Origin: Thermosphaera aggregans
GTDB taxonomy: Archaea; Thermoproteota; Thermoprotei_A; Sulfolobales; Desulfurococcaceae
Direction: 5' to 3'
Assembly: GCF_014962245.1 (NCBI RefSeq)
Contig: NZ_CP063144.1
Coordinates: 238,582-302,581, forward strand
DNA: 64,000 nucleotides
Shown: positions 1 to 64,000 of the stretch, piece after piece
Position numbering within the stretch: position 1 is the stretch's first letter
Layout of the letters: each line of letters starts with the position of its first letter
Notes under the pieces: model-generated
Told to the model about the DNA's origin: nothing
Databases searched by the model: none
The model's input: only the letters and a program-made list of their open reading frames with translations
Translations under genes and position numbers: made by a program

Positions 1-181
1 AGTCGCCTGGCTCGAACTCTTTCTCAACGGAGAATCCGCATTTAGCACACTTCAACAGCTCCCTTGTAACATACTCCTTCTTCTTAGGCTTCTTGGTGAA
101 GGTGTCTATTAGAAGGTAGGCTATCAGCAGTATGACGGCTATGATGAGGAATAAGCTGTAAACATCTATCCCGTCGGGCAT
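1..181 (-). CDS. Membrane-anchored zinc-ribbon-like protein, N-terminal fragment
   Basis: The gene enters the window from the left on the minus strand and only its first 60 or so codons are visible. The ATG at 181 overlaps the stop of the DUF1512 gene (TAATG), so the two are probably co-transcribed. The fragment has one hydrophobic helix (about residues 7-24), then a Lys-rich stretch (TKKPKKKEY), then a CAKCG half-knuckle that may be half of a zinc ribbon. Function is unknown; a small membrane protein with a cytosolic zinc ribbon is inferred. Confidence 0.6.
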   Translation of the reverse strand, partial: MPDGIDVYSLFLIIAVILLIAYLLIDTFTKKPKKKEYVTRELLKCAKCGFSVEKEFEPGD

Positions 182-1275
182 TAGCCAGGCACCCCCATGG
201 TGTTGCCTATCCCAGCCACGATCACTGTTGCCTTAGGCTTCGTCTCCTCCTCTATGATCTTGTCGACATATTTGAAAGCCTTGTAGCATGCTTCGAAAAT
301 CTCCTTCCTCATCACGGTTATAGCCTCCCTTAAATCCATCTTAACAACCAGGGCTCTCAACGGGATATTGTACTTGGAGGCAGCCCTCTCTATCGCTATC
401 TTCTCAGGGCCTGGGTCGCCTATTGCTGCTCCAACACCCTCCGCCAGCGACCCTGTCTCCTCCCCCTCGAGCTTTAAAGCAGCGTCAATAGTTATGATCA
501 AGTCCACATTACCCTTCAAGTCCTCGACAAGCTTGTTTAAAACAGCGCCCGGGTGTCCCACGTTGCTCCCGGGGCCCTCAGCTTTTATCACGAAAACCCT
601 CCTATCCTTGTAGTACAGCTCTATAATGCTGGTTTCATCAACAACCTTTCTCGACACAACCTGCCCGTTCTCTATAAGCCTGTGAACCGTTAACGGGCCG
701 GCAGCGTCACCTATTGGCTTCCCGGTTGAGAAGGCGTCGAGGGCTTCGTGATAAGTGTTGACAATCTTCATTATCATCGGCATCTGGAACTGGAGCTGCA
801 TTATAAGGATCCAGTTGTTCTCTCTTTCACCGGTTAGCAGGTAGTGCCTGACAATCTTGTAAATAGTGTTTAAAGCCCCGACTATTGAAAGGCTGGATTC
901 GATCAGGGTTTTTTCATACCTTCCAACATGAGGGACTGTTGCCTCAACCATTCTCTTAACCGACTCATCAGTCGTCCTAACCAGGTGGTCAAGCCTCTTG
1001 ATAATGTCTGTGGGCTCTATCTCAACAGGCTCGATGGTGAAGAAGTCTACAACCCTGTTTATCAGCACATCAGGGGCTGCTACCCCCAGGTTGCGCAGCA
1101 TGTTCGCAACCCTCCGCCTATCCTCCTCTACAAGAGACATTATCACGTTAAGCTTAGTCCTGATATCCATGATCCATATCTTGGTCTGTATCTTCTGGTT
1201 TAAACCAGTAATTATGAGGAAGAAGAATATCAGCCATATCAGCTGCATGATCATTGAAGACGTGTCCCCGTCCAT
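181..1275 (-). CDS. DUF1512 family membrane-associated protein
   Basis: Recognised as the DUF1512 family, which is restricted to archaea and has no established function. One N-terminal transmembrane helix (LIWLIFFFLIITGL) is followed by a cytosolic body with a helical region and an alpha/beta region ending in a glycine-rich VAGIGNTMGVPG tail. The frame stays open to a GTG at 1311, but the ATG at 1275 is preferred because a TATA-like TTTAAAAAC at 1320-1328 puts transcription near 1296, inside the longer version. It shares a TAATG overlap with the following zinc-ribbon membrane gene, suggesting a membrane complex. No catalytic motif seen. Confidence 0.8.
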   Translation of the reverse strand: MDGDTSSMIMQLIWLIFFFLIITGLNQKIQTKIWIMDIRTKLNVIMSLVEEDRRRVANMLRNLGVAAPDVLINRVVDFFTIEPVEIEPTDIIKRLDHLVRTTDESVKRMVEATVPHVGRYEKTLIESSLSIVGALNTIYKIVRHYLLTGERENNWILIMQLQFQMPMIMKIVNTYHEALDAFSTGKPIGDAAGPLTVHRLIENGQVVSRKVVDETSIIELYYKDRRVFVIKAEGPGSNVGHPGAVLNKLVEDLKGNVDLIITIDAALKLEGEETGSLAEGVGAAIGDPGPEKIAIERAASKYNIPLRALVVKMDLREAITVMRKEIFEACYKAFKYVDKIIEEETKPKATVIVAGIGNTMGVPG

Positions 1276-1339
1276 ACCAGCCCACTCAGCACTCTTCTTA
1301 ATCTCTAACACTATAGTCGTTTAAAAACATGTGTTAAAA

Positions 1340-2266
1340 CTAGAGGGTGGATACTACAACCTCCTTCTCGAGAACTATGAAGGTGTGCTCGAACTGTGAT
1401 ACGAGCCCGCCCTCTCTTTCAACCAGGACAGGGTAGGCTGTGAGTAAGTGGTTCCTCTCCATCAAAGCCAGCAACCCCTTCAACCCCTCAGCCGAGGATG
1501 CGAGGTTCAAATACCATCTCTCAGCGAACGGGAGGGTTCTCCTCTCACCGTAGATTTGATCGTAGAGCTTGAGAGCCTGCGGGGGGAGCCTCCCACGCTT
1601 TCCCTGCTTGAGAGCGTAGATTGTTTTCAAGCTTACATCCTTAACCAGCCCAGCCCCGTTGGTTGCGAAAGGCTCCACAGCGTAAACCCCTTGATCCAGC
1701 TTAAACCTTGCGAACAAGTCGTTGAAGTTTGGAATGCTCACGCCTGCGTGAATAGTGTAGGCTGATATGCTGTGGCCGCTCAGGTTCTTTACCGGCTTAA
1801 ACCCGTAGCTCCTTATAGTGTCCTCGACAACCCTCCCGATCTCGGAAGCCTTAACCCCGGGCTTGAAAACCTCGACAACTCTTTCAAGAGCTCTCCGAGC
1901 AGCCTCAACCAGCCCCTCCATAGCCGGGTTGAAGCAGACTGTTGTAGCGGTGTCGGCTATGTAGCCGTCCACGTGAACCCCTATGTCTATTTTAACCACG
2001 GAGTTGTCGGGGATTACGGAGGGGTCGTTTGGGACAGGGGTGTAGTGTGCTGCGACCTCGTTGACGCCTATGTTGATCGGGAATGCGGGGGAACCCCCCA
2101 GTTCCCTTATCATCCTCTCCAAGTGCTCCGCAACATCCGTGAACCTGGCCCCAGGCTTCACAACCCTGTGAGCCTCCTCCCTAACCCTCTTCGCTATCTC
2201 GCCAGCCTTCAAAAGCTTCGCAAGCTCGTCATCCGAAACCATTGGGCTCAAACCCTTTCTAGACAT
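1340..2266 (-). CDS. map: Methionine aminopeptidase, type II (archaeal)
   Basis: Removes the N-terminal methionine from nascent proteins using two divalent metals. The 308-residue product has the pita-bread fold signatures in order: KIDIGVHVDGYIADTATT (two metal-ligand aspartates), SGHSISAYTIHAG (ligand and substrate histidines), YAVEPFATNG (ligand Glu) and SQFEHTFIVLE (last ligand Glu). The roughly 60-residue insertion before the last ligand marks type II. Length is normal for archaeal MetAP. The ATG at 2266 is preferred; a second Met lies 8 codons in. It is divergent from the hydrolase gene at 2313. Confidence 0.95.
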   Translation of the reverse strand: MSRKGLSPMVSDDELAKLLKAGEIAKRVREEAHRVVKPGARFTDVAEHLERMIRELGGSPAFPINIGVNEVAAHYTPVPNDPSVIPDNSVVKIDIGVHVDGYIADTATTVCFNPAMEGLVEAARRALERVVEVFKPGVKASEIGRVVEDTIRSYGFKPVKNLSGHSISAYTIHAGVSIPNFNDLFARFKLDQGVYAVEPFATNGAGLVKDVSLKTIYALKQGKRGRLPPQALKLYDQIYGERRTLPFAERWYLNLASSAEGLKGLLALMERNHLLTAYPVLVEREGGLVSQFEHTFIVLEKEVVVSTL

Positions 2267-2312
2267 AAAGCTTTTTCCAAGTATTAAACAATATAGATTA
2301 ATGGTGGGTTGA

Positions 2313-2999
2313 ATGGGTATTGTAAAGTATCTTGGACACAGCTTCTTCGAAATAGTGTTAACCGGGCTGGACGATGCTGTTAAGACCGTGCTGATCGACC
2401 CCTGGATTGAAAACCCGTTGAGCCCTGTAAAACCATCCGAGTACTCGGAGAGAAGGATAGACTACATCATCGTGACCCATGATCACGGGGACCACCTGGG
2501 CAATGCTATAGAGGTAGCGGGGCACACGGGGGCTCCGATAGTGGGTGTTTACGAGATAGCTCTTTACGCTCAGGAGCAAGGTGTTAAAGCAATCGGCGGT
2601 AATATTGGAGGGGCCCTCGCAATCCCGGATGTTGAGATAGTGTTGACGCCCGCGCTCCACAGTAGCAACCGGGGGGTTCCAGTCGGGGTTGTCGTCAAGG
2701 GCAGGGACCTAACCATCTACCACGCAGGCGACACAGGGCTGTTCAGCGAGATGGAGCTCATAGGGGAGCTTTACAGCCCTGACATAGCCCTGCTCCCGAT
2801 AGGCGGACACTTCACAATGGGGGTGCGGGAGGCTGTTAAAGCAGTGGAGTTGTTGAAGCCTAAGTACGCTATACCAATGCACTACAACACGTTCCCGCTG
2901 ATAAAAGCAGACCCCCAGGTTTTCAAGCAGCTTGTCGAGTCTAAAACCAGCACTAAAGTAGTAGTGTTGAAGCCGGGGGAGGTTTTCGCATACCCTTAG
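2313..2999 (+). CDS. Metal-dependent hydrolase, metallo-beta-lactamase fold (UPF0173-like)
   Basis: A 228-residue MBL-fold protein. The HxHxDH metal motif reads THDHGDH at residues 55-61, and further ligands appear in LTPALHSS, YHAGDTG and IPMHYNTFP. This combination and length match the UPF0173/YtkL-like hydrolases, whose substrates are mostly unknown. The ATG at 2313 has GGTG 6 nt upstream. Monocistronic, followed by a candidate H/ACA RNA. Confidence 0.88.
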   Translation: MGIVKYLGHSFFEIVLTGLDDAVKTVLIDPWIENPLSPVKPSEYSERRIDYIIVTHDHGDHLGNAIEVAGHTGAPIVGVYEIALYAQEQGVKAIGGNIGGALAIPDVEIVLTPALHSSNRGVPVGVVVKGRDLTIYHAGDTGLFSEMELIGELYSPDIALLPIGGHFTMGVREAVKAVELLKPKYAIPMHYNTFPLIKADPQVFKQLVESKTSTKVVVLKPGEVFAYP

Positions 3000-3057
3000 C
3001 GAGCACGGCTTGTTGAAAGAGTTAATAGGTTTTTAAGCAATAATCTTAAACAACAGC

Positions 3058-3137
3058 CCCGCTCCCACCTTTAAGAGCCCGTGGAAGCCGAGCCGTACGG
3101 CCTCGATGACCACGGGTGTTAGGGGTGGGGGACATGT
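3058..3137 (+). ncRNA. Candidate H/ACA guide RNA with kink-turn-like loop
   Basis: An intergenic hairpin of about 77 nt. The lower stem CUCCCACC (3062-3069) pairs with GGUGGGGG (3124-3131). An internal loop (UUUAAGA opposite GUUAG) forms a possible pseudouridylation pocket. The upper stem CCCGUGG/CCACGGG is capped by a loop containing GAUGA next to AA, like the L7Ae kink-turn of archaeal H/ACA RNAs. The lower stem is followed by ACA (3132-3134) plus three bases, and the pocket lies about 15 nt before ACA, as expected. A TATA-like TTTTTAAGC at 3030-3038 places the 5' end near 3058. The rRNA target was not identified. Confidence 0.5.
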
Positions 3138-3188
3138 TCCTGTTTAAATAAAACCTGGTTGCTAATACTTGTTTATAAGGTGTCGCGC

Positions 3189-4277
3189 GTGAACGTGGAT
3201 GAGAGGTTAAGGCTTGCTACAAGGAATACTTCCGAAGTAGTAACAGTGGAGGAGTTGAGAAAGGTTTTCGAGGAGAAGGAGAAGCCGAAAGGCTACCTCG
3301 GGTTCGAGCCAAGCGGCCTCGTCCATGTTGGATGGCTTGTCTGGATGTTCAAGGTGAGAGACCTCGTTGAAGCCGGGGTCGACTTCTACCTGCTCGAGGC
3401 AACCTGGCACGCATACATCAACGACAAGCTCGGGGGGAACCTTGAGCTCATCAGGAAGGCTGCCAGGTACACTAGGATAGTGCTGGAGGCTATTGGCGTG
3501 CCTGAGGGAAGGGTTAAGTATGTTGACGCTGAGGACTTGGCCAGCGACAAGGACTACTGGGGCCTCCTACTCAAATCCGCTAAGCAGGTCAGCCTCGCAA
3601 GGGTTAAGAGGGCTTTAACCATCATGGGGAGGAGGGTTGATGAAGGGGAGACGGATTTCTCCAAGCTGATATACCCGTTAATGCAGGTTACAGACATCTT
3701 CTACCTCGACCTCGACATAGCCGTGGGCGGGACGGATCAGAGGAAGGCTCACATGCTTACAAGGGATATCGCGGAGAAGCTGGGGCTTAAGAAGCCTGTG
3801 GCCATACACACCCCTATAATAACCGGGCTACAGGGCCCGGGAGGGAGGATGGAGAGCGGGCTTGAGGCTGACGAGCTCGCTGCTGAGGCGAAGATGAGTA
3901 AGAGCAAGCCGGAGACAGCTATCTTCGTCCACGAGGATGCTGAGGCTGTTGAAGCCAAGATCATGAAGGCTTACTGTCCTCCAAGGATCACGGAGCTCAA
4001 CCCTGTGTTGGAGATTAACAAGTACCTGCTGTTCCAGCAGCCGGGCTTCACCCTCGTTATTGAGAGGCCGGAGAAGTACGGGGGAACCATCACTGTTGAA
4101 GACTACTCGGTACTGGAGAAGCTTTACGCTGAAGGAAAGATACACCCGCTGGACTTGAAGAAGGCTACAGCATCAGCCTTGAACAAGCTTCTCGACAATG
4201 TTAGGAGGAGGATAAGCAGCGACCCGGGCGCTAGGAGCCTCCTGGAGGAGTTGAAGACTGCTAAGGTAACCAGGTAG
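3189..4277 (+). CDS. tyrS: Tyrosyl-tRNA synthetase
   Basis: Class I synthetase charging tRNA-Tyr. The archaeal HIGH-equivalent appears as SGLVHVGWL near residue 45, the tyrosine pocket region as LVEAGVDFYLLEATWHAYI, and the KMSKS loop as AKMSKSKPE near residue 235. About 362 residues, normal for archaea. The frame is open from TTG 3159, but GTG 3189 is chosen: GGTG at 3179-3182 lies 6 nt upstream, and a TATA box (TTTAAATA, 3143-3150) starts transcription near 3174. Confidence 0.93.
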   Translation: MNVDERLRLATRNTSEVVTVEELRKVFEEKEKPKGYLGFEPSGLVHVGWLVWMFKVRDLVEAGVDFYLLEATWHAYINDKLGGNLELIRKAARYTRIVLEAIGVPEGRVKYVDAEDLASDKDYWGLLLKSAKQVSLARVKRALTIMGRRVDEGETDFSKLIYPLMQVTDIFYLDLDIAVGGTDQRKAHMLTRDIAEKLGLKKPVAIHTPIITGLQGPGGRMESGLEADELAAEAKMSKSKPETAIFVHEDAEAVEAKIMKAYCPPRITELNPVLEINKYLLFQQPGFTLVIERPEKYGGTITVEDYSVLEKLYAEGKIHPLDLKKATASALNKLLDNVRRRISSDPGARSLLEELKTAKVTR

Positions 4278-4328
4278 CCCTGCCTACCCACATTTAAAAC
4301 CCCTGTTAAATTATATTTCAGTTTTAGA

Positions 4329-4434
4329 GGGCCGGTAGCTCAGCCTGGAAGAGCGCCGCCCTTGCATGGCCTAAGGGGGCGCTACCGAGGTCGAGGAGAG
4401 GCGGAGGACCCGGGTTCAAATCCCGGCCGGTCCA
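4329..4434 (+). tRNA. tRNA-Ala (UGC) with 32-nt intron
   Basis: The acceptor stem GGGCCGG (4329-4335) pairs with CCGGTCC (4427-4433), discriminator A at 4434. The D arm is GCTC/GAGC, the anticodon stem CCGCC/GGCGG, and the T arm CCGGG-TTCAAAT-CCCGG. The anticodon TGC is at 4363-4365. A 32-nt insertion (4367-4398) after position 37 is the canonical archaeal intron site, expected to be cut by the splicing endonuclease at a bulge-helix-bulge. CCA is not encoded. TATA-like ATTTAAAAC lies about 30 bp upstream (4292-4300). Confidence 0.95.
4367..4398 (+). other. tRNA-Ala intron (position 37/38)
   Basis: Removing these 32 bases restores a 7-nt anticodon loop CTTGCAA flanked by a perfect 5-bp stem. 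The intron contains a short GC-rich self-complementary stretch. Exact ends could shift by one base because T4367 and A4399 are alternative loop residues. Confidence 0.8.
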
Positions 4435-4439
4435 CTAAC

Positions 4440-4490
4440 CACTTCTAACCATCCTGCCAGGGTTTCGGAGAAGTGGGATTTAAAAAAAAC
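4440..4490 (-). terminator. T-run terminator of the RAM-domain gene, with a dyad beyond it
   Basis: On the minus strand, just past the stop at 4501, transcription meets a run of eight T (4483-4490), the usual archaeal termination signal. Beyond it lies an 8-bp inverted repeat (CCACTTCT at 4439-4446 with AGAAGTGG at 4469-4476), which may also separate this unit from the convergent tRNA-Ala gene. Confidence 0.45.
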
Positions 4491-4500
4491 TTGTGATTAA

Positions 4501-4764
4501 CTAGTGGCTGGGGGAGGATTTAATCCTCTCCTCTACAACGATCATTGTAACCGTTGTCCTTATGTCCGGGAGCCTCCTAACATGGTTTGTAACGATCTCC
4601 CTTATCTTCTCCAACGCCTCAGCCTCTATCTTAACCACGACATCGTATGTGCCGTAGACGACGTATGCTTCCTTAACCTCGGGCATCTTGTAGAGCTCGT
4701 CTAAAACCTTGGACTCAGCGCCAATCTCTGTCTGTATCAGTACTATTGCCGCTGACTTCGCCAT
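4501..4764 (-). CDS. Stand-alone Lrp/AsnC ligand-binding (RAM) domain protein
   Basis: An 87-residue protein consisting only of the alpha-beta RAM domain of Lrp/AsnC regulators, without the helix-turn-helix. VKEAYVVYGTYDVVVKIEA is the classic strand-glycine signature, followed by LPDIRTTVTMIVVEE. Such stand-alone RAM proteins bind amino acids and may partner with full-length Lrp proteins; the ligand is not predictable. Single-gene unit ending in a T-run terminator. Confidence 0.85.
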   Translation of the reverse strand: MAKSAAIVLIQTEIGAESKVLDELYKMPEVKEAYVVYGTYDVVVKIEAEALEKIREIVTNHVRRLPDIRTTVTMIVVEERIKSSPSH

Positions 4765-4867
4765 TCTCCCACCATGTTAATACTAGTCAACCCTGTATAA
4801 TAAATATTTCTATTAAGATTTAAACCATTAATTTGGGATTAACCATAGTGATGAACGGTGGTGCAGG

Positions 4868-5383
4868 ATCAGGATTTACGCTATAATATATTATGAGGAT
4901 GACCCAGTTAAAAACACAGCGCTGAAAATGGTTAAAGCAGGGCTGGCAAGGCTTGTTGACCACGGTTTCGCAAGGCGGGGGCTAGTCGTGCTGGATCCTT
5001 TCAGCCCTGAATACCTAGGGCCCTGGGACAGGGGGCTGGTCGAGGAGAAGGGCGTCCTTGTCTTGGACGCTAGCTGGAGGCTTCTAACCCCTGATAAGTT
5101 TAAAAAACTCCCCGGAGCCCACGTCAAGCTCCCGCCCCTCCTCCCCGGCAACCCTGTAAACTATGGGAAGCCCTGCATGCTGTCAAGCATTGAAGCCGTC
5201 GCAGCCGCAGCATACATAACAGGCTTCACGGAAACCTATGAGAAGCTCCTCGGCCTCTACAAGTGGATGAGCACCTTCCACAGCCTCAACACCGAGCTGC
5301 TGGAGTCGTGCTCGAAAGCAGGGAGCAGGGAGGAGCTGGTCAGGGTAATCCGGGAGTACTGGGGGGATAGCCCGCCATGCTAG
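4868..5383 (+). CDS. tsr3: Tsr3-type 16S/18S rRNA aminocarboxypropyltransferase (DUF367)
   Basis: Recognised as the Tsr3 family, which transfers the 3-amino-3-carboxypropyl group of SAM to a modified small-subunit rRNA base. Signatures: VVLDPFSPEYL, VLDASWRL, KLPPLLPGNPVNYGKP and LSSIEAVAAAAYITGF. The first ATG (4928) would remove a conserved first strand and the KNTALKMVKAGLARLV helix; the same frame reads RIRIYAIIYYEDDPVKN upstream of it. No ATG/GTG/TTG exists in frame before a stop. GGTG at 4857-4860 lies 7 nt before an in-frame ATC at 4868, taken here as the start. Alternatives are ATT 4874, or a 1-nt indel after GTG 4861. The gene ends 3 nt before RNase P RNA on the other strand. Confidence 0.8.
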   Translation: MRIYAIIYYEDDPVKNTALKMVKAGLARLVDHGFARRGLVVLDPFSPEYLGPWDRGLVEEKGVLVLDASWRLLTPDKFKKLPGAHVKLPPLLPGNPVNYGKPCMLSSIEAVAAAAYITGFTETYEKLLGLYKWMSTFHSLNTELLESCSKAGSREELVRVIREYWGDSPPC

Positions 5384-5385
5384 GA

Positions 5386-5700
5386 GGGGCCGGGCCGTAA
5401 CCCGCGTTCTGTTAAGCCCGTATTCGTCTAAGCGGCCTACACCGGTCGCGTGGCCCTCACACCGGGATCAGGCCTTGCACCGTGCGGGGCGGCCGTTTCA
5501 ACGCGTCCGCAACCGTCCTCAACGGTTTAAAACCCCCGTCACCAGGGGCCCGTCCGCATCATCGCCACCCAGCTGCGGCCGTACCGTTTCTGTGCCGTTG
5601 CCACGGGGACTACCCGTGCCCCTTACGGGGCCGCACTGCCACGGGGTGCGCGGAGTTTCCTCACCTCCAAACGGAGGCGTCAACGGGCCGCCCAGCCCCC
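5386..5700 (-). ncRNA. rnpB: RNase P RNA
   Basis: Catalytic RNA that removes tRNA 5' leaders. On the minus strand the RNA begins GGGGCUGGGC (5690-5699) and ends GCCCGGCCCC (5386-5395), giving a perfect 10-bp P1. The conserved core GAGGUGAGGAAACUCCGC lies near the 5' side, and the universal ACAGAA with a GGCUUA upstream pairing segment near the 3' side. About 315 nt, normal for an archaeal type A RNA. A TATA-like TTTATC (5717-5722 region) lies about 20 bp upstream. The 3' end abuts tsr3, so the two units converge. Confidence 0.95.
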
Positions 5701-6165
5701 TGATTACATTTTTGATAAACCTCCCTATAATCTTCAACCTCTATGAAACCGGGGGGTTCACCGGGAACCCTTCGACTGGACCGCCTGGGACCTTCGCCTT
5801 ATCCAATGCTGGAAACTCCCCGGTTTTACGGGAAAGCTTCAAATGGAGAAACTGGAAACAACTGGTCAACCCCACACCCCTATGTTTCAAATGCATATTT
5901 TGAAATTTAGAAACATTTTTTCCAACTGAAATAAGAAAATATTTGTATAATGATTATATTATTTTTGTCTAATAATTCTATTTTACTTTAACTGATTCTT
6001 CATGATTTATTTCTTAATTGTAGAGTAGAAGTTGAGGGGTGGGTGAGTAATAGTTGAGGTAGCATAGGAAAACTCCCCAGTTCTACCCTTCGGTTTCAAC
6101 TGAATCGCCTCCACCCTGTGCCGGCGAGGGCAATATTTAATAGTAAATCCATATGTCTATTGTTA
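5701..6165. other. AT-rich intergenic region with GGAAAC motifs
   Basis: No gene seen in about 465 bp. The left part carries the RNase P RNA promoter and GC-rich short inverted motifs. GGAAAC occurs at 5811 (CTGGAAACTCCCC) and 5854 (CTGGAAACAACTGG), with a related AGGAAAACTCCCC near 6065. The middle (about 5895-6010) is a very AT-rich stretch. The TATA box of the Alba-like gene (CAATATTTAATA, 6130-6141) lies at the right end. Confidence 0.5.
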
Positions 6166-6441
6166 ATGGTGGGGATTGTGGAAGAGGCTAGGTTGGTGAA
6201 CATTGGTGCTAAGCCGGTTGAGGATTACGTGTTTGAAACCATCCTAATGTTCCAGGAAGGTAGCAGCACTGTTGTGTTGAAGGGTAGCGGTGGCTTCGTA
6301 AGCAAGGCTGTCGACGTCTACAACGCCCTTGTCTCAAGGCTTGGGGATAGTGTTGAGCTGGTTAAGGTTGATATTGGGAGTGACAGGTTTAAGGGGAGGT
6401 TTAAGTCATTCATAGCTATTACTGTTAGGAAAAAGTACTGA
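6166..6441 (+). CDS. Alba-family DNA/RNA-binding protein, divergent paralogue
   Basis: A 91-residue protein with the Alba fold order: KPVEDYVFETILMF, the KGSGGFVSKAVDVYN helix (matching the Alba [12 protein letters not shown] region), then a beta-hairpin and FIAITVRKKY. Alba dimers coat archaeal DNA and RNA. The residues at the usual acetylated lysine position differ (GAKPVED instead of GKKPVMN), so its binding may be regulated differently. The ATG at 6166 fits a leaderless transcript from the TATA at 6130-6141. It converges on reverse gyrase with a 17-nt 3' overlap; a canonical Alba gene lies on the far side of reverse gyrase. Confidence 0.85.
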   Translation: MVGIVEEARLVNIGAKPVEDYVFETILMFQEGSSTVVLKGSGGFVSKAVDVYNALVSRLGDSVELVKVDIGSDRFKGRFKSFIAITVRKKY

Positions 6442-9400
6442 GGGTTTTAACAGGCATCAAGCTCCTCGTGCTGAGAGACTGCATTAAATCAATTATCACT
6501 TCGGCAGCGCTTAAGCGGCCCGTGGAAATCTCATCTATCAGCTCCTCCATCCTCCTGGTAAGCTCGACGGAAGTCAGGTCCGGGTAGGCTGTTGAAACAT
6601 AGTTGTAAACCATTATCCCCGTCTTAGTCGGTATCAGCTTAAGCTTCTTCCTCGACTTGACAATGTAGCCGTGCTTCTCAATGCTGGATATTATCTTGGA
6701 GTAGGTGCTCGGCCTGCCAATACCTGTCTTCTTCATCAAGGCTACAAGGTCTCCCTCACTGTAGAGGAATGTTCTGCTGGAGATCGACGTTTTAACCTGC
6801 TTCACCAGGACCTCGGCTTCCCGAACGTTCTCGAGTCCGCCGTGGGTTTTAACGCCTGCGACAAGGTTGAACCCATCCTCAACTATCCTGGTGTAAACCT
6901 CCATGGCTCCCAGCGCAGTATTGTTAACCCAGAGGGTGAACCTGGATTTAACCGCTTTGAAAGGCTTCATCTGGCTTGCCACGAATCTTTTGAAAATCAT
7001 GTCGTAGAGGCTGTAGTGGAGGCCTGTTAAGGGAATCGTTAACGGTATCAACCCTTCCGTGAAAGCCTTCATCAAGTCATCGGTATCGTAAGGGTAGACA
7101 GGCCTTATTGCTTCATGAGCCCCGGGCTCCCCCCAGTGGCTCGGCCTGTGAAGGCTTTTCAAATTCTTCGCGGCAAGGTATTTCGAAGCTATTGAAACCC
7201 CTGTCGCGCTCACGTACTTGCTGTCTGTTCTATGATACGTTATCAAGCCTGCCTCGAACAATTCCTGAGCAATCTTCATTGCAAGGCTGACCGGGATCCC
7301 TCTCCTGGCAGCGTCAACCAGGAATTCATCGGTCGTGTAGGGGGGTTTCGGAGAAACCTCGACAACCTCCTCGCCCTCTTTCCGCAGCAGTATTTTCCCA
7401 GCTTTCCCAACCTCTTCGGCCAGGCTTGAATCCTTGTCAACGCAGACCGAGTACTTGGTGTTCAAGGGCTCGCCTAGTTCGAGCTCAATCTTCCTGCACT
7501 TCCCCTCAACATACTCCCTGTATCTCTGGATAATCATTCCCAGCACAGGGGTTTGAACCCTGCCCGCCCCCAGGTATTTCTTCCCAAACCTTGACCACAG
7601 GTCCTGGCTGAGGCTGAACCCTACCAGCCTGTCAAGGCTCCTCCTGTAGATCTCAGCGAGAACCCTGTTCCTGTCTACACCTCTCTTCCTCTCAAGGGAT
7701 TTGAGAAACTCCTGCAGGGTTATCTCGTGGAGCTCAATCCTCCACACGTTGCTGTTAACGGGGAGTACTGAGAGGTAGACATCGTAGGCTATTTTCTCCC
7801 CTTCGACATCAGGGTCTGTTGCAATCAACACCTCGTCAACCTCGCCCGCGAGCTTTCTCAACGCGTTTACAACGTTCTTCTGGTCCGAGAAAACCCCGCT
7901 GCCGCACCTGGGGCATGAAGCCTCATGGGTGAACTGTGTCCCGCACACCCTGCACCTCTTAATGGTTTCGTAAACCGGTGCTACCAGCCCGTTTTCAACA
8001 ACGATCCCGTAGTTGTCGATGGAGGGATCGGTGGTTAAATCGTAAAGGTGGCCCCGGGTAGCCGTTATGTTCAAGTCGATTATTTCCCCGCCAATCTTCA
8101 CGGGGATTTCGTAAGCGTTAACATCCCCTATCCTCCTCGACACGGGCTTCCCGAAGAATCTCGCTATCGTCTTAGCCTTCGTCGGGGATTCTACAACGAT
8201 TAGCACGCTCCTGTACTTTAAAGCCCACTCCCCGCTCCTTGTTCTCGTCGACTCAGCTGCTTTTTTCTCAGCGGAGAGGTCGAGCTCCCCGAGCTGTTTA
8301 AACCCGAGGTCCTTGTTGATCATTCTGAGCTTCAGCTCCAGGCCTTTCACAAGGTTTGATAGGAGGGGTGCTTCAACGATGAGGGATAGGCCGTGGGTCA
8401 TCCTGCCGCCGTAGAGCCTGCTCACCCTTCCACTGGCCTGGATATAGGTCATAGCGTCCGGGATCACTGCAAGGTAGGCGTCCCCGTTTTTCAAGAGGGT
8501 TATGGATCCTGCTTCCAGGACCGTGTTAGCGTCCAGGTATTCCTCCACCTCCTTAACTGTCTCGATGTAGAGGGTTTTCAACTCAACATACTTGCTGTAG
8601 AGCTTCTCATGGGGTTTAACAGCCTCCTCAGGGATCTTACCGGTTAGCACGTTACGTAGCAGCCTTGTCTCGCCCGGCGATAAGTAGTATACTAGTCTTC
8701 TAACAGTGTAAGCCCTCTCCCTTAGTGATTTAACACTGGTTTTCTCAGCAAGCTCTATCAGGATTCTCGCAAGCATGTTCGGGTTTGAGAGAAAAGACTC
8801 CAGGCTCACCGTGAAGACAGGTGTTCCAAGGAAGACAACATACTTTATGCTCTGGGGAGCGTCTATTCCTCTGACGCTGGACCCGTAGTAGCTCGCGCTC
8901 CCTATTAAAACATCAACCTGCCCGCCCACCATCTTCAAAATATTGGCAGGGGTTGCATCAGCTGTTTTGAAACCCTCCTTCTCGAGAATTTCTCGGAGAT
9001 CCTCGGAGAGCTTAACCAGTTGCTGCTTGAACGGGTGCCTGGGGGATATGTAGATCACGCACCCGGGGCCCAGGGCTTTAACCAGCGTGGCAAGCTCCCC
9101 CGCGGCCTCGCCCGGGCTCCTTAGCAGGTAGGAGTCCGTTACATCCCTCCCGTAAATGGTTATCCCTGAAACATCCACCTGCAACAGGTCCTTGAGGATC
9201 CTTCCCATCACCCCTTTAATCCTCCCGGTGGCCGAGGCAACGATGAGCTGCCTCCTCTTCAACGTTCTCAGGGATGACTCAATCCTGGCGTCGAGCTCCA
9301 GGTACTCCTTGACAATGCTGGAGTAGGATTCCTCATTGTTCAAGCTCTTGTTAACCATGAGCTTCCACAGGAGCTGCAGCCTCTTCTTCGCCAGCTGGAC

Positions 9401-10057
9401 AACCTCCTCGCTGAAGCCTAGGAGGTAGAGTAGTCTCAGAATATTCTTCTCACTCCTCAGCAAGCTATCCACGTCGTCAACGATGACGATGTCGAACTCG
9501 TGCCTGCTGAGAAGGTCGAAGTTTCTTCCAAGGAAGCTGTTGGTTATCACGAGTATTTTAAAATCTCCTTTAACAATCCTCTCCAGGACTGCCTGCTTCT
9601 TCTTCCTCGACAGGCCTGAGTCGTAGAAAACGGCTTCCCCGCCGCCGTCCCCGGTTATCCTAGCATGTATTTGCTTGCCCAGGGCTCTTGTCGGGGTTAT
9701 GTACAGGATTCTCTTACCCCTGCTGCTGGCGAACACGGCGTAAGCAATGAGGAGCGTGGTCTTCCCCATGCCGGTGGGGGCTATTAACACAGTGTTCTCG
9801 CCTGACAGTATCCTCTTAACCCATGTCTTCTGAGCCCCCCAGGGTGTAAGCCCCCTGGTTACTGTTTTGAAAAACTCTTCGAAATCCCCTACCTCATCCT
9901 CGATAATCCTGCTCAGGGTGAAAACGTTGAGGGATGAGTCTAGGCTGCTCCTGCACCTCGGGCACTTCCCATGCTCTTCAACATCTCTCGAAGTTAAGTC
10001 TCCACCGCAGACAGGGCAGGAGTTCCTGTACAACGGGTTTAAAGCAATCGTCAACAT
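6425..10057 (-). CDS. rgy: Reverse gyrase
   Basis: ATP-dependent enzyme that adds positive supercoils, the hallmark of hyperthermophiles. 1210 residues. N-terminal zinc finger CPVCGG...CPRC (about 15-36); SF2 helicase with Walker A APTGMGKTT near 94 and a DEAD-box-like VDDVDSLL; second helicase domain with the GRVSRLYGG region; then topoisomerase IA with TOPRIM VVESPTKAKTIARF and DPDVEGE, an internal zinc finger CRVCG...CPRCG, and the catalytic tyrosine in LITYHRTDS. All parts are present. ATG 10057 has GAGG 5-6 nt upstream; TATA-like TTTTAAAAC at 10091-10099. Confidence 0.97.
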   Translation of the reverse strand: MLTIALNPLYRNSCPVCGGDLTSRDVEEHGKCPRCRSSLDSSLNVFTLSRIIEDEVGDFEEFFKTVTRGLTPWGAQKTWVKRILSGENTVLIAPTGMGKTTLLIAYAVFASSRGKRILYITPTRALGKQIHARITGDGGGEAVFYDSGLSRKKKQAVLERIVKGDFKILVITNSFLGRNFDLLSRHEFDIVIVDDVDSLLRSEKNILRLLYLLGFSEEVVQLAKKRLQLLWKLMVNKSLNNEESYSSIVKEYLELDARIESSLRTLKRRQLIVASATGRIKGVMGRILKDLLQVDVSGITIYGRDVTDSYLLRSPGEAAGELATLVKALGPGCVIYISPRHPFKQQLVKLSEDLREILEKEGFKTADATPANILKMVGGQVDVLIGSASYYGSSVRGIDAPQSIKYVVFLGTPVFTVSLESFLSNPNMLARILIELAEKTSVKSLRERAYTVRRLVYYLSPGETRLLRNVLTGKIPEEAVKPHEKLYSKYVELKTLYIETVKEVEEYLDANTVLEAGSITLLKNGDAYLAVIPDAMTYIQASGRVSRLYGGRMTHGLSLIVEAPLLSNLVKGLELKLRMINKDLGFKQLGELDLSAEKKAAESTRTRSGEWALKYRSVLIVVESPTKAKTIARFFGKPVSRRIGDVNAYEIPVKIGGEIIDLNITATRGHLYDLTTDPSIDNYGIVVENGLVAPVYETIKRCRVCGTQFTHEASCPRCGSGVFSDQKNVVNALRKLAGEVDEVLIATDPDVEGEKIAYDVYLSVLPVNSNVWRIELHEITLQEFLKSLERKRGVDRNRVLAEIYRRSLDRLVGFSLSQDLWSRFGKKYLGAGRVQTPVLGMIIQRYREYVEGKCRKIELELGEPLNTKYSVCVDKDSSLAEEVGKAGKILLRKEGEEVVEVSPKPPYTTDEFLVDAARRGIPVSLAMKIAQELFEAGLITYHRTDSKYVSATGVSIASKYLAAKNLKSLHRPSHWGEPGAHEAIRPVYPYDTDDLMKAFTEGLIPLTIPLTGLHYSLYDMIFKRFVASQMKPFKAVKSRFTLWVNNTALGAMEVYTRIVEDGFNLVAGVKTHGGLENVREAEVLVKQVKTSISSRTFLYSEGDLVALMKKTGIGRPSTYSKIISSIEKHGYIVKSRKKLKLIPTKTGIMVYNYVSTAYPDLTSVELTRRMEELIDEISTGRLSAAEVIIDLMQSLSTRSLMPVKTLSTFS

Positions 10058-10196
10058 TCATCCTCGGTATTCAAATCCGTTGCGCGGGATTGTTTTAAAA
10101 GAAGGGGTGGTGTATTACCCTGCGGGGAAAAGGTTTTTATAGTAGCAGATTAATCATATTTCTAACCAGTAAAACAAAATCCATAGGGTGTGAAAT

Positions 10197-10487
10197 ATGG
10201 CGCAACCCCAGAGTGCAAACACAGTCTTAGTTGGGAAGAAACCCGTAATGAACTACGTGATAGCCGTACTAACCCTGGTACACCAGGGTGTTAGAGAGGT
10301 ATACATCAAGGCCCGCGGAAGAGCCATCAGCAAGGCTGTCGACACGGTCGAAATCATCAGGAACAGGTTCCTGCCTGGTAAAGTAGACGTTGAGGACATC
10401 AAGATCGGCAGTCAAACAGTGACCAACCCGCAGGGCAAGGAGACCAGGGTCAGCATCATCGAGGTTAAGCTGAGGATTAAGGAGTAA
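10197..10487 (+). CDS. albA: Chromatin protein Alba
   Basis: Canonical 96-residue Alba (Sac10b). [11 protein letters not shown] contains the Lys pair acetylated in Sulfolobus Alba, followed by [17 protein letters not shown] and the [12 protein letters not shown] hairpin that contacts the minor groove. It binds DNA and RNA as a dimer. A strong TATA (TTTTTATAG, about 10134-10142) lies upstream. Divergent from reverse gyrase with about 140 bp between start codons, so their promoters share one intergenic region. Confidence 0.96.
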
Positions 10488-10561
10488 ACGGGTTTGAAAC
10501 AGCAAGCAGGGTTTTTCTAGAATATTTCCATCAATCACAACCCTTCTACCGGTTGCCCGAG

Positions 10562-11251
10562 ATGCCAAGGGTTCCAAGGAGCTCGCTCCTGGTGGAAGCT
10601 TTCAGCCTTGAAACACAGGTTTTCACAAGCTTCCTCGAACAGCTTTCCGGAAGCGGGTTCGAGGAGTTATACGTTACGCGTAGGCCAGGCTACACTTACG
10701 TTGTTGTTAACGGGGAGGTTGTTCAAGTAGCAGTAGCCCCGTTCACCCTCGTGTTCCCTCCAGACCGCTCCGAACAGGCCGGGGCGGTGGCGGGGAGGTA
10801 TGGGCTACCACGCTACGTCACCCACAAGGATACCTGGCTGGAGTACAGCCTCGTCAACGCTTCAAGCCTTGCGAGCACCCTCCGAGGCCTCCTATCCATC
10901 AGGGAGCAAGGGGTTTTGAAGGTTTCAGACTGGCTTGTAACTGTTTCCAGCCCCGGGCCGGCCTGCGGGGAGCTGGTGGCCGTGGGCCAGGTTTACACCA
11001 GCCTGGGCGGCCTTGTAGGGCATCACGACCTCTTCGACCCGGCTGTGAGGGAGGCTTCGAGCGAGGGTAGGGAGGGGTGTTTCACACCGGTTATTGTTGC
11101 CGTCGGCCCCGGCGGGGCTGAGCCTGTTGTCCAGGCATGTTTCGAGGAGAGGAAGATGGTTGTGAAACCCCCTGGAACCGGGGAGTGCCCAGGGTTCTGG
11201 AGGATTATTCACTGGCTCCTCATTGATGTTTCAGCAGGCTCAGCCGATTAA
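10562..11251 (+). CDS. Uncharacterised protein
   Basis: A 229-residue soluble protein that I do not recognise. It opens with PRVPRSSLLVEAFSLETQVF, has alternating strands and helices, and carries three cysteines in its second half. No membrane segment, Walker motif or metal cluster is seen. The frame is open from TTG 10553, but ATG 10562 is preferred. It follows alba by about 75 bp and converges on the XPB gene. Codon use matches neighbours, so it is probably a genuine lineage-specific gene. Confidence 0.65.
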   Translation: MPRVPRSSLLVEAFSLETQVFTSFLEQLSGSGFEELYVTRRPGYTYVVVNGEVVQVAVAPFTLVFPPDRSEQAGAVAGRYGLPRYVTHKDTWLEYSLVNASSLASTLRGLLSIREQGVLKVSDWLVTVSSPGPACGELVAVGQVYTSLGGLVGHHDLFDPAVREASSEGREGCFTPVIVAVGPGGAEPVVQACFEERKMVVKPPGTGECPGFWRIIHWLLIDVSAGSAD

Positions 11252-11271
11252 AAAAGTGTCCTCGCCTGAGC

Positions 11272-12924
11272 TCACTCCTGGTTGAAAGCCTCGTCGAAGT
11301 CTAGGGTGGAGGTCTTCCTCCTCCTGGACTGGTATTCCTCAGGGGTTTTTTCCAACACTATCTCGTAGAGCCGGGCCTCCTCACCCCCTGGTTTCGGCCT
11401 CAGGAGTCTTCCAAGCCTCTGGATGAACTGCCTCCTTGAACCTGTGCCCGACACCATTACCCCTACGTTAGCGTCAGGTATGTCGAGGCCTTCATCCCCG
11501 ACCGTGGTGACCACGAGTATTCCCTTGGAGGCTGTTTTGAACTCTTCAAGTATTCTCTTACGCTCGAGCGGGGGGACTTCGCCTGTTAACAAGTATGCTC
11601 CAAGCCTTTTACTCAGCTCCTCCGCCTGCTCCACGTACTGGGTGAACACGATTATCTTACCGCCCTTCTCCAGCTCGCTCCGGGCTATTTCAACAGCCTT
11701 CTCCAGCTTGCTCTCCGACTTGGCTAGGAGCATTTTCATCTGGCTGTGTATTCTCAAAGCCTCCCTAGCCCTTTGATCACCTCTTAGCGCGTCCTCCAGC
11801 ACCTTCTTGAAATCCCTCCCGTTAGCCAGCTTGAAGTAGAGCTTCCTGAGAGAGTTGTACTGCTCGAGCTCATCCTTCTTCAACCCTACTTTAACGGTTA
11901 CGACGCGGTAGCGTGCCAGGAACCCTGTTGCAGCCAGCTCCGCGGGTGTTTTATGGTACACTATCCCTCCCAGCAGGGGGAACAGCTCCTCGTGCTTCCC
12001 ATCCTCCCTGTAAGGGGTTGCGGATAAGCCTAGCCTGTACTTGGCTATGCTGTGAACCGCGATGTGCTTGAACTTCTCCGCCGGGAGGTGGTGGACCTCG
12101 TCAACTATTAGGAGGTCGAACAAGGGGGAGATCTCGCTTATCACTCTGAAACCGCTCTGATAGGTTATAATGGTTATAGGGGCAAGCCTCTTCTCATCAC
12201 TGTACATGAGGCCGATCATTGACTGCGGGATGTTCGTCGATTTAACTATTACATCCCTCCACTGGAACATCTGCTCCCTGGTGTAGGTTATTATCAGGCT
12301 CCTCCTCCCGGTTAAAACAACCGCTGAAACCCCGATCAAAGTCTTCCCGGAGCCTGTTGGGAGGGCTACAATCCCCTGGTAGTTGTTGCTCCTCCACTTT
12401 TCCAGCGCCTCCTGCTGGTAGCTCCTGAGCGAGACGTTGACCAGCTCCGGCTTCAACGGGAGGAGCTTATCCTCGAGAAGCCTCCCAGGATCCCTAACCT
12501 CCAAGCCCAGCTCCGACAGCTTGGAGTAGGCGGTGTGCAGCTTGTAGGGCGGGATCCTGTAGACTATTCCAGTATCGCTGGACGCAGCCCTCCTAGCGCC
12601 CAGCTCGGAGAGGAATGCTCTTGCCTTGTTGAAAACAGGCCATGGAATGTACAGCTTAACATAGCCTGTGAGGCTGTCCCACTCCAGCACGGGGGTGTAG
12701 GGCTGGAAGGCAGCCTCCAGCTCGTCCAGGCTTCCCTCAAGCTCCAGCTGGTACTCTTTGATCAGCTCCACAACATCCCTGTACGAGTACCCGTTGCGGA
12801 CGGCTTTCTCAGGGTTGAGGATGAACCTTCTCTCACCTCCACCGCCGCCCTGGTACTCGGCAATCCTCAGTATTTCCCTGAAGGCTTCATCACTAATCCA
12901 TTTACGAGTCTTCAAAACTATCAT
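11272..12924 (-). CDS. xpb: XPB/Rad25-type DNA helicase
   Basis: SF2 helicase related to eukaryotic XPB, acting in DNA unwinding during repair and, in archaea, with the nuclease Bax1. Motif I LPTGSGKT (about 190), motif II VDEVHHL, motif III GLSATPYRED that includes the XPB-specific RED element, and motif VI QRLGRLLRPK. The N-terminal 160 residues form the damage-recognition-like domain. 550 residues. Start overlaps the end of the upstream gene (ATGA at 12921-12924), so they are translationally coupled. No Bax1 gene is seen in the window. Confidence 0.93.
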   Translation of the reverse strand: MIVLKTRKWISDEAFREILRIAEYQGGGGGERRFILNPEKAVRNGYSYRDVVELIKEYQLELEGSLDELEAAFQPYTPVLEWDSLTGYVKLYIPWPVFNKARAFLSELGARRAASSDTGIVYRIPPYKLHTAYSKLSELGLEVRDPGRLLEDKLLPLKPELVNVSLRSYQQEALEKWRSNNYQGIVALPTGSGKTLIGVSAVVLTGRRSLIITYTREQMFQWRDVIVKSTNIPQSMIGLMYSDEKRLAPITIITYQSGFRVISEISPLFDLLIVDEVHHLPAEKFKHIAVHSIAKYRLGLSATPYREDGKHEELFPLLGGIVYHKTPAELAATGFLARYRVVTVKVGLKKDELEQYNSLRKLYFKLANGRDFKKVLEDALRGDQRAREALRIHSQMKMLLAKSESKLEKAVEIARSELEKGGKIIVFTQYVEQAEELSKRLGAYLLTGEVPPLERKRILEEFKTASKGILVVTTVGDEGLDIPDANVGVMVSGTGSRRQFIQRLGRLLRPKPGGEEARLYEIVLEKTPEEYQSRRRKTSTLDFDEAFNQE

Positions 12925-13340
12925 GCCCCATCCTCCTCGAACAGCATCGCCTCCTCGGGCTCCGGGAGCTCCACGAAAGTGTTCGCAAGCCCCGTGTCCC
13001 TGCAGGCGAGCCCGTAGACACTGGGCCAGCTGCTCCTGCCGATGTAGAGTTCAACGCTTCCTCCAAAGCTCCGTATGGTCTCCGTGTATTTTAAAAACCA
13101 GGTTGTCTTCTCGTCGAGCGGTGTTTCAGGCGGGAGCTTTACCAGGAGACCCTCGGGCTCAACCATGTATGAATCGTTCACCAGGACCAGCCTCAGCAGG
13201 ATGCACAGGCTTATGCCGCTGCACTCCCCGCAGGCCTTTGCGTAGGTTCTCCCGAGGGCTAGGGCTTGCGACGCAGCCTCCTCCAGCAGGCCCCGGGGGA
13301 TCCCGAGCCTCAGCAGCTTCTCGTTGAAGACGAACTCTAT
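12921..13340 (-). CDS. Uncharacterised protein encoded upstream of xpb, apparent AUA start
   Basis: The frame encodes about 139 residues: a helical, Cys-containing N-terminus (ACGECSGISLCILL) then WFLKYTETIRSFGGSVELYIG and an acidic C-terminus. GTG 13181 is the first standard start but would discard a well-formed 53-residue N-terminus. Upstream of it the frame has no ATG/GTG/TTG before a TGA. GGTG at 13348-13351 lies exactly 7 nt before ATA (13340-13338), taken as the likely start. It is coupled to xpb by an ATGA overlap. Function unknown; a helicase partner role is only inferred from position. Confidence 0.6.
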   Translation of the reverse strand: MEFVFNEKLLRLGIPRGLLEEAASQALALGRTYAKACGECSGISLCILLRLVLVNDSYMVEPEGLLVKLPPETPLDEKTTWFLKYTETIRSFGGSVELYIGRSSWPSVYGLACRDTGLANTFVELPEPEEAMLFEEDGA

Positions 13341-13538
13341 GATTGTTCACCGCTCCATGTTTTCAAGACACTAGTACAGTATTAAAGCTGTTTATCCTTA
13401 AAGACCGTGGAGTGTTCAGAAGGAAGGTCGGCGCGTGGGTTTCTCCTCACCTATCAGTACTTAAAACCCCTCTCATCCCTGTGTATTTAAATTTTTATTT
13501 AAGTATTTTAAAAATACCTGATTAACCGTGGTGGTGTC

Positions 13539-14348
13539 ATGTTTAGGGTTAAGACTGGAAGAGTGCTTATCGCGAGGAAGCCGAGCGAGAAAGAGGTAGC
13601 GGATATTGCTGCAAAGCTTATGAAAACCTACTCTCAGAGCAAGGCTGACAAGATGAAGATGAGGCTGATGGCTAACGAGTTGCTGAGGCTTTTAAAGCCG
13701 AACCTTTCCTACAAGGATCTCTACGAGCTAACAGGGATCCCGGAATCAGTTCTCTGCAGGTATGCGAGAGGCTCGATAATACCCAGCTTCGAACAGGCTG
13801 CCAGCATCCTTGCGAAGATAGCGTTGTCTATAGACATAGGGTTCTTCGTGAAGGAGCTTGTCGAGAGGGAGAAGAGCCCTGTGATAGACCTGCTCAGGGT
13901 TTTGAAAGACCCGTACATCAGCCGCCTGCTCTCAGTAATGCTCCTCCTGGAGCTAACCGGGAAGGAGGTGACGAAGATCGTGGTGACAGCTGAGGCTGTG
14001 CTACCGGTTGCATCATTCCTTTCAACAGAGTTTAACGCTCCAATAGTTCTCGTGAAGCGTAAGAGCTACCCTGGAATACAGTACTACAGCACGATGGTTA
14101 TGAGGAGCCCTAAGGAGATTGAAAACCTATACCTGGACAGGGACCTCCTGGGCAGGAAGGACAAGGTGCTGGTGCTCGCCGACGTCGTGTACTCGGGGAG
14201 GACGCTGAGCAGCGTGCTCGACATGATAGCTAAGTCTAGGGCTGAGATAGTCGATGTCATAGCTATACTAGGGCTTGGCGAGGCGTGGAGGATGCGGCTC
14301 GAGGATCAGGGCGTTAAAGTGTTAACAACCATCCCATTCGCGATATGA
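13539..14348 (+). CDS. HTH-phosphoribosyltransferase transcriptional regulator (GfcR/PurR-like)
   Basis: A 269-residue protein. The N-terminal region has a helix-turn-helix (LSYKDLYELTGIPESVLCRYARG, about 55-77). The C-terminal half is a type I phosphoribosyltransferase fold with VLVLADVVYSGRTL as the PRPP loop. This architecture is found in archaeal regulators such as halophilic GfcR, where the PRT domain senses a phosphorylated metabolite. The LADVVYSGRT loop lacks the usual acidic pair, suggesting binding rather than catalysis. GGTGGTG lies just before the ATG, and an AT-rich TATA region at 13486-13510. Confidence 0.82.
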   Translation: MFRVKTGRVLIARKPSEKEVADIAAKLMKTYSQSKADKMKMRLMANELLRLLKPNLSYKDLYELTGIPESVLCRYARGSIIPSFEQAASILAKIALSIDIGFFVKELVEREKSPVIDLLRVLKDPYISRLLSVMLLLELTGKEVTKIVVTAEAVLPVASFLSTEFNAPIVLVKRKSYPGIQYYSTMVMRSPKEIENLYLDRDLLGRKDKVLVLADVVYSGRTLSSVLDMIAKSRAEIVDVIAILGLGEAWRMRLEDQGVKVLTTIPFAI

Positions 14349-14420
14349 TTGGGAATAATGTGGGATTAGAGATATTGTTATAAGCTTGTTAAAACAAAAT
14401 AACATTGAATGGGATAAGCA

Positions 14421-14834
14421 ATGAAGATCGAAGAGCTTGTGAAGGTTGACTCCAAGGGAAGGGTTACAATCCCAATGGCTGTTAGGGAAGTCCTGGACAT
14501 CAGGGAGGGCATGTACCTCCTAGTGGTGGCTGATAAGGAGAAGAAGGAGCTGAGGCTACTTCCCATCCCGGTCGCGGCTAAGCTTATAAAGATCAGGCTG
14601 GTTGTTGAGGACCGCCCCGGCGTCCTAGCCGAGCTGACAAGGTTTCTCGCCCAGCATAACATAGACATTGTCTCAACAAGGTGCACGGTGTTGAAGAGGG
14701 AGGAGCTTGGCGAGTGCGAGATGATCGTAGACCTGGCTAAGTCGGAGTGGACTGAGCCAGGCATGGTTGCCGACGAGATGAGGAAGCTGGAGCCGGTCAA
14801 GAACGTTGAAGCAAGCTACATGTCGGTTGAGTAA
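14421..14834 (+). CDS. AbrB-type DNA-binding domain fused to ACT domain
   Basis: A 137-residue regulator. Residues 1-50 form a SpoVT/AbrB swapped-hairpin domain (VDSKGRVTIPMAVREVLDI). Residues 55-135 form an ACT domain (LVVEDRPGVLAELTRFLAQ), which usually binds amino acids. The combination suggests ligand-responsive control of metabolic genes. It is 72 bp downstream of the HTH-PRT regulator and 14 bp upstream of the DUF72 gene, so it probably leads a two-gene operon. Confidence 0.88.
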   Translation: MKIEELVKVDSKGRVTIPMAVREVLDIREGMYLLVVADKEKKELRLLPIPVAAKLIKIRLVVEDRPGVLAELTRFLAQHNIDIVSTRCTVLKREELGECEMIVDLAKSEWTEPGMVADEMRKLEPVKNVEASYMSVE

Positions 14835-14848
14835 GGGATCAGCAGGGT

Positions 14849-15619
14849 ATGAAAACCGTTATCACAGGGTGCTGCGGGTTTCCAACAGCCCGCGGCAAAT
14901 ACTACAGTGTTTTTAAAACCGTGGAGCTTCAAAACACCTTCTACGATCTGCCAAGCGTTGAATGGGCTTCAAGCATTAGAAAGGAGGCTCCGCAGGGCTT
15001 CTCGTTCGCGGTTAAGGCGTGGCAGGTGTTAACCCATCCTTCAACATCCCCCACCTGGAGGAGGATGAGGAGGAAGCCCGGGGGCAACCCGGAGGGCTAC
15101 GGCTTCCTGAAGCCTAGCAGGGAGAATATTCAAGCGCTTGAGAAAACACTGGAGGTTGCCAGAGCCCTCGACGCCTTTATAGTGGTGTTTCAGACACCGG
15201 CCAGCATGCCTTTCAACCAGGATGTTGTTAAATGGGTTGACGAGTTCTTCGAGCAAGCAGTCTCAATGTCCGGCAGCGTCAAGTACGGCTGGGAGCCCAG
15301 GGGTGAGTGGGCTCGCGCACCAGTCCTTAAGGAGTTGCTGAGCAAGCACGGCGTGATACATGTGACAGACTTGTTGAAAGCCCGGCCAGTATTCCACGGC
15401 GGCGTAGTCTACACCAGGCTCCACGGGCTTGGAGAGGGAGAGGTCAACTACTCGTACAAGTATACTGATAAAGACCTGGAGGAGCTGGCGCTCATTCTCA
15501 AGGAAATGAATTTCAACACCGCGTACGTAATGTTCAACAATGTCTCAATGCTCAGCGATGCTTCAAGGTTTAAACAGGTTTGCGGGAAAGTGCTTGGGGA
15601 GGATGCAAGGGTCGAGTAA
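14849..15619 (+). CDS. DUF72 family protein (YecE-like TIM barrel)
   Basis: A 256-residue protein of the DUF72/YecE family: ITGCCGFP start, FKTVELQNTFYDLPS, FSFAVKAWQVLTHP, KYGWEPRGEW, and the late TRLHGLGEGEVNYSYKYTD with the barrel-end residues. Structures of this family show a TIM barrel; the biochemical role is unclear. It lies in an operon with the AbrB-ACT gene. Length is typical. Confidence 0.88.
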   Translation: MKTVITGCCGFPTARGKYYSVFKTVELQNTFYDLPSVEWASSIRKEAPQGFSFAVKAWQVLTHPSTSPTWRRMRRKPGGNPEGYGFLKPSRENIQALEKTLEVARALDAFIVVFQTPASMPFNQDVVKWVDEFFEQAVSMSGSVKYGWEPRGEWARAPVLKELLSKHGVIHVTDLLKARPVFHGGVVYTRLHGLGEGEVNYSYKYTDKDLEELALILKEMNFNTAYVMFNNVSMLSDASRFKQVCGKVLGEDARVE

Positions 15620-15674
15620 GCTCGCAGGCTGCTGACCCCTGGTTCCCGGGCTGTAACTGCTTAATTAAAAGACT

Positions 15675-15740
15675 GGTCAGCCTGGGTTCGACATTCTTCA
15701 TCACGATTGTTCGAAATGGATAGGGCGTTCATCACTCTAT
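15675..15740 (-). ncRNA. C/D-box sRNA candidate
   Basis: On the minus strand a perfect C box GUGAUGA (15735-15729), an identical C' box GUGAUGA (15704-15698) and a D box CUGA (15680-15677). The 24 nt between C and C' hold a D'-like UCGA. The 17 nt between C' and D contain a guide ending GUCGAACCCAGG, complementary to CCUGGGUUCGAC, which resembles a tRNA T-arm. The RNA starts within the stop codon of the upstream gene (TGA at 15734-15732 lies in the C box), so it is probably processed from that transcript. Confidence 0.55.
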
Positions 15741-16223
15741 GCTTGTTAATGTTTTCAGAATATTTAATAGTTTCACGGTTAAATCCTGCAAGCCCGCGGG
15801 CTCACCACAGATCTTGAACATGCTTCTCGGAGTGTTTAAAGGGTTTGAAGGAGGAGGGGTTTTAGCGTTCAACACCCGGTAGCTCACGCCCCCATCCTCC
15901 CTGCAGTAAGCGTGGAGTAGCTGACCGCTCCTTGGCTCGACACACGCCCTCCCTCCCGGACAGGGGCATTGCTTCTTAACAAGTAGCCAATGCTCTATGC
16001 AGAGCGCTCTCCACGAGGTGGTTGAGAGGAGCTCCTCCAGCTCCCTTACTACTTCGCCAGGGTTTCCAGCGCCGTAGGCTTTCAACCCGCTTATCGTTGA
16101 GGGAGGGGTTAGGCGTGTTTTAAACCCTTTCCCCTTCAACGCTTTATCGGTTCTCGAAACCCAGCCTGGCTGCACATCGATGATTATGTTGATGAATAAT
16201 CTCGGGCTGCTCAACCAGCCCAC
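15732..16223 (-). CDS. Uncharacterised cysteine-containing protein
   Basis: A 163-residue protein with an alpha/beta N-terminus (FINIIIDVQPGWVSRTDKAL) and a central Cys cluster (KKQCPCPGGRAC). The size and INIIIDVQPGW opening recall small RNA-binding alpha/beta domains such as THUMP, but I cannot assign it. Its stop codon overlaps the C box of an sRNA immediately downstream. Codon use is like neighbours. Confidence 0.6.
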   Translation of the reverse strand: MGWLSSPRLFINIIIDVQPGWVSRTDKALKGKGFKTRLTPPSTISGLKAYGAGNPGEVVRELEELLSTTSWRALCIEHWLLVKKQCPCPGGRACVEPRSGQLLHAYCREDGGVSYRVLNAKTPPPSNPLNTPRSMFKICGEPAGLQDLTVKLLNILKTLTSIE

Positions 16224-16357
16224 CCTGTTTAAACTAGAGTACTGGCCCTGCTTTTATCCTGGATCACTGTGATCGTGGGTGAGAGCTCAGGCGGGGATAA
16301 CTTCTTCACCTTTCCGCACTAAGCTCCTCCTCATCGCTTCCCGAGCAGTGTGAGTGG

Positions 16358-16415
16358 TTGTTCAGAAACACGGACCGTCTTCACTCATCCGTCAAGTGGC
16401 GACTCATCATCCGGG
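16358..16415 (-). ncRNA. C/D-box sRNA guiding 23S rRNA 2'-O-methylation (candidate)
   Basis: Minus-strand C box AUGAUGA (16410-16404), D box CUGA (16365-16362), a D'-like UUGA (16393-16396 region) and a degenerate C' (GUGAAGA). The 12 nt before D read CGGUCCGUGUUU, complementary to AAACACGGACCG; 11-12 of these match the conserved LSU rRNA segment GAAACACGGACC as I recall it. The N+5 rule would place the methyl group on the A of CAC. A TATA-like TTAATATAATT lies about 25 bp upstream, shared with the divergent membrane gene. Confidence 0.6.
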
Positions 16416-16487
16416 ATCATTATTTATTAAGCTGGTTAATATAATTCTTAAAGAGCCAGCTTCGACCACAATCTACCGGTGTTTGAG

Positions 16488-17210
16488 ATGATGAGTCAGC
16501 CGCCTAGGAAAATCATGTGGGTTATTCAAGCATTATCCATGATCCTCTTCGCACTTGTTTCAGCAGTGGTTCCTCAATGGGCTTTCGCCTTCTTCCTGCT
16601 ATACTTCATAGTGTTCATGGCCGTGATGTTTAAGCTGACGAGCAAGGGTATGAAGCCCCCGCCGAAGAGCGAGCTGGGCTCCCCTGTTTTCAAGGAGTCG
16701 AACCCTGTTAACGCCATGATGTACGACAAGTATTTGAACGCTGAGCTGAAGAAGCAGATGACCATGATGATGCTGAACTTCATGCTACTGTTCTTCGTCT
16801 TCATACTTTGGAGCATCTACCAGGCTTACATAGGCCCCTTAATAGTCAGCATCATAGGCGAGTACACGGGGAATGAGGTGGTGCTGAGGTTCATATACTT
16901 CCTCGGCATGTACGCCTTCTTCTTTGGCGTCATGCAGGGGCTCAGGTTCCTGTTGTTCAGGGGGAGTGACATGCAGACCTTCCTCTTCGCCAGGATCGGC
17001 TTCGAGGTTTACAGGAGAGGAGTGATGATCGATAACAGGCAGTTCATCACCTTCAACGAGGACGTTTGCTTCGAGCCCAACCCTGACAGGAAGTTCGTGG
17101 AGCTGAGGAGCCGGAGCAATAAGAACATGAAGATCAGGCTGTACACTCTTGAAACAGGAAAGCTTGCCGACAAGCTGGGAGAGGCTGGTGTTAGTGAGTG
17201 CCAGGTATAG
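16488..17210 (+). CDS. DUF2208-like integral membrane protein
   Basis: About 240 residues with four predicted membrane helices: about 10-28 and 29-48 near the N-terminus, then LNFMLLFFVFILWSIYQAYI and FIYFLGMYAFFFGVMQGL. A cytosolic C-terminal domain follows (FEVYRRGVMIDNRQFITF). It resembles the crenarchaeal DUF2208 family with unknown role. ATG 16488 has GGTG 6 nt upstream. It overlaps the next, zinc-finger gene, which suggests coupling. Confidence 0.72.
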   Translation: MMSQPPRKIMWVIQALSMILFALVSAVVPQWAFAFFLLYFIVFMAVMFKLTSKGMKPPPKSELGSPVFKESNPVNAMMYDKYLNAELKKQMTMMMLNFMLLFFVFILWSIYQAYIGPLIVSIIGEYTGNEVVLRFIYFLGMYAFFFGVMQGLRFLLFRGSDMQTFLFARIGFEVYRRGVMIDNRQFITFNEDVCFEPNPDRKFVELRSRSNKNMKIRLYTLETGKLADKLGEAGVSECQV

Positions 17211-17433
17211 GTGCGTGGTCTGCGGAAGGGTTTTCCCGAAGGGCCAGGGGATTGTTTTAAGCTACGGGGATTTAACGCTGAGCTTCCACAGCTCCCGGTG
17301 TGCTTCACGCTTCTTTAAAAGCCTGGTTGAAAGAGTGCCGCAGGAAGAGTTGAAGGGGTATGTTAAGAAGATAATGGAGGAGTATGAGGAAGCTCTCTCG
17401 CAGCGGGAGAGGGCTAGGGCTAAGAAAATATAG
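17188..17433 (+). CDS. Small zinc-finger protein, TRASH/L24e-like
   Basis: About 81 residues with CVVCGRVFPKGQGIV and FHSSRCASRFF, a Cx2C...H/Cx3C arrangement like the treble-clef fold of ribosomal protein L24e and TRASH metal-binding domains. A charged C-terminal helix follows (EEYEEALSQRERARAKK). GTG 17188 or 17194 are plausible starts; the longer frame to TTG 17149 would overlap DUF2208 more. It sits in a tight series with the membrane gene upstream and the hydrolase gene downstream. Confidence 0.65.
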   Translation: MLVSARYRCVVCGRVFPKGQGIVLSYGDLTLSFHSSRCASRFFKSLVERVPQEELKGYVKKIMEEYEEALSQRERARAKKI

Positions 17434-17454
17434 TGTGCCTGGAAGGGTTGCCCC

Positions 17455-18432
17455 GTGGATTTCAAAAGCTTTAAGGCTAAAGCGAAAGGGTTCCTCAGGA
17501 CGAGGAAGGGTAAGATAATAGTGTCAGCACTGCTCGTGCTGCTCATCCTAGCGTTAATCCCTGTCCCCGAGGTGGGCATGCCGGTTGAGGAGATAGGCTT
17601 CGAGAACAGCAGGTTCGTGGAGATAGACGGCTTCAAAATACACTACTTGGACGAGGGGTCGGGTGACAGGGTTTTCATACTCCTCCACGGCTTCGGAGCG
17701 AGCGTTTTCTCCTGGAGATACATCATCAGCAACCTCTCATCCATGGGCAGGGTCATAGCTTTCGACAGGCCTGGCTTCGGCCTCACGGAGAGGGTTGAGC
17801 CCGGCAGGACTCCTTACAACCCTTACACTAGCGAAGGAGTTGTCGAGCTAACCTACAGGCTTCTCTCAAGGCTTAACGTTTCCAGGGCGGTTTTCATCGG
17901 CCACTCAGCCGGGGGCGGGCTGGCGCTCCTCTTCGCGCTGAAGCATCCCGAAATGGTTGAGTCGATAGTGCTGATAGCCCCGGCTTGGAAGCCCAGGGTC
18001 AGGGCGTGGTATGAGAGCATAGTTTTCTACCTCCCGTTCGCGGACAAGTACGGCCCCGTGGTTGTGAGAGGGTTTGTCGGACAGCTCGAGCAGGTTCTCT
18101 ACAAGGCATGGTATAATAAGACGCTTCTAACGAGCGACGTGGTGGAGGGTTACAAGCATCCTTTGAAAGCAAGGAACTGGGATAAGGGGCTTTACTGGGT
18201 TTTAAAGCACAGCGACTTCCCCGATATCACTGGGGACCTCCCCAGGCTTGGCAAGAAGGTGTTGATAGTGCACGGTGACAAGGATGAGATAGTCCCCTTG
18301 GAGTCGAGCATTGAGCTGTCAGCCCTCCTCAACTCCACGCTGATAGTTATGGAGAATGTTGGGCACCTCCCCCATGAGGAATCCCCTGCAAGGTTCCTGG
18401 AGGCTGTCCAGCCGTTCATCTCGCACGGGTAG
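17455..18432 (+). CDS. Alpha/beta hydrolase with N-terminal membrane anchor
   Basis: A 325-residue protein. A basic N-terminus and one hydrophobic helix (IIVSALLVLLILALIPV, about 21-37) suggest membrane anchoring with the enzyme outside. The hydrolase core has the oxyanion HGFGAS, the nucleophile elbow GHSAGG (Ser near 147), the acid in HGDKDEIVP, and the histidine in VGHLPHEE. Likely an esterase or lipase; substrate unknown. GTG start at 17455, 21 bp after the zinc-finger gene. Confidence 0.88.
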   Translation: MDFKSFKAKAKGFLRTRKGKIIVSALLVLLILALIPVPEVGMPVEEIGFENSRFVEIDGFKIHYLDEGSGDRVFILLHGFGASVFSWRYIISNLSSMGRVIAFDRPGFGLTERVEPGRTPYNPYTSEGVVELTYRLLSRLNVSRAVFIGHSAGGGLALLFALKHPEMVESIVLIAPAWKPRVRAWYESIVFYLPFADKYGPVVVRGFVGQLEQVLYKAWYNKTLLTSDVVEGYKHPLKARNWDKGLYWVLKHSDFPDITGDLPRLGKKVLIVHGDKDEIVPLESSIELSALLNSTLIVMENVGHLPHEESPARFLEAVQPFISHG

Positions 18433-18458
18433 CGGGCTGTTAGGCGTCCTAACGCCAG

Positions 18459-18493
18459 GTATAATAGGGTAGTGGGTTATCACTGATCTACCA
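18459..18493 (+). promoter_or_regulatory. feoAB promoter with overlapping dyad
   Basis: A TATA element GGTATAATAG (18459-18468) is followed by an imperfect dyad GGTAGTG...CACT...CTACC (about 18468-18493) covering the expected transcription start. A dyad there would block initiation, as metal-dependent repressors do. The assignment to an iron regulator is inference from the feo genes downstream. Confidence 0.35.
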
Positions 18494-18516
18494 GGAGTAA
18501 TTAGGTGGCCCTAACA

Positions 18517-18774
18517 ATGTCCAGCGACTCCTTAACTCTCGACGCTGTGGAGGAGGGAAGGGTTGTCAAGGTCCTGGGCTACGAGGGGAGGGGTGGGTGG
18601 GTTTACAGAATGTATCAGATGGGGCTGGTCCCAGGCTCCATAATCGAGGTCCTCGTCAACAACTGGAGGGGCCCGGTGATCGTGAGGGTTATGGGTGTTG
18701 AAGTAGCTGTTGGAAGAGGCTTAGCGAGGAGGATAAGGGTTCAAGTAGTGGGGGAGGGTGCTGGGTGGAGGTAA
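18517..18774 (+). CDS. feoA: FeoA, ferrous iron transport SH3-like protein
   Basis: An 85-residue SH3-fold protein: LDAVEEGRVVKVLG, MGLVPGSIIEVL and GRGLARRIRV match FeoA, a cytosolic partner of the FeoB channel. ATG 18517 (GGTG 9 nt upstream) or GTG 18505 may be used. It overlaps feoB by 10 nt, so the two are translationally coupled. Confidence 0.9.
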   Translation: MSSDSLTLDAVEEGRVVKVLGYEGRGGWVYRMYQMGLVPGSIIEVLVNNWRGPVIVRVMGVEVAVGRGLARRIRVQVVGEGAGWR

Positions 18775-20834
18775 GGGTTGCTCTTCTCGGACAGCCAAAC
18801 GTTGGCAAGTCATCACTCTTCAAGGCTCTCACCGGCGGGGATGTTAGGATTGCTAACTGGCCTGGTACAACTGTTGAGAGGGCTGAGGGCGTTGTCGAGT
18901 ACAAGGGGAGGAGGATCCGGCTTATAGACCTGCCCGGGATATACGGGTTCTCGGCGACAACGCTCGAGGAGAAGCTGTCCAGGGAGTATATTCTCAGCGG
19001 TGACCCCCACGCGGTGGTGGTGCTGGTTGACGCAACCCTCCCCGAGAGAACCCTCTACCTTGCGGTAGAAGCCCTGGAGCTCACGGGCAACGTTATAGTG
19101 GCCTTCACGAAAACAGACCTCGCCCACTCATACGGTATACACATAAACTACGATCTAATACAGAGCAGGCTGAAAGCCCCCGTGGTTGCAACATCAATAA
19201 TTGATGATAGAGGGTTTAAAGCCCTCTTAGACAGGGTTCTCGAAACGGCTTCGAAACCCCCGGGTAAGCCGCTGCTCATCCTGGACTACGGCGAGCTCGA
19301 GCCCTTCGTTGACTCGGTTCAGAGGATAATACTCGAGCACAGGGTGCTCACCAACTACCCGTCGAGGTGGCTCGCGGTCAAGCTCCTGGAGGGGGATGTT
19401 GATCTCGAGGAGAAACTGCTGAGGAAGGCTGGAGAGGAGGTTTTAAACAAGGTTAGAGCTGTCAGGAGCGAGGCACAGCGGATTGTGGGCAGGGATTTAG
19501 CAGCCTTCACCGCCTCCAAGCGCTTCCAGTTCATCCTGGAAGTGCTGGGCGCCGGTATTGTTAAGAAAAGGGTTGCAGGGGCAGGGTTCAAGTACAGGTT
19601 CTTCTACAACCCTGTGCTCGGCCCTTTGGCAAGCATTCTCATCATAACCCTGATGTTCCTTGCAGTGTTCACGATTAACACGGGCTTCCCGCTCACCACC
19701 CTGCTCAGCATTCTCGGGCAGGAGGGGTTGGCTGAGGCTGTTGAAAAACACAGTGTCTCAGGGCTGATGGAGGAGTATTTGGGGAGGGTTCAGGAATGGG
19801 TTGCGGAAGCGGTTGGAAACCCGTTCGCAGCCTCCCTGATAGCTGAGGGAGTGATCGGGGGTGTCGGGGCTGTTTTAACCTTCATCCCATTGATACTTGT
19901 AGTCAGCTTGATCCTTGCCGCGCTCGAGGACAGCGGCGTGTTGCCTAGGATGGCTATTGGCGCGCACTATTTAACCTCGAAGATCGGGTTGTCAGGGGCG
20001 TCGATATTCCCTCTAACCCTCTCGCTAGGTTGCAACGTGCCGGCAATCCTTGCCACGAGGGCTAGCATCAGCCTGAGGGAGAGGCTGAGGCTCACCGTAA
20101 CACTGCCCTTCATCCCCTGCCAGGCTAGGCTGATAGTTATCCTCGCCCTCTCCACCGCCTTGTCAACGTTTTCAAGCAGCCTCCTCGTGATAGCAGGGTA
20201 CTTGGCAGCATTCCTAGCGTTCATCACTGTTAACTATGCTTTATACAGGGTTCAGGACAAGCCTAGGAAGAGGAGCCCTGAGCTCCTCCTCGAGGTCCCC
20301 CCTGTGCACAAGCCTGTCCCCAGGGTTTTATGGTGGATGGTTTGGAGCGATCTGAAACACTTCCTTAAGAGGGCTGGGCTGGTAATACTGACAGCCAGTG
20401 TCGCGGTGTGGCTTCTAACCCATGTCTCCCCCTCCCTGGAGCTTACGCTAGACCCTTCGGAGAGCGTTGCAGCGGAAGCATCGAGGGTTTTAACCCCACT
20501 GCTCCAGCCCTTAGGGATCTCCGGTCCCGGTGCCTGGATGGTTTTCTTCGCACTGCTCACAGGGTTTTTCGCCAAGGAGCTGTTCATATCCTCGCTCCTG
20601 GTTGTCTCAGGGTCTTCAACGGTGAGGCAGGCTGCAGTCCTGATAGGGTTGACGGATGCCGAGCTCATCCCTCTGGCGGTTTTCACAATCCTCTACGTCC
20701 CCTGCCTAGCCACTCTCTCAGCAATATACTCTGAGACAAGGAGCGCTAGGCATGTAGCGTTGACAGTGGTTTTAATGATGGCTGTTGCCTACGCAGGGTC
20801 TGTTCTAACCAGGCTCCTGGTCACGCTCGGGTAG
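18765..20834 (+). CDS. feoB: FeoB, ferrous iron transporter GTPase
   Basis: Fe(II) uptake across the membrane. 689 residues. The N-terminal G domain has G1 GQPNVGKSS (7-15), switch NWPGTTVE, G3 DLPGIYG, G4 TKTD and G5-like ATSI. Then a GDI-like helical domain and a transmembrane part with two Gate repeats, including GVGAVLTFIPLILVVS, SLGCNVPAILATR and LTGFFAKELFISSL. Length and order are normal. Forms an operon with feoA under a promoter with a candidate operator. Confidence 0.96.
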   Translation: MEVRVALLGQPNVGKSSLFKALTGGDVRIANWPGTTVERAEGVVEYKGRRIRLIDLPGIYGFSATTLEEKLSREYILSGDPHAVVVLVDATLPERTLYLAVEALELTGNVIVAFTKTDLAHSYGIHINYDLIQSRLKAPVVATSIIDDRGFKALLDRVLETASKPPGKPLLILDYGELEPFVDSVQRIILEHRVLTNYPSRWLAVKLLEGDVDLEEKLLRKAGEEVLNKVRAVRSEAQRIVGRDLAAFTASKRFQFILEVLGAGIVKKRVAGAGFKYRFFYNPVLGPLASILIITLMFLAVFTINTGFPLTTLLSILGQEGLAEAVEKHSVSGLMEEYLGRVQEWVAEAVGNPFAASLIAEGVIGGVGAVLTFIPLILVVSLILAALEDSGVLPRMAIGAHYLTSKIGLSGASIFPLTLSLGCNVPAILATRASISLRERLRLTVTLPFIPCQARLIVILALSTALSTFSSSLLVIAGYLAAFLAFITVNYALYRVQDKPRKRSPELLLEVPPVHKPVPRVLWWMVWSDLKHFLKRAGLVILTASVAVWLLTHVSPSLELTLDPSESVAAEASRVLTPLLQPLGISGPGAWMVFFALLTGFFAKELFISSLLVVSGSSTVRQAAVLIGLTDAELIPLAVFTILYVPCLATLSAIYSETRSARHVALTVVLMMAVAYAGSVLTRLLVTLG

Positions 20835-20848
20835 CCGGGTTTCACAAG

Positions 20849-21805
20849 CTACTTCAAGCCTAGCTCAGCCACCAGTGCCCTAGCCGTTTCCTCAACAGCC
20901 TCCCTGCTGGAGAGCCTGGGGGCCCAGCCCAGCTTCTTAATCTTCTCAATACTGAGGAGCATTAGCTTCACGTCCCCTGGCCACCCTCTCCCATCCTTAA
21001 CGGTTGCGACAAACCTGTAGGAGGGTTTAACACCCATTGCTTTTGAAACAATATCAGCTATCTCGGTAACAGTCACCCAGTCCTCGTTCCCCACGTTGAA
21101 GCAGTCGTAGGTGCTCGGAGAGTTCTCCGCGGCTGTGACGGTTGCTTCAACAGCATCTCTCACGTGAAGGTAGCTCTTCCTCTGGGAGCCGTCGCCCAGT
21201 ATTTCAAGCTCCCGCGAGTTCCTCGAGAGCTTCATGATAAAGTCGTATATTACCCCGTGCCTCAGCCTGGGCCCCACGATGTTAGCGTAGCGTAGTGAAA
21301 CCCCCTTGAAACCGTAGAGGTGTGAATAGGATGATAACAGGGCTTCGCAACCAGCCTTGCTGGCACCGTAGACGCTTATAGGCTTAACCTCGTGCGTCTC
21401 AGGGGTTGGAAGCACGCTTGCATCCCCATACACCGTGCTGGAGCTTGCGAAAACGAACAGCTTGACGCTCCCCTTCCTCCTGCAGGCTTCGAGCAGGTTG
21501 AAGGTGGCGAGCAGGTTCTCGTTAAAGTGCACAATGGGCTCGGTAACGCTCAGCCTTACCTCAGGGTTTGCCGCTAGGTGGAAAACCGTGTCAACATCTT
21601 CAACAGCTTTCAAAGCCGTCTCAGGGTTTTTCAAATCCCCTTCAACAAACTCGAAGAGCTTGCTCCCGAAGTGATGTGAGACATGCTCAAGCCTCCCGCT
21701 GCTCAAATTGTCGACAACTCTAACGTAAACCCCCTTGCTGAGCAGGTAGTCTACGAGGTGGCTCCCTATGAAGCCGGCTCCACCGGTAACCAGCACCCTG
21801 TTCAT
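20849..21805 (-). CDS. NAD-dependent sugar epimerase (UDP-glucose 4-epimerase-like)
   Basis: A 318-residue extended short-chain dehydrogenase. NAD-binding GGAGFIGSHLVDYLL at 8-22, VFHLAANPEV, the catalytic FASSSTVYG serine, and the YGASKAG Tyr-x3-Lys pair. It interconverts nucleotide sugars; UDP-glucose/galactose is most likely. It probably supplies sugars for glycan or N-glycosylation. Monocistronic, convergent with feoB. Confidence 0.9.
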   Translation of the reverse strand: MNRVLVTGGAGFIGSHLVDYLLSKGVYVRVVDNLSSGRLEHVSHHFGSKLFEFVEGDLKNPETALKAVEDVDTVFHLAANPEVRLSVTEPIVHFNENLLATFNLLEACRRKGSVKLFVFASSSTVYGDASVLPTPETHEVKPISVYGASKAGCEALLSSYSHLYGFKGVSLRYANIVGPRLRHGVIYDFIMKLSRNSRELEILGDGSQRKSYLHVRDAVEATVTAAENSPSTYDCFNVGNEDWVTVTEIADIVSKAMGVKPSYRFVATVKDGRGWPGDVKLMLLSIEKIKKLGWAPRLSSREAVEETARALVAELGLK

Positions 21806-21878
21806 TCAAACCCCCTTACAGTACTATTTCCTGAATTATTAATTAAAGCAGTTAGCCAACTTCACCTTCCTCACCGGG

Positions 21879-22067
21879 TTAGCAGTGTCCGGCGCCACAA
21901 GGATCACAGGTCATTTTGAGAAAATAGTCTTCTCCAGCGAGCTCATCGTCGACCTCTTCATCGTGGAGCGGGGTGACCAGCATGATCACCGCTATGGCAG
22001 ATGTCAAGGCAACCGCCATGATAACGACTGCTAACACTATAGTAGCCCAGCTCACGGCTGTACCCAT
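21879..22067 (-). CDS. Small single-pass membrane protein with C-terminal Cys motif
   Basis: 62 residues: a hydrophobic helix (about 6-31), an acidic linker (HDEEVDDELAGED) and a terminal CDPCGAGHC. The Cx2Cx4C ending could bind metal or form disulfides. A TATA-like AGTTTTAAC at 22091-22099 puts transcription near the ATG, consistent with a leaderless gene. Family not recognised. Confidence 0.6.
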   Translation of the reverse strand: MGTAVSWATIVLAVVIMAVALTSAIAVIMLVTPLHDEEVDDELAGEDYFLKMTCDPCGAGHC

Positions 22068-22112
22068 CGGGAAGAAGTAAGGAGTAGAGGTGTTAAAACT
22101 TTTCAGAGGAGC

Positions 22113-22601
22113 CTACGGCAGGGTAACCATTTTCGGATACTCCTTACCACTAGCGGTGTGCAACTTGATCTCAACTTGCTGCCCAGAGTTAAACTGACCT
22201 TGCTGTAGAGTTATGGTTATTATGGTATTCTTACCAGCTTCCAGTGAGATAGGTAGATTTACACCGGTGTAAGGTACACCGTTCACAAATATCGTGTCTA
22301 TTATTGCCGTTGATGTGCCCTTATTTTCAACTTTTAACTCAATCCTCCATCCACCTTGCACTACAGTAGCATAGGCATAGGTTATTTGAAGGTTTTCCGA
22401 ACAACTATCTACGGGTATATAGACGGTCGTAGTGGTAGAGAGAGTGGTGGTCATCCATATCGTCACGGGCGTGTAGACGGTTGCCGTGTTGGTCACTGTT
22501 TCGGTTACAGTGGTCTTGGTCGCGATAGAGAACAATGATGCTGTGGCAACGCTCGCGATGACTGCGACGGCTATGATGATCAATAAATCCCTGCTCTGCA
22601 T
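22113..22601 (-). CDS. Secreted or membrane-anchored Thr-rich surface protein
   Basis: 162 residues: an N-terminal signal anchor (LLIIIAVAVIASVATASLFS, about 6-25), a Thr/Val-rich stalk with repeated TTT/TVT (about 27-62), then a beta-rich domain (ELKVENKGTSTAIIDTIFV, EAGKNTIITITL) like archaeal surface or pilus-associated beta-sandwich domains. It lacks the KG/A-type class III signal of archaellins. Exported function inferred; partner unknown. Confidence 0.65.
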   Translation of the reverse strand: MQSRDLLIIIAVAVIASVATASLFSIATKTTVTETVTNTATVYTPVTIWMTTTLSTTTTVYIPVDSCSENLQITYAYATVVQGGWRIELKVENKGTSTAIIDTIFVNGVPYTGVNLPISLEAGKNTIITITLQQGQFNSGQQVEIKLHTASGKEYPKMVTLP

Positions 22602-23119
22602 AAATCATGCACCCGAGGATTACCTAAGAAGGGAGGGATTTAAAAGGTCCACCATTCAACGGTTTTTACGGAGAGCTGGGAAGCGGAGGGAATGGCTGAG
22701 GAGCGGAATGCGCCGCCCGCTGTGAAGGCTTCGACGATAATCCTCTCCTAGGCTTGAAGCCGGACGGGAGTGTGAACACGTACACGTGGCCGCTCAGAGG
22801 CGGGAGGACGATCCAGGGATGCCGATGTCAAGGCGGCTCGCGCACACCTTGTAGACTACTATGTGACATCATCCTACTCCCAATTTACAACTCTCACATT
22901 CATAGCGTCTTGCGGGCTTCCTAGGATGTCTTCACATGTTTCGCGTCGTGTTTGTGTTTGAATGTAGTTACGTATCTGCAGAGCCGCCGCTGACACAACA
23001 TCGAACGCTACTTTTGTCGTAGCGAGGACGAGTATTGCACGACTCTTAATAATTTAAACAGGTTAAACAATCGTGATCCCTAGGGCTTCAGTGCTCACTG
23101 GTGCTGGGAGTGGAGGGCA
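22602..23119. other. Intergenic region, no supported gene
   Basis: About 520 bp without a convincing coding frame. The left part (22700-22860) has short protein-like stretches in different frames interrupted by stops, which may be remains of a decayed gene, but I cannot name it. An AT-rich promoter-like AATAATTTAAACAGG at 23047-23061 precedes the next gene. Confidence 0.4.
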
Positions 23120-24400
23120 GTGTATTTTCTATCATGGGTTAAGGAGCCTGCCGCCCCGGTTTTAAGCAGGAGGGGAGGGTGGAGGATAAAGGGTGATGTA
23201 TGGCTTGCGGGGGCGTGGGAGAGGAGGCTTGTCAGTTCGCTTGTGAGGAAGTATTTCAACCTGGACCCTGGCTTCGAGAATGATTTAGTGGTTTTTCACA
23301 GGGTTCCCTCGTGGAGCGGTGAGGTAGACTATGCTTTCGGATTCCACGCCCATGCTTTAAGACTGGGCGTTGCCTACTACAGCGTGAAGGAGGGCTGGAG
23401 CCTCTCTCCCACAGGGGCTTTGGCAAGCCTGCTGGAATCACAGGGGGCTCAAGCCTGCGATGTAGGGTTTGCCGGGCATTTAAAGGGGAAGCGGGTCGAG
23501 CTCCCTGAGGAGTGCGCGGCTTCTTCAAACATGGTTTTACTGAGGATGGGAGGGTATGTAGGGGTTGCTAGAAGGACTGGGGGTGGCGGGAGGTTTAAGG
23601 TGAAGGATGCGGCTCCTCGGGGCTTCAGGAAGCTTGCGCAGGGCGGGGCCGAGGATGTTGTCAGGGCTAACCAGCAGGTTTTAAGGGAGAGCGTCAGGGA
23701 AGCAAAGGGCTTTATCATGAAAGCCTACCGGAGTATTCAGGGCTCGGGAAAGGCTGCTGTCTCCTTCAGCGGAGGGGCTGATTCAACAGCAACACTATCC
23801 CTCGCGGCAGAGGCGCTGGGGCCGGGGAAGGTGGTGGCTGTTTACAGCGACACCGGCCTGGAGTTTCCCGAGAGCCTCCGCTATGCTGAGCAGGTGGCTT
23901 CAAGGCTTGGCGTGGAGCTGGTTGTGCTGGAGCCTAGTGCTAGAGTGGTTGACCTGGTGGGGGAGAAGGGGTTGATGAGCGTGGATGACAGGTGGTGTAC
24001 GAGGATTTTGAAGCTTGAACCCTTGAGAAAATTCTACAGCAACAGTGGCTTGAAGCTCTACTTCGACGGGGCGAGGGATTACGAGAGCTTCGGCCGTGCT
24101 AAAACACCCCGGCTGGGATATAATCCTTTAATCCCAGGGGTTACGAGAGCCCTTCCCATTAAGAAGTGGCCGAGGCTCCTTGTCCAAGCATACCTGTACT
24201 CTGTGAAAACCCCTCTCAACCCGCTCTACGATCAAGGCTTCACAAGGATCGGGTGTGTGGCATGCCCTGCAATGCACCTTTACGAGCTCCACCTATCCTT
24301 CTCGAAACACCGTGGGATTCATGAAGAGCTTGCCAAGGCAGCTGGCGTGAGCATGGGGGATTACTTGAGAATGCGGTGGAGTACCCGGGAACCGGGTTGA
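23120..24400 (+). CDS. PAPS reductase-like (adenine nucleotide alpha hydrolase) protein with N-terminal extension
   Basis: 426 residues. Residues from about 210 form a PP-loop ATP pyrophosphatase related to PAPS reductases: SFSGGADSTATLSL, VYSDTGLEFPES, RWCTRILKLEPL and a C-terminal IGCVACPAMHLYEL. The N-terminal 200 residues include CxxxxFAGHLKGKRVELP and MGGYVGVA, possibly the PUA-like domain known in archaeal members. These archaeal proteins may thiolate RNA or reduce sulfate; the substrate is unproven. GTG start at 23120 after a GGAG box. Confidence 0.82.
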   Translation: MYFLSWVKEPAAPVLSRRGGWRIKGDVWLAGAWERRLVSSLVRKYFNLDPGFENDLVVFHRVPSWSGEVDYAFGFHAHALRLGVAYYSVKEGWSLSPTGALASLLESQGAQACDVGFAGHLKGKRVELPEECAASSNMVLLRMGGYVGVARRTGGGGRFKVKDAAPRGFRKLAQGGAEDVVRANQQVLRESVREAKGFIMKAYRSIQGSGKAAVSFSGGADSTATLSLAAEALGPGKVVAVYSDTGLEFPESLRYAEQVASRLGVELVVLEPSARVVDLVGEKGLMSVDDRWCTRILKLEPLRKFYSNSGLKLYFDGARDYESFGRAKTPRLGYNPLIPGVTRALPIKKWPRLLVQAYLYSVKTPLNPLYDQGFTRIGCVACPAMHLYELHLSFSKHRGIHEELAKAAGVSMGDYLRMRWSTREPG

Positions 24401-24589
24401 AAGCAACCAGGGTAGGCATGGAGGGTGGTAGGGGATTAATGGATTCTGAAGCAGGCAGTGCTGGCAGAGGCTTTAACTGATTCGCCGGCTTGCCGATTCC
24501 CTGCTTTATGCTTCAGCGTCGCCGGCTGGGCGAATTCTGGGTGAGGGTTTTAAATAACGTTGGGGAGAGATCCCCGTGGTGAAGCCTGT
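24401..24589. repeat. Intergenic region with nested inverted repeats
   Basis: CTGAAGCAGG (about 24447-24456) has counterparts CCTGCTT and GCTTCAG near 24499-24516, and ATTCGCC near 24480 has a counterpart GGCGAAT near 24530. These could fold into a branched hairpin before the archaellin promoter. No coding frame seen. Meaning unknown. Confidence 0.35.
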
Positions 24590-25201
24590 ATGGCGAAGAA
24601 GGGTATCGTGGGCATTGAGGCCGCGATCGTCCTCATAGCCTTCGTAATAGTCGCGGCCGCACTAGCCTTCGTAGTAATAAACATGGGAATGTACACAACC
24701 CAGAAGAGCAAAGAAGTAATGCAGCAAGGATTAAACGAGGCTACAACAGCACTCGAAGTAGACGGGTCAGTGCTAGGGTATGGCGATAACAACGGGATAA
24801 CCTTCATCTACATACCCTTGAAGGTTTCACCGGGGCAGCTGGCAGTAGACTTCTCGAGCGATAAGATAGACGTAGTCATAAACCTGCCGGGGGGAGCGTT
24901 CAGCAAGATAAACCAGGATAATGACCCGGAGGCGCCAGCGAGCACGCCTGTTGACTTAACCAGTCTGCACCCCTCAGCAAACACCGCGCCGGTTGCAGAG
25001 ATATACATTGTACAGGGAGATGCTGACTACGTGCTGGAGCCGGGCGAGAAGTTCATAGTGGTCATCGGACTACCTACAGGTCTAACCCAATACCAGAAGT
25101 TCACGGTCGAGATCAGGCCGCTGCAGGGAGCACCACTAATAGTTGAGAGGACGGTGCCGCCGACCCTGCCTGAGACGTCAGGGTTTGTCAACCTAGGGTA
25201 A
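24590..25201 (+). CDS. flaB: Archaellin (archaeal flagellin)
   Basis: Structural protein of the archaellum filament. 203 residues beginning MAKKGIVGIEAAIVLIAF, a class III signal peptide cleaved after KKG, followed by a long hydrophobic assembly helix. The mature part is beta-rich with no cysteines. ATG 24590 has GGTG 8 nt upstream; the longer frame from 24560 would put the signal out of place. No other archaellum genes (flaGHIJ) are adjacent. The prepilin peptidase about 7 kb away (31511) could process it. Confidence 0.93.
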   Translation: MAKKGIVGIEAAIVLIAFVIVAAALAFVVINMGMYTTQKSKEVMQQGLNEATTALEVDGSVLGYGDNNGITFIYIPLKVSPGQLAVDFSSDKIDVVINLPGGAFSKINQDNDPEAPASTPVDLTSLHPSANTAPVAEIYIVQGDADYVLEPGEKFIVVIGLPTGLTQYQKFTVEIRPLQGAPLIVERTVPPTLPETSGFVNLG

Positions 25202-25304
25202 CATGGTTAACCTATGCTTTTTTATTTTAACACGAAGTATTTTCCCCCATCAACTCATATTTTTCTCCAACACTGCTGCCTGGGCTTGTTCACGGCTACC
25301 TATT

Positions 25305-25466
25305 TCAGCACTCATCCTCGACGTAGTCTATTATTTCATGGTATGTGTTCCTGCCGCATTTGCTGCAGTAGTGGTAGAGTTGCTTGAACTCTTTTCTAAG
25401 CGGGAAGGATACCAGGAGTTTCCAGGTCTCCCCGCACTCCCTGCACTTGAGTAGCCAGCATCCCAT
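25305..25466 (-). CDS. Small zinc-ribbon protein (53 residues)
   Basis: A short minus-strand frame reading MGCWLLKCRECGETWKLL, then YHYCSKCGRNTYHEIIDY. The CxxC pairs (CREC, CSKC) about 24 residues apart form a typical zinc ribbon. A spurious 83-codon frame lies opposite it on the plus strand, but this protein has far better composition. TATA-like TTTTAAA is upstream (25487-25493). Possibly nucleic-acid binding. It sits between archaellin and thrS. Confidence 0.75.
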   Translation of the reverse strand: MGCWLLKCRECGETWKLLVSFPLRKEFKQLYHYCSKCGRNTYHEIIDYVEDEC

Positions 25467-25524
25467 TTGAAGCACCGTTCAATCATTTTAAAAAGCTTGC
25501 TTGTTTAAAACTGCTTCTACTCTC

Positions 25525-27372
25525 CTACTGCTTGTAGGAGAAGAGTGGTCTCTGGCTGAGCCTCAGGGGCATTGCCGACTCTACTTGAGGATACCCCTTG
25601 GTCTCCTCCCTCAACAGTTTGACGAACTCCTCGAGGCTCATTGCTTTCTGGTCGTTACTCCTCCTTATCCTCACGTTTAAAGTATTGGTTTTAACCTCTC
25701 TCTCGCCTATGACAACGATGTATGGTATCCACTCTCTCCCAGCATCCCTTATCTTCTTCCCCAGTGTCTCATCCCTGTCGTCAACGTCTACTCTGAAGCC
25801 CTGGTTTTGAAGCTCCAGCGCTGTTTTCAGCGCGTGCTCAACATACTCCTTGGAGACTGGTATTATCCTCGCCTGGATGGGGCTTATCCATGTTGGGATG
25901 TATGGTGTTTGACCATTCATCTCAGCTATCGCCGCGGTGTCTAGTATCATGTAGATGTATCTTTCAACCCCTCCCAGTATTGCCGTGTGGATTATCACCG
26001 GGTGGTGCTTCTCTCCTTTCTCGTCTACGTAGGTTATGTTGAATCTTTTACCGTTCCCTATGTCTATCTGGAACGTGGCTATCTCCCTCGGCCTCTTCAA
26101 GTTGTCTATTATGTGGTATTCAACGTTGAGGACCCAGTAGTATATTCCGCCAGGGATGACTGCTAGGAGGACGGGGTAGTTCTCCCTTCTCACGAACTCC
26201 AGGAGCTTCTCCCTGTGGTTTTCAAGGAAGTCCGAGGTGATGTTGTATAATGCTACGTACTTCCTCCCCAGCTTCCCAGCCTCCTCGAGGATTTTATCCT
26301 GAACTATTCTTGAAACCCTTACAGCCTCCTCCAGGTTCTTGTTGAATATGTGAAGGTCGGGCATGTAGAATTTTCTAAGCCTGAAGCAGAGGGCTACCTC
26401 CCCTCTCTGCTCGAGCCTGTAGCTGTCGGCTACTTCGAAAGCGCCGAAGGGTAGGTGGCTGTGGCTTATAACCCAGTCCCTGAGCATTGCGAACTGCTGG
26501 TGGCATGCGGCATACCTGAGGACGAACCTGTCCTCGTCCAGCTCGACCTCGTAGAGCCTGTCGCCGAAGAGTGCTGCGTGCTCGTACACGGGTTTCTCCT
26601 TAAGGTTGAACATGTTGGTCCCCATTACCTTGAACACTGGTATTCCAAGCTCGTTTGCAACCTTCCACGAGTACCTGAACACTGACTCCATCATTACGAC
26701 GCCGTGGGGACCGTACCTCATGTGGCCGTGGTCGCTCATAGGCTCCCATTCAAACCCGAACTTGCGGCAGTAGTCGTTAACCCTGTTCTCCCCTCCCTCG
26801 AGCTCTCTTCCGAAAACCTCCTTGTCGACGAGGATTTTCAGCTCGGGATAGTTTGAGTAGTCGAAGGATGCTGGGTCGTGCAGGCTTCCATCAGGCGTCA
26901 TGATGTAGAACTTTTTCTCGACAACCCTTTTCTGCACAGCCCCGGTTTTCTTAACGGTTTTAGAGAGCTCGCTCAACGGGTGGCCGAGGCACTCGATCCT
27001 GAATGACTTGTACCAGCCGAAGGGTGCTTTGTGAACAGGTATCTTGGAGGCTGCTGTCAGCTTAGCCCTGAGGTCTTCGAGCACGCTCACAGCTGCTGAG
27101 GGCGGGGCCAGGTCGCTTGAGAGATGCGCGTAGGGGTAGAGCACTATGACGGAGGGCTTCACCTGCTCTGCAACCCCGAGTATCTCATCCCTCGCCCTCT
27201 CCGCAACGCTTGAGTCATCCCCGTTCTCAATGCTTGTGAACACTACCAGGGCGTTCTCAAACCTCTCCTCCCTAACCCCTTCAGGCAGGGGCTCCGGCTC
27301 CTTCACAGCCGGCTCTATAGGAGTGTACTGGAATGTTCTCGAGTGAATGAGCAGTAGTTTCAACGAGTCCAC
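25525..27372 (-). CDS. thrS: Threonyl-tRNA synthetase, archaeal full-length
   Basis: Class II synthetase charging tRNA-Thr. 615 residues. The N-terminal 140 residues are the archaeal D-aminoacyl-deacylase-like editing domain (LLLIHSRTFQYTP, KAPFGWYKSF). The catalytic core follows, with VFRYSWKVANELGIPVF, the zinc ligand Cys in RYAACHQQFA, motif 2 FEVADSYRLEQRG, and motif 3 GGVERYIYMIL. The C-terminal anticodon-binding domain includes IIPVSKEYVEHA. Many crenarchaea have split editing and catalytic ThrRS genes; here both are joined. Confidence 0.95.
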   Translation of the reverse strand: MDSLKLLLIHSRTFQYTPIEPAVKEPEPLPEGVREERFENALVVFTSIENGDDSSVAERARDEILGVAEQVKPSVIVLYPYAHLSSDLAPPSAAVSVLEDLRAKLTAASKIPVHKAPFGWYKSFRIECLGHPLSELSKTVKKTGAVQKRVVEKKFYIMTPDGSLHDPASFDYSNYPELKILVDKEVFGRELEGGENRVNDYCRKFGFEWEPMSDHGHMRYGPHGVVMMESVFRYSWKVANELGIPVFKVMGTNMFNLKEKPVYEHAALFGDRLYEVELDEDRFVLRYAACHQQFAMLRDWVISHSHLPFGAFEVADSYRLEQRGEVALCFRLRKFYMPDLHIFNKNLEEAVRVSRIVQDKILEEAGKLGRKYVALYNITSDFLENHREKLLEFVRRENYPVLLAVIPGGIYYWVLNVEYHIIDNLKRPREIATFQIDIGNGKRFNITYVDEKGEKHHPVIIHTAILGGVERYIYMILDTAAIAEMNGQTPYIPTWISPIQARIIPVSKEYVEHALKTALELQNQGFRVDVDDRDETLGKKIRDAGREWIPYIVVIGEREVKTNTLNVRIRRSNDQKAMSLEEFVKLLREETKGYPQVESAMPLRLSQRPLFSYKQ

Positions 27373-27463
27373 CCTTTTAAAACACTATTATTGGTGAAGG
27401 GGTTTAAAATAGCGTGAGGTTTAAACCAGCTTTTAAACCATAATTATAATTAGGTGTGGGTTT

Positions 27464-28444
27464 TTGAGCCGTGAATCAGCAGGCAGGGGAGAGGTTAAGG
27501 TTTTATCCATAAGGGATATTCCAGGCGTTAACCCAGCGATAGCTGACAAGCTGGAGGCAGCCGGCTACTCCTCAGCGTGGACCGTGGTTGTTGCAAGGGT
27601 TGACGAGCTCGCTGAGAAAACAGGGATACCGCCCACGGTTCTCCAGAAGGTTATTGAGAACGCTAGGAGAGCTCTAGGCATTACTTTTAAAACAGCCAGG
27701 GAGGTTAAGCTTGAAAGACTCAACATTAAGAAGATCACAACGGGGAGCAAGAGCCTTGACGACCTCCTCGGCGGGGGGATTGAGACAAAGACTATAACAG
27801 AGTTCTACGGGGAGTACGGTAGCGGTAAAACCCAGATATGCCACCAGCTCAGCGTTAACGTTCAGCTACCCCCGGAGAGGGGTGGTTTAAGCGGGAAGGC
27901 AGTGTACGTTGACACCGAGGGGACTTTCAGGTGGGAGAGGATTGAGGCAATGGCGAGGGGGCTTGGCCTCGAGCCCGACCAGGTCATGGACAACATCTTC
28001 TACATGAGAGCGTACAACAGCGACCACCAGGTTTCAATAATAGACGACCTCTTCACCTTCGTCCCCAAGAACGATGTAAGGCTCGTGGTAGTTGACAGCG
28101 TTACAAGCCACTTCAGGGCAGAGTTCCCTGGAAGGGAGCACCTGGCTGAGAGGCAGCAGAAGCTTAACGCCCACCTCCACCAGCTGATGAGGCTTGCCGA
28201 AGCCTTCAACATAGCAGTGGTTGTTACAAACCAGGTCATGGCAAGGCCCGACGTCTTCTACGGGGATCCCACCACAGCTGTCGGGGGACACGTGCTCGCG
28301 CACACCCCTGGAGTGAGAATACAGCTGAGAAGGTCCAAGGGCAACAAGAGGATTGCGAGAGTAGTTGACGCACCCCACCTCCCCGAGGGCGAGGCAGTCT
28401 TCATCATAACCGAGGAGGGCATAAGGGACTCTGAAGAAGTGTAG
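27464..28444 (+). CDS. radA: RadA recombinase
   Basis: RecA/Rad51-family strand-exchange protein. 326 residues. Helix-hairpin-helix N-terminal domain ([18 protein letters not shown]), polymerisation FKTAREV motif, Walker [10 protein letters not shown] (about 120), Walker [13 protein letters not shown], and the L2 region [21 protein letters not shown] start at 27464 with GGTG 7 nt upstream and a TATA-like TATAATTA at 27445. Confidence 0.97.
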
Positions 28445-28545
28445 GCGGGTAGCCAGGGCTCCTGGATAAGGGTGTGTCTTTTCACCTTGTGTGAGCATTG
28501 AAAAATGAGGAGATCTGAGAAACCGGTTTGAAAACTGCTCACTTG

Positions 28546-29220
28546 TTATTTTCTTCTTCCGAGGTATTTGGATATTACCTCTATAAGCGGAGACAGCGAT
28601 CTCGTCTGAACGTACAGTCTACCAGGCCCTGTTACTTCAACTACGAATCCTTCTCCGCCAAGTATGAAAGATTTCACTCCTCCAAATGCTTTAACATCCC
28701 ATTTAATACCATCATCCATTGCAACGAAGTGGAAGTTGTCAACTAATACTTTCTCACCTGGTTTAAGATTGACTTCTTCGATAGCGCCATAGCTTGAAAT
28801 CCAGACACCACCCTTCCCCTCTGCTTTAAGCCATACAAGCTCTCCCTCAGCTATGAGCCCGCGCAGTCCACGCCAGGCTGTGGTTAAATTGACATCTCCA
28901 TGGTGGGCGATGTAGCTGGTATCTTGGATTACGAGTCCCTTATCACCCTTTAATTCGACGTAACTGATATCGCCTGGTAGGGATGGTGCAAACCATGCTT
29001 CGCCCGGTTCTCTAGCATAGTATGTGTTTATAAAGAAGCTTTCACCAGCAAGAGCTGTACGTAACAGGCTCTTCACTATGCCGCCGTGAGCTTTGGTTTC
29101 AACCTGAACCCCACTACTCATATACACCATGGCGCCTGGTTCAGCATATACACGTTCCCCCGGGTTTAACTTGACTTTTAAAATTGAATATGATGGACGG
29201 TGCTCAACCACCCACTCCAT
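28546..29220 (-). CDS. AIM24/TIGR00266 family protein
   Basis: A 224-residue beta-rich protein of the AIM24 family: GERVYAEPGAMVYMSSGVQ, the GESFFINTYYA turn, EGELVWLKAEGKGGVWISSYG and a C-terminal GGEGFVVEVTGPGRLYVQTRS. Two pseudo-repeats form a double beta-helix-like fold. The cellular role in archaea is unknown; the mitochondrial homologue affects membrane complexes. ATG 29220 is chosen with GGTG upstream; the GTG four codons earlier is possible. Confidence 0.87.
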   Translation of the reverse strand: MEWVVEHRPSYSILKVKLNPGERVYAEPGAMVYMSSGVQVETKAHGGIVKSLLRTALAGESFFINTYYAREPGEAWFAPSLPGDISYVELKGDKGLVIQDTSYIAHHGDVNLTTAWRGLRGLIAEGELVWLKAEGKGGVWISSYGAIEEVNLKPGEKVLVDNFHFVAMDDGIKWDVKAFGGVKSFILGGEGFVVEVTGPGRLYVQTRSLSPLIEVISKYLGRRK

Positions 29221-29425
29221 ACGTAAACCCACCTGGGTCTCTACCTACTCGAAAAATACTTAAAATAGATTACAACCGCGCTAGAGTATGCGGATAAGGC
29301 CATTCTCAGAGGACTGGTAAGATGTTGAAAACAGGGGAATAAGTGGTGAGTATAAGTTTCTTCGAATAATTCTACTCCACACGGTTCTATCATCTAGTAC
29401 TAGCAGACGCTGATTACGAGATAGA

Positions 29426-30145
29426 TGGCTATTAGTACTGCTAGCGGTTCTTACATTGTAAGGACCAGTACTCTAAAGATGGTACAAAGCATCTGAAAAG
29501 CGTTCCTATGTTGGTGAACCTCTTTACAGAGTACTGGGCTGAGATGAGATCTATACCGTTCTTTTGCATGAGAAGGGTCTTACTGGGAAGAAGTTGCTTA
29601 ATATTAGTCAATATGTAATAGCTATAGTTTGGTATTTCGTAGTAGTTGAAACCGCCATCTATATTATGCTATTGCCAATTGTGAGTGATGACATCTTATC
29701 AATTATTGGTTTGATAGGCTTTATACTACCCTTTACACCAACTGTAACTACTGCCGCTATGGTAACCAGTTGGATTGTTGAACACGAAGCAGACCTCAAC
29801 GCTCTTAAAGAAGCAGGCTATAAGGCTATTGCTTCATCATTATTGAAACTCCACCTGTACGGTTCAATTGAGAGCTACTCGCAATACGTTAAGGAGATTG
29901 AAATAAACCTTGAAGAGTTGGAGAATCCGTCGAAGATAACATGTAAATATGTGTTGAAAACATTATTCAAGTATAGCTGGAATGTACCACTCCACTATTT
30001 TGACTTCATTAGAAGACCACTTTACTATACTCATCCACCATTGGAGTTTAGAATTTACAAGCTGTTTAATGAATGGAAGCATGTTGAGCGTGAAAAGGGG
30101 AACGGTTCAACCCGTCCTGGCGAGGCCTTTAATGACCACGGGTGA
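29426..30145 (+). pseudogene. Decayed M48-family membrane metallopeptidase
   Basis: The open part (from 29564) has VEHEADLNAL, the third-ligand motif of M48 (HtpX/Ste24) peptidases, several membrane helices, and a C-terminal THPPLEFRIYKL motif typical of the family. Upstream in the same frame are WLLVLLAVLTL, RWYKASEKRSYVGEPLYRVLG and DEIYTVLLHEKG, separated by TAA, TAA and TGA stops. The zinc-binding HExxH has become HEKGL, losing its second histidine. This is a dead gene rather than a short functional one. Confidence 0.65.
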
Positions 30146-30153
30146 GAAACCGT

Positions 30154-31065
30154 TTAACCCGTTATTGCCGACCTTGCAAACTCTGAGGCAAGTATTAACA
30201 GTATGATTATTGTTAAAAGGTTAAACCTTTTCAGGAACGTTGAAGCATTCTTCGGCGTCGGATTCTTCAGCAGCTGGATTATGGAGTAGGCGAGCCCTGC
30301 TTCCGGGATCAGGATTAGCGCGAAGGTTTGCGAGAATAAGCCGTAGTATCCTGCCTCGTGGTTGAGGAATAGCAAGGGGCCTAAGGTTAACCCTAGTATA
30401 GTGAATAGTGAGCCAAGCCGTGCAGCTGTTTCAGGACCGTAAGCTATTGCAACGCTTCTAACCTGCTTCACCCTATCACCCTCCATGTCCTGGATGCTTT
30501 GAACAACCTCGCGGCCAAGGTTGATGAAGAAGCTGATCCAGGTAATCTTCAAGACCACGGGGTTAACCCGCCCGGTAGCTGTCAGCGACCCGTATATGAA
30601 TGATGCTGAAACGCATAGCGCTACAACAATGTTGCCCAGCAACCCGGTTGCCTTAAGCCTTAGGCTGTACAGGATTGACAAGGCGTACATAGTATTCAAC
30701 ATTATTAAAGACTGCACATTGGTTTGCAGGGAGAGGGCGAAGCCTGCTGTGAAAAGCAGGATGCTGAAGACTGTGGCGCCTCTTCTAGAAGCCATTCCCG
30801 AGGGCAGGGGTGCTCCAGGCCTGTTCACAACATCTATCTCGTAGTCGACAGCATCGTTGAAGACGAATGATGAAGCAGTCATCAGCATCGAAGCTGCTAC
30901 GGGGGCGAGCATTAAGCCTGGCTCCGGCAAGCCTCCAAGAGCTGCAACCTGCCCCATGAAAACAGCGAGCCCCATTAGCAATGGGGCTGGGGGACGGGTT
31001 AGCCTCGCATACGCGATTATTAGTTTAAACAACCCATTCATTAACGAATCCACCGCTTCACTCAC
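30154..31065 (-). CDS. UbiA-family prenyltransferase (digeranylgeranylglyceryl phosphate synthase-like)
   Basis: Integral membrane enzyme with about eight helices. First Asp-rich motif NDAVDYEIDVVNRP and second motif QDMEGDR bind Mg2+ and prenyl diphosphate. Archaeal members attach the second geranylgeranyl chain in membrane lipid synthesis, which is the likely role; a quinone-type function is the alternative. About 303 residues. GTG 31065 fits a leaderless transcript from TATA-like AAATTTTTAC (31083-31092); ATG 31041 has GGTG upstream. Confidence 0.88.
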   Translation of the reverse strand: MSEAVDSLMNGLFKLIIAYARLTRPPAPLLMGLAVFMGQVAALGGLPEPGLMLAPVAASMLMTASSFVFNDAVDYEIDVVNRPGAPLPSGMASRRGATVFSILLFTAGFALSLQTNVQSLIMLNTMYALSILYSLRLKATGLLGNIVVALCVSASFIYGSLTATGRVNPVVLKITWISFFINLGREVVQSIQDMEGDRVKQVRSVAIAYGPETAARLGSLFTILGLTLGPLLFLNHEAGYYGLFSQTFALILIPEAGLAYSIIQLLKNPTPKNASTFLKRFNLLTIIILLILASEFARSAITG

Positions 31066-31119
31066 ACAATATTTTCTAACCAGTAAAAATTTCAACATGC
31101 TCAGTTGCTTAAAGCACAA

Positions 31120-31510
31120 ATCGCATACAATAATGGTTCTCGAATAGGCAAGTGGAGTATTAGCGGTGAATCGCGGCGTAGAGGTGTTGTTGCATGCTGG
31201 AACTGGTTCTCCAGGACCCTGTGGGGTGGTTGGAGCAATGCTCCAGGCGCCCTAGGACTACTTGTAGATGGGAGCCCCGTGCCGTCGGGGTCGACAGCCA
31301 CCTATGACTCCACAGTGGCCTAGAAACCATGGTGGGCGGGGTGGAAGTCCATGGAGGCGACACCCAGACATTCCTAGAACAATAAAGATGACCCTCTAGG
31401 GACAAACGGTTAGAAGCGTCTTTAACGTGATACCTAGTTGTCCGAGCCATTTCCTTAAGGCTTGCCTTCTCCTACTATTCAATCCTATGGTTACGGCTTA
31501 ACCTGCTTGC
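31120..31510. other. Intergenic region carrying a transposon remnant
   Basis: No intact gene. The region 31148-31323 is listed separately as a TnpB-like remnant. From 31324 to 31510 the sequence has no coding frame but may include the 3' end of the same element. Confidence 0.4.
31148..31323 (+). pseudogene. Possible IS605-type TnpB C-terminal remnant
   Basis: An open plus-strand frame without a start reads RRRGVVACWNWFSRTLWGG, resembling the D-x-V-A-x-x-N-L end of TnpB/OrfB RuvC domains, followed by a Ser/Pro/Gly-rich tail. Upstream sequence is absent, so only the C-terminus would survive. Homology is judged by eye only. Confidence 0.35.
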
Positions 31511-32329
31511 TCAGTGCGGGGTGAGCAGGGTTAGCGGCTTATCCCCTAGTACCAGGTAGGTTGTGAAGCCTAGTAGTAGTAGGGTTAGGAATGGTATTCC
31601 ATGAGCCACCCATATTTTAGCCTCAGGGCTTACCAGGCCCTTCTCCACTAGGGTTTTAAGCCTTGCCTGGTGCTCCCTGTAATCCTCTTTCTCTACATCG
31701 TAGGATAGCCTGATCTTCTGCTTAACCGCCCCGGCTTCCTCCTCGAAAACTGTTAACGGGTAGAGGAACCTTGTCTCCAAGTATTCTCTAACCGTCATGG
31801 GTTTCGCAATGATTGGGAGGAGTATTTTCTCCGTCAGGCTCAGGTTCTTCAGCATATCCCTGTGCCGTGTTAGGATGTGCAGGGCTTTCCCCGCTGAGTA
31901 TATGATTATTGATGCGCACGCGTACAATATGATCAGTATTACGGGAGGGGCTATGGCAGGTGTTCCCGGTAGCCCTGTCTCGTTGAAGAGCACCGGGTAT
32001 GTGAAGGTTAGGGAGAGGCCTGTGGCAACGTACACGTCGCCCAGCCCCATCAATCCTTTAAGGTAGAGGAGTGTGAAGAGGACTGGTGCTATAGTGATCG
32101 AGAGGGCTGTGTAGACAGCGGCGTAGGCTGGCGGGAGGTTTGAGATAATGATTAGTGTTGACAATGCGTAGAAGACTGCTGAGCCCGCTACGTAAGCATA
32201 TACTTCCGGGTCGTTAACCTCCCTCTTCCTGTAATCCTCAATGGAGAACCTGGCTAGGAAGAGTAGCGTGAAAACTATTTTAGCATACTCCAGGATCCAG
32301 GCCCACTCCCAGCTGATCACCCTCAGCAC
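31511..32329 (-). CDS. Prepilin/preflagellin peptidase (A24 family, PibD/FlaK-like)
   Basis: Membrane aspartic peptidase that cuts class III signal peptides of archaellins and pilins. 272 residues with about six helices. The two catalytic aspartates are in SIEDYRKREVND (near 30) and GLMGLGDVYVATG (the GxGD motif, near 95). It is slightly longer than Sulfolobus PibD because of a cytosolic loop with REYLETRFLYPLTVFEEE. Likely substrates in this window are the archaellin at 24590 and the pilin-like protein at 63448. Confidence 0.9.
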   Translation of the reverse strand: MLRVISWEWAWILEYAKIVFTLLFLARFSIEDYRKREVNDPEVYAYVAGSAVFYALSTLIIISNLPPAYAAVYTALSITIAPVLFTLLYLKGLMGLGDVYVATGLSLTFTYPVLFNETGLPGTPAIAPPVILIILYACASIIIYSAGKALHILTRHRDMLKNLSLTEKILLPIIAKPMTVREYLETRFLYPLTVFEEEAGAVKQKIRLSYDVEKEDYREHQARLKTLVEKGLVSPEAKIWVAHGIPFLTLLLLGFTTYLVLGDKPLTLLTPH

Positions 32330-32407
32330 CCTGCTTGTTTAATGTAAGGGTAAGCTATTAAAACAAGGCAGTTAATCATTAATAAGAGCCGAGGCAGGCG
32401 GTGCTTG

Positions 32408-32929
32408 TTGAAGATTCTGTGGAGCCCGTGGAGGTTTGAATACGTGAGGAAGGTTTCCAGGAACCAGGAGGAGGAGTGCTTGTTCTGCAGGCTTCAAAGG
32501 ATGAGCGAGGAGGAGGGGCTCGTAGTCTACAAGGGGAGGCACTCTTTCATAGCCTTGAACGCCTACCCATACAACTCGGGCCACTTGATGATAGCCCCCT
32601 ATGCTCACGAAGCGAGCACTGAGAAGCTCCCGGTTCACGTCCTCACCGAGGTTTTCTGCCTGATCAACCTTTCAATCCTAGCGTTGAGGAGAGCCTTCAA
32701 CCCAGACGGCTTCAACATAGGGGCTAACATAGGGAGGGCAGCGGGCGCCGGGGTCCCGGGGCACGTCCACTTCCACGTCGTGCCTAGATGGGTTGGGGAC
32801 ACAAACTTCATGCCTATCATAGCAGACACCAAGCCAATGCCCATAAGCCTCAGGGATGCCTACAAGGTTTTGAAAGAATCTATAGAGGCGGTTTTAAAAG
32901 AGCATGGTGAATGCCCCAGTGGTGTCTAA
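32408..32929 (+). CDS. HIT-family nucleotide hydrolase/phosphorylase
   Basis: 173 residues. The histidine triad is HVHFHVVP (near 122) and the N-terminal zinc pair CLFC lies near 25. YSSGHLMIAPYAH-type core reads YNSGHLMIAPYAH. Related to Ap4A phosphorylase-like HIT proteins of archaea, acting on dinucleoside polyphosphates or adenylated compounds. TTG 32408 (or 32405) is the start; GGTG at 32400-32403 is close. It overlaps the following small gene by 26 nt. Confidence 0.9.
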   Translation: MKILWSPWRFEYVRKVSRNQEEECLFCRLQRMSEEEGLVVYKGRHSFIALNAYPYNSGHLMIAPYAHEASTEKLPVHVLTEVFCLINLSILALRRAFNPDGFNIGANIGRAAGAGVPGHVHFHVVPRWVGDTNFMPIIADTKPMPISLRDAYKVLKESIEAVLKEHGECPSGV

Positions 32930-33131
32930 GAAAGACCTGGTAGTTGTTGAGAAATACTTCTTCCTGGGAGCGGAGAGATACAGGGTCAGCGTCACAGGAA
33001 CCAACATAATCGTAAACGTGAGAGCCGGGAGCGAGGAGGAAGCAATTGAGAAAGCCCTTGAAATACTCGGCAAGATAAGGCTGACAGACCAAGCCCTTGA
33101 AAAACTCCGGAAAACCAGTAAAAACCAGTAG
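32904..33131 (+). CDS. Small uncharacterised protein
   Basis: 75 residues, possibly shorter if GTG 32922 is used. VEKYFFLGAERYRVSVTGTNI followed by NVRAGSEEEAIEKALEIL suggests a small beta-alpha fold. Coupled to the HIT gene by overlap. Function unknown. Confidence 0.6.
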   Translation: MVNAPVVSKKDLVVVEKYFFLGAERYRVSVTGTNIIVNVRAGSEEEAIEKALEILGKIRLTDQALEKLRKTSKNQ

Positions 33132-33540
33132 GAAGCAATCCTCTCAAACAATATAAGGGAGTTAGGAGAATCCTAAACAAGATGACGACAACTTGCCCCC
33201 AAAAGACCAGAACGGGATGAAGAAATTACCGCGGACGGATCCTAAAACAAGCGGTAATCCCAAATGATCAAGCCTCACTTTAATACCCATTCAGACCTCG
33301 GTCAAGCCCTGCTTGGTTGAAAAATTATCTCTATTATATTTCAAAGTTTAAAGAGCATGAAATAATTTTTGTAAAAAGGAAGATGGAAAAATTTGGAGGT
33401 GGAGAAGGGTTTGAAAACTTTTTCAATTCTTTCTTCCAGTTGAATGCGGCGATTGAAGCGTATAGGAAAGGAGCCTTAGCCATAATGCTAGGGTTGTAGG
33501 ATATTTAAGTAAATTAAATTAAAAACTTTTTAAATTATGG
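33132..33540. other. Start of AT-rich accessory island
   Basis: About 400 bp with no convincing gene. An 8-bp inverted repeat ATTACCGC/GCGGTAAT (33225-33232 and 33251-33258) lies downstream of the HIT operon. A 60-codon TTG frame at 33317-33499 is AT-rich and unsupported. Base composition falls from here rightward. Confidence 0.45.
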
Positions 33541-33827
33541 TTAACCTCCTGGGGTTCCATGCCAGGGGCTTTCCTTCCAAATAGCATCCCACAATGTTTC
33601 CTCGGTGAAGGTTTCTTTTCTCGCGATGGTTGATATAATTAAGGTTGGCGGAAGTATTTCCTTGATTCAATTCTCGAGCTTTATTTTCAAATCACTAATA
33701 TATCTTGATACGTCAACGAGTTTATCTATATAACTGCAATACCCGTGCTTAACCCAGTTTTTACCTGGTTTGGGATCTGGAAGAGGGGTCCGCAGTTTGT
33801 ACATCTAAGCTTGTATACTTCCGGCAT
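33541..33827 (-). pseudogene. Broken small zinc-ribbon protein
   Basis: From the ATG at 33827 the frame reads MPEVYKLRCTNCGPLFQIP, then must shift by one base to continue GKNWVKHGYCSYIDKLVDV, RYISDLKIKLEN, a TGA stop, and IKEILPPTLIIST to a final TAA at 33541. The CTNC pair and later Cys look like a zinc ribbon. It follows the coiled-coil protein gene by 10 nt, so it was probably the last gene of that operon. Confidence 0.6.
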
Positions 33828-34773
33828 ATATTTAGCCTTAGTAGTGATCCATACCAATACGTTTTTCTATTTCACTTATGCGCCATTCTATCTCTCTTTC
33901 CCACCGTGTACGTTCTTCTTCCATGTTCTTCATATCTTCTTCTATGTGCTCCAGACGTGTCATTATCTTCTCTATTATTGATATCAATTCGTCTATTTTT
34001 TCATAAATGTGTTTCTCCATCATTGTTAATTTCTCCATAGTCAGGTTGTAGTAATACTTAGAGATTTCATCACTTAGATTATGTATCATAGTATAGCAAA
34101 CCTTGCAGACAGCAATGTTGTTTCCATTGATTAGATACGGCACGTTTTTTCCATAACGTTCTCTCATGTATTCATTTATCGTGGCTGGTAGGTATACGTA
34201 GTTTATATCTTCGCCTTGGATCTCTCTATCGCAGATCCAGCACCTAGTCGTCTTACTCAACTTGGAGATTTTGTCATTAATAAACCTCATTGCTTCCGGA
34301 GTATCTTGAAGGTGGGGGCTAGCTTCTAAGTATAATCCCAAGGCTTTATTTGGCTCTTTTTCTTCGATATGAACAGCCACGATTATCCTTGAATAACCAA
34401 ATAGTCTATGTCCTATCACGTCTAATGAATCGTGAATACCAACAATATCCCCTAGGATAAATCTCCTTGGTCCTTCAGATAGTAGTATATTAGCAACTTT
34501 TTCAAATTCTTTGGCGACATCTAAATTCATTAACTTGATTTTGTCTTCTTCAAGTGGGGGCAGGCTGAGTAGTATAGTTAGGATGACTAGTTCTCGTGCT
34601 AATTCAGGGGGACGAACCTTGTTAACTAGTCCTAGATCCAACTCTGTTGCAGGACCGAGCTTCTCGCATTGCTCGGCTGCATCCATAAGGGATTCAGTAT
34701 TTTTCTTGGATATGGCTTTGTGTATAGCTTCGTAGAGTCGTTCGTAGCATAAAACTAAATCTGCTTTATCAAG

Positions 34774-34909
34774 CAATACTGGATCTTTTGATTTTTTTTG
34801 CTACTTCATATGCTTCGCGAAACGTATCTGCAGCTTTTTTAAATTGTCTCTTCTTGATCTCATCGAAGCCTTTTTTCATTAAATCTTCAAATTTTTCAAC
34901 ATCGCTTTT
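34774..34909. repeat. 136-bp direct repeat, copy 1 (T8 variant)
   Basis: Nearly identical to 35435-35569, differing by eye only in one base of a T run (eight versus seven). It encodes the DVEKF...VAKK segment of each half of the repeat protein. Confidence 0.9.
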
Positions 34910-35434
34910 TAACTTGGAGATCCTGTCACTAATAAACTCCTTTATGTTTTGGACTTCCGGATCATCTGGAGGAAGAAGGGTGCTAGCTTCTGAATATAAT
35001 TCTTTGGCTTTGAGGGGGTTTTCTTCTTCTATGTTAGCGGCCTTGATTATTCTCGAGAAGCCTAGTAGCTTAAACCCTATTACGTCTAGTGGTTTATGAA
35101 TGTTTACAAGGTTTTCGAGAATCAGTCTCTTGTTTCCTTCGGAGAGTAGTATATTAGCTACTCTTTCGTATTTCTCAGCTGTATTTAAATCCATGGACTT
35201 GATTTTATTGATTTCAAATGAGGGTAGATCGTAATACTCGGCTAGAATTTCTAGTTCTCGTGCGAGTTCGAGCGGATATACTTTACTGACTAATCCCAGG
35301 TCTAGCTCTATATTAGGCTCGAGTTTTTTACACTGTTCTGCTACTTGTTTAAAAGACGTGGGTTTCCCTTTATGTAGGTTATGTAGAGCTTCGTAGAATA
35401 ACGCGTAGAATAGAGCCAGATTTGCCTTGCCGAA

Positions 35435-35569
35435 CAATACTGGATCTTTTGATTTTTTTGCTACTTCATATGCTTCGCGAAACGTATCTGCAGCTTTTTT
35501 AAATTGTCTCTTCTTGATCTCATCGAAGCCTTTTTTCATTAAATCTTCAAATTTTTCAACATCGCTTTT
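35435..35569. repeat. 135-bp direct repeat, copy 2 (T7 variant)
   Basis: Second copy of the repeat at 34774-34909, in frame in the first half of the protein. High identity in an otherwise diverged gene suggests recent duplication or gene conversion. Confidence 0.9.
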
Positions 35570-35596
35570 AAAGAACCATTTTTTAAACATGTATTA

Positions 35597-36283
35597 TCAC
35601 ATCTCTTGTTTGTATTTTCCTAATGATTTCTTCATTAACTTTTCGTATTCTTCCTGTCTAATCAATCCCTTATCGAGCATTCGTTTTAATTCTCTTAACT
35701 TCTCAATTATCTGTGACCTTCTTTGTTGCTCTTGCTGATGAACCATTGGCTGGGGGAATCCAGGTGTAGCGATCAAAGCACCCAACCATCCAGTTACAGG
35801 TGACCTACCCGAAGCCCTCATAACCTCAACTGTTCTAACCATCTCCAATACCTTGTCTTCATTGCCTCTTTGAATTGCAAGGAGTAATGGAAGACCATGT
35901 GTCGGGTCTTCTTTCTCCATCTTCTCTAACATTGGGAGACTTACACCACCTATTTCAATATCATTTTTAAACATATAAAATTCAAGGCCTCTCTGTTTAA
36001 ATGCATCGTAGATAATGTCTGCTTTTACCCCGGCTACAACCCCGCTTATGTTTGAATAAGTATCCATAACCGTGTACTTACGTATTTCTTGTATAAAGTC
36101 CTCTAGGAAGTAATTCCTAATGAAGTCTGCTACTGCAGGTGGAGAAAGCCCTCTCGATGCTCCAGCAACCTGTGTTAGGAATAAGACTGGATCGCTAACA
36201 CGACACCTGAACTCAGTCAAATAAAGTGTCCTGCTGTCTGCTATCATGGCGTATTCGTATTCTTCTGATTCGGGGTTTTCCAC
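35597..36283 (-). CDS. SPFH/virion-core-like protein with C-terminal SHOCT-like domain
   Basis: 228 residues. TEFRCRVSDPVLFLTQV and the following segment resemble the distal part of the YdjI-type SPFH (virion core-like) family, and the C-terminus IEKLRELKRMLDKGLIRQEE is a SHOCT-like oligomerisation motif. The usual N-terminal SPFH half seems to be missing, so it may be truncated; the preceding sequence is a decayed gene. It lies 7 bp upstream of the repeat-protein gene on the same strand, which suggests an operon. Confidence 0.6.
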   Translation of the reverse strand: MENPESEEYEYAMIADSRTLYLTEFRCRVSDPVLFLTQVAGASRGLSPPAVADFIRNYFLEDFIQEIRKYTVMDTYSNISGVVAGVKADIIYDAFKQRGLEFYMFKNDIEIGGVSLPMLEKMEKEDPTHGLPLLLAIQRGNEDKVLEMVRTVEVMRASGRSPVTGWLGALIATPGFPQPMVHQQEQQRRSQIIEKLRELKRMLDKGLIRQEEYEKLMKKSLGKYKQEM

Positions 36284-37430
36284 GCGATTACTACCATGTC
36301 ATACATTTGATGCAGTCTTTTAATGAAAGGTTTAGATGCGTTTATTCCAGCATCAATTTCGTAGGTTTCCCTGTTGAAAGCCTTGTTCGGTAAATTTCCT
36401 GAGATAAAACAGGGTGACAGTTCTATATTAATATTGTCTGGTATTTTTCTAATAAATCGGAATCCCAGTAGAAGAAGAATATTGGTAAACCATTTTTCCA
36501 TTTTTGATGGCAGGTTGTCCATGTAGTCGCGAAGCCTAGGATTACTTGCCACTCGTTTTTATCTGTTGGAGAACATTTTCCCATCATGGTATGATAGGCC
36601 GTTTTTGTCGTCGAATATGTTCCATGCAACTTGCTGTATCATTTTGTTTACCCAAACTTCTTTGGCTGGTTTACTAGCTTGGACTTCTGCTTTAACAGGT
36701 GGGTTATCATCCACGTGTCTCTTGCTTTGTCGAAGCTTTCTATTAGGATGGTGTTGCCGGTTGCGTCTATTATTGTGGTTGGTTCGAAGTCGACTAGGTT
36801 GTTGCGGTATTTCTGACCCGTGTTCCTTTTGTTAATAAATCTAGCTTCTAGATCTTCTTGCAGGTTGTCTTTTTCAACGACTATGTTGTAGTATGTGATT
36901 GCTTCTACTGTTGCGTTATTGGTTGATTCCTTGTCGAAACATAGTTTTAACCCTAGATTGAAAGCGTGATCGGTTACTTGAACCGTATCATTGATGTATT
37001 GTTTGTAGGGTCTGTAGATTTCATCGTATTTTATGAAGTAGAATTTGGGAACCTCGTTGTATAATCCTTTAACCAGGGTGGTTAGGTTGATCGTGTGGTT
37101 TAATTCTTCACTGGTTATTTCCCCGTCTAATGCTTTCTCCATTAAATAGTTAGTAAAAGGATTGGATTTCCAAGAGATTCTTACTGTTGCTTACTTGCTG
37201 GGTAAATCGTTTCTCATTATTGTCTTGGAATCCGTTGTTGTCTAGTGGTTTAATTATTTCCAGGTGCTTGTCCAGGTCTTGTTCAACAGCTTGCTTGATG
37301 CTGTCGCGGCTATGATGGTTGCTATGATGATGTAGGTGAGTAGGGTTTTCACAACGGGCCTCTGTCTGTAACTCTGAATTATCCGCCCGATCTAACACAT
37401 CTTTCCATGGTTGCTGTTTTAGATTGGGGC
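36244..37430 (-). pseudogene. Decayed membrane-anchored protein gene
   Basis: Pieces in order on the minus strand: a membrane segment (VKTLLTYIIIATIIAATAS) ending in TAA; an open stretch 37142-36648 (EKALDGEITSEELNHTIN ... MITHLLKQKSKLVN); a frame change near 36650 into QQVAWNIFDDKNGLSYHDGK; an in-frame TAA; then ASNPRLRDYMDNLPSKMEKW to 36244. The continuity of protein-like sequence across three breaks indicates one dead gene for an extracellular protein. Family not recognised. Confidence 0.6.
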
Positions 37431-37559
37431 GTTTTCAACGTTTTCTGCTACTAGTGCTTCAGCATCCTCTAGATTCATATTGTTCTTGAAGGATTTTTAA
37501 TTGGTTTCTTCCCTTGCTTAAGCTTTTCCAGGAGGGTTCTTGACATGATGTTAAGGCTG

Positions 37560-38051
37560 AGCGCATCCTTGAGGGTGGAAGGGTTTCTCCCTGGCTGTTA
37601 TGATTTACCCGTATCTCGCTATGACTCGCGGAGATTATAAAATCCTAGAAACATATGCAAGGGTTCCAAGGGTTTCACACCATGACACATTCCTTCTCCT
37701 TACGGGTTCAATGCCTCCAGAATGTTTCGAAAAGTGGGTGATGAGAGGTTTAATTTACCAGTGTATTTATGGTTTACTAAATTCTACTTGTTTTTCCACT
37801 TACGCAATCATGGAAAAGCAGTGGATAACATCTGGTTTTAAACGTTGTTCTGTTGATTGCGTTATAGGCGAGGTAGAGATGTGGGAAGTCTCGGGGCTTT
37901 CAATGCTGGAGGAGTTTCTGACGCTGTGGTTGCTGAGGTGATGTTGGGTTATGTTTTCCCGGAGGTTTCGAAGTTTCTGGGCGCGGCTAATGTTGGGGCA
38001 ACATCTATTGCCATAGCCTTAGGCCTTAACTGGAAATCAGTTGAGCTTTAG
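37560..38051 (+). pseudogene. Decayed gene fragment of unknown family
   Basis: In one plus-strand frame the sequence reads ERFNLPVYLWFTKFYLFFHL, RNHGKAVDNIWF, TAA, TLFC, TGA, then RGRDVGSLGAFNAGGVSDAV and FLGAANVGATSIAIALGLNW to a stop at 38051. The final 60 residues are Gly/Ala-rich and protein-like. The two internal stops mark it as dead. A competing 113-codon frame at 37600 has poorer composition. Confidence 0.45.
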
Positions 38052-38128
38052 TGTTTTAATGGCTTGTTAAATTCATAAAGTGTTCTAAAACCAGATTTCT
38101 CGTTGTTAAAACAAGTAGTTGCACAGTA

Positions 38129-38585
38129 ATGAGGAGAATAAGTGTTAGTTTCCTTCTCAATAAGAACTGGGTGTTGTCGGATAATTCTGGTTCTAGGCCC
38201 CAGGTCAACTGTGAGCAGATTGAGAAAAAGCTGTGGGAGAATGACGAGTTAATTAGAAAGGGGATAAAGAAGAGTACTGGTCACATCATGGATATCGAAC
38301 GTGTTGAAACACTGGATGTTAAACCCGGCGAAACATATTATTGAAGCACGCTTCAATACAACTATGCAGTTATATTTCTTGCTAAAGTCAACATGATTGA
38401 GACCGACCATCACCGCTCTGTTGCCTTGTTCCGTTCCGAGCATTACGATGTTGAAAATCCAGTCATGGACAGCTGACAGGTTTCCCTTGTGGGGCAGACC
38501 TATAATTATCTACGATACGAGATTAGGATTGGAGTCGAAGATGGATTTCAGCATTGAGTGTCTAGAAGAATTTATTATAAGGCAT
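38129..38585 (+). pseudogene. Decayed gene with three in-frame TGA codons
   Basis: One frame stays protein-like from ATG 38129: MRRISVSFLLNKNWVLSDN, IEKKLWENDELIRKGIKKST, TLDVKPGETYY, TGA, LQYNYAVIFLAKVN, RSVALFRSEHYDVENPVMDS, TGA, QVSLVGQTYNYLRYEIRIGV, TGA, VSRRIYYKA, stop. All three interruptions are TGA and could derive from TGG. Family unknown; the most economical view is a pseudogene. Confidence 0.5.
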
Positions 38586-38692
38586 AAAACCTTGACAAGC
38601 AGCGTACATTCTCCCGGTTGAATAGTATGTGTTAAGCTGGCTGGTTTACTGGATGTGAAGACTTCGTAACAACTGCTCTAGACTTCTAGCTA

Positions 38693-40033
38693 TTACTTCA
38701 TCTTCTCTTCGAAAAGATTATCTATGTGTTGAAAGTATTCACGGATTCTCTTGGCAAGCTTTATTGCCTGTTCACGACTGCCGTTCTTAATGTGGCAGAT
38801 GTATTCTGCCTCTTCATCCGTGATAACCGTGAAGCCGCAGTTAGGGCAGTAGGCTACGAGGTAGGATATTGGCTTTCCTAGATACGTCTCCGCATAGACA
38901 TCGTATTTTACACCCGGTCTACCACACATAGGGCAGGCAACGAGGGTTCCATGCATTTTCTTCAATTCTTCGACGAGTTCTTCCAGGTTAAGACGCATTT
39001 CTATCTCTCCGCATCGAATGTGTTGAAAGTATTCACGGATTCTCTTGGCAAGCTCTTTTGCCTGTTCACGACTACCGTTCTTAATGTGGCGGACGTATTC
39101 TGCCTTTTCATCCGTGATAACCGTGAAGCCGCAGTTAGGGCAGTAGGCTACTGAGTAACGCATAAGTTCATTCCGATCCATTACTTCGTGAACGACAAAT
39201 CTTACACCCATCGCGTAACACTTAGGGCAGTCAACGGAAGTCTCAGGCGTTTTCTTCAATTTTTCGACGAGTTCATCTAAGTTTAGCTTTTGTGCGAACT
39301 CTCTGTATTCACGGATTCTCTTGGCAAGCTCTTTTGCCTGTTCACGACTACCGTTCTTAATGTGGCGGACGTATTCTGCCTTTTCATCCGTGATAACCGT
39401 GAAGCCGCAGTTAGGGCAGTAGGCTACTGAGTAACGCATAAGTTCATTCCGATCCATTACTTCGTGAACGACAAATCTTACACCCATCGCGTAACACTTA
39501 GGGCAGACAACGGAAGTCTCAGGCATTTTCTCCAATTCCGTAGTTTTACTCATTTCGTCGTCTGAAATGAGGATCGAAACCCAAACATAGAAAAACATTG
39601 TCGTAGCTATCCATTCCCATCTAATCTGCTTCACCCACTCAACAATCCATTCCCACTTAATCAATCCAGTCGAAAACAAAATAGCGATTAAGATTATTAC
39701 CGTGACTAACCCTTTCCACCGGGTTTTAACGATTCCTTCAGCCGCTATAATCAAGAGAGCAGAAATAAAAAATAGGAGTATTCCCATGAGAATGTTTACC
39801 AATCCATAAAGTAAAGTAGTGAGAAAGAGTATTATTACCGTGACTAACCCCTTTCGCCTCCTGAAAGCTTCGGTAAAGGAAAAGCATAGGAAAGCTAGTA
39901 TGAAAGGGCTGGTAAATACGAGGATAAGTATGAACCATCTCAATATTCCCTCGGGCAAGGGGAGCATTTTCATAATTGATTCCAAGAATCCATTCCAGAA
40001 CGTATGGAGTATTTCCTCAACCAATTCCCACAA
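38693..40033 (-). CDS. Membrane protein with three tandem zinc-ribbon repeats
   Basis: 446 residues. The N-terminal 160 residues have four or more membrane helices, including two similar KGLVTVIIL-type segments. The C-terminal half holds three repeats of about 90 residues, each with CPKCYAMGVRF (CPMCGRPG in the last), AYCPNCGFTVITDE and HIKNGSREQA. The first two repeats are almost identical at DNA level (202 bp identical by eye), indicating recent duplication. The ribbons likely bind zinc in the cytoplasm. I know no characterised homologue. Confidence 0.8.
   Translation of the reverse strand: MWELVEEILHTFWNGFLESIMKMLPLPEGILRWFILILVFTSPFILAFLCFSFTEAFRRRKGLVTVIILFLTTLLYGLVNILMGILLFFISALLIIAAEGIVKTRWKGLVTVIILIAILFSTGLIKWEWIVEWVKQIRWEWIATTMFFYVWVSILISDDEMSKTTELEKMPETSVVCPKCYAMGVRFVVHEVMDRNELMRYSVAYCPNCGFTVITDEKAEYVRHIKNGSREQAKELAKRIREYREFAQKLNLDELVEKLKKTPETSVDCPKCYAMGVRFVVHEVMDRNELMRYSVAYCPNCGFTVITDEKAEYVRHIKNGSREQAKELAKRIREYFQHIRCGEIEMRLNLEELVEELKKMHGTLVACPMCGRPGVKYDVYAETYLGKPISYLVAYCPNCGFTVITDEEAEYICHIKNGSREQAIKLAKRIREYFQHIDNLFEEKMK
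39029..39230. repeat. 202-bp direct repeat, copy 1
   Basis: Identical by eye to 39305-39506, offset 276 bp (92 codons, in frame). It encodes the middle zinc-ribbon repeat of the membrane protein. Confidence 0.9.
39305..39506. repeat. 202-bp direct repeat, copy 2
   Basis: Second copy of the in-frame zinc-ribbon unit. A third, diverged copy lies around 38730-38940. Confidence 0.9.
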
Positions 40034-40834
40034 CTCCCTTCGTCTTTACAACTCTACAAGTTGGTTGTATTCTCTCTTTTCATCATTATTACTTTCTCGA
40101 AGTTATAAATTCTCACCTGCTAAAACCCTTGAAACAATCCCTGGCACCAGTTACTCCTTTAGCACGATTCTTGGTTTTCAACAAGGTATTGTCTGCTGCT
40201 CCACTATGAAGTAGCGGGGTGAACACTCTTACTTTCACACTTAGAAACAGCGTTATAGAACAGTTAGTTAGAGACTATAAGCACTAGTGATCCATAACCC
40301 CGAATCAAAATATATTTAGAACGAATTCTATGCGTGGATCTTTGATTAGAAACGACTATAATCCTTACGAGATAGGGAATGAAAGAAACAGGAGTTTAGT
40401 TGAATTCGAGTGTTAATGTGCGTTGAATAACTACTTGTTGCGAGATTGTGACCACACATTGCTGCAAGGCACCAATAAACATTGTAGCCCGTGGAAAACA
40501 ATTAAGCTTCTAGTGGATCCATTAATGCAATGCTTTAACTAAATTTCTGGTTTTTCATGCATGTTTCCTAGTTCTTTCTAGCTTTTATTATTCTGAAATA
40601 TTGGTTAGTTGAATTTAATACAGACCCTTACGAAATGTTTTCCTTAACCAAATCCAGGAACTCCTCTGTGAATCAATGTGGAGGGTGAAATATAAAAGTG
40701 GTTTCTTCTCACATCGTATAAGACTTGTTTGTTGTGCTTACGCGATATAATCTGGGGTTACGGGATAGTAGGTGGAATGTGTTTTCTTTACGGGGGTTAG
40801 TGGAGGAGGTTAAAGTGGCGTGTAAAAATATTGG
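40034..40834. other. AT-rich intergenic end of accessory island
   Basis: Roughly 800 bp with stops in all frames and no recognised gene or RNA. A TATA-like AAATATAAAAG at 40690-40700 is followed by a TTG frame (40725-40973) that runs into the 3' end of nurA; it is not supported as a gene. Confidence 0.45.
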
Positions 40835-41959
40835 TTATACGGGTTTTTGTGGGTTTACCAGGCTTAAGAGTAGTCTTGCAAGCTCCATGTCTTTCTGCGA
40901 GAGCTTGGAGTACACTAGCTCGTACACGAGCCTCCTAGTATCGTACTTCACGTATGAGAGCTGGTCAACGTAGTCGAGCGGTAGTGGGAACCCGGTGCTG
41001 CCGGTGATTCCTGAGAGCGCCGAAACTATTTTCTCCACGCTCCAGCTGGGTGCTTCCGCGATCTCTGTTTTCACAGCTAGATTAATTGTTTTCAAAGCAG
41101 GCTTGTAGAAGACTACTTTAACTCTGCCAACGTATCCTTTATACGCTCTAATTATTCTTCCAATCCATTCATATCTAGCCTGTATTCTCGAGGCAATGTT
41201 TTCATCGCTTACTTTATCCAGTATCTCTCTAATTTTCCGGTTAAACTCGTCGTAGAATTCTTTGTAAGTACCTATTGTAAAGTATTCGCCATGGTCTAGC
41301 ACTATGGAAGCGATCACCCTATCACTCAATCCAATATCGAAGAGTTCATGAATAATTCTAATATCGCCGGAGTAGCTCCTCTTTAAAACACCAATTAACG
41401 GTGTATCAGTCTCCCATGCTAGGTCGAGGGCTTCTCTCGTTAACTCTTCCGCCTTCTTCACGAGTTCACGGGCTTCGCTAGGGAGAGATGAATCCTCTTC
41501 TTCCCCATATCTCGTCAAGATCTCTCCATCCACTATCGCTATATCGAACTCCATCTGCCCATTCTTCTTATCCTTCAGTGCTTTCAAGAGGGCGTTGCGC
41601 TCATGGACTTTGGCTTGAACACCAGCTAAGTCTCTATCGCGGTGGTAGCTTACATATGCTTTAAGCGTTGGCGGGGTGTTGCATTTAACGCCCATTACTA
41701 TCTCTGCAACCTGTATAATCCAGATGTAGCCTCCTGCCACCTCTATGGGTGGGACAGTATAGCTTGAGTCAACAGCGTATGTGCAAGCCCCTCCACCGTG
41801 CTCGGGAAACTTCTTGATCAAGCCCTGACTGCTCAACTTCTCTCTAAGCTCGCGGGTTTTCCCAATGTTTCTAGCATTCTCGAGTATGTTATCAACCAGA
41901 TTATCGAGCTCCCCAGCTAGTATCTCAGGAACTACGCCTGCTTCTTCTTCAACGCTCAG
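40835..41959 (-). CDS. nurA: NurA 5'-3' nuclease, apparent CUG start
   Basis: Partner nuclease of HerA in DNA-end resection. The core has YAVDSSYT and IAIVDGEIL, the two acidic RNase H-like motifs, plus a Mn-binding C-terminal half. The first standard start (TTG 41836) would remove a 41-residue helical N-terminus typical of NurA. Upstream the frame reads VEEEAGVVPEILAGELDNLV with no ATG/GTG/TTG. A CTG (41959-41957) overlaps the HerA stop (CTGA) and has GGTG 8 nt upstream, so it is taken as the start (about 374 residues). Coupled to herA. Confidence 0.85.
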   Translation of the reverse strand: MSVEEEAGVVPEILAGELDNLVDNILENARNIGKTRELREKLSSQGLIKKFPEHGGGACTYAVDSSYTVPPIEVAGGYIWIIQVAEIVMGVKCNTPPTLKAYVSYHRDRDLAGVQAKVHERNALLKALKDKKNGQMEFDIAIVDGEILTRYGEEEDSSLPSEARELVKKAEELTREALDLAWETDTPLIGVLKRSYSGDIRIIHELFDIGLSDRVIASIVLDHGEYFTIGTYKEFYDEFNRKIREILDKVSDENIASRIQARYEWIGRIIRAYKGYVGRVKVVFYKPALKTINLAVKTEIAEAPSWSVEKIVSALSGITGSTGFPLPLDYVDQLSYVKYDTRRLVYELVYSKLSQKDMELARLLLSLVNPQKPV

Positions 41960-43506
41960 ACCTGCTTCACCTCGATCAACACAGGATACTTCAACGGGTT
42001 GCCCAGCCCGGCGAAGTAGAACTCCCTGGTCGCCAATATGGCAAGGTCGTCGTACTCTACTCCTCCAAGGTCTAAAACACCTTTCAAATTGTCTAAGTCT
42101 CCAGGCGTCTGGAGCTTGCTGAAGAAGAACGTGTTGATATTGTTCCTTACATCAGTGCTGAAGTCGATCATCCTCTGGCTGGCGAGCACGAGCCCGAGAC
42201 CCCACTTCCTCCCCTCCCTGGCAGTCCTCTCGATAATGCTGCTTGAAGGGTAGCAGCCCTGGTAGCAGGCGTAGTTGTGGGCTTCGTCAACAACTACTAG
42301 AGTGTTCACAGGCTTCTTCGCCTCGTCAATACGGTCCCAAATCCTGCGTAGAACAGAGTAGACCACATACTTCCGCTCCTCCTGCCTCACGGTGCTCAAG
42401 TCTAAGACAACCAGCCTGTCCTTCTCCAGCCTCTCGAGAATATCTCTACTGCTGATTCTCCTTTTGTTCAAGGATTCAATGTATTCCTTCTGCAACGACA
42501 TGAATGTGACGTATTTCCTCTTACTGGTTGATTTTCCCGCCACGATATTTATCACGGTCTCAAACAGCTTTACGAGTGATGAAGTTTCCCACTTAACCTT
42601 CTTCATCTCCTCCTCTAAATCAACTGTTTCAAGCAGCACGGGCATCTTTTCCAACGCCTCTCCCACCTTGTTTTCACTAATGCTGACTTCAACCTTCCCC
42701 TCAACGCCCTTAGCAAACTCGGTGATAGACCGGTCCTGGCTTTCCGAGAATTTACGCAGATCACCCTTGCTCAGTATGTACAGGATGAGCGAGACGTATA
42801 GCGCATCCTCTCCCGCCTCCTTAGCCGATATTTCTTTTTTCAAATACTCGGCTATGGACTCCAGGTCCAGCGTGATCTCGGACGCGTCTAACACTTTACC
42901 CTCGAACCCCGGCACGTTAACGTAGTCCTGCCCCGAGTGGTCGAACACTAATACTTTCCAGTCGGTTTTCTCGAGTACCTCGTTCACCAGGGCTACAACC
43001 AGCTTAGACTTGCCCGTGCCTGTCGCCCCTACCACTCCTACATGGTATTTAAGCGCCTCCGGCTTCAACGGTATTCTTATCCTGCTGAACTTATGCTCCC
43101 CCAGCTCCAGGCCGGTTTCAAGCGCGAGTTTTACATCCCTCGGTGACTCGACAAGGTAGACCTCGCTCCTCGGCGCCGGAGGCTGTCTCGGAGGGGTTAG
43201 CTGGCCGTTTGGCTGGAGAACCCCTAGCACTCTCACGTACGAGGTTTCAAAAACCACCTCCCTCCCCTGCTTAGCCAGCTCCGGGTTGTCTATGATGCTG
43301 GATCTCTGCGACTGGTTGAGCAACGGGTCGTTCATCCTTAAGCTACGTATAACTCCAAAGTAATCCGTGTTCTTCTCGTCATCCTTGATTATGACGAAGG
43401 CTTCCTCCATGACTTGGTTTTCACAGCCCTTGTACACATGGATGGGGACGTTGACGGGTGAGGAACCGCTTACAACTACACCGATAGGCTTCAAGAACTC
43501 CACCAC
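41956..43506 (-). CDS. herA: HerA bipolar DNA helicase/translocase
   Basis: Hexameric FtsK-like ATPase that with NurA resects DNA ends. 516 residues: N-terminal HAS-barrel (about 1-110), Walker A VGATGTGKSKLV near 160, Walker B NTLVVVDEAHNY, and the LASQRMIDFS sensor with C-terminal arginine. Operon order herA-nurA is conserved in archaea. It borders two accessory stretches on either side. Confidence 0.95.
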   Translation of the reverse strand: MVEFLKPIGVVVSGSSPVNVPIHVYKGCENQVMEEAFVIIKDDEKNTDYFGVIRSLRMNDPLLNQSQRSSIIDNPELAKQGREVVFETSYVRVLGVLQPNGQLTPPRQPPAPRSEVYLVESPRDVKLALETGLELGEHKFSRIRIPLKPEALKYHVGVVGATGTGKSKLVVALVNEVLEKTDWKVLVFDHSGQDYVNVPGFEGKVLDASEITLDLESIAEYLKKEISAKEAGEDALYVSLILYILSKGDLRKFSESQDRSITEFAKGVEGKVEVSISENKVGEALEKMPVLLETVDLEEEMKKVKWETSSLVKLFETVINIVAGKSTSKRKYVTFMSLQKEYIESLNKRRISSRDILERLEKDRLVVLDLSTVRQEERKYVVYSVLRRIWDRIDEAKKPVNTLVVVDEAHNYACYQGCYPSSSIIERTAREGRKWGLGLVLASQRMIDFSTDVRNNINTFFFSKLQTPGDLDNLKGVLDLGGVEYDDLAILATREFYFAGLGNPLKYPVLIEVKQV

Positions 43507-43539
43507 TTTTATTATTAGCTTAACACGTATTTATGCGCA

Positions 43540-43875
43540 TCATCCTGCATTGTTCTCCTTCTCACTGCTGGCTGATGCGAGAATGGCGAGTATTAGTGCT
43601 GCGACAACCACGACTATGATCGTCCCAGCGATTACTCCGCCGATGAACCAGATCCTTCCGCCCTTCCTCACGCGGAGGGAGAGCATTGCACCGCTCCCCC
43701 AGACGGCCCCGATAACCATCAGTGCGCCCTCCGACAAGCCTGCAAGCCCCTGGCTTAGCTGAAAGTAGTCACGAGTCACCAGGAACAATAGAACCAGGAT
43801 GGCGATAACGGTTGCCGCCACCCCGTACACTATCCCGGTGTAGAACTCGCTCTCGAAGCACTCTTCGTGGTCCAC
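43540..43875 (-). CDS. Small three-helix membrane protein
   Basis: 111 residues with hydrophobic helices at about 13-32, 46-66 and 76-101, a Gly-rich middle and a charged C-terminus (SSEKENNAG). It follows the broken paralogue gene by one base, so the two probably formed a unit. Function unknown. Confidence 0.65.
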   Translation of the reverse strand: MDHEECFESEFYTGIVYGVAATVIAILVLLFLVTRDYFQLSQGLAGLSEGALMVIGAVWGSGAMLSLRVRKGGRIWFIGGVIAGTIIVVVVAALILAILASASSEKENNAG

Positions 43876-45106
43876 TTAAAACCACCCTGCGCGGCCCCTT
43901 TCTTCTTCATCCTCTGGGCAGGCGCCGGGCGGTAGCATCAGCCTCACACTGGTCAGGCGGTACACCTTCTCCTTCAAGTTAACATGCCTCGGTAGCGTGT
44001 AAACCAGCTCATTCCACCTCCAATTCTTCAGGCACTCCGGCTTGGATAGCTCCACAGGTATTTTAGCCCTCGACAGCTCTGCAATAGCCTCCCCGAGGTT
44101 GCTGAAAACCAGGGGCTCCTCACCCCTCGGGTCTGGCTTGATCCTAGCCTTCACCCTTACACTCCAGTCGGGGCCTGCGAGCTCAACATCCGGCTCCGGG
44201 TGCCCCGGGTGGAAGACCACCTCCTCGAGCCTGGACGTGCTTACTTCAACAGGCTCATCAAGCACCGCCTCTACCCAGTTGAACCAGTGTGTGTGCACCC
44301 CATTCCTCGAGTACTCCAGCACCACCTTGCCCCCAGGGCTCATCAGTGCAACCGGGTGGTGGGAGAGCCTCAGCGCCGCAACATATATATTCCAGTCCAC
44401 GCCGGAGTCGTTGGCCAGCTCCCATACAATGGGTTTCTCCAGGACGAAGTAGCGTAGTTTCTCAAACTCTCTCTCCAGCTCGAAAGCCAGGTGTTTCACC
44501 TTGTCTAGAAGAGTCTCTCTCGGGAGGTGTAAACCCAACCTTACTGGGAGGGGATCTCATATCCCTTATACGGGGTTTCTCTAGCAGGGTTTTCACGAGC
44601 GGCCATGTCCGGCCGAAGACCAACTTGTATAAGGCTGGGTCCACGCCTACGCGGAAGAAGTTTGAGAGCACAGTGCTCAGTATGCAAGCCTTCATCTCCC
44701 AGGCCGTGGGCTTATCCATGGAGCCCGGTGCGAGCCCGCTGATGGTTAGGTGGGGCGCGGTGTGCTGGAGGTGGCGTATTAGAAGATACCACAGGGTCAT
44801 CTCCACCGGTTTGAACAGGCTGTTTTCACCCTGTTCCTCCAGGACGCGGTCCACGTAGATGATCATCCTCCCGGTTCCAGGCTCATACACGCCGCCTACA
44901 GCTCTGCAAGGGCTTCCCCGAGGCCATGCCTGACTGTTCAACACGTCCCGGCCGGCAACTTCAAGCTTAACCGTGAACTTCAACACATCACGGGAGGTGT
45001 TAACGTGTTTTGTCAGAAAGTATATGTCTTCGAGAATGGGCGCGAGCTCCCTGGCCAGCTTGGACTCGACGGGTTTGAATAAGGCTTCTAGAGGATTCTT
45101 TACATG
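43876..45106 (-). pseudogene. Frameshifted paralogue of the unknown protein at 48413-49603
   Basis: Two overlapping frames (about 45106-44462 and 44538-43876) together match the intact 396-residue protein along its length: EALFKPVESKLARELAPILE, NTSRDVLKFTVKL, LWYLLIRHLQHTAPHLTISG, then after a one-base shift near 44535 FELEREFEKLRYFV, EEPLVFSNLGEA, and VYRLTSVRLMLPPGACP. No standard start is present upstream of the N-terminal part before a TAG. A 69-bp block (44733-44801) is identical to 49212-49280. Confidence 0.7.
44733..44801. repeat. 69-bp block identical to 49212-49280
   Basis: Identical by eye in both paralogues, encoding LWYLLIRHLQHTAPHLTISG, while flanking codons have diverged. Same orientation, about 4.5 kb apart. 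Gene conversion or recent duplication is likely. Confidence 0.9.
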
Positions 45107-45125
45107 AAGGAATGGGGTATGCGTC

Positions 45126-45787
45126 CTATTTTTGTTTTTGTCCGTGTTTCTCCAAGTGTAACCTCCTTGGTAGTATCAGGAGGTGAGCATGTTTTCTGTG
45201 GAACTCACGCCACTTCTGAGCCAGCCCTCTATCCGCTAACCTATAGCCCTCACCTATGTCTTCTAGCTTAATGTCTTCGAGGCGGAGGCCCTCCTGTCTC
45301 AAGAACCCCTCTAGTATGTCCTTGAATGACTTGCCTTCATGGTGTACTTCTACCTCATTTCTCTTGTAGCATCTACCATCATCTGCTAGTATAGTGCCAT
45401 CCGGCTGCATCCTAGACTTGATAAGCTCCCAATATCCGGCTCCACCTCTTCTCTAAACGCTCTAATCACATCGTTAATCCTGGATTTAGAAGAGCCTAAA
45501 CTAGCATACTCCTCGCACGCTTTCCTATAAGACCAGTCAACCCGGGAGCCATCCTCCAACACAGCGTATAGAGTATGGCCTCCACGGACCCGTCTATGTA
45601 AACTACGGGACTTTTCAAAGCCGACTACTCGCTTACCCCTGGTTTTCTCATGGAACTTGCTGTAGCGCGAGAAGAGGGTGAATAAGAATTTATCGCGAAT
45701 TAACTCTCCTTCTCTGTGATTTCCAAGCACCCGCTTAACCATCATAATACAGTCACTGTACAAGGCCCTGCACCCTGTTAAAAACAC
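45126..45787 (-). pseudogene. DUF3223-like plus HNH-like nuclease, frameshifted
   Basis: The first frame (45787-45386) ends with LYAVLEDGSRVDWSYRKACEEY, like the DUF3223 signature (dGS..DFSyrKC), and NDVIRAFREEV. The second frame reads YWELIKSRMQPDGTILADDG, RCYKRNEVEVHHEGKSF, RGLAQKWREFHRKHAHL and LHLEKHG, a Cys plus His-His and W..FH..HA..H pattern like HNH endonucleases often joined to DUF3223. A one-base shift near 45430 joins them. Possibly a former homing or restriction-type nuclease. Confidence 0.55.
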
Positions 45788-46117
45788 TTGTCAATACCTG
45801 GTAAGGCTCCGTGTCTTATAACTTTAGAAGCATATTCATAATTCATATGAGAATTTAAATAAGGTCTTCTCTACACAAGCCTTCTTGGGAGGGGATTCTT
45901 AAGCTTAAGAGGGATTCGCCCCCGTCTACTATGGTTTAGCCTGGTTCTCCCGTTAAACCTGTTGAAGATAGGGTTTTCGAGAGGAAGCGCGACGTTCAAA
46001 TATATTGCAATAGCGCATGGACATGGCTGTTTCTACAGGGGTTGATCCAGCCGTATTGTATACCTCTTGTAGAAACAGACCTCCAGGGTTCAACTTTAAC
46101 CTCGGTGCATGACTATG
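45788..46117. other. Intergenic region with hairpin
   Basis: 330 bp without a gene. It contains an 11-bp perfect inverted repeat listed separately and an AT-rich promoter-like stretch at 45836-45860 (ATATGAGAATTTAAATAAGG). Confidence 0.45.
46027..46078. repeat. 11-bp inverted repeat, 30-nt loop
   Basis: CTGTTTCTACA (46027-46037) and TGTAGAAACAG (46068-46078) are perfect complements, followed inward by further partial pairing (GGGG/CCTC). It lies about 40 bp past the 3' end of the AAA/TOPRIM operon; it may be a terminator, operator or element end. Confidence 0.7.
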
Positions 46118-46654
46118 TTAGTATTGCACCGATGATATAGCGTTAACGAGTTTCCTAACCGCCTTGTAGCGAAGAAGCTTGTCCAGGGCTTCACTATCAT
46201 CTACAATCTTCTCTATGAGCTTTGGAAGGAACCTCTTCCGATACCATCCATTAGTCAGCTCCTTAAGTCTTTCACTAGGTTTTCTGCCACCCGGTTTCTC
46301 GTTGTAGAGTGCGTGCAGAATCCACTCCTCTATCTCGTAGTCATTAACTACTAATTCTACTTTAGCTCCAAGACCTTGTTCTCTCGGTAAATGGTCTTCT
46401 TCCCTGCGTTCAGCTGTCTCAGGGTCTCCATCACCATCGATTAAAAGTACGACCTTATCGTACTCGTGACAGGAAGCTTCAATCACACGGTTGAGTTTAG
46501 CATTGCACCGTCCCGGCATAACTTTAACATGTACTTCCGCGCTGATCCTCCCAAGCTCGTATAGCTTGGAGAATAAAATACGTAGAGCTTCTTCCCCGTA
46601 ACTATCCTCTGCAAACACCTTGACTCTATGGAGCAATGTATGCAAGATACTCAC
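46118..46654 (-). CDS. TOPRIM-like nuclease/effector of AAA/TOPRIM pair
   Basis: 178 residues. KVFAEDSYGEEALRILFSKL supplies the conserved Glu, VVLLIDGDGDPE the DxD, and VNDYEIEEWILHAL the later acidic motif, in the TOPRIM order seen in OLD-like and DUF4276-type proteins. It overlaps the upstream ATPase gene by 29 nt, which strongly suggests a two-gene system. A defence role as in PARIS (AriA ATPase with AriB TOPRIM) or split OLD is inferred. Start among several nearby TTG/GTG codons is uncertain. Confidence 0.65.
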   Translation of the reverse strand: MSILHTLLHRVKVFAEDSYGEEALRILFSKLYELGRISAEVHVKVMPGRCNAKLNRVIEASCHEYDKVVLLIDGDGDPETAERREEDHLPREQGLGAKVELVVNDYEIEEWILHALYNEKPGGRKPSERLKELTNGWYRKRFLPKLIEKIVDDSEALDKLLRYKAVRKLVNAISSVQY

Positions 46655-47945
46655 CCAAGGTAACGCCGAGTTCTTTCAACCTCTTAGCTAAAGCCTCCGG
46701 GTCTTCGAAGCGTTTATGGTGGGCTTCAAAACCTTTTTTCTCCATAACAATGATTTCACCAGGTTTCACGAGGTCTATGACTGCTGGGGAATGAGTTGTC
46801 GCAATAAACACGCTATCACTGTTTCTAACATCGTCTAGAAGCCTGTGTATTGCCTTGATATGGAGAGAATTCTCAAACTCGTCAACAACAATAATAGGAC
46901 TACCTATGTCGAGAGCCAACTCTATGATCAAAACCTTGAGCAACCCGTTGGAAATAGATGGAGGATTAAACCTTGTCCCGCCCTCTACAACCTCTAGAAA
47001 CACCCTACCATCGGTGGTAGGAACAACCCTTACATCAATATCGGGGGAATCAAGTATGTAGCTAATAGAAGACCTGACAGCCTCCGGTACTCTACCACCA
47101 TACCTGGTTAACAGGAAAGGAGCTAAATCCTCGCCGAAAGGAGAGGGAATCACAACCCTAGTTACCCGTGCCGGTTCGCGAGCTCTAAACGAAGCCTCCG
47201 GAGATAGAATAACCATTCTATCCAATAAAATGTAGAGACTTACGAGAGCAGTAGCTATTTCAGTCACGGGAGGCGATTTATTAAGTTTCGACTCAAACAG
47301 CTCCTCCGGAATCAGGTTTAAGAGGAGAATGTGATCTTCCAAAACGGATATGACGTCCTCGATAATAGTTTTCCAGTCTTCACGGTCCTCATAAGAGTGT
47401 AACCTGAAGGAATCGTGTATAAACTCCAAGACATACCTGTATCCATGCTTGTGTAGGTCAATACCGCATTTTACATCTTCATAGCTAAATGTGCAGTTTC
47501 CTTCACGACATACTAACTCGAGATTCATTGTGGGTATACTGAGTTTTTCCTCGAGTATTTTAAAGCCGCCGCGGCCCGAAAAAGTGATCCTGTAATTAAC
47601 TTTACTAAGTTCTAGGATTTCACCTCCCCAATCCTCCTTCAGGGCTTCCCACTCGTTTTTCTCGGGTTTCCAGGTAGTTGAGAATTCCATGCCTAGCTCT
47701 ATATTGAGTTTTTCATCGTGATTCCACACGGCGTCTCTGTAACTCCACCAGTAGAGGAAGGGGTTGGGGACGCGGTTTTGCACATGGTTAAGCACTAGTT
47801 TGAAAAGGTATAGGGCTTCTATGAGGCTTGTTTTCCCGCTACTGTTAGGACCTACAACTATGTTTACACTGGTTAAAGGAATGTGTTCATCTCTTAAGCA
47901 CTTGAAGTTTTTTACGGTAATACTCTTCGGTATAACTTTAAGCAT
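46626..47945 (-). CDS. OLD/AAA_21-type ABC-like ATPase
   Basis: 439 residues. ITVKNFKCLRDEHIPL followed by Walker A VGPNSSGKTSLIEAL (about 31-45), a long inserted coiled or helical middle, signature-like PPSISNGLLKVLIIEL, Walker B IIVVDEFENSLH and the H-loop FIATTHSPAVIDL. This is the SMC/Rad50-like ATPase of the OLD family, but without the fused TOPRIM; that part is the separate gene just downstream. Together they form a candidate anti-virus or anti-plasmid module. Confidence 0.82.
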   Translation of the reverse strand: MLKVIPKSITVKNFKCLRDEHIPLTSVNIVVGPNSSGKTSLIEALYLFKLVLNHVQNRVPNPFLYWWSYRDAVWNHDEKLNIELGMEFSTTWKPEKNEWEALKEDWGGEILELSKVNYRITFSGRGGFKILEEKLSIPTMNLELVCREGNCTFSYEDVKCGIDLHKHGYRYVLEFIHDSFRLHSYEDREDWKTIIEDVISVLEDHILLLNLIPEELFESKLNKSPPVTEIATALVSLYILLDRMVILSPEASFRAREPARVTRVVIPSPFGEDLAPFLLTRYGGRVPEAVRSSISYILDSPDIDVRVVPTTDGRVFLEVVEGGTRFNPPSISNGLLKVLIIELALDIGSPIIVVDEFENSLHIKAIHRLLDDVRNSDSVFIATTHSPAVIDLVKPGEIIVMEKKGFEAHHKRFEDPEALAKRLKELGVTLGEYLAYIAP

Positions 47946-48412
47946 GGGTTACCCATCTCGATATAATCTGTATTCACACAGGGTTGATTAAGGTTATTGT
48001 TGCTTATGATATACTTCTTGTTACGAACAGTTGTAAGGATTTTAAGCATTTTAGCCGGAGAGTAGAAGGTTCTACAGATAGTGCTAGTTCGTGCTGTTTT
48101 CAGAAACTGGTTTCGGAGTCTAACATGTTAAAGCTTATCAACCTGCTTGAAGATTCTACAGACCCAGGGCTTCCCAATCCTCTTTACTCCCCGTCCTCGC
48201 AGGGGATTAATTAATTCTAATAAGTTCCACGCTCCAAGGGTCTTCGAGGTTTCCTCTAGCTCTAGGAGCGTTATCACAGGTTTACTTGTGTCGGTAGATT
48301 TATCGGTCGTAGAAGCCTCGGCGTTAACATATTGAAATCCCTGAACCCTCTGCAGGCGTGTTGTCTTCATTGACCGCGTATCGGCTGTGTCCAACCCTAC
48401 TCGTAGCTGCTT
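47946..48412. other. Intergenic region with possible cas2-like fragment
   Basis: About 470 bp with no supported gene. A TTG frame at 47984 begins IKVIVAYDI, like the first strand of Cas2, and later LINLLEDSTDP, but the middle does not match and it ends at 48214. Opposite frames on both strands near 48150-48390 have mixed composition. Probably remains of mobile DNA. Confidence 0.35.
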
Positions 48413-49603
48413 TTAAGGGCTTCCTTCAGCATTGTAATCGGGGCATGAGCCGGGGGAGAGCAGCAGGCTTATGCTGGCAAGTCGGTACACCTCCCCATAG
48501 ACTATCAGCCTGGGTAGCGGGTAGGACAGTCTATCCCACATTCCTAGATTCCGGCACACTGGCTTGGGGAGTTTCACAGGTATCTTAGCCTCCGAGATCT
48601 TGGCGAGCGCTTCCCCCAGGTTGCTGAAGACTAGGGGTTCTTCATCCCCATAGCCCTGCCTGACGCTTGCCTTAACCCTTACTGCTTCGCCGCCGCTGAT
48701 GAATTCTACAATTGGCTCAGCCCCTCCTGGATGGAGTATTATTTCCTCAAGCAAGGCTGTGTTCACCTCGACGGGTTCCTCAAGCACTATCTCCACGTCG
48801 TTGCAATAGTACTCGTAAGTCGTGTTAGAGTAGACTAGGGATATGGCGCCTCCAACGTTTTCTAAAATAACTGCGTTATTGCAGAACATTAGTGTTTTAA
48901 CATACAGGGTCCATTCTAAGCCGATGTCGTTAGCCAGCTTTCTCGAAACAGGCTTCCCAGCGATGAAATACCTCAGCTTCTCAATATCCCGTGAAAGCGT
49001 GCCGGCCAGCTGGTTCACTCTGTGGAAGAGCGGGGTTCTCTCGCTTTTCAGAGGACTCTCCGTGTATAGTTCTAGGAGGGGGAACGATCTAGTGTAGACA
49101 ATCCTATGACCGGTGGTGATTAACCGGTAATAGCCCGTGTTCGACAACATAGTGCTCAGCACGCACGCCTCCACCTCCCATGCCGTAGGCTTGTCAGCGG
49201 ATTCAGTCACCAGCCCGCTGATGGTTAGGTGGGGCGCGGTGTGCTGGAGGTGGCGTATTAGAAGATACCACAGGGTCATCCTAGCCTTGTTTTCCAGGTT
49301 GAACCACTCCTGATCCATCAGCAAGCGGTCCACATAGATGATCATTTCCCTGGTGTCCGGCTCATACCTGCCGCTTATCATGTTGCACGGGCTTCTACTA
49401 GTCCATAGTGAAGGCTGTGGTGCATCCCTGCTCGAAGGTGTAAGCCTAACGGTGAACTCGAGCACGTCTCGGGAAGTATTCATGTAGTGTGTTAACGATG
49501 CCAACTCTTCGAGAACAGTCTTGAACTCCTCGGCCAGCTTGGATTCAACAGGTTTTAAGAGAGCTTCGAGAAGTGTTGGCTGCCGTGTGGAGGCATCTCC
49601 CAC
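48413..49603 (-). CDS. Uncharacterised protein, intact paralogue
   Basis: 396 soluble residues that I do not recognise. Recurrent segments are EALLKPVESKLAEEFKTVLE, SRDVLEFTVRLT, REMIIYVDRLLMDQEW, the conserved LWYLLIRHLQHTAPHLTISG, DIEKLRYFIAGKPVSRKLAN, EEPLVFSNLGEALAKISEA and YPLPRLIVYGEVYRL. Helical N-terminal half, beta-rich C-terminal half. A broken paralogue sits 3 kb away on the same strand, with the HNH-like and AAA/TOPRIM genes between. Likely a lineage-specific accessory gene. Confidence 0.7.
   Translation of the reverse strand: MGDASTRQPTLLEALLKPVESKLAEEFKTVLEELASLTHYMNTSRDVLEFTVRLTPSSRDAPQPSLWTSRSPCNMISGRYEPDTREMIIYVDRLLMDQEWFNLENKARMTLWYLLIRHLQHTAPHLTISGLVTESADKPTAWEVEACVLSTMLSNTGYYRLITTGHRIVYTRSFPLLELYTESPLKSERTPLFHRVNQLAGTLSRDIEKLRYFIAGKPVSRKLANDIGLEWTLYVKTLMFCNNAVILENVGGAISLVYSNTTYEYYCNDVEIVLEEPVEVNTALLEEIILHPGGAEPIVEFISGGEAVRVKASVRQGYGDEEPLVFSNLGEALAKISEAKIPVKLPKPVCRNLGMWDRLSYPLPRLIVYGEVYRLASISLLLSPGSCPDYNAEGSP
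49212..49280. repeat. 69-bp block identical to 44733-44801
   Basis: Second copy of the identical block inside the intact paralogue. Confidence 0.9.
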
Positions 49604-49720
49604 TATATAACCACCTGCAAATATTTATTTTTCTACCGGCGGATGCTTTTTAAATTTCATCAACAGGTATATTCTATTGTAGACGATTCTTTGCCGACTA
49701 TTTCGGGAATTAAAGGATAA

Positions 49721-50292
49721 ATGTCCGTTAAAACATATATTTTTATAGATAAGCGTGAAGTAGCCTTGGGAAAATCATACTTCTCAACCAGGGAGGTTGC
49801 GCGTTTACTCGGGGTTATCGACAGGACTGTTAGAAGGTGGATTAGGGAAGGCAGGATTGGGGCTGTAAGGATGAGGAGGAGGTGGCTGATACCGGCTTAC
49901 GAGCTTAAAGCCCTCCAGCCCGTTCTCCGCGACCCCGGGGTTAAAGCCTCCAGGGTTGCAATATATGTCTACAGGCACGTGTCAGGCGAGAAGATCATAC
50001 CCCCTCCTTCACGATCTCCCAACTCATCCCTGTTAAGGAGGAGGTGAGGCGTTGCGAGAAGGTAGCGGTGAGGTTTAAGTGGAGGATTGTAGAGGTGATT
50101 AGAGACATTGACTACACAGGGCAGGAGAGAAACGGCTTGGCAAGGCTGATGAAGCTGGCTAGGCTGCGCGACATAGACGCGGTAATAGTGTACTCGAAGA
50201 GAAACGCTTTCGGAGAATGCTACAGGTTCATAGAGGAAGCACTTGAAGCACTAGGAGTCCGAGTAATAGAAGTAGAAAACCTGCTACGCTAA
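49721..50292 (+). pseudogene. Broken IS607-type serine recombinase
   Basis: First frame (49721-50047): MerR-like HTH (YFSTREVARLLGVIDRTVRR, RRRWLIPAYEL) then SRVAIYVYRHVSGEK, which contains the catalytic Ser of the resolvase start. Second frame (50044-50292): FKWRIVEVIRDIDYTGQERN, GLARLMKLARLRDIDAVIVY, RFIEEALEALGVRVIEVEN, the rest of the resolvase core. The join needs a one-base shift and the spacer between them is not canonical. IS607 elements normally carry tnpB next to this gene; none is present. Confidence 0.75.
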
Positions 50293-50679
50293 TCTTTCAA
50301 CCCGCTTTTCACGAATCTGAAAGTCTGGGAAAATCTTCTATACCGTGTGGGTGAAGTATTCGGAGAAAAAGACGTTTAGGCTGCAAAATAAGGGCCAATC
50401 CTTGCCCTGTGGAAGCCGCTTGGAAAACCATCCGCATGGACTAGAACCCCCCGGTTCCAGCAGGGTTGCGCGGACAGCTCGTCAACGGGGAACCCTGGTT
50501 TCCCGGGAAACCCATAGAAAATTTTAATATCCTGTCATCAAATCAACGACTTGAAGCGATCAGAAAATATGTAATATTAAGGATTAACCGCTTGCTTCTT
50601 TTCCTCACTGCTTCACTCCTATACTTCTTCAAGCTTCTCGATGCACAGCTCTGGCATGGTCGCTGTAAGGAACCGTGTC
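50293..50679. other. Region after recombinase, possible tnpB 3' remnant
   Basis: No intact gene. A frame around 50400-50515 reads LWKPLGKPSAWTRTPRFQQG and ends in a Gly/Pro-rich tail, which could be the last residues of a lost TnpB. Inverted GGTTCC/GGAACC and GGTTTCCC/GGGAAACC motifs at 50450-50515 could be an element end. Confidence 0.35.
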
Positions 50680-51297
<618 letters not shown>

Positions 51298-51309
51298 TCA
51301 CCCTGGTTT

Positions 51310-52875
51310 TCAGCAAGGCTCGATCGTGCTAGGGGGCTTGGTTGTTACAGCGTAGGCAACCATGGTTACATCCTCAATGCTTCTCGTGATCTCCCTGGAA
51401 ACCTCGTCTAGAATACTGTAAGGTAGCTTGAAGTAGTCAGCTGTCATCGCGTCACTGCTTTCAACAATCCTCACGATCACGACGTAGCCAACCCTTCTCG
51501 CATCCCCTTTAACCCCCACCCACTTGTCATCACCCACGACCGCGAAGGCTTGCCAAACCTTGTCGAGCAGTCCATGCCTCCTCAGCACTTGCTCAACCAC
51601 TGCGGAAGCCCTCCTACATATCTCCAGCTTCCGCCTGGTGAAAACCCCTACAACCCTAACAGCCAGCCCTGGACCTGGGAACGGCTGCCTTTTAACAAAG
51701 TATTCTGGGACTCCCAGCATCCTGGCGACCTCCCTGACCTCATCCTTATACAGGTGTTTCAAAGGCTCAGCTACAAGGTACTTCTCCCTAAACCACAAGG
51801 GTAGTCCTGCAACATTGTGGTGTGACTTAATCCTGTCAGCAACCCCTGTCCCCCCGCTCTCAACAATATCCGGGTAGGTTGTCCCCTGGATGAAAACCCT
51901 TGCCCCCTGCTCCTCCATAACCTGGTCGAATACTTTAGCAAACTCCTCGCCTATGATCCTCCTCCTCTCCTCGCAGTCGGCAACCCCTTCAAGCCTTGAC
52001 AGGAACCTCTCCTTCTCATCCAGTACGAGAGGCTTCAGCCCTGCCTTAGCCAGGTTTTCAACAACCTCCTCAACCTCCCCCTCGCGGAAAAGCCCGTGGT
52101 CAACCAGCACCGGTACAACCCTATCTCCGAGCACTCTCCTAGCGAGAGCTGCAGCCACTGTTGAGTCAACGCCCCCGCTGACCGCGGCAACCACGGGTCC
52201 TTCAACACCCTTGTACTTCTCGAGCTCAACCACCGTTAGAGAATAGTAGTAGTCCCTAACCCATTTCCTCTCAACCCCTGCGAAGCGTGCGAAATTGTCC
52301 AGGAGCTTCAACCCTTTAACCGTGTGCGACACCTCTGGGTGGAACTGTACAGTGTAAACAACTCTCCCACCCAGCACTATCTTCAAGGCCGCAACGATCC
52401 CGTTCTCGGAGACTGCTAGAACCCTGCTCCCCGGGGGAGGCTTGGACACGCAGTCCCCGTGGCTCATCCACACATACTCCTCCCCTCCCCAGCCGTTGAA
52501 AAGCTCATCCCGCTCAACCAGCCTAACCATAACCCTACCATACTCTCCACACCCCTTCTCGACAACGCCTCCCAGGATTCTAGCGATGAGCTGGTGGCCG
52601 AAGCAAACGCCCAGCACCGGTGTCTCAGCATCCCCTAGTACTCTCCGGGCTGAGTCCAGCACTGCCGGGTCAGCCTCGAGAACACTCCTCTGACTACCCG
52701 ATAAGACTACCGCAGAGTATTTAGACAAGTCCACGCCCCCAACCCTGGTGTACGGGGTAACAACCGCCGGAACCCCTAGCTCCCTCAGCCTCCTAGCTAT
52801 TAAGTGAGCGTACTGTCCCCCGTAATCCACTACTAGAACGGCTGAACCGGGTATGTGTATAGGAGCCTCCAACAT
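51310..52875 (-). CDS. guaA: GMP synthase (glutamine-hydrolysing), fused subunits
   Basis: Makes GMP from XMP, ATP and glutamine. About 521 residues. N-terminal class I amidotransferase with VDYGGQYAHLIARRL, nucleophile GVCFGHQLIAR and QFHPEVSHT; then the ATP-pyrophosphatase AAVSGGVDSTVAAAL and a C-terminal dimerisation domain ending KPPSTIEPC. Many archaea split the two parts; here they are fused. ATG 52875 fits a leaderless transcript from TATA CATTATAAG at about 52898-52908, between the gene and the CRISPR array. Confidence 0.95.
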   Translation of the reverse strand: MLEAPIHIPGSAVLVVDYGGQYAHLIARRLRELGVPAVVTPYTRVGGVDLSKYSAVVLSGSQRSVLEADPAVLDSARRVLGDAETPVLGVCFGHQLIARILGGVVEKGCGEYGRVMVRLVERDELFNGWGGEEYVWMSHGDCVSKPPPGSRVLAVSENGIVAALKIVLGGRVVYTVQFHPEVSHTVKGLKLLDNFARFAGVERKWVRDYYYSLTVVELEKYKGVEGPVVAAVSGGVDSTVAAALARRVLGDRVVPVLVDHGLFREGEVEEVVENLAKAGLKPLVLDEKERFLSRLEGVADCEERRRIIGEEFAKVFDQVMEEQGARVFIQGTTYPDIVESGGTGVADRIKSHHNVAGLPLWFREKYLVAEPLKHLYKDEVREVARMLGVPEYFVKRQPFPGPGLAVRVVGVFTRRKLEICRRASAVVEQVLRRHGLLDKVWQAFAVVGDDKWVGVKGDARRVGYVVIVRIVESSDAMTADYFKLPYSILDEVSREITRSIEDVTMVAYAVTTKPPSTIEPC

Positions 52876-52933
52876 GTAGAGAGATAATGCTGGCCCCGGC
52901 TTATAATGATTGCCGGAGAACACGTCATCGGCA

Positions 52934-53321
52934 CTTTCAGTCTTTTCTTATTGCTTCTTGAGGCGCATAGAACTCGCAGTAATGTATACTATTACTTTCA
53001 GTCTTTTCTTATTGCTTCCTTGTAATATGTGAAGCAATTGCTGGAAAACTGTTATCTTTCAGTCTTTTCTTATTGCTTCTCAATCTTACAACACGTGAAT
53101 TCAGTGTTTTCTTACTTTCAGTCTTTTCTTATTGCTTCGAATCTCTCGGGAACAATGTAGAGCGAGGGATTGTCGCTTTCAGTCTTTTCTTATTGCTTCA
53201 AGTATATTCGTTTTTGTTATCAGTGCCATAGAATATCTTTCAGTCTTTTCTTATTGCTTCGTTTGAGGAGCATGAGGAATGTGGATATGTTGATGAACTT
53301 TCAGTCTTTTCTTATTGCTTC
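52934..53321 (-). CRISPR. CRISPR array, 7 repeats of 24 bp and 6 spacers
   Basis: The plus-strand repeat is CTTTCAGTCTTTTCTTATTGCTTC at 52934, 52995, 53056, 53115, 53176, 53237 and 53298; spacers are 37, 37, 35, 37, 37 and 37 nt. All copies look identical. The complement ends in CTGAAAG, like the crenarchaeal crRNA 5' handle AUUGAAAG, so transcription should run on the minus strand from the right. A TATA-like CTTAAAAACC (53348-53357 on the complement) lies about 25 bp before the first repeat on that side. No cas genes are present in the window. Confidence 0.95.
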
Positions 53322-53647
53322 TAGTCGTTGTTTTGATGGCTGGGGTTTTTAAGGTTTGCGGCTGTTTTTCCGGAAAACCGGGGGTTCTCGTTGATGTGCC
53401 GTCCGTTAAGCCCTGCTTGAAACAAAATTTTTAGATCCATGACTAGACCCCTATCCGCGATCGATTTTCCAGCGAACTTCCTGCTGAGTTGGCTTGTGGA
53501 GGCGCTGGACCAGTGCCGGTGTTTTTGGTATAGCCCAGTATTCTACAAGCTGAGCTCAACGTGGGTGAGTAGTTGACTCTGACCCTGGTGTGCGTGATTA
53601 TAGTTGCTTTACAGCCCCCTGGCTTCCGGGGTGGTCAGTCTCCTTTT
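53322..53647. other. Probable CRISPR leader and intergenic region
   Basis: About 325 bp without a gene. By array orientation the leader is here. It contains the TATA-like element near 53350, a T-rich stretch and the inverted GTTTTTCCGGAAAAC at 53367-53381. Nothing else recognised. Confidence 0.5.
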
Positions 53648-54430
53648 TCACCAGCTCCCGCTCTTCAGCCGGCTTATCATCAGCCAGTACTCTTTGTCGT
53701 TGAATAGTGCTTCAGCCTCGTTCTCAACCTTGTTCAGTATTCCCTTAGCACCCTTGGATATAAAGCTCGAAATCTCTCCGGCGTTAACAGCTCCAGCGCC
53801 GAGCGGGTTCGGGGGAAGCCCCACTCTCCCAATGCTTGCCTTGGCGAGGAGCCATGCCCCGATCACCTCTGGCCTCGATGCCTGCACCAGGCTGTCTGCT
53901 GTAAGCTTCCTGTTGGAGAACCAGTAGAGCTCTCTAGTGAAGGCTACTGCCAGGGTTCTCCTAAGCTTGTCAACCCATTCATCGTAAAGTTCCCCAGCCT
54001 TCTCCCTCACCTTTTCAAGGGCTTTGTCAACGTCTACATGGGTGAGAGGAGCCCTGTAAACAGCCTTGGCGAAACCCTTGTCAAGCACAGGCTCCAGCGA
54101 CCCCCACAGCACCACGAGGCTGGAGGCGTAGGAGCTGTGCATCACGCTCGTCATGAAGGACTCTGCAAGGTCTCCGGGGGGCTGGAGACCTCTCCCCTCC
54201 AGCACGGCTTCAACCTCCCACGGCTCCAAAGGATCTGCCGCGGCTGGCTCACCGTTAACCAGGAGCCAGGGCACGCTCCAAGCCTTCTTCTCGAAACCAA
54301 CCCCTGGCTTATCAGCTACCAGGATTCTTAAACGGTTTAACAAGCCTTTCTCGCTGAGTGTTTTCAGCAGCCTGTAGCTTGAGAAGCATGTTGGATGTAC
54401 AACCAGCTCGACAGTGCTCACAGGGATCAA
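53648..54430 (-). CDS. Thioredoxin-fold-like protein, uncharacterised
   Basis: 260 residues. The N-terminus VELVVHPTCFSSYRLLKTLS and WSVPWLLVNGEPAAADPL fit a thioredoxin/glutaredoxin fold with a single-Cys CFSS active site and a cis-Pro after the valine. The C-terminal 170 residues are helical and unassigned. Known crenarchaeal relatives have no defined function. A redox or thiol role is inferred. Confidence 0.6.
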   Translation of the reverse strand: MIPVSTVELVVHPTCFSSYRLLKTLSEKGLLNRLRILVADKPGVGFEKKAWSVPWLLVNGEPAAADPLEPWEVEAVLEGRGLQPPGDLAESFMTSVMHSSYASSLVVLWGSLEPVLDKGFAKAVYRAPLTHVDVDKALEKVREKAGELYDEWVDKLRRTLAVAFTRELYWFSNRKLTADSLVQASRPEVIGAWLLAKASIGRVGLPPNPLGAGAVNAGEISSFISKGAKGILNKVENEAEALFNDKEYWLMISRLKSGSW

Positions 54431-54488
54431 CCATTATTTAGTATTTATTCTGAACCCGCTTTAATAACAAGCTACAGTGCTTCAGCAC

Positions 54489-55010
54489 TCAGTAAACCCA
54501 GTTCTTGGAAACCGGGTGATCCTTCAAATCCTCGAACAGCCAGACCATTCTGTCAACATACCAGAGCATGCCAAAACACGCGGTGATGCAGCCTGCCACG
54601 GTGGTCAAGGGCTCGAGCGCCACTATCCCGTAGAACAGGAGGATGGCTCCTGCAAGGCTTAGCATTGTCAAGGCGAATGCGGCCTTCACATGGTGCTCTG
54701 GTATTTCAACACAGTACTCTCTCCTGCTCACCATTATCCTCTCGCCGAAAACACCCTTGCTAGCCCGGTTGCGGGTTGAACGGGGCTTTGGGAAAACCCT
54801 GGGGTTTAGAAACGTCCACGCCGCGATCACCGCTAAGGGGATTAGGAAGAACAGCCTATCCACGCGCGAGACCAGCAGGCAATTGTGAAGAATAGTGGGG
54901 GGCCTGGTTGCGAAGCTCCAGGGATTGGCATGCCTCATCCAGGCTTCATCCTTCATCCTCATTGCAGACGATGTCTTACCCAGGATTCTCCCGAGTATTC
55001 TATCAACCAC
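54489..55010 (-). CDS. DUF6653-like membrane protein
   Basis: 173 residues. The motif WMRHANPWSFATRPPTILHN opens the conserved region of the DUF6653 family. Helices at about 52-69 and two more in 108-150 (AAFALTMLSLAGAILLFYG, VAGCITACFGMLWYV). Function unknown. Expressed upstream of the thioredoxin-like gene on the same strand. Confidence 0.7.
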   Translation of the reverse strand: MVDRILGRILGKTSSAMRMKDEAWMRHANPWSFATRPPTILHNCLLVSRVDRLFFLIPLAVIAAWTFLNPRVFPKPRSTRNRASKGVFGERIMVSRREYCVEIPEHHVKAAFALTMLSLAGAILLFYGIVALEPLTTVAGCITACFGMLWYVDRMVWLFEDLKDHPVSKNWVY

Positions 55011-55061
55011 GCTCTCCCTGTACTGTGTGCAAGCACTGCTCGTTTTGAAAAACCTGTTTAA

Positions 55062-55126
55062 CAGGTTCAGATGAGACAGGTTTTCTCATCCCTTCCGCGT
55101 CAAGCCCGTTTTCCTCATCATCGCTT
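55062..55126 (-). ncRNA. C/D-box sRNA guiding 23S rRNA methylation (candidate)
   Basis: Minus strand: C box AUGAUGA (55121-55115), an 11-nt guide, D' UUGA (55103-55100), C' GAUGAGA (55090-55084), a 13-nt guide, D box CUGA (55070-55067). The D guide AACCUGUCUCAU pairs with AUGAGACAGGUU; with one G-U pair it matches the conserved 23S segment GUGAGACAGGUU as I recall it, N+5 pointing to the G of GAG. A TATA-like CTTTAAACA lies about 20 bp upstream of the C box. It is between topoisomerase VI-A and the DUF6653 gene. Confidence 0.6.
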
Positions 55127-55154
55127 AAATCTTTGTGTTTAAAGGGTTTTAACC

Positions 55155-56459
55155 CTAGTCTATCCAATCCTTCGTCTCAATCTTCTCCGGGATGTAGCTG
55201 TCTGCTAGGAATTTAAGCCCCTTACTAGCCATTGCCTCGATCTCGAGCTTGCTGAGGGTTTTGAAGAATATGCAGAGCTCCCTAACCCATTCGGGGCTCC
55301 TGAACCAAGGGTAGCCTGTCAACCCCTCCTTCCTCTTCTTAACCTTGCTCTTCAAATCACCCTCGTCCATGCAGACTTCGGCTACCTCGTAGCCGACGAG
55401 CTCGACAGCTCTCTCAACATCCTTCTGCTTAGCCTTGATAATATAGTTCCTCCTCTCCTTCTCATCGAGATAGGCTTTCTTACCGTGAAGCCTTGCCAGG
55501 GATGATTTCGAAATCCCTGGGAAGCCCTTGTCAAGCCTTGCCAATACCTCGCTGAACGGGGCGTCCCCGAAGACATCGGTCATCATCACCCCTATGAACT
55601 TCGCCCCAGGGGTTGCAAGCCTCTCGCTCTCGTAGGACAGGGTTATACTGCCTATTTTGAAAACACTGTAGATGTAGTACCCGTAGGGGTCGCTGTCGGC
55701 GAGCACGTACACGGGGAGCTTCAACTCCTCGCTAAGCCTTCTCACAAACCTCCTGGTAGCCCTGTCCGGCTGCCCGGCGCTGGTAACCAGTACCGCCTTG
55801 TTCTTCCTCCAGAAACCATACCTGTGGAGCTGTTGGAACACAGCATCCTTCTCCACCACGAGCACGTACTCGGCGTCAACATCCTTGAACTCTATCAGGT
55901 CCGGCGTGGGCTCGATCGAGTAGGCTCCATGCCCCATCCTGCTCAAGTCTATGGTGTCGTCGCCGCTCCTGATCACCAGGTTCCCGACAACCTTCCCCTT
56001 CTCCTTGCTGAGGATGAGCAGCTCCTCTCTTAAAACGTTGAGGAAGACTTCAAGATCTCTTATAACGCTGTCAGACTCCTTCTGCTCCTCCCAGCTGTTC
56101 TCATGCACCACCTTCCCGTCAATATCCCTGTAGGAGATGGTGTGTTTACCCCTGTAGTAGAGGTCACGTATCGTAGGGTACTCGTTGTTGACCAGGGAGT
56201 CGTAGATTATCGAAGCCATCAGCATTGTCTGCATGAACTTCCTTGCCTCGTTGACATCGGTGAAACTCCTCTTCAACGTCTCGGGACCGAGCAGTAGTAG
56301 CTTGTGCCTGTGGTCGTAGATGGTGTTGGAGAGTGTTCTCTTAGGCATTACGAGAACAGGCCTCTCTCCTTTAAGGATTAGCTGGGATATTTCGAGAAAC
56401 CTCCTCCTCATAAGCTCGCTAGCCCTTGCCCTTGCCTGCAGGTCCGCCTTGGTAACCAT
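55155..56459 (-). CDS. top6A: DNA topoisomerase VI subunit A
   Basis: Spo11-like catalytic subunit. About 434 residues. The active-site tyrosine is in PTIRDLYYRGKH (winged-helix domain), followed by the TOPRIM domain with VLVVEKDAVFQQL and VYVLADSDPYGYYIYSV. ATG 56459 is preferred over 56474. Its frame overlaps the end of subunit B, the usual archaeal operon order B-A. Confidence 0.95.
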   Translation of the reverse strand: MVTKADLQARARASELMRRRFLEISQLILKGERPVLVMPKRTLSNTIYDHRHKLLLLGPETLKRSFTDVNEARKFMQTMLMASIIYDSLVNNEYPTIRDLYYRGKHTISYRDIDGKVVHENSWEEQKESDSVIRDLEVFLNVLREELLILSKEKGKVVGNLVIRSGDDTIDLSRMGHGAYSIEPTPDLIEFKDVDAEYVLVVEKDAVFQQLHRYGFWRKNKAVLVTSAGQPDRATRRFVRRLSEELKLPVYVLADSDPYGYYIYSVFKIGSITLSYESERLATPGAKFIGVMMTDVFGDAPFSEVLARLDKGFPGISKSSLARLHGKKAYLDEKERRNYIIKAKQKDVERAVELVGYEVAEVCMDEGDLKSKVKKRKEGLTGYPWFRSPEWVRELCIFFKTLSKLEIEAMASKGLKFLADSYIPEKIETKDWID

Positions 56460-56470
56460 AAACCCCTCCC

Positions 56471-58069
56471 TCAAGTACCTATTTCGACTGTTTCAAGGCT
56501 CTTGACAACCTCCTCCAGCGGTATCCCAGCCCTTTTAGCAACTATTTCAGCAAGCCTCTGCTCGAGGATATCCTGGTTGATCCCGTCCTCCCCTCTCACG
56601 ATCGTGTGGAGGCTTCTAGCTATCTCGGGAATATACTTGGCGAGGAGGACAACCCTCCTCTTAACCTCCTCCTCCCTAGCCTTCCTCACCAGGTATATCT
56701 TCAGCTTGCGTAAAACCTCCATTAAGGCAAGCCTTATCTCCCTCCTGATCTCGGGCACGTCGGCAATGCTCTCCTTGCCAACTCCTTTGAAAGGTATCTT
56801 AGTGCTGCACACGTGCACCAGGACCACGAGAGGTGCTGGGAAAACTATCGAGTAGTTAGCCCAGTTAATATCCTCCTTGACGACGAAGGTTGTCACATCA
56901 CTGCCCTCGTCGTAGAGGAGCGGTATCTTGTTAGCATACCTAAGTATTACAGGCTTATCCGCCTCGCCCAGGGGCGTGCCTCCCCCGTAAGCAACCCCCG
57001 CCTCCACGATGAACGGGTGGCCGTGGTAGACCTGCGGCCTTCTCGTCACGGCTTCAACGAACTCCGGCTTGAACATCCTGGATAAGCCTGCAACAATAAT
57101 CTCCCTCCCCAGCGGCGAAATAGCCTTGGCTGAGGGGGGCCTGAGGTTTTCAAACCCCTTGATAGCGTTCACAATCCTGAGCAGCTCATCCTCGCTCAGG
57201 GAGCCCGCCGGCTTCGAAGGATCGACCCCGGCCCTGCTTAAAACCTCAGTGGCTGTTGACTCCCCAACGCTCTGGAAGTTCTTGATCAACAGGTCTTTAA
57301 CGGTCTCCGACGTGTTCAAATCCCTCATCTGCTTCAACATCTCGAGGTCGACGCCGAAGGGGTGTGGCTTAACCTCCACCGGGGGCCTGGGCAGGATGCT
57401 TATCGCCCGGGGGTAGTAGACTATCTCGTTCTCCGGGGTTATGAATATGATGTTCGCGTAAGGGGTGACCACTACTGAGCGTTGCAGGTACTCCATGATC
57501 TTCGGCTTAGCCCTGGCCCAGTCGCCCTCGAGCGTTATAGACACTATTGTCCCATGCCAGTCCCTGGTCTTCCTCCACGTCCCCTTCTCAAGGATCACCG
57601 GCTCGTTCCTGTTCACATCTATCCTCAGCTTGAAATAGTATATCCTCTTAAACCCCTGCTTGCTCGTGATTACTTCAACAGGCCTGCCAGTTGTCATCTG
57701 CCCGTAGAGCACAGCCATTTTAACACCGAGCCCGTACATCCCCCGGGTCTGCTTCAAAACATACTTGCTGCTGAACAATACTTTTCCAAAAGCGTTTGGA
57801 ACCACGTCCGGGGGCAGCCCTATCCCGTTGTCTTCAACGGTAACCCTGTAGTACTCTTGGATCTCGTCAACCTTCCTGATAGCTATCTTGACATCGGGGA
57901 GTATTCCGTGAGCATCGGTAGCGTCTAAAGCGTTCTCGTAAAGCTCCCTCACAGTCTGATAGAGTGCTCTAACAGGGTTGGAGAAGCCGGCGATCTCCCT
58001 GTACTTGTAGAAAAACTCAGCGGGGCTTATAGCCCTGTACTTCTCAACGCCCTCAACGCTGTTAGACAT
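56471..58069 (-). CDS. top6B: DNA topoisomerase VI subunit B
   Basis: GHKL ATPase subunit, about 532 residues. Bergerat motifs: ELYENALDATDAHG, VEDNGIGLPPDV and TRGMYGLGVKMAVLYGQ. Helix-two-turn-helix domain near 230-300 (STATEVLSRAGVDPS) and a transducer with a long C-terminal helical part. ATG 58069 is chosen; the frame extends to 58168 but a TATA-like CTTTAAAAAC at about 58131 starts the transcript near 58100. Confidence 0.95.
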   Translation of the reverse strand: MSNSVEGVEKYRAISPAEFFYKYREIAGFSNPVRALYQTVRELYENALDATDAHGILPDVKIAIRKVDEIQEYYRVTVEDNGIGLPPDVVPNAFGKVLFSSKYVLKQTRGMYGLGVKMAVLYGQMTTGRPVEVITSKQGFKRIYYFKLRIDVNRNEPVILEKGTWRKTRDWHGTIVSITLEGDWARAKPKIMEYLQRSVVVTPYANIIFITPENEIVYYPRAISILPRPPVEVKPHPFGVDLEMLKQMRDLNTSETVKDLLIKNFQSVGESTATEVLSRAGVDPSKPAGSLSEDELLRIVNAIKGFENLRPPSAKAISPLGREIIVAGLSRMFKPEFVEAVTRRPQVYHGHPFIVEAGVAYGGGTPLGEADKPVILRYANKIPLLYDEGSDVTTFVVKEDINWANYSIVFPAPLVVLVHVCSTKIPFKGVGKESIADVPEIRREIRLALMEVLRKLKIYLVRKAREEEVKRRVVLLAKYIPEIARSLHTIVRGEDGINQDILEQRLAEIVAKRAGIPLEEVVKSLETVEIGT

Positions 58070-58276
58070 TTTAGGCAAACCCCTAAATACCTGTAAACTC
58101 TGATCTATTATCCAGTAATACTCTTTAAAAACAAAAGCACGGGTTCCCAGCCCCGCACGCTGCTTCAAGAGCCTGCCGCTTAAACCAGGGCTTGAAAACC
58201 TCTACATCCAACCGGTTTTAACGAGAGATATTTATACTACGTGTGGATAAATTACCTACTTGGAGAGGTGGATTAC

Positions 58277-58507
58277 GTGAGCCCCAAGGAGGTCTTGGGA
58301 TTACTCATAACCATCATCGCCATAGCAATAATATTCTACGCCTATATATCAACCGGTGGAGTCGTGAAAGGGGATATAGCGATTGCAGCAGGTGTTGCAG
58401 GCTTCATCTTAATACTTGTTGGACCATACCTGTGGCTTGGAGAGGTTCCATCAGCTATTAGCAAGTTCGTAGAGGCTAAGACAGGGGTTAAGCTGGAGCA
58501 GAAGTAG
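58277..58507 (+). CDS. Small two-helix membrane protein upstream of cstA
   Basis: About 76 residues with two hydrophobic helices (LGLLITIIAIAIIFYAYI and IAAGVAGFILILVGPYLWL) and a short charged tail. GTG 58277 has GGTG 6 nt upstream. It lies 14 bp before cstA and is probably a small partner of that transporter. TATA-like ATATTTATA at 58227-58235. Confidence 0.7.
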   Translation: MSPKEVLGLLITIIAIAIIFYAYISTGGVVKGDIAIAAGVAGFILILVGPYLWLGEVPSAISKFVEAKTGVKLEQK

Positions 58508-58521
58508 GAGGTGTTGTGTTA

Positions 58522-60359
58522 ATGTACCCGATCCTCATCCTCGTGATCGTTCTCGTTATCTACGTGCTGGCATACGTCTTCTACGGGAAGAAGATACTTG
58601 AGCAACGGGTCACAAAGGCAGACCCTAACAGGCCGACCCCTGCGCTGACCAAGTTCGACGGCGTCGACTATGTTCCAGCCAATAAGTACGTTCTATACGG
58701 CCACCACTTCGCATCGATCGCCGGGGCGGGGCCTATCACCGGTCCAGCGCTCGCGCTTAACTGGGGCTGGGGGCTCCCGCTCATATGGGTGCTGTTCGGC
58801 AACGTCTTCATCGGTGCAGTCCACGACTACCTTGCAATAATGTCGAGCGTCAGGTACGGCGGCTTATCGGTGATGAGTATTTCAGAGTCCACGATGGGGA
58901 AGAAGGCGAGGTATGTATTCCTAGCGTACACCTGGTTCGCCCTGATCCTGGTTCTCGCAGCATTCCTCAGCGTTGCGTCATCAACATTCATAAGCGTTCC
59001 CTCAGCAGCCACGGTTGCAGTCTTCTACATGCCTCTAGCCTTATTGTTCGGCGTGATGGTGTACAGGTTCGGGGTCAACGTTAAGAAGGCAACCGTCATA
59101 GCGCTCGTCCTCGAGGTGGTGCTGATATATGCTAGCTACTACACCCAGCTAGTCATGCCTGGGGACGCGCCCGTCCCGTATCAGACATGGGTTGTTATAC
59201 TTGCGGCCTACAGCTTCATCGCGGCGTCGCTACCGGTATGGTTCCTGCTCCAGCCTAGGGACTACTTGAACGCATACCTGCTGTGGGGCTTCGTAGCCCT
59301 GGCGATCCTAGCCCCTCTAGCAATACCTCTCATAGGGCTGACCGGCCCCTTGATAACCAGCTTCGTCGCTAAGGGAGCCACTATCGGGGCGATCGGCGAG
59401 GCAGCGAGGGCTGACATAGCATGGTTCTGGCCCACAGTCCCCTTGACGATCGCGTGTGGAGCGCTGTCAGGCTTCCACTCCGTAGTAGGTTCGGGGACAA
59501 CGTCTAAGCAGCTTGCCAACGAGCTCGACGCCCTCCTCGTAGGGTATGGTGGAATGTTGACGGAGGGAGCTGTCTCATCCCTTGCTGTAATACTTCCGGC
59601 CGCCATAGTCTGGGATTTCACAGCCTTCGCATCCAACGCTGGCTTAACAACCGCCACGCTCCTGAACTCCGGGCTTAACGTGACGGCCACGCCCACGGTG
59701 TTAAACCTGGCTGGAACCGCCAGGTTCTACACATCCTACGGCCTAGTGCAAGCGCTCATGTGGTCGAGCTCCTAGGGGTTGAGAACTTCCCAGCCCTGTA
59801 CAAAGGATTCTCAACCTTTGCCGCATGGGCTCTCTCAGCATTCGTGCTGACAACGCTCGACACTGCTAACAGGCTGGCAAGGTTTGCATGGGTGGAGCTG
59901 TTCGACTGGGTTAAGCCCAGGAAGCCCGGCGTTCACAAGGTGATAGCCAACAGGTGGATTGCATCCCTGATACCGATACTGCTTGGAGCGGTAATGGCTC
60001 TGCCGCAGGTCACGGACCCGTTGACAGGCAGGCTGATATATGCCTACCAGCTGATATGGCCAGCATTCGCAGGGACAAACCAGTTGCTCGCGGCAATAGC
60101 ACTGCTCACCGAGGCTTTATGGGTTTACGCGGTCTTGAAGGTCAGGGGTAAGGTCAGCCTCCTGATCATGGCCCCGGCAGTGTTCCTCTGGGTGACGGTT
60201 ACATCAGCACTCTTCATCTGGCTCCTCCTCGTTGTGCCAAGCCTGCCAGCACTCTATATTGCTACTACAGGTCTCATAGTAGCTGTGTCTCTAGCGCTGG
60301 ATATCGCCCTGATACTGCTGTTCGTTAAATCCCTGAGGCATGCCAGCGTGAAAGCATAA
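58522..60359 (+). pseudogene. cstA: CstA-type peptide/pyruvate transporter, split by a frameshift
   Basis: CstA carbon-starvation transporters take up peptides or pyruvate. The first frame (to 59775) has the conserved YGHHFASIAGAGPITGPALA opening, VGSGTTSKQL and FYTSYGLVQALMW; the second (59760-60359) continues VELLGVENFPALYKGFSTFA and LSAFVLTTLDTANRLARF. Both are needed for the CstA fold (about 610 residues total). The join requires a one-base shift near 59768. Either a recent inactivation, a sequencing error, or a split that still works through reinitiation at GTG in the overlap; no good SD is seen there. Confidence 0.85.
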
Positions 60360-60410
60360 GTCCTTTCTTAATAAACCTTTTTTCAACATAATTCTCATCG
60401 GTGCTTGCTA

Positions 60411-60707
60411 ATGGTTTTGGAAAAGATAAGGAGCTTTCTCAGGGAGCTACTCCTTTTCATCAAAGGGTTTAACCAGGCAATACTCGAGCAGAGCGTGGAG
60501 GCGTTGCAGGCTGAGTATGTTGAGCTGGAGAACGCATTCCTCACAATGCTCTTCGGCCCCCTGGTAGGCGTTAAAACAATCCCTGTCTTCCTCTCCCTTG
60601 AGCTCCTGGAGGCTGTTAAGGAGGAGGTGTCGATACTGGAGTCCCGGGGGTTCAGAGGGGAGGATGTGCTAGGGGATTTAATGTCGTCGCTGGGAGGTGA
60701 GTGGTAG
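60411..60707 (+). CDS. Small helical protein in ArsA operon
   Basis: 98 residues, mostly helical (SFLRELLLFIKGFNQAILEQ, EYVELENAFLTMLFGPLVGV). Its stop overlaps the ArsA start (TAGTG). GGTG lies 7 nt before ATG 60411. Not recognised; possibly a regulator or partner of the ATPase. Confidence 0.7.
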   Translation: MVLEKIRSFLRELLLFIKGFNQAILEQSVEALQAEYVELENAFLTMLFGPLVGVKTIPVFLSLELLEAVKEEVSILESRGFRGEDVLGDLMSSLGGEW

Positions 60708-61654
60708 TGCTTCAAGACCTTATCAAGCCATACTCCTGCTGCCCGCACGTGGTGGTTGTGATAGGGAAGGGGGGTGTCGGCAAGACCACAGTATCCCTCC
60801 TCCTCGGCGCAGCGCTTGCGAGGCTGGGGAGGACGCTGGTTCTAAGCCTCGACCCGGCCAAACACCTGGCAAAGTACATTGGGGAGGAGGTTGTCGACAG
60901 GGAGCACGTGCTCGGGGAAAACCTGGCTGTGAGGCAGCTGGATGTTGAAAAGGAGGTTGCCAGACAGGCTGACCAGTACTCCAGCATGCTCAAATACCTT
61001 CTACCATCCCTCACAGTCTTAAACGTTGACAGCGTGGTGGACGTTGTCAAGTACATGCCGGGTGTTGAGGAGGAGGTTTTCCTAAGGGTTTTAGACAGCG
61101 TATACTCCAGCCGGGACTACAGCTTCATAGTGGTTGACACGCCTCCCACAGGCGTCACCCTTAGAACCCTCTACCTCCCACTGCTCTACATGGTCTGGCT
61201 TGACAAGCTGATCAAGGTTAGGGAGAGGATTGTCTCCCTGAGATACGTTATCGCGAGAACCACGGGGAGGGAGGCTGAGGCAAGGGATAAGGCCCTGTCT
61301 ATTCTCCTCGAGATGAAGCAGCGGTACTCAAACCTCATGGACGTGTTGAAGAATCCTGCGAGAACCTCCTACGTAGTGGTTGCAACCCCGGAGCCTCTGC
61401 CGGTTTACGAGATGGAGGAGACTGTTAGCTTCCTGGAGAAGAGGCTCGGGGCTCCCGCTAAAGCCCTCGTGCTCAACAAGATCCTCCCCGCTGAAATGGC
61501 TCGGAGAATGGGGGTGGAGCAGCAGCAGAAGGCTTTCATTGAAAAACTCTCCTCTATTAAAAAACCCCTCGTCCTCATAAACTATCTCGGAAAGCCCACG
61601 GAGAGCTTCGAGGATGTTAAGAAGCTTGAAAGCCTTGTCGAGGTGGTTGGGTGA
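60707..61654 (+). CDS. ArsA/Get3-family ATPase
   Basis: 315 residues. Deviant Walker A GKGGVGKTTVSLLLG (about 20-34), switch I SLDPAKHLAKYIG, switch II VVDTPPTGVTLRTL. Archaeal members probably target tail-anchored membrane proteins as Get3 does, rather than pumping arsenite; no arsB or arsR is nearby. GTG 60707 has GGTG 7 nt upstream. Middle gene of a three-gene operon whose last gene encodes a membrane-anchored protein. Confidence 0.88.
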   Translation: MLQDLIKPYSCCPHVVVVIGKGGVGKTTVSLLLGAALARLGRTLVLSLDPAKHLAKYIGEEVVDREHVLGENLAVRQLDVEKEVARQADQYSSMLKYLLPSLTVLNVDSVVDVVKYMPGVEEEVFLRVLDSVYSSRDYSFIVVDTPPTGVTLRTLYLPLLYMVWLDKLIKVRERIVSLRYVIARTTGREAEARDKALSILLEMKQRYSNLMDVLKNPARTSYVVVATPEPLPVYEMEETVSFLEKRLGAPAKALVLNKILPAEMARRMGVEQQQKAFIEKLSSIKKPLVLINYLGKPTESFEDVKKLESLVEVVG

Positions 61655-62325
61655 GCATTGAAGACTTGCTCTCGCTTTACGGCGTGATAATTCTGATAGC
61701 GATCCTCGGCGCGGCCTCAGCCATATGGTTTTTCAGGCAGAGGCGTAGGCTGATAGTGTTGCTGAGGGATGTGGTGCTAGCTCTTGAAAAGCACTTCAAC
61801 CCTTCAAGCAAGGAGTACCAGTGGCTCGGATACATCGTAGGCTTCAAGGCCAGGTACGTCCTCCCAGGCAAGCACAGGGTTTACCTACTGCTCACCACAG
61901 TCCCAAGGCACTCCCTGCTATACTACCCCTTCGCCAAGATCGCGGGTAGGAGGGACAGGCTTGAAATAGCCTTCAACCCGAGCGACAGGGTTGTGGCTGG
62001 AGAGGTCTACCTGGTTAAGAAGAACAGTAGGGTTGACAACACTGTTCTCAGAAACAGCGTGGGGGACAGGCTTGACAAGATGTTTTCAAGAGAGGTTAGA
62101 GGATTCTACGACTACATAGTATTCTACAGTGATGAATCCCTCTACGACAAGGTAGCCGGGGCTGTAGCGAGCTCTAACCTGCCTGTAACCATGATCGCCA
62201 CTTACCCGGGACAGAACATTGTCTCCGCCGCATACGACCTATCCCTGAGCACTCTCAGCGAGTTCCTGGCTTTTCATGAAAGGCTTGTCAAGGAGCTAAC
62301 CGTCCCCAGGGCTGTAAGGAAGTAG
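61651..62325 (+). CDS. Membrane-anchored uncharacterised protein, ArsA operon
   Basis: 224 residues with one N-terminal helix (GVIILIAILGAASAIWFF) followed by basic residues RQRRRL, then a cytosolic alpha/beta domain (YPFAKIAGRRDRLEIAFNPS, YDYIVFYSDESLYDKVAG). GTG start overlaps the ArsA stop (GTGA). A receptor or membrane partner for the ATPase is inferred from position only. Confidence 0.68.
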   Translation: MSIEDLLSLYGVIILIAILGAASAIWFFRQRRRLIVLLRDVVLALEKHFNPSSKEYQWLGYIVGFKARYVLPGKHRVYLLLTTVPRHSLLYYPFAKIAGRRDRLEIAFNPSDRVVAGEVYLVKKNSRVDNTVLRNSVGDRLDKMFSREVRGFYDYIVFYSDESLYDKVAGAVASSNLPVTMIATYPGQNIVSAAYDLSLSTLSEFLAFHERLVKELTVPRAVRK

Positions 62326-62395
62326 CTTCCCCACTGCTTTAAATATCCAGTCTCCAATAAAGTATTCATGTGGCTTCCTCGAGGAGTGTTGACTC

Positions 62396-63355
62396 ATGAA
62401 GGCAGTATATATGTTTGAACCCCCTAGGAACGGCCTCGAAATCCTTGAAAAAGAAGGCATCCCCTACTCATACTACCCTGGGAGGCAGGCGCCCCCGGAG
62501 TGGCTTGAGAAGGAGCTGAGGGATGCAGTAGTCCTGGTGGCAGCCCCGTGGAACACTGTGCCCAGGGACTTGATCGAGAAGGCTGAGATGCTGAGGCTGA
62601 TCATGGTTCAGGGCTCAGGGCTCGACAAGGTTGACATAGAGGCTGCCACGCAGCGAGGGGTATGCGTAGCCAACGCCCCGGACTACATAGCGGAGACTGT
62701 TGCAGACCATATCATGGCTCTAATACTTGCACACTACAGGAACATTGTCAGAGGCGACAGGTATGTTAGAGAAGGGAAGTGGACTGCCGGGACCCCTCAG
62801 ACACTGATTGGGAGAACGCTGAGCGGTAAGCAGGTTGGAATAGTGGGGATGGGGAGGATAGGGGCCTCGCTGGCCAGGAGGCTCAAGCCCTTCGGGGCGA
62901 GAATAGTCTACTGGGATAGGAGGGCTAAGCCCGAGATAGAGCACGCGCTCGAGGCTCAGAGAATGGATCTAGACCAGCTTGTCGAGACCAGCGACGTGGT
63001 GGCAATAACCGTTGCGCTGACCCCTGAGACAAGGAGGCTGATAAACAGGGACAGGGTATTCAGGATGAAGAAAGGAGCCCTGCTTGTCAACACTGCGAGA
63101 GGGCCTATAGTTGATGAGAAAGCTCTTGCGGAAAGGCTTGCTCAGGGAGAGATCTACGCGGCCCTCGACGTCTTCGAGACGGAGCCCCTCCCGCAGGACA
63201 GCCCGCTGCCTAGGCTTGAAAACACCGTACTAACCCCTCACCTTGGAGGATTCTCCTGGGAGGCCTTGGCGGAGACGGCGAGGTTTGTTGCCGAATCAGT
63301 TGCCGGGTTCATCAAGCAGGGCAGGCTTCCTGACACTGTTGTGAACAAGTGCTGA
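62396..63355 (+). CDS. D-isomer 2-hydroxyacid dehydrogenase
   Basis: 319 residues of the D-2-hydroxyacid dehydrogenase superfamily. NAD-binding GIVGMGRIGASLARRL (about 149-164), NTARGPIVDEKAL with the substrate Arg, catalytic Glu in FETEPLP and the histidine in LTPHLGGFSW. Likely 3-phosphoglycerate or glyoxylate/hydroxypyruvate type; no ACT domain, so it is shorter than typical SerA. ATG 62396; single-gene unit. Confidence 0.9.
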   Translation: MKAVYMFEPPRNGLEILEKEGIPYSYYPGRQAPPEWLEKELRDAVVLVAAPWNTVPRDLIEKAEMLRLIMVQGSGLDKVDIEAATQRGVCVANAPDYIAETVADHIMALILAHYRNIVRGDRYVREGKWTAGTPQTLIGRTLSGKQVGIVGMGRIGASLARRLKPFGARIVYWDRRAKPEIEHALEAQRMDLDQLVETSDVVAITVALTPETRRLINRDRVFRMKKGALLVNTARGPIVDEKALAERLAQGEIYAALDVFETEPLPQDSPLPRLENTVLTPHLGGFSWEALAETARFVAESVAGFIKQGRLPDTVVNKC

Positions 63356-63447
63356 TCAAGCTGGCCCGGGAAAACTTTCACCCTCCCCCGAGCCCTCCGT
63401 GTTTTTAAATTTTTACACGTTGAACTCTTTCAAGCATTTCCTCAAGA

Positions 63448-63864
63448 ATGGTGTCAGGCGTGAAGGCTGTGTCCGGCCTGGTTGCAACAGCTCTGCTGCT
63501 CGCGTTAACGATCGCTGGGGGAGTCCTACTCTACAACTACGTCTACGGCTACCTAGCCGGGGGCGGTAGTAGCGGAGGGGTTGAAGCAGTGTACGTAGCC
63601 CTCTACGACTATGGCTCTGTGAAAGAGCTGTACGCGGAGGTTTTGAACACCGGGTTGAAGACTGTCAGGGTTGAGAAGGTTGTTCTCATTCAGAACGGGA
63701 AACCCATTAACGAAACAAATATCAGTGGAGTCAGCATTCCAGCTGGCGGTAAGGTAGCCATAGTAGTTAGCAACATAACCGCTAACATAAATGCTTCACA
63801 ACCCCTCTACCTTAGAATATACTACGACGGGCAGCCGTCGAAGCTGTTCGAAGTATTCAAGTAG
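63448..63864 (+). CDS. Type IV pilin-like surface protein
   Basis: 138 residues. GVKAVSGLVATALLLALTIAGG is a short basic leader followed by a hydrophobic assembly helix, a class III-like signal cleaved after KAVSG or nearby. The mature part is beta-rich with Asn-rich possible glycosylation sites (NETN, NITANINAS). Candidate substrate of the prepilin peptidase at 31511. TATA-like TTTTTAAATTTTTA at 63401-63414. Confidence 0.72.
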   Translation: MVSGVKAVSGLVATALLLALTIAGGVLLYNYVYGYLAGGGSSGGVEAVYVALYDYGSVKELYAEVLNTGLKTVRVEKVVLIQNGKPINETNISGVSIPAGGKVAIVVSNITANINASQPLYLRIYYDGQPSKLFEVFK

Positions 63865-63888
63865 CCTCGCAGCGGGGCAGGCTTGCAC

Positions 63889-64000
63889 ATGCTTCAAAGG
63901 TTTTTTCAAAACCTTAAAACCATCCTTCCAACCTCCTTCCCCACCCCAGCGGGAAAAGGAGGGCTTGCAGACGCTTCCCTCAGGGTTGTGAAGAGGATTG
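63889..64000 (+). CDS. Partial coding frame at the right edge
   Basis: An open frame from ATG 63889 to the end of the window encodes 37 residues (MLQRFFQNLKTILPTSFPTP..GKGGLADASLRVVKRI). It follows the pilin-like gene by 24 bp and may be a pilus-assembly gene, but the fragment is too short to assign. Confidence 0.45.
   Translation, partial: MLQRFFQNLKTILPTSFPTPAGKGGLADASLRVVKRI

What the first reader, a model, noticed from the sequence alone, without database searches (positions are those of the whole stretch)
4857..4930. Non-standard initiation in tsr3: GGTG then AUC, no AUG/GUG/UUG available
Seen: the Tsr3 frame extends 20 codons upstream of ATG 4928 with residues expected of the family, but no standard start occurs before the upstream stop. 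GGTG at 4857-4860 lies exactly 7 nt before in-frame ATC 4868, the spacing of normal genes here (for example TTG 27464 and ATG 60411). Two other genes in this window show the same pattern (13340 and 41959). Inference: translation may start at non-AUG codons when a strong GGTG box is present. Alternative: one-base indel after GTG 4861.
Basis: partly seen in the sequence, partly recalled or inferred. Interest (0 to 1): 0.72.

Follow-up and report, generated by a model that had tools for sequence, protein, structure and literature searches.

The report
Archaeal gene starting at AUC codon
A ribosome-maturation gene (tsr3) in a heat-loving archaeon, like about 1% of the genes compared here and the ribosomal protein gene rpl12 of most of its family, appears to begin at a codon one letter away from AUG (AUC, AUA, ACG or CUG) placed at a fixed distance from a strong ribosome-binding box; this start-codon use is missing from the usual description of archaeal translation.

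Summary
The tsr3 frame (4832-5383, +) has no ATG/GTG/TTG before ATG 4928, and GGTG 4857-4860 lies 7 nt before ATC 4868. The indel alternative is disfavoured: a second closed genome of the genus, aligned without gaps, also lacks a standard start (stop 4 codons upstream of ATC), and a third species has ATT there behind AGGAGG in the same register. Codons upstream of ATG 4928 change almost only at third positions and encode the family's EDDPxKNT motif; ATC aligns with Met1 of solved S. solfataricus Tsr3.

The explanation is more general than tsr3. Among 796 orthologue pairs of two congeners, about 11 (1.4%) start at AUC/AUU/AUA/ACG/CUG with a Shine-Dalgarno (SD) box at the normal register. rpl12, whose Met1 is universal, has AUC or AUA in 32 of 36 genomes of the family; all 18 such leaders without an in-frame alternative use exactly the same register. 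ATC for one rpl12 (Staphylothermus marinus) was noted in 2009; the clade-wide pattern, tsr3 and the others I found in no paper searched. Initiation at AUC is inferred by comparison, not proteomics. An infC-like feedback through Tsr3's P-site modification is possible but untested.

The parts
4818..4824 (+). TATA-like element (atttaaa), conserved in two congeners; implies a short leader that holds the SD box
   Evidence: sequence and 3-species alignment; inferred, no transcript data
4857..4863 (+). GGTGGTG: Shine-Dalgarno box; GGTG 4857-4860 is 7 nt from ATC, the genome's commonest spacing
   Evidence: 16S 3' end ATCACCTCCT read
4868..4870 (+). ATC: proposed start codon of tsr3 (ATC in G001, ATT in G002); aligns with Met1 of solved S. 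solfataricus Tsr3 (5AP8)
4868..5383 (+). tsr3 coding sequence, 171 codons (16S rRNA aminocarboxypropyltransferase)
4895..4918 (+). codons for the conserved EDDPVKNT motif, upstream of ATG 4928, so lost if translation began there
   Evidence: alignment of 19 orthologues
4928..4930 (+). first standard start codon; residue 21 of the family (conserved internal Met), not the start
12921..13340 (-). second case: protein of unknown function in front of an XPB-like helicase gene; GGTG 13351-13348, ATA 13340 at 7 nt (ATC 13343 at 4 nt); no standard start in three species
40835..41959 (-). third case: NurA-like gene downstream of a HerA-like ATPase gene; CTG 41959 overlaps the upstream stop (CTGA), GAGGTGA box; aligned TTG in G002
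   Evidence: first standard start 41 codons downstream

Best explanation
tsr3 of this Thermosphaera-like archaeon is translated from AUC at 4868. A strong Shine-Dalgarno duplex (GGUG with the 16S 3' end) places this near-cognate codon exactly in the P site, and the ordinary initiator tRNA (CAU) accepts it despite a third-position mismatch, so the protein probably still starts with Met. It is one of a small set (about 1-1.5% of genes) in this genus that begin at AUG-like codons (AUC, AUU, AUA, ACG, CUG), and belongs to the same habit as rpl12 of the Desulfurococcaceae, which starts at AUC or AUA in most species. Shown by sequence: absence of standard starts, coding constraint upstream of ATG 4928, fixed SD register, conservation. 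Inferred: initiation at AUC itself, decoding by tRNAi(CAU), Met as first residue.
For: G001 orthologue: 'tag CGG TGG TGT AGA ATC AGA ATT TAC', no ATG/GTG/TTG, no gap relative to the window. G002: ATT behind AGGAGG, same register 5. In the 22 codons before any standard start G000/G001 differ at codon positions 1/2/3 by 0/1/6. The EDDPxKNT motif lies there. ATC aligns with residue 1 of 5AP8. 78 of 79 readable other tsr3 loci have a usable standard start, so the method does not produce such cases freely. rpl12: AUC 17, AUA 15, AUG 4 in 36 genomes of the family; 18 of 18 AUH leaders without in-frame alternative have SD register exactly 5. GGTGGTGN4ATC occurs twice in all of G001: rpl12 and tsr3. 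Eight genes picked by coding signature: 8 of 8 codons at the SD register are one base from AUG, against 0-2 of 8 at neighbouring codons. The same inference is published for one rpl12: Smar_1096 appears to begin with an ATC start codon (PMC2678158).
Against: No peptide, ribosome-profiling or transcript-end data. In G002 an in-frame ATG lies 10 codons upstream and could be used as a leaderless start. tsr3 of other genera uses TTG/ATG, so AUC is not needed for function. The spacing optimum was used to choose among candidate codons in the genome-wide list, although the eight core genes were first selected on coding signature.
Confidence: 0.88

Rival explanations
1. Sequencing or assembly error: a single-base indel after GTG 4861 hides a normal GTG start.
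For: GTG codons at 4858 and 4861 are in a neighbouring frame.
Against: G001, a separate closed genome, aligns without gap here and also lacks a start; there GTG is followed by TAG. The GTGs are the SD box itself, with no SD of their own. rpl12 shows the same arrangement in dozens of genomes.
Confidence: 0.03
2. Translation starts at ATG 4928 and the upstream codons are not translated.
For: It is the first standard start, and annotation software would pick it.
Against: Loses the first beta strand and the invariant D11 D12 P13 K15 T17; upstream codons vary almost only at third positions; Met21 is a nearly invariant internal residue of the orthologues.
Confidence: 0.03
3. Recoding or re-initiation: ribosomes first translate a tiny upstream ORF at the 5' end (ATG AAT TAG in G001; ATG 4851 in the window; [A/G/T]TG xAG CGG TGA before gene 13340) and re-initiate at AUC/AUA next to its stop codon, or shift frame.
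For: A start codon is kept in three species three codons before the TGA of gene 13340; the CTG of gene 41959 overlaps a stop codon.
Against: tsr3's upstream ATG is not in the same place or frame in the two species; G002 lacks the mini-ORF in this form; rpl12 and others show the same SD register without a consistent mini-ORF. Frame shifting from GTG is excluded in G001 by the immediate TAG.
Confidence: 0.06

Closest known systems
rpl12 (L12ae, Smar_1096) of Staphylothermus marinus with ATC start (PMC2678158)
   Same: AUC start inferred from alignment, same family of archaea, same GAGGTGGTG box and register
   Different: That report concerns one gene in one species, without SD analysis, comparison or generality
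Bacterial near-cognate starts such as E. coli infC (AUU) (from memory)
   Same: third-position variant of AUG behind an SD box in a gene that affects the ribosome
   Different: infC is autoregulated through IF3; archaea lack IF3, and no regulation has been shown here
Standard archaeal SD-led initiation at AUG/GUG/UUG (review PMC7531240)
   Same: same SD box, same spacing, presumably same initiator tRNA
   Different: review names only AUG, GUG and UUG as start codons

Membership tests
Tsr3 (PF04034 / PRK02287) | match to the curated family model over its length | tested here: met
   PF04034 127 bits vs 29.9; PRK02287 187 vs 152, residues 2-167 on 3-169 of 171
Tsr3 (PF04034 / PRK02287) | N-terminal EDDPxKNT motif and invariant columns | tested here: met
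   present only if translation begins upstream of ATG 4928
Tsr3 (PF04034 / PRK02287) | aminocarboxypropyl transfer to the helix 31 nucleotide of 16S rRNA | not testable with these tools
   Nep1 (partner enzyme) is in the genome and the target uridine context GGAGTCAACGCC is in 16S
SD-led near-cognate start | no standard start between upstream stop and conserved N-terminus | tested here: met
   window and G001
SD-led near-cognate start | codon one base from AUG at the genome's SD register | tested here: met
   register 5 in all three species
SD-led near-cognate start | initiation at that codon in the cell | not testable with these tools
   needs N-terminal proteomics or ribosome profiling
infC-like autoregulation | expression from the non-AUG start depends on the gene's own product | not testable with these tools
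   only the structural link is documented: C34 of tRNAi stacks on m1acp3Psi930 in S. solfataricus (PMC11698992)

The most novel reading that the evidence does not exclude
The AUC/AUU start of tsr3 is a feedback sensor like that of bacterial infC. Tsr3 installs the acp3 group on the helix 31 nucleotide on which anticodon base C34 of the initiator tRNA stacks, and C34 is the base that must pair with the third start-codon position, the very position that is wrong in AUC/AUU. Ribosomes lacking the modification could then accept AUC more (or less) readily and adjust tsr3 output. rpl12, with AUC/AUA kept over a whole family, could be set by start-codon stringency in a similar way.
Probability: 0.1. 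Interest if true: 0.88.

Novelty: new variant of a known kind. Interest (0 to 1): 0.62.

Why it matters
Archaeal initiation is described as using AUG, GUG and UUG. If AUC, AUA, ACG and CUG are routine starts behind a precisely placed SD box, then gene annotation in Desulfurococcaceae misplaces or misses about 1% of N-termini, including a core ribosomal protein and several enzymes, and these archaea offer a natural system for how SD pairing offsets start-codon mismatch. The rpl12 case is striking because the stalk protein is needed in large amounts and yet keeps a supposedly weak start across a family, which suggests that the codon is either efficient in these ribosomes or under selection for regulation. 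Both are testable.

Tried and rejected
Indel/assembly error: rejected by G001. Start at ATG 4928: rejected. tsr3-specific peculiarity: rejected; the family-wide survey shows standard starts in 78 of 79 readable loci, while other genes in the genus share the pattern. A dedicated initiator tRNA reading AUC: none seen among 43 tRNA hits in the genome; the only Ile(GAU) tRNA looks elongator-like, and the initiator tRNA found at G000:588244 has anticodon CAU. A ribosome-biogenesis theme for all near-cognate genes: rejected, since the set includes endonuclease V, a pyrimidine-dimer glycosylase and an ABC ATPase. Plasmid search of the tsr3 locus gave nothing. The Tsr3 enzyme paper (PMC4872110) is not held.

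Full report
The observation. The tsr3 frame at 4832-5383 (+) is open from TAA 4829 and has no ATG, GTG or TTG before ATG 4928. GGTG 4857-4860 stands 7 nt before in-frame ATC 4868. The gene is Tsr3 by Pfam, NCBIfam and two solved structures. In the alignment of the window's protein with S. solfataricus Tsr3 (5AP8) residue 2 falls on residue 2, so ATC occupies the place of its residue 1.

Is the upstream part translated? Nineteen orthologues share invariant D11, D12, P13, K15 and T17 upstream of the residue coded by ATG 4928, which is residue 21. Between the window's genome (G000) and its congener G001 the codons before any standard start differ 0, 1 and 6 times at positions 1, 2 and 3. This is the mark of a translated, selected sequence.

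Is it an error? G001 has 1,316,595 bp in one contig, the size I recall for Thermosphaera aggregans. It aligns through the region without a gap and also lacks a standard start: 'tag CGG TGG TGT AGA ATC AGA ATT TAC'. The third species, G002, has ATT at the place, with AGGAGG in front; measured from the end of an ideal GGAGGTGAT box, all three species place the codon at spacing 5, the commonest register of normal genes. G002 differs by a 5-nt deletion and has an ATG ten codons upstream, in frame, without SD; a leaderless start there cannot be excluded for that species.

How unusual is it for tsr3? In a scan of GTDB genomes, 78 of 79 readable tsr3 loci had a standard start near the N-terminus. The exception is one Pyrodictiaceae assembly (L062, the same as L030), where GTA lies 7 nt after AGGTG; one further locus was cut by a contig end. 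So AUC/AUU in tsr3 is a trait of this genus.

How general is it? I compared 800 kb of G000 with 1.2 Mb of G001: 796 orthologue pairs. About 11 pairs lack a standard start in both genomes ahead of a conserved N-terminus and have a near-cognate codon at SD register 4-6: ATC in tsr3, rpl12 and a PIN-domain protein; ATA in gene 13340 and one unknown; ATC/ATT in an unknown that looks TFB-like; ACG in an ABC ATPase, a tRNA intron endonuclease, a pyrimidine-dimer glycosylase and an unknown; CTG in endonuclease V (families; the weaker members are the two unknowns at G000 612907 and 515103 and the PIN protein). For the eight chosen on coding signature, the codon at the SD register is one base from AUG in 8 of 8, against 0-2 of 8 at neighbouring positions. 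The window's other two cases fit: ATA 13340 is kept in three species; CTG 41959 aligns with TTG in G002.

rpl12 is the strongest support because its first residue is universal (MEYIYASLLLY). In 30 leaders read in full, the Met1 codon is ATC 11, ATA 11, ATG 6, GTG 1, ACG 1. Four AUH cases have an in-frame standard codon 1-3 codons upstream; the other 18 have none, and in all 18 the SD register is exactly 5. A pattern search over the class gives, in the window's family, ATC 17, ATA 15, ATG 4 and no ATT, with AUH also in other families and another order (my tally from the list, which was cut at its end; leaders of the genomes not were not read). In the whole of G001 the string GGTGGTGN4ATC occurs twice: rpl12 and tsr3.

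What is known. Anderson et al. 2009 wrote that S. marinus L12ae has no valid start codon and appears to begin with ATC (PMC2678158). A 2020 review of archaeal initiation names only AUG, GUG and UUG (PMC7531240). Ten literature searches found no account of the wider pattern, in an open-access library only.

Mechanism. The SD duplex fixes the mRNA so that the codon sits in the P site; the genome's initiator tRNA found has anticodon CAU, so AUC, AUA and AUU are read with a mismatch at position 3, ACG at position 2, CUG at position 1. Precise register and box strength presumably make up for this. In S. solfataricus C34 of the initiator tRNA, the base facing codon position 3, stacks on m1acp3Psi930, and Tsr3 makes the acp3 part (PMC11698992). 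Both the substrate context and Nep1 are present here. This makes an infC-like feedback conceivable for tsr3, but the variety of other near-cognate genes argues that general tolerance is the simpler reading.

Limits. All is comparative. No transcript ends, peptides or footprints were available.

Noticed in passing
window 5386-5699 (-): Archaeal RNase P RNA gene (Rfam RF00373) lies tail to tail with tsr3, 2 nt from its stop codon; similar sequence follows tsr3 in G001.
   Followed up: partly
window 4329-4434 (+): tRNA gene (Ala-like body, TGC) with an intron in the anticodon region; ARAGORN's default scan missed it.
   Followed up: partly
L309 (G000:C1:588244 onward): Initiator tRNA gene appears to be interrupted by two introns, one in front of the anticodon and one in the T arm; conserved in G001 (L308).
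   Followed up: no
L062 / L030 (Pyrodictiaceae assembly, tsr3): tsr3 without a standard start; GTA lies 7 nt after AGGTG, a third-position variant of GUG.
   Followed up: partly
window 13347-13358 (-): Mini-ORF [ATG/GTG/TTG]-xAG-CGG-TGA in front of gene 13340 keeps a start codon in three species, with its stop codon inside the SD box; might be a leaderless leader peptide.
   Followed up: no
G000:C1:202582-203001 (-), L043: Degenerate partial copy of the window's 41959 gene with two in-frame TAG codons.
   Followed up: no
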